Assembly: GCA_030040475.1 (NCBI GenBank)
Contig: JASHTQ010000161.1
Location: 1-11,758 of the forward strand
Direction of reading: 5' to 3'
Length of the DNA stretch: 11,758 nucleotides
Source of the DNA: Streptosporangiaceae bacterium
Lineage (GTDB): Bacteria; Actinomycetota; Actinomycetes; Streptosporangiales; Streptosporangiaceae
The translations under genes were made by a program, and so were the position numbers. Below, piece by piece: positions 1 through 11,758 of the stretch. The notes under the pieces are model-generated. The model did no database searches. It worked only from the letters and a program-made list of their open reading frames with translations, and was not told the origin of the DNA. Position 1 is the stretch's first letter, and each line of letters starts with the position of its first letter.

Positions 1-2
1 TC

Positions 3-2030
3 GATCTCGCCCACCAGCTCGGGGTGGAGGTGGTCGCCGAGGGCGTCGAGTCCGAGGCCGTCAGGTCCGAGCTCGAGGCCCTCGGCTGTGACCTCGCCCA
101 GGGCTTCCTCCTCGGGCGGCCCATGCCGCCCGAGGTGTTCGCGGACTGGCTGCGCGAGCACCAGCAGCCCGCACAGCGGCGAGGCGGCCCGCAGCCGACC
201 GCGCCCACGGCGGCCAGGGTGACGGGAGCCGACGCCCGCAGCAGGCGGCTTACGCGCGCCTACCAGGGGCTGGTGGACGCCGCTCACCGGGCCGTGGACC
301 TGGTCGGGGGCCGCACGCTGGCGCTTGCGGTCGCGATGGGCGTCGTCTACGGGCAGTGGCAGATCTTCCGCTGGGGCGGCCGTCAGCACCAGACGCTGAT
401 CGGCGACCTGGCCTTCTTTCCGGTGAACGGCGCCGCTGCCCTGTGCGCCTGGCAGGTGTCGCTGCGCAGGGACCTGGGGCGGCAGGCGCGCCGGGCGTGG
501 CGCCTGCTCTCGATCGCGCTGTGGCTCTACCTGCTCGGCGACATGCTGCAGCTTGTCTACGAGTCGGTGCTACACGAGAGGCCCTATCCGAGCTGGGCCG
601 ACGCCTGCTACCTCAGCTTTTACCCCGTTGCCCTGGCCGGCCTGCTCACCTTCCCGTCCCACCGCCTGACCTGGTCGAAACGATTCCGGCTCATGCTCGA
701 CATGGGAACCGTATTCGTCGGCGGAGCAATTCTCATCTGGGACGTGGCGCTTGGGCCGGCCGCCGCGTCCGTCCACCATTTCGACCTGCCCGACATCGTG
801 ACCTACTCCTATCCGGTCGGTGACCTGCTGCTGTTGTTCGGGGTGCTGTCGCTGCTGTGGCGGGGCACGCCGCGGCTGAGCGTGACGTCCCTGCGCATCT
901 TCGCCGTCGGCATGCTGGTGCTGATCGCGGCCGACATGACCTACGACTACATCACCAGCGTCTCGACCTACGAGGGCGGCGATCCGGTCGACACCTTGTG
1001 GATCCTCGCGCTGCTGATCCTCTTCGTCGCGGCCGGATGCCAGCTGCGCGCCCGGCCGGCAGTGGGGTTCACCGCGCCGCCCCGGTCCCACGACACGCGC
1101 CCGAGCCACCTGCCGTACCTGGCGGTCGCGGGCAGCTACCTGCTGATGGCCTTCGTCGTGCTCAGGAGCAACGTCGGCTTCGATCCGGTAGGCGGCATCG
1201 TGCTTGGTGCGGTGCTGCTGACGGCGCTGGTGTGCGTGCGCCAGTTCACCGCGCTGCGCGATAACAACCGACTCGCGATCCGGTACGCCCAGCTCGCCTC
1301 GATCGACGGGATGACCGGCCTGTACAACCACCGGCACTTCATGGAGATGGCCGAGGGCGCCTTCGCCCATGCGCAGCGGCTCGGCCAGCCCCTCGTCGCC
1401 CTGATGCTCGACGTGGACCGCTTCAAGCAGATCAACGACGTGCACGGGCACGCCGTCGGCGACCGGGTGCTGGCCGCGCTGGCCCAGGCCTGCCGGGAGC
1501 AGGTCCGGACGGACGACATCGCGGGCCGCTACGGCGGCGACGAGTTCATCGTCGTGATCGCGGCGACCACGGCCCAGGGCGCGGCCCAGATCGCGGAGCA
1601 GCTGACCGGCTCCCCGGCCCACATCGCCGGCCCGGACGGGACCCCGGTCCCGTATACGGTCAGCGTCGGCATCGCCGAATCCACCAACTGCCACGACCTG
1701 CAGGGCCTGCTGGCCCGCGCCGACCTCGCCATGTACGAGGCCAAGCGGGCCGGCGGCGGCTGCTGGCGCATCTTCGAGGGCAAGGGCCAGGTGCCGAACC
1801 CGGCCCTGCCGACGCCGTTAGGGCCGGCCCTCACCCGGCGGAACGGTCAGCCCGCGGGGGCGGTCAGCTGCTCGAGGAACTCGCTCGCACGGGCGATGCG
1901 AGCGTCGAGATCGGCCAGGAAGCCCTCGATCGCCCGGCGCTTGGCCTCGACCGTCGCGCGGAGATCGCGGTGCAGCTCCAGGCTCTCGCGCACCAGTTCG
2001 CGGCGCTGCTCGTCGCTGGTGTACTCGTGA
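3..2030 (+). CDS. EAL (C-terminal part) - ten-TM - GGDEF c-di-GMP protein, 5' partial
   Basis: The gene enters from the left edge. Residues 1 to about 55 (residue 1 = codon at 3-5) are the end of an EAL phosphodiesterase domain, with VVAEGVE and the terminal QGFLLGRPMP motif. A charged linker follows, then roughly ten hydrophobic segments between residues 105 and 420, including the polar signature YPSWAD. A complete GGDEF domain occupies about residues 430-592. Its GGDEF signature (1533-1547) is intact, and RTDD sits five residues before it, fitting the RxxD product-inhibition I-site. The protein should therefore make c-di-GMP at the membrane; whether the EAL half degrades it cannot be judged because its catalytic EAL motif lies outside the window. 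EAL before the membrane block and GGDEF at the C-terminus is not the usual order. The last 75 or so codons run antisense through the MerR gene and look non-native, so the true end may be near 1821. Confidence 0.85.
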   Translation, partial: DLAHQLGVEVVAEGVESEAVRSELEALGCDLAQGFLLGRPMPPEVFADWLREHQQPAQRRGGPQPTAPTAARVTGADARSRRLTRAYQGLVDAAHRAVDLVGGRTLALAVAMGVVYGQWQIFRWGGRQHQTLIGDLAFFPVNGAAALCAWQVSLRRDLGRQARRAWRLLSIALWLYLLGDMLQLVYESVLHERPYPSWADACYLSFYPVALAGLLTFPSHRLTWSKRFRLMLDMGTVFVGGAILIWDVALGPAAASVHHFDLPDIVTYSYPVGDLLLLFGVLSLLWRGTPRLSVTSLRIFAVGMLVLIAADMTYDYITSVSTYEGGDPVDTLWILALLILFVAAGCQLRARPAVGFTAPPRSHDTRPSHLPYLAVAGSYLLMAFVVLRSNVGFDPVGGIVLGAVLLTALVCVRQFTALRDNNRLAIRYAQLASIDGMTGLYNHRHFMEMAEGAFAHAQRLGQPLVALMLDVDRFKQINDVHGHAVGDRVLAALAQACREQVRTDDIAGRYGGDEFIVVIAATTAQGAAQIAEQLTGSPAHIAGPDGTPVPYTVSVGIAESTNCHDLQGLLARADLAMYEAKRAGGGCWRIFEGKGQVPNPALPTPLGPALTRRNGQPAGAVSCSRNSLARAMRASRSARKPSIARRLASTVARRSRCSSRLSRTSSRRCSSLVYS
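1813..1840. terminator. Candidate bidirectional terminator hairpin
   Basis: Between the end of the GGDEF domain and the stop of the convergent MerR gene lies a nested dyad. The outer arms are CGCCG (1813-1817) and CGGCG (1836-1840). The inner 12-bp palindrome AGGGCCGGCCCT (1820-1831) can fold as AGGG/CCCT around a CCGG loop. There is no T-tract on either side, which is common for actinobacterial terminators but makes the call weak. The position, where two convergent genes meet, is the main support. Confidence 0.35.
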
Positions 2031-2383
2031 TGGTAGGCGCGCTTGATCTCGGCAATCCGGTCCTCGTGCCGCAGCACGACGGCGATCTCTTCCAGGTTGA
2101 GGCCGAGCAGGGCCTGCAGCTGCCGGATCCTGGCCACCCTGGCGAGGTCTTCCTCCGAGTAGCGCCGCATGCCGCCGGGCGTGCAGTGGCACGGGGTGAG
2201 CAGGCCGAGCTGCTGGTAATACCGCAGCGCCCGCTCCGAGACACCGGCGCGGGCCGCCGCGGCACCGATGCCGTACAGCGGCCCTTCCTGCGCCGGAGGC
2301 TCCGGCCCGGCGGCCCGCTGCGTGCCCACCGGTTCAGCCGTTCTGCGCCGGGGCTTCCGACCCGGAGGCCGCGGAGGCGGCAC
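1847..2383 (-). CDS. MerR-family transcriptional regulator
   Basis: This is a DNA-binding regulator of 178 aa if the GTG at 2381-2383 is used. The MerR winged helix-turn-helix lies at residues 37-105, with ARAGVSERALRYYQQLGLL followed by the wing GGMRRYSEEDLARV. A Glu/Arg-rich helix (about 120-172) fits the antiparallel coiled coil through which MerR proteins dimerise. No ligand domain follows, so the effector is unknown. An unusual CHC sits in the wing approach (residues 65-67), where Arg or Ala is common. The gene lies directly downstream of the exporter gene and overlaps its end by 50 bp from this start. A second GTG at 2327-2329 would start 4 nt after the exporter stop and omit a Pro/Arg-rich leader that looks non-native. 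Neither start has a clear ribosome site, so translational coupling to the exporter is likely. Regulation of that exporter is inferred from position. Confidence 0.9.
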   Translation of the reverse strand: MPPPRPPGRKPRRRTAEPVGTQRAAGPEPPAQEGPLYGIGAAAARAGVSERALRYYQQLGLLTPCHCTPGGMRRYSEEDLARVARIRQLQALLGLNLEEIAVVLRHEDRIAEIKRAYHHEYTSDEQRRELVRESLELHRDLRATVEAKRRAIEGFLADLDARIARASEFLEQLTAPAG

Positions 2384-4223
2384 CGACGCCGTTCCCGTTC
2401 GACCCGGGAGCCGGGGCGCCGGTAATGCCCGGCAGCCCCTCGGTCTCGTCCAGGCCGACGAGCCCGGCGGTCTCGGCGGCGCCTTCGGCCAGCTCCTCGA
2501 TGACCGGCTCGCCGCCGTGGAAGTAGCGCTTGCCGCGCAGGGCCGAGGCCACCACGGCGATGCCGGTGGCGATCGCGGCGAACGTGAAGGCCAGGTGCAT
2601 GCCGTCGGCGAACGGCTGCTCGATCAGCTGCGGGAAGAACGACCGGCCGGTGACGTAGGCAGCCTGGCTGGCCGACAGGTGCTGCAGCGCGCCGGTCGGG
2701 CCGAGCAGTTCCTTGATCGGGTTGTAGCCGAGGAAGGCCGAGAACAGGCTGCCGATCGGCGGCTCGCTGGCGACGAGGTGGGCCGCGGACGGGTTGATGC
2801 CGGCCGCCACCAGACCCTTGTACAGATGGCTGGGCAGTCGCGATGCCAGCCCTAGCGTGACGATGGTGAAGAACAGGCCCATGGACAGCACCGAGGCCGA
2901 GTTCTGGAAGGTGTTCAGCATCCCGGCGCCCGCGCCGCGCTGCTCGGGCGGCAGGCTGTTCATCACCGAGGCCTGGTTCGGCGAGAAGAACAGCCCCATG
3001 CCGACCGCGAACAGGAAGATCAGCAGCGCGAACCAGATGTAGCTGAAGTTGATCGGCAGCAGCTCGAGCAGCAGGAAGGTGCCGCCGGAGACGACGAGGC
3101 CCACGGTGGCGAGGACCCGGGCGCCCCACCGGTCCGACAGGACCCCGGAGACGGGGCCGAGCAGCAAGAACCCGATCGTCAGCGGGATCATGTAGATGCC
3201 CGCCCACAGCGGTGTCCGGTCGAAGCTGTAGCCGTGCTGCGGCAGCCAGATGCCCTGCAGCCAGATGATCAGCATGAACTGGATGCCGCCCCGGCCGAGC
3301 GCGCCCAGCATGCCCGCGATGTTCCCGGCGGTGAACGCGCGGATCCGGAACAGGCCGAGGCGGAACATCGGCGCCGGGACCTTGGTCTCGATCCAGCCGA
3401 ACAGGACCAGGATCGCGATCCCGCCGAAGACCGCGGTGAGCACCCACGGGTTCGTCCACCCGGTGGGGTGCCCGCCGTACGGGAGCAGCGAGTAGACGAT
3501 GCCGGTGAGCAGGGCGATCAGCCCGGCCGCGAACGTCGCGTTGCCCAGCCAGTCGATCTTGGCCGGGATGCGGATCCCGTTGTCGACGAGCTTGATGTAG
3601 GCCCAGACGGTGCCGAACAGCCCGAAGGGCACCGAGACCAGGAACACCAGCCGCCACTCGATCGGAGCCAGCACGCCGCCGAGGATGAGCCCGATGAACG
3701 AGCCGCTCACCGCCGCGATGCCGTTGATGCCCATCGCCTTGCCCCGCTCGTCCGGGGGGAAGGCGTCGGTCAAGATCGCGGTGGAGTTGGCGAACAGGAA
3801 CGCGCCGCCGACTCCCTGGAAGACCCGCATGACAATGATCCACAGCGCGCCGGCCGGCCCGGTGAGGAACGTCACCGACAGCAGGATCGAGAACAGCGTG
3901 AACACGGCGAAGCCCAGGTTGTACATCCGGACCCGGCCGTAGATGTCGCCTACCCGGCCGAGGCTGACCACCAGGACGGCGGTGACCAGCACGAATCCCA
4001 TGAACACCCAGAGGAAGTAGGAGGTGTTGGACGGGACGAGCGGGTTGAGGTTGATCCCGCGGAACAGCGCGGGCAGCGAGATCAGCAGGATCGACTGGTT
4101 GATGGTGACCATCAAGATGCCGAGCGTGGTGTTGGACAGCGCAATCCACTTGTAGTTCTTTCCCCGGCCAGCTGCGCTCCGGTCCCCGATGTCCCCATCG
4201 AGCGCGTGCTTGTCGACCGCCAT
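2334..4223 (-). CDS. DHA2-family MFS multidrug efflux transporter (14-TM type)
   Basis: This is a 629-aa major-facilitator protein, the length expected for the 14-helix drug:H+ antiporter family (EmrB/QacA relatives). The first helix carries NQSILLISLPALF. Motif A is GRVGDIYGRVRMY (about residues 89-101), the antiporter motif C region is GSFIGLILGGVL, and WRLVFLVSVPFG follows. The last 65 or so residues form a soluble Gly/Ala/Glu-rich tail. It should sit in the cytoplasmic membrane and export a drug or metabolite using the proton gradient; the substrate cannot be read from sequence. The ATG at 4221-4223 is preferred because GAGGAG lies 4 nt upstream. An in-frame ATG at 4286 adds 21 residues that lack a ribosome site. 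The MerR gene follows with overlapping coding sequence. Confidence 0.93.
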   Translation of the reverse strand: MAVDKHALDGDIGDRSAAGRGKNYKWIALSNTTLGILMVTINQSILLISLPALFRGINLNPLVPSNTSYFLWVFMGFVLVTAVLVVSLGRVGDIYGRVRMYNLGFAVFTLFSILLSVTFLTGPAGALWIIVMRVFQGVGGAFLFANSTAILTDAFPPDERGKAMGINGIAAVSGSFIGLILGGVLAPIEWRLVFLVSVPFGLFGTVWAYIKLVDNGIRIPAKIDWLGNATFAAGLIALLTGIVYSLLPYGGHPTGWTNPWVLTAVFGGIAILVLFGWIETKVPAPMFRLGLFRIRAFTAGNIAGMLGALGRGGIQFMLIIWLQGIWLPQHGYSFDRTPLWAGIYMIPLTIGFLLLGPVSGVLSDRWGARVLATVGLVVSGGTFLLLELLPINFSYIWFALLIFLFAVGMGLFFSPNQASVMNSLPPEQRGAGAGMLNTFQNSASVLSMGLFFTIVTLGLASRLPSHLYKGLVAAGINPSAAHLVASEPPIGSLFSAFLGYNPIKELLGPTGALQHLSASQAAYVTGRSFFPQLIEQPFADGMHLAFTFAAIATGIAVVASALRGKRYFHGGEPVIEELAEGAAETAGLVGLDETEGLPGITGAPAPGSNGNGVGAASAASGSEAPAQNG

Positions 4224-4227
4224 GCCG

Positions 4228-4233
4228 CTCCTC
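4228..4233 (-). promoter_or_regulatory. Ribosome binding site deciding the start of the first MFS exporter
   Basis: On the minus strand GAGGAG lies 4 nt before the ATG at 4223. It is the only strong Shine-Dalgarno sequence near the N-terminus and rules against the longer start at 4286. Confidence 0.7.
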
Positions 4234-4271
4234 GTGATGCTCCCAGCGAAAAGGGCCAGCTGAGTGAAACC

Positions 4272-4286
4272 TGACCCGAACGTCAA
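4272..4286 (-). promoter_or_regulatory. Candidate -35 / operator dyad upstream of the MFS-MerR unit
   Basis: On the minus strand TTGACG (4281-4286) resembles a -35 box. It overlaps a small dyad, TGAC-N6-GTCA (4272-4285), about 50 bp upstream of the exporter start. MerR proteins bind dyads between -35 and -10, so the position is suggestive. I could not find a convincing -10 box at 15-20 bp spacing, so the call is weak. Confidence 0.25.
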
Positions 4287-4320
4287 CGTTACATCTTCGC
4301 CCGTCGCGAGGCCACACGAG

Positions 4321-4340
4321 GGCTGACGCCGCGGTCAGCC
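4321..4340 (-). terminator. Candidate terminator hairpin after the small membrane-protein gene
   Basis: GGCTGAC (4321-4327) and GTCAGCC (4334-4340) form a perfect 7-bp stem around a 6-nt loop. It lies 35 nt past the stop of the small membrane-protein gene and upstream of the exporter promoter region, where a terminator would be expected. There is no T-tract. Confidence 0.5.
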
Positions 4341-4375
4341 GGACCCGGACGAGGCAGGGCTCGAGGTGCCCTCGG

Positions 4376-4792
4376 CTACGACCCGACCCGCTCGGGGACC
4401 CGCCGGGCGGGCCGATCCGGCCACCTCGGGTAACCGGGGGAGGGCGAGGGGGCGGGCGAGGGCGAAGCCGGGGCGGCGACCGGTGCCGGCGAGGCCGGCG
4501 GGGTCCGGTCGGTGATGCTTACCAGCCGGAGTCGGCGCGGGCCCTCGGTCATGGCGTGCTGGCAGCGCAGCGTGCAGGACACGCACCCGCCGGCCCGTGC
4601 CCGGCGCCGCCGGGTGGACAGGAACACCGTGAACGCCAGGGCCGCCAGGGCGGCGGCGACCGCCACGGCAACGGTGAGCACGACCACGAGCGCGGCGGCA
4701 TCGAAGAAGTGGCCGACCGGCCGCTCGAATATCAGGAACGCGACTAGGACCAGCGCCGCCATCCTGATCGCAGGCCGGGCATAGCAGACCAT
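4376..4792 (-). CDS. Small two-helix membrane protein with CxxCxxxC motif
   Basis: I do not recognise this 138-aa protein. It has a short hydrophobic segment at about residues 11-22, then a long Ala/Val helix at 32-58. A basic stop-transfer RRRRAR and a Cys motif C70-x2-C73-x3-C77 ending CQHAM follow. The positive-inside rule places the Cys motif on the cytoplasmic side, where it could bind a metal or be redox active; that is inference. The rest is a disordered Pro/Ser/Ala tail (about 98-119) with basic residues at the end. The ATG at 4792 is supported by GAGAGG (4800-4805) 7 nt upstream. It stands alone between two exporter units and is separated from the downstream one by a hairpin. Membrane composition, ribosome site and G/C-ending codons support a real gene. 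Confidence 0.65.
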   Translation of the reverse strand: MVCYARPAIRMAALVLVAFLIFERPVGHFFDAAALVVVLTVAVAVAAALAALAFTVFLSTRRRRARAGGCVSCTLRCQHAMTEGPRRLRLVSITDRTPPASPAPVAAPASPSPAPSPSPGYPRWPDRPARRVPERVGS

Positions 4793-4850
4793 GGGTCAGC
4801 CTCTCTTCGCTAGCGTGCCGTCGAGGATTGGCCGAGGGCGTCGTTGCCGT

Positions 4851-4887
4851 TACTTACCTGCTTCCCTCAATCCAAACCAAATGTCAA
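4851..4887 (-). promoter_or_regulatory. AT-rich promoter candidate for the small membrane-protein gene
   Basis: This is a distinctly AT-rich patch in very GC-rich surroundings. On the minus strand a perfect TTGACA (4882-4887) overlaps the stop codon of the upstream exporter gene. TAAGTA (4853-4858) lies 23 bp further on, and TTGGTT sits at the more normal 18-bp distance from it. Promoter function is plausible, but the exact -35/-10 pair is not settled. Confidence 0.35.
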
Positions 4888-6455
4888 GACCCTGCGTCGA
4901 CCGGACGTGAGCGTAGCGTGATGGCGCAGAGCACCGCGGCGAACAGCGCGAGCCCGGCCGACAGGTAGAGCGCCGCGTGCAGGCCGCTGTGGAAGGCCGA
5001 GTACGCCGCGTCGATGACCTCCCTGACGATCTTGGCGTCGCCGAGGGTGTTCTTCGGGATCTGGCCGGTCTCCAGGGCGTTGGCGACCAGCGTCTGGTAC
5101 ACCTTCGGAATGCCCAGCGCGGTCATCTGGGTGTCCAGGCTGACCTTGAGCTGGGAGTCGACAAGCGAGCCGAGGATGGCCACGCCGGTGACGGCGCCGA
5201 TCTCCCGGCTGGTATTCGAGGCCGAGGCGGCCATGCCTGACCGCTCGGCGGGCACCGCGGCGAGCACCGAGGACGTGATCGGGACCACGGTCGTGCCGAT
5301 GCCGATGCCAGCCAGCGCGAGCGCGACCACCAGCGGCCCGTAGTCCGGGTGCGGAGACAGGTAGCCGTTGGCCAGGAACAGGCCGACGGCGAACAGCAGG
5401 CAGCCGATCGTGATTGACCAGCGCGGCCCGACCAGCGCGGTCCACCGTCCGGCGAGCACCGACGCGACGATCATCAGCACGGTCATCGGCAGGAAGACGA
5501 CCGCGAGCTTGAACCCGGACGCGTTCACGATCTCGACCAGGTACAGCGCGGTGAAGAAGAAGACCGCGAACGTGCCGAAATAGGTGCAGAACGCGGTGAT
5601 GTTCGCGGTGGTGAACTGCGGGATGCGCAGGTACCGCAGGTCGAGCAGGGGATTCTCGGCGCGGCGCTCGTGCCAGACGAAGGCCACCGCGAGCACCGCG
5701 CTCGCGCACAGCAGGAGGATCACCGCGGTCGCGGCGAAGCCGGCCTGCTCCGCGTCGATGATCGCGAACACGAAGGTGGCCAGCGCGCCCGCGCCGAGCA
5801 GCGTGCCCGCGGTGTCGACCCGCTTGGCCGTCGGATCCGCGCTCTCCGGCAGGATCCGCGCCGCGACGATCAGGGCGATCAGCCCGAACGCCAGGTTGAA
5901 CCAGAAGATGCCCCGCCAGCTCCAGACGCCGACAAGCACCCCGCCGACGACAGGGCCGGCCGCGAGCGCGAAGCCGGACGTGCCCGCCCACACGCCGATC
6001 GCCCGGCTGCGTGCCCTGGCGTCCGGGTACATCTGCCGCAGCATCGACAGCGTGCCCGGCTCGCTGGCCGCCGCGCCGAGGCCCATCACGGCGCGGCCCG
6101 CGATGAGCGTCTGCACGTTCGGGGCGAGGGCGCACAGCACCGAGCCGGCGCAGAAGACCGCGGCCCCGGCGAGCATGACCTTCTTGCGGCCCAGTTCGTC
6201 CCCGATCATCCCGCAGGCCAGCATCAGGCTCGCGAACGTGAGGGCGTACGCGCCGACGACCCACTGCAGGTCGGTGACGCCCGCCTTCAGGCTCGTCTGG
6301 ATGTCGCCGAGGGCGACGCTGACCACCGTGTTGTCGAGGAAGGTGAGGAAGAGCAGCGTGCACAGGGTCGCGAGGGCCAGCCGCTGGCCGGCCCGGGGGA
6401 CGCTGCCGCCCTCGCCGTGCCGGTCACCGGAGACGGCCTCCGCCGATCTGGCCAA
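4884..6455 (-). CDS. DHA2-family MFS transporter (EmrB/QacA-like, 14-TM type)
   Basis: This is a 523-aa drug:H+ antiporter-type major-facilitator protein of usual length. The first helix has the family signature FLDNTVVSVALGDIQTSL, and motif A appears as MIGDELGRKKVML. The helix-5 region is GPVVGGVLVGVWSWRGIFWFNL, and GIGIGTTVVPITSSVLAAVP is the conserved stretch of the C-terminal half. It should be an inner-membrane exporter; the substrate is unknown. The start is TTG at 6453-6455. An in-frame stop at 6471-6473 bars a longer protein, no ATG or GTG occurs before the first helix, and an AAGGCAGG ribosome site (6461-6468) lies 5 nt upstream, overlapping the stop of the lipoprotein gene. The 11-nt gap makes co-transcription with the lipoprotein very likely. 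It differs clearly from the exporter at 2334-4223, so it is not a recent duplicate. Confidence 0.92.
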   Translation of the reverse strand: MARSAEAVSGDRHGEGGSVPRAGQRLALATLCTLLFLTFLDNTVVSVALGDIQTSLKAGVTDLQWVVGAYALTFASLMLACGMIGDELGRKKVMLAGAAVFCAGSVLCALAPNVQTLIAGRAVMGLGAAASEPGTLSMLRQMYPDARARSRAIGVWAGTSGFALAAGPVVGGVLVGVWSWRGIFWFNLAFGLIALIVAARILPESADPTAKRVDTAGTLLGAGALATFVFAIIDAEQAGFAATAVILLLCASAVLAVAFVWHERRAENPLLDLRYLRIPQFTTANITAFCTYFGTFAVFFFTALYLVEIVNASGFKLAVVFLPMTVLMIVASVLAGRWTALVGPRWSITIGCLLFAVGLFLANGYLSPHPDYGPLVVALALAGIGIGTTVVPITSSVLAAVPAERSGMAASASNTSREIGAVTGVAILGSLVDSQLKVSLDTQMTALGIPKVYQTLVANALETGQIPKNTLGDAKIVREVIDAAYSAFHSGLHAALYLSAGLALFAAVLCAITLRSRPVDAGS

Positions 6456-6466
6456 GGCGGCCTGCC

Positions 6467-7030
6467 TTAGCTAACCGAACTGCACGCCGAAGGCACCGAG
6501 CCGCCGGGTATCAGCTTGAAGAGACTGCAGAGGGTGGCGTCGCCCACCTTCCAGACCCCGTCCTGGTAGACGGCCTTACCGGTCTGGTTGGCCAGCAGCG
6601 TCGACCCGCCGGCCACGATGTTGTAGCTCACCGTCGCCGTCGTGGCCGAGTTCACCACCACCGCGGTGACCTTGGCCCCGATCCCGTTGGCCAGCGGCAG
6701 CTGGGTGAAGGACTTGATGGCGCTGGAGAACGTGGGGCCGTTCTCCAGCAGGCTGGCCTTCTGCGAGACCGACGTGCTCGAGTCGAAGAACTTCTCCCAG
6801 TTCGCCGTGATCTCGGCCGCGGCGTTCGCGGTCGACGTGGTGCTCGGGGGGGCCGAGACCGCGGTGGGCGAGCCGACCGGAACGGAGGTCGCCGTCGCCG
6901 ACGGCGGGGCCGTGGTCGACGAGCTGCCGGAGCTGCTGCAGGCCGAGGCCGCGGCGACGAGCGCCAGGCCGAGCACCGGAGCAAGGATGACCCGGCGGGC
7001 CGGGAATTGGAATCGCATGACACGCCCCAT
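6467..7030 (-). CDS. Secreted lipoprotein with Mtb12-like domain
   Basis: This is a 187-aa exported protein. Residues 1-30 are a signal peptide (basic start, hydrophobic VILAPVLGLALVAAASA), and Cys31 of the lipobox ASAC is the predicted lipid anchor. A Ser/Thr/Pro/Ala-rich linker (32-70) crosses the cell-wall zone. The folded part (71-187) begins ITANWEKFFDSSTSVSQK and ends with a VYQDGVWKVGDATLCSLF stretch. That pattern resembles the fold of mycobacterial low-molecular-weight antigen Mtb12; I assign it from memory of the family, and no biochemical role is established. Cys168 and Cys183 could form a disulfide outside the cell. Start choice is open: ATG 7030 or ATG 7018 both leave a complete signal peptide, and neither has a strong ribosome site. 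The exporter gene follows after 11 nt, so the lipoprotein may be its extracytoplasmic partner. Confidence 0.85.
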   Translation of the reverse strand: MGRVMRFQFPARRVILAPVLGLALVAAASACSSSGSSSTTAPPSATATSVPVGSPTAVSAPPSTTSTANAAAEITANWEKFFDSSTSVSQKASLLENGPTFSSAIKSFTQLPLANGIGAKVTAVVVNSATTATVSYNIVAGGSTLLANQTGKAVYQDGVWKVGDATLCSLFKLIPGGSVPSACSSVS

Positions 7031-7192
7031 TAATCTCGGTGGATGTAGCTGTGCAGGCTGCCATCGGTTGAAGGTCCCTCTGCGTCTGTGCAGAAGTTTG
7101 CACCGTATGGTTCCCGACGTGCTGCTACGTACTCACCGGTGCCCGACATGGGCGTCAGGGTAAGCCCGGCCCCAACCCCGACGGCACGCCTC
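7031..7192. other. Largest intergenic gap; leader of the lipoprotein-exporter unit
   Basis: These 162 bases separate the Smr gene from the lipoprotein gene and should hold the lipoprotein promoter on the minus strand. A perfect 5-bp dyad, GTGCA-N6-TGCAC (7088-7103), lies about 60 bp before the start and could be an operator. A GGGAAC on the minus strand resembles an ECF-sigma -35 box, but no matching -10 was found. No tRNA or small ORF with a ribosome site was seen. Confidence 0.4.
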
Positions 7193-7444
7193 CTACCAGC
7201 GGAAATGCACGAAAAGCCGGCCGAAGTTCTTCGAGTCCTTCTCTACTCGGTGATATTTCGCCTTGATCTCTTTTTGCTCAAGGAACCGCAGCACGTGCTT
7301 CTTGAGCTGCCCCGAGCCCTTGCCGGGGATGATCTCGACCAGCGGCGCCTTCTTCGCCACGGCCTCGTCGATGATCGCCGCCAGCGCGCGGTCGATGTCC
7401 TGCCCCTTGTTGTAAATGTCGTGCAGGTCAAGCTTCAGCTTCAC
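7193..7444 (-). CDS. Stand-alone Smr-domain protein
   Basis: This protein of about 83 aa consists almost wholly of one Smr (small MutS-related) domain. The family motif LDLH is at residues 5-8 (usually LDLHG, here LDLHD). The second signature, EIIPGKGSGQLKKHV, places GKGSG at residues 41-45, and the domain closes with GRLFVHFRW. Smr domains bind nucleic acid, and several are endonucleases acting on branched DNA or on RNA at stalled ribosomes; which applies here is unknown. The GTG at 7442-7444 is chosen because the protein then begins directly at the domain. GTG 7450 or 7477 would add 2 or 11 residues, and none has a strong ribosome site. The start overlaps the end of the gluconokinase gene by 17 nt, so coupled translation is likely. 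Confidence 0.85.
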   Translation of the reverse strand: MKLKLDLHDIYNKGQDIDRALAAIIDEAVAKKAPLVEIIPGKGSGQLKKHVLRFLEQKEIKAKYHRVEKDSKNFGRLFVHFRW

Positions 7445-7982
7445 GATCACCGCCCAGCCGCGCCGGAGGCGGAGCACCTCCGCCCGGCCAGATTACCGCG
7501 ATGATCGCCGCCACCGTGGCCGCCGGGTCGTCCCCCTGGCGAACGGTGACGGTGACCGCATTCTCGTCCGGCTGCACCGGCTCCAGCGCGGCAAGCTGGC
7601 TGTCCAGCAGCCGTTGCGGGAAGAAGTGGCCGTGCCTGACGGCAAGCCGCCGCTCGAGCAGCGAGCGGTCCACGCACAAGAAGACCAGCCTTGCCTCGGG
7701 CCGCCCGCCCAATAGCACGTCCCGGTAGCTGCGGTTGAGCGCGGAGCAGGTGACCACCGCCGATTCGCGCAGCGCGATCCGCTCGTCCATCCACGCCGCG
7801 ATCGCGTTCAGCCACGGCCAGCGGTCGGCGTCGGTGAGCGGGATCCCGGCGCGCATCTTCGCTATGTTCGCGGCCGGGTGGAACTCGTCCGCGTCCGCGA
7901 AGCGCCAGCCAAGCCGCCCGGCGAGCAGCGCGCCCACGGTCGTCTTGCCGCTGCCCGACACGCCGGCCACGATCAGGATCAT
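7428..7982 (-). CDS. gntK: Gluconokinase
   Basis: This is a 184-aa kinase of normal GntK length, expected to phosphorylate D-gluconate to 6-phosphogluconate with ATP in the cytoplasm (EC 2.7.1.12), feeding the pentose phosphate pathway. The P-loop GVSGSGKTT is at residues 7-15. DADEFHPAANIAKM, the gluconate-binding signature, follows at 30-43, then GIPLTDADRWPWL, CSALNRSYRD and GHFFPQRLLDSQLAALEP, all typical of the family. The last 15 or so residues are a Gly/Pro-rich extension. ATG 7982 is the natural start, just before the P-loop strand. It lies 33 nt after the lysozyme-like gene and overlaps the Smr gene. No gluconate permease or GntR-type regulator is in the window, so gluconate use is inferred from the enzyme alone. 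Confidence 0.95.
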   Translation of the reverse strand: MILIVAGVSGSGKTTVGALLAGRLGWRFADADEFHPAANIAKMRAGIPLTDADRWPWLNAIAAWMDERIALRESAVVTCSALNRSYRDVLLGGRPEARLVFLCVDRSLLERRLAVRHGHFFPQRLLDSQLAALEPVQPDENAVTVTVRQGDDPAATVAAIIAVIWPGGGAPPPARLGGDREAEA

Positions 7983-8015
7983 CCCGGCCCGGCCCAGTCG
8001 GTAGGGACCCGAAGC

Positions 8016-8930
8016 CTAGGAGATCTCGTAGCCGACCATGACCTCGCCGGTGTCCTGGCGCCGGATGGAAATCACCCCGGTCTTGGCCGCGTCGGTGAAC
8101 TGGAGCACGGTCTGGCCCTTGGTCGAGTCCACGGTGACGTCGTCGTTGACGTGCCACTCGGTGTCGTAGATGGCCACCCTGAGCACGGCGGGCGGCAGGC
8201 CCTGCACGCCGTTGTCGCAGCCGAATACGACCTTGGTCCCGCTGCCCTGCGGCACCGTGATGACCGTGACGGCGTTCGCGCCGTTGTTGAGCTGACCTGC
8301 CTGCACTTCGGCCTCCGCGTTCACCTGGAAAGAACTGATCCACGTGCTCAGCTCGGCCGAGGTGCCGTTGAACACGTCGTCGTCGTGGTTGGACGTCCCG
8401 CCTGACTGCCAGAACTGCCACGCGCTCCACGGCGCGGGCGCGCCCGGGGTCGCCTTCTGGTAGATGGCCAGCCAGAGCGGATACCCGCCGAGCCCCGCGC
8501 AGTTGCCCGCGGTGATGAAGTCCCAGAACGAGTAGACGCCGCACGGATTCTCCGGGCACAGGGCCGTCAGCTGCGCCATGAACGCGGCCGCGCACTGCGC
8601 CACCGCGGCCGGCGAGGACCCCGCGGTCTCGTTGTCCAGCCACAGCATGTCGGTGGCGAGCAGGCCCTGCGCCTTGACCGTATTGACGAAGTACGTCGCC
8701 TGCTGCGCGCCGTCGAGCCTGGGGTCGAGGAAGTGATAGGCGCCGCGGGCCAGCCCCTTCTCGGTGATCCTCGGCCAGTTCCAGGAAAGGTAGGGGTCCG
8801 GCGAATTGGTGCCGGTGGCCCCCAGGCCCTGGGTGGCGCGGCAGATGCCGAACGACAGGCCCGACGTTCCCGACCAGTCGAATTGCCCGGCATAATTCGA
8901 GACGTCGATACCTTGGGCAAGTTCAGTCAT
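8016..8930 (-). CDS. GH25 lysozyme-like protein without signal peptide
   Basis: This is a 304-aa protein whose residues 1 to about 200 form a glycoside hydrolase family 25 (Chalaropsis-type lysozyme) domain. It opens with AQGIDVSNYAG (Asp9). FGICRATQG and GAYHFLDP follow, then the catalytic Asp-x-Glu in MLWLDNE (Asp99, Glu101), and later WLAIYQ and WSAWQFWQSG. These fit the family's active-site acids, so N-acetylmuramidase activity is plausible. Residues 203-304 form an extra beta-rich domain I do not recognise. There is no signal peptide or hydrophobic N-terminus, so it is either cytoplasmic or exported by a non-Sec route. Cys30, 113, 125, 130, 144 and 238 would suit an oxidising location. 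ATG 8930 has GAGGGGA (8941-8947) 10 nt upstream. A longer frame continues antisense through the formate dehydrogenase gene and is spurious. It heads the unit with gluconokinase and Smr. Confidence 0.9.
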   Translation of the reverse strand: MTELAQGIDVSNYAGQFDWSGTSGLSFGICRATQGLGATGTNSPDPYLSWNWPRITEKGLARGAYHFLDPRLDGAQQATYFVNTVKAQGLLATDMLWLDNETAGSSPAAVAQCAAAFMAQLTALCPENPCGVYSFWDFITAGNCAGLGGYPLWLAIYQKATPGAPAPWSAWQFWQSGGTSNHDDDVFNGTSAELSTWISSFQVNAEAEVQAGQLNNGANAVTVITVPQGSGTKVVFGCDNGVQGLPPAVLRVAIYDTEWHVNDDVTVDSTKGQTVLQFTDAAKTGVISIRRQDTGEVMVGYEIS

Positions 8931-9029
8931 CGGCCACCGCTCCCCTCGTACCCGGACGAATCGTAGCCTAGGAGATACTGGCCGGGCAGGCCGATCGAAG
9001 CGCCGATCCAAGCGGAGGTGAGGCCGGGC
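8931..9029. promoter_or_regulatory. Divergent intergenic region between lysozyme-like gene and fdhA
   Basis: These 99 bases must carry the start signals of both divergent genes. Apart from the two ribosome sites, I see only weak -10-like hexamers: TACGAT on the minus strand (8960-8965) and GATACT on the plus strand (8974-8979). Neither has a good -35 partner. A CCTAGG palindrome lies between them. Confidence 0.35.
9014..9021 (+). promoter_or_regulatory. Ribosome binding site of the formate dehydrogenase gene
   Basis: GGAGGTGA is a near-perfect Shine-Dalgarno sequence 8 nt before the ATG at 9030. It decides against the in-frame GTG at 9018, which lies inside this motif. Confidence 0.85.
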
Positions 9030-11758
9030 ATGGGAAACCGTCGCCGCATCGGGTCGTGGCCGGTGTACCGGCAGCTCACCGGGACCGACCGCCGTGGCCT
9101 CGGCGCCGCGGCCAGCAGCGGCCGCCGCCGCGAGGCCCGCACCGCCGACGCCGACACGGTGGTCAAGTCGATCTGCCCCTACTGCGCGGTCGGCTGCGGG
9201 CAGAACATCTACGTGAAAGACGGCAAGGTCGTCCAGATCGAGGGCGATCCCGACTCGCCGGTCAGCCGCGGTCGGCTGTGTCCCAAGGGGTCGGCGACGA
9301 TGCAGCTCACCACGGGGTCCGCGCGTCAGTACCGGGTCAAGTACCGCCCTCCGTTCGGGAAAAATTGGGAAGACCTCGACCTGGATACGGCGATGGACAT
9401 GATCGCCGACCGGGTGCTGGCGGCCCGTCGCCATGGCTGGCAGTGGGAGGTCGACGGCAACCGGACGCGGCGGACGCTCGGGTTCGCCAGCCTCGGCGGC
9501 GCGACGCTGGACAACGAAGAGAACTACCTGATCAAGAAGCTGTTCACCGCGCTCGGCGCGATCCAGATCGAGAACCAGGCGCGGATATGACACTCCTCCA
9601 CCGTCCCCGGTCTGGGGACTAGCTTCGGCCGCGGCGGCGCCACCACGTTCCCCGGGGACCTGGTCAACGCCGACTGCATCGTCATCCAGGGCTCCAACAT
9701 GGCCGAGTGCCACCCGGTCGCCTTCCAGTGGGTGATCGAGGCCAAGGCCCGCGGCGCCACGGTGATCCACGTCGATCCCCGGTTCACCCGCACCAGCGCG
9801 CTTGCCGACCTGCACGTGCCGCTGCGGGCCGGCACCGACATCGTGTTCATCGGCGGGATCATCAACTACGTCCTGGCGAACGAGAAGTACTTCCGCGACT
9901 ACGTGGTGGCCTACACCAACGCGGCCGTCATCCTCAGCGAGGACTACCAGGACACCGAGGACCTGGACGGCGTATTCGCCGGACTTGACGTGACGGGTCA
10001 CCGCTACGACAAGGCCCCCTGGAGCTACTCAGGCGCCATGATGCGGGCCGCGGCCGGTTCCCGCGGCAAACCATATGACCTAACGAACGGTGGTGCCAGC
10101 GTCGCGACCGGTCAGCCGCAAGTGGCCGAATCCCTCGAACACCCGCGTTCGGTCTTCCAGACCCTCAAGCGTCACTTCTCCCGGTACACCCCGGAGGTCG
10201 TGGCGGACGCCTGCGGCGTGTCACCGGAGACGTTCACCAGGATCTGCGAGCTGCTCACCGCGAACTCCGGGCGCGACCGGACCACCGCGTTCGTGTACAG
10301 CGTCGGCTGGACCCAGCACACGGTGGGGGTGCAGTACATCCGCAGCGCCTCGATCCTGCAGGCGCTGCTCGGCAACATGGGCCGCCCGGGCGGCGGCATC
10401 CTGGCGCTGCGCGGCCACGCGTCCATCCAGGGGTCGACCGACATTCCCACCCTGTTCGACCTGCTGCCCGGGTACCTGCCGATGCCGAACGCCCGGGTCC
10501 ATCACAACCTGGACGCCTACCTCGGCGACATCACGCAGACGAAGGGGTTCTGGGCCAACAGCCCGGCGTACCTGGTCAGCCTGCTCAAGGCGTACTGGGG
10601 CGAGGCCGCCACGGCCGACAACGAGTTCTGCTTTGACTACGTGCCCCGGCTGACCGGCGACCACGGTGCGTTCGCGACCGTGCTCGAGCAGCTGAACGGC
10701 CGGTGCAAGGGGTACCTGCTGCTTGGCCAGAACCCGGCGGTCGGCGGGGCCAACGCCCGGATGCAGCGGCTCGCGATGGCCAACCTCGACTGGCTGGTCG
10801 TCCGGGACCTGACGATGATCGAGAGCGCGACCTGGTGGCAGGACGGGCCCGAGATCGAGAGCGGCGAGATGCGCACCGAGGACATCAAGACCGAGGTGTT
10901 CTTCATGCCCGCCGCCGCGCACACCGAGAAGTCGGGCAGCTTCACCAATACCCAGCGCATGCTGCAGTGGCACCACGAGGCCGTGCTCCCGACCGGCGAC
11001 GCGCGCAGCGAGCTGTGGTTCGCCTACCACCTCGGCTTGCGCATCCGCGAGAAGCTGGCCGGTTCTGCCGACGAGGCTGACCGGCCCGTGCAGGACCTGA
11101 CCTGGGACTACCCGGTGCATGGTCCGCTGGCCGAGCCGTCGGCCGAGGCGGTGCTCGCCGAGGTCAACGGGTGGGACGCCGAGGGCAAGCCGCTGGCCGG
11201 GTTCGCCGGCCTGCGGGCCGACGGGTCGACCACCTGCGGGTGCTGGATCTACAGCGGCGCGTACGCCGGCGGGGTCAACCAGACCGCCAGGCGCAAGCCG
11301 GGCGCCGAGCAGAGCTGGGTCGCGCCCGAGTGGGGCTGGGCCTGGCCCGCCAACCGCCGGATCCTGTACAACCGGGCCTCGGCCGACCCGGACGGCAAGC
11401 CGTGGAGCGAGCGCAAATCCTACGTCTGGTGGGATCCCGAGGCGGAGAAGTGGACCGGGCACGACGTGCCGGACTTCCCCGTCACCCGGCCGCCGTCCTA
11501 CCGGCCGCCGGAGGGGGCGACCGGGGTCGACGCGCTGTCCGGCATCGACCCGTTCATCATGCAGAACGACGGCAAGGCGTGGCTGTTCGCCCCGGCCGGG
11601 CTGGCCGACGGGCCGCTGCCCGCCCACTACGAGCCGCAGGAGTCGCCGGTCGCCAACCCGCTGTACGGCCAGCAGCGCAACCCGGTCAGGGAGATCATCA
11701 GGCACAAGGACAACCCGCTGCAGCCGAGCGGGAACGAGCCGGGCTCGCAGGTGTTCCC
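9030..11758 (+). CDS. fdhA: Selenocysteine-containing formate dehydrogenase catalytic (alpha) subunit, 3' partial
   Basis: This molybdenum/tungsten bis-MGD oxidoreductase oxidises formate to CO2. The window holds 909 codons, all open except one TGA at codon 187. A [4Fe-4S] site is formed by C49-x2-C52-x3-C56-x27-C84, followed by PKG with the conserved Lys. The frame then reads LGAIQIENQARI-TGA-HSSTVPGLGTSFGRGG, the family active site with selenocysteine at the TGA and its His partner next. Homology continues afterwards: GSNMAECHPV, HVDPRFTRTSALAD, SVGWTQHTVGVQYIRS, GNMGRPGGGILALRGHASIQG and HTEKSGSFTNTQRMLQW. No stop follows before the window end; I expect about 100-170 residues (the cofactor-binding C-terminus) beyond it. 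The N-terminus has Arg pairs but no hydrophobic core, so there is no Tat signal and the enzyme should be cytoplasmic. A loop near residues 340-370 (10050-10140) has looser codon use and is a variable linker in this family. Electron-transfer partners are not in the window. Confidence 0.96.
9591..9619 (+). promoter_or_regulatory. Bacterial SECIS element for UGA-to-selenocysteine decoding
   Basis: GTCCCC (9603-9608) and GGGGAC (9614-9619) form a perfect 6-bp stem around the five-base loop GGTCT (9609-9613). Bacterial SECIS hairpins lie just after the UGA inside the coding region and present a GU-containing loop to SelB. Here 18 nt separate the TGA from GGTCT. In E. coli fdhF, as I remember its sequence, the same loop stands at the same 18-nt distance. 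The stem also encodes residues of the active-site loop (VPGLG), so it is under double constraint. Confidence 0.88.

Follow-up and report, generated by a model that had tools for sequence, protein, structure and literature searches.

Gene content of the locus

The window, that is, the whole stretch of 11,758 nucleotides analyzed here, ends inside an fdhA-type gene, which encodes a Mo/W formate dehydrogenase catalytic subunit. On its left lie a GGDEF/EAL protein, a MerR-type regulator, and two DHA2-type MFS transporters (Table 1). The fdhA-type gene is truncated by the right edge of the window, its own stop codon lying beyond, and its full-length relatives have about 1,045-1,105 residues. With the TGA at 9588-9590 read as selenocysteine (Sec), 909 codons are visible from the ATG at 9030 up to the window end, and there is no other stop between 9015 and 11758. 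A GTG at 9018 is an alternative start.

Assignment of the gene is clear from profile and structure matches. When Cys is substituted for Sec in the translation, residues 12-914 match positions 3-921 (of 1067) of NF041513 (formate_DH_Act) with 1657 bits against a curated cut-off of 1400, which places the protein in this family. In Pfam, the translation matches PF04879 and PF00384. The score for TIGR01553 (formate dehydrogenase-N subunit alpha) is slightly under the cut-off (797.3 versus 814.2 bits), as part of the protein lies beyond the window; the alignment to this profile stops at position 871 of 1009. Of the 42 PDB matches, the best 13 all belong to formate dehydrogenases; 1h0h and 1kqf head the list, and the next 11 entries carry names that mark them as selenocysteine-containing.

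Table 1. Features of the window, with strand and supporting evidence
Feature	Position	Strand	Evidence
GGDEF/EAL protein	from 3	+	profile matches
MerR-type regulator	1847-2383	-	profile matches
Two DHA2-type MFS transporters	2334-4286 and 4884-6455	-	profile matches
ORF that an ordinary gene caller would terminate at the TGA (covers the Fe4S4 domain and the first part of the Mo-cofactor domain)	9018-9590	+	ORF list, Pfam
fdhA-type gene, Mo/W formate dehydrogenase catalytic subunit	9030-11758	+	NF041513, PF04879, PF00384, translation
In-frame TGA, selenocysteine codon	9588-9590	+	aligned with the Sec position in 1h0h and 1kqf; codon counts in relatives
SECIS stem, 5' arm (GTCCCC)	9603-9608	+	6/6 pairs
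SECIS apical loop (GGTCT)	9609-9613	+	loop variants in stop-type relatives
SECIS stem, 3' arm (GGGGAC)	9614-9619	+	paired changes with the 5' arm
ORF that an ordinary gene caller would begin 3' of the TGA, at the first ATG (no stop before the window end)	9699-11756	+	ORF list; P0021, P0073, and P0107 share the start Met

The in-frame TGA and its hairpin

In the alignments to chain A of 1h0h and of 1kqf, the TGA falls on the Sec site, where both structures print X, and the His codon CAC (9591-9593) comes directly after it. An in-frame UGA at the catalytic Cys/Sec position is thus present, as in bacterial selenoproteins. The original prediction had described a frame of 909 codons broken by one TGA, at the position where the family has Cys or Sec followed by His, and then a perfect 6-bp stem with the loop GGTCT 12 nt past the TGA. 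The sequence and the alignment bear out the first two points, and the hairpin is indeed found at 9603-9619 with this 12-nt spacing.

Taken alone, the hairpin is within chance for such GC-rich DNA. In the window, five TGA trinucleotides on the forward strand (the fdhA TGA counted) and two on the reverse strand are followed 8-14 nt on by a perfect 6-bp stem. When the 51-nt stretch was shuffled, 176 of 200 shuffles folded equally well or better (z = +1.10), and thermodynamic stability was dropped as an argument for the hairpin, since it is no better than in shuffled sequence. Neither the window nor L001, the syntenic relative described below, contains an Rfam family at or above the gathering score. 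What makes the hairpin significant is where it falls in the protein and that relatives conserve it.

Site codon and stem in related genes

Two samples of relatives were compared. One genome per species was scanned with short peptides of the window's protein, which yielded 80 related loci; as the scan was built this way, its TGA/TGC ratio is not unbiased. All but one of these loci (L065) cover the Sec site, and in the 79 that do, the site codon is TGA in 73, TAG in one, and TGC in five. The stem was then read in 74 stop-type sequences, namely those with no masked bases, the window included and L025 excluded because of a masked base. Standard pairs are complete (6/6) in 63 sequences, and the remaining 11 have 5/6. 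The apical loop is GGTCT in 51, AGTTT in 12, and AGTCT in 11. The five TGC loci keep just two to four stem pairs.

The second sample depends less on the window's protein and consists of 100 genomes from the family of L001. Among the matches listed, 44 genomes have a match of at least 60% identity holding one TGA, 22 have uninterrupted matches of at least 60% only, and 34 have no match of at least 60% covering the site and were tallied separately. The site codon was read in 46 interrupted genes, one or two per genome and covering all 44 genomes; G064 and G070 each have one further TGA-type match outside this count. In all 46 the TGA falls exactly at the Sec codon, with six stem pairs in 45 and five in one. 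The 25 uninterrupted genes that were read, from all 22 Cys-only genomes and from three genomes having both types, encode Cys without exception (TGC in 22, TGT in three), with three to five pairs and none with six. Pooled with the five TGC loci, Cys-type genes have six pairs in 0/30 cases and five in 3/30. A more distant formate dehydrogenase was also seen in this family (L164, G123:C1:947355-948275); it is 43% identical and has a TGA at the site, a six-pair stem, and the loop AGTTT.

The stem also lies across codons in such a way that third positions pair with each other: a Val codon with a Gly codon, and a Pro codon with a Leu codon, all silent here. These two pairs are standard in 43/46 and 46/46 distinct sequences, and 0 of 20,000 permutations reached either value. 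A chosen alignment of 25 rows has 97.3% of its cells paired and 16 cells altered on both sides; neither value was reached in 500 shuffles. Permutation tests on related sequences overstate significance, whereas sliding the stem partners against each other preserves relatedness; when they are slid by 1-3 columns in the same alignment, pairing falls from 97.3% to 31-62%. In these alignments, silent positions of one stem arm change together with those of the other. As in bacterial selenoprotein genes, a SECIS hairpin conserved as a structure lies just 3' of the UGA.

Selenocysteine machinery in the relatives

Selenocysteine genes were sought in a panel of 25 genomes, made up of those of 20 of the 74 stop-type loci (19 TGA, 1 TAG) and of all five Cys-type loci. 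SelA, SelD, and tRNA-Sec are each above cut-off in 20/20 stop-type genomes versus 0/5 Cys-type genomes. For SelB the figures are 13/20 versus 0/5, and the former is an undercount because in the other seven stop-type genomes weaker selB matches (148-241 bits) adjoin selA. A selB match is on the same contig as selA in 18/20 stop-type genomes. In the five Cys-type genomes, selB matches best to frames of 401-411 amino acids (197-205 bits); judged by their length, these are read as EF-Tu. Two observations from this survey concern individual genes. In G016 (C6:248888-250267), the selA matches come in two pieces within one 875-residue open frame, jointly above cut-off; an insertion or a fusion is possible. 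In a Geomonas genome (G017:C10:71258-72175), SelD has one in-frame TGA and is probably a selenoprotein itself.

In the family sample, among the matches listed, tRNA-Sec is found in 43/44 and selA in 42/44 TGA-type genomes, each in 8/22 Cys-only genomes, and each in 13 of the remaining 34. Fisher's exact test on these genomes, again among the matches listed and uncorrected for kinship, gives 5e-8 for tRNA-Sec and 4e-7 for selA. The tRNA-Sec was tallied at 60 bits or more (64 family genomes), and six further genomes pass the gathering score weakly. The TGA-type exceptions are G064 and G115, with no selA above cut-off, and G117, with no strong tRNA-Sec; all three may be due to incomplete assemblies. 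The sel genes of Cys-only genomes may serve other selenoproteins. The distant TGA-type enzyme L164 may explain those of G123, which was tallied as Cys-only.

Genomic neighborhood

The nearest full-length genomic relative found is L001, from a Streptosporangiaceae metagenome assembly (genome G001). The window and L001 share the order transporter, lipoprotein, Smr protein, kinase (taken for a gluconokinase), GH25 protein, and fdhA, with identities of 75, 43, 90, 74, 76, and 78-79%, respectively. Given this shared order, the window very probably comes from a related actinobacterium. G001 carries selA, selB, selC (tRNA-Sec), and selD: contig C317 has the first three and C271 has selD, with fdhA on C188. 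The genome holds two TGA-type fdhA genes, both with the hairpin, the one on C188 (78-79% identical to the window's) and another on C192 (L144, 73%).

The original prediction placed the sel genes possibly close to fdhA. They were not seen close to it in the sequence at hand: the window has no tRNA gene by ARAGORN, no Rfam match, and no sel gene in the subset of ORF translations scanned. No sel gene was found in the 22.7-kb stretch around fdhA of L001 either, though the draft state of that assembly limits this result. In some other relatives selA does lie within a few kb of fdhA, for example about 3.4 kb away in G108.

Directly 3' of fdhA in L001, where fdhB is expected, there is instead a short Rho-like gene followed by an alpha-galactosidase (13384-15510). 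The Rho-like gene was considered as an FdhA partner and set aside, having no relative at E <= 1e-30 in the other loci compared. A PaaE/BenC-like reductase ORF sits at 18291-19652, about 5 kb beyond fdhA, and the downstream ORFs scanned in L001 include no 4Fe-4S or NrfD protein. For a membrane-bound complex of the FdnGHI type, an fdhB (4Fe-4S) gene and an fdhC or NrfD-type gene would be expected right after fdhA. One downstream ORF, in some cases perhaps in the wrong frame, was taken in each of 10 other relatives: four match Fer4_11 (4Fe-4S), one matches NrfD, and five have no match. In this lineage the Sec-containing FdhA might conceivably stand alone, far from the sel genes and lacking the usual FdhB and FdhC, in which case its electrons would pass to a partner encoded elsewhere; we put this forward tentatively, as less likely than not.

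Comparison with known systems

Strain DSM 45062, which we take to be Actinomycetospora chiangmaiensis, is a cultured actinobacterium that bears on this case. A 2020 report describes its FdhA1-3, whose Mo/W-binding domain contains Sec, and includes a search for SECIS elements (PMC7176365). Experiments on the culture are described in the same report, with selenium-dependent formate removal and SelA, SelB, and SelD in the proteome (PMC7176365). The window's protein, also an actinobacterial FdhA, has its Sec site in this domain as well. In a table of that report, SelA and SelB appear with the FDH1 cluster (PMC7176365), whereas none are visible at the window's fdhA, of which only the left side lies in the window. 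Corynebacterium aurimucosum ATCC 700975, according to a 2010 paper, has an fdnG with an internal UGA, together with selABD and selC (PMC2830990). There the sel genes are clustered with fdnG; none were found among the ORF translations scanned in the window or in the 22.7 kb around fdhA of L001.

Outside the actinobacteria, an unannotated E. coli gene of the Fdh-N/Fdh-O type (L086) has the same arrangement: its UGA-CAC occupies the corresponding codon, and a hairpin whose loop is AGTCT follows in register. E. coli formate dehydrogenase and the window's FdhA are about 38% identical as proteins. Their N-terminal leaders differ, as the alignment to 1kqf begins at residue 44 of the window's protein and residue 41 of 1kqf; inspection of the window's FdhA by eye reveals no Tat signal.

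Formate dehydrogenases in which UAG encodes selenocysteine are reported from Geodermatophilaceae (PMC5330540); the enzyme type is the same, but the codon there is UAG and in the window UGA. The TAG locus of our sample belongs to this variant. In Geodermatophilus sp. TF02-6 (L004), TAG occupies the Sec codon (L004:10565-10567), followed by the same hairpin, and the genome has a tRNA-Sec-like gene (L089:8257-8352) with the anticodon CTA, which ARAGORN labels tRNA-Pyl.

How the interrupted frame is best explained

The likeliest alternative to a selenoprotein is decay: a Cys-type formate dehydrogenase whose TGC or TGT has become TGA, the hairpin being a coincidence of GC-rich DNA. The chance occurrence of perfect 6-bp stems after other TGAs in the window, a fold no better than that of shuffled sequence, and the many Cys-type relatives (25 genes checked) all fit such a history. 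It is nevertheless very improbable. The TGA stands at the same codon in 73/79 related loci, every readable TGA locus keeps at least five of the six pairs with covarying third codon positions, and the Cys-type genes keep six pairs in none of 30 cases and five in three. The frame is open apart from the TGA. Moreover, among 120 listed homologues, P0005, P0021, P0073, and P0107 (89-91% identical, 847-860 amino acids) start only past the TGA position, and these four clusters comprise 17 member sequences; P0021, P0073, and P0107 start at the same Met as ORF 9699.

Two further explanations are more improbable still. If a Cys codon had been misread in sequencing or assembly, one wrong base would suffice, as TGC or TGT differs from TGA by no more; yet the hairpin is complete here, a state seen in none of the 30 Cys-type genes, and the TGA recurs in relatives from many assemblies. 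Equally remote is the deliberate production of two polypeptides, with a stop at the TGA and a restart downstream. The ATG at 9699 does open a long ORF, but the 36 residues between the TGA and this ATG, the His beside the Sec included, share 81-92% identity with eight relatives, among them one of the Cys type, and the split would separate the Fe4S4 domain from the remaining cofactor domain. Over the same eight relatives, pN/pS of this segment ranges from 0.12 to 0.60, too variable by segment to separate the readings, and it is therefore weak support for translation of the segment.

The gene is almost certainly an intact actinobacterial formate dehydrogenase catalytic subunit, with an active-site Sec inserted at the UGA. 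This reading is favored because the comparison with relatives decides, not the hairpin alone. The claim of an intact selenoprotein, already made in the original prediction, gains its support from the conserved codon in an otherwise open frame, from the covarying stem and its loss in Cys-type genes, and from the joint presence, in relatives, of SelA, SelD, tRNA-Sec, and SelB. The expectation that an ordinary caller would split the gene fits the four database proteins that start after the TGA, which are known from their protein sequences alone.

A model of the decoding can be proposed by analogy, as the action of SelB, SECIS, and tRNA-Sec is established knowledge. The hairpin (stem 9603-9619, loop GGUCU) 3' of the UGA at 9588-9590 would bind SelB carrying Sec-tRNA-Sec. 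The ribosome would then insert selenocysteine in place of termination and continue to the full protein. By analogy with known formate dehydrogenases, the selenocysteine would be a ligand to Mo/W in the bis-MGD cofactor, with formate being oxidized to CO2 by the enzyme.

Significance

This kind of gene is well known: published work already covers actinobacterial Sec formate dehydrogenases, the SECIS elements they carry, and the variant with UAG, and the present case is a solid yet ordinary new instance. The family comparison nonetheless reveals a SECIS stem held by silent codon positions and absent from the Cys-type relatives. Its practical weight lies in annotation. The four proteins closest in identity among the 120 listed all begin past the TGA, and wherever this TGA is treated as a stop, a key enzyme of formate oxidation is lost from actinobacteria.
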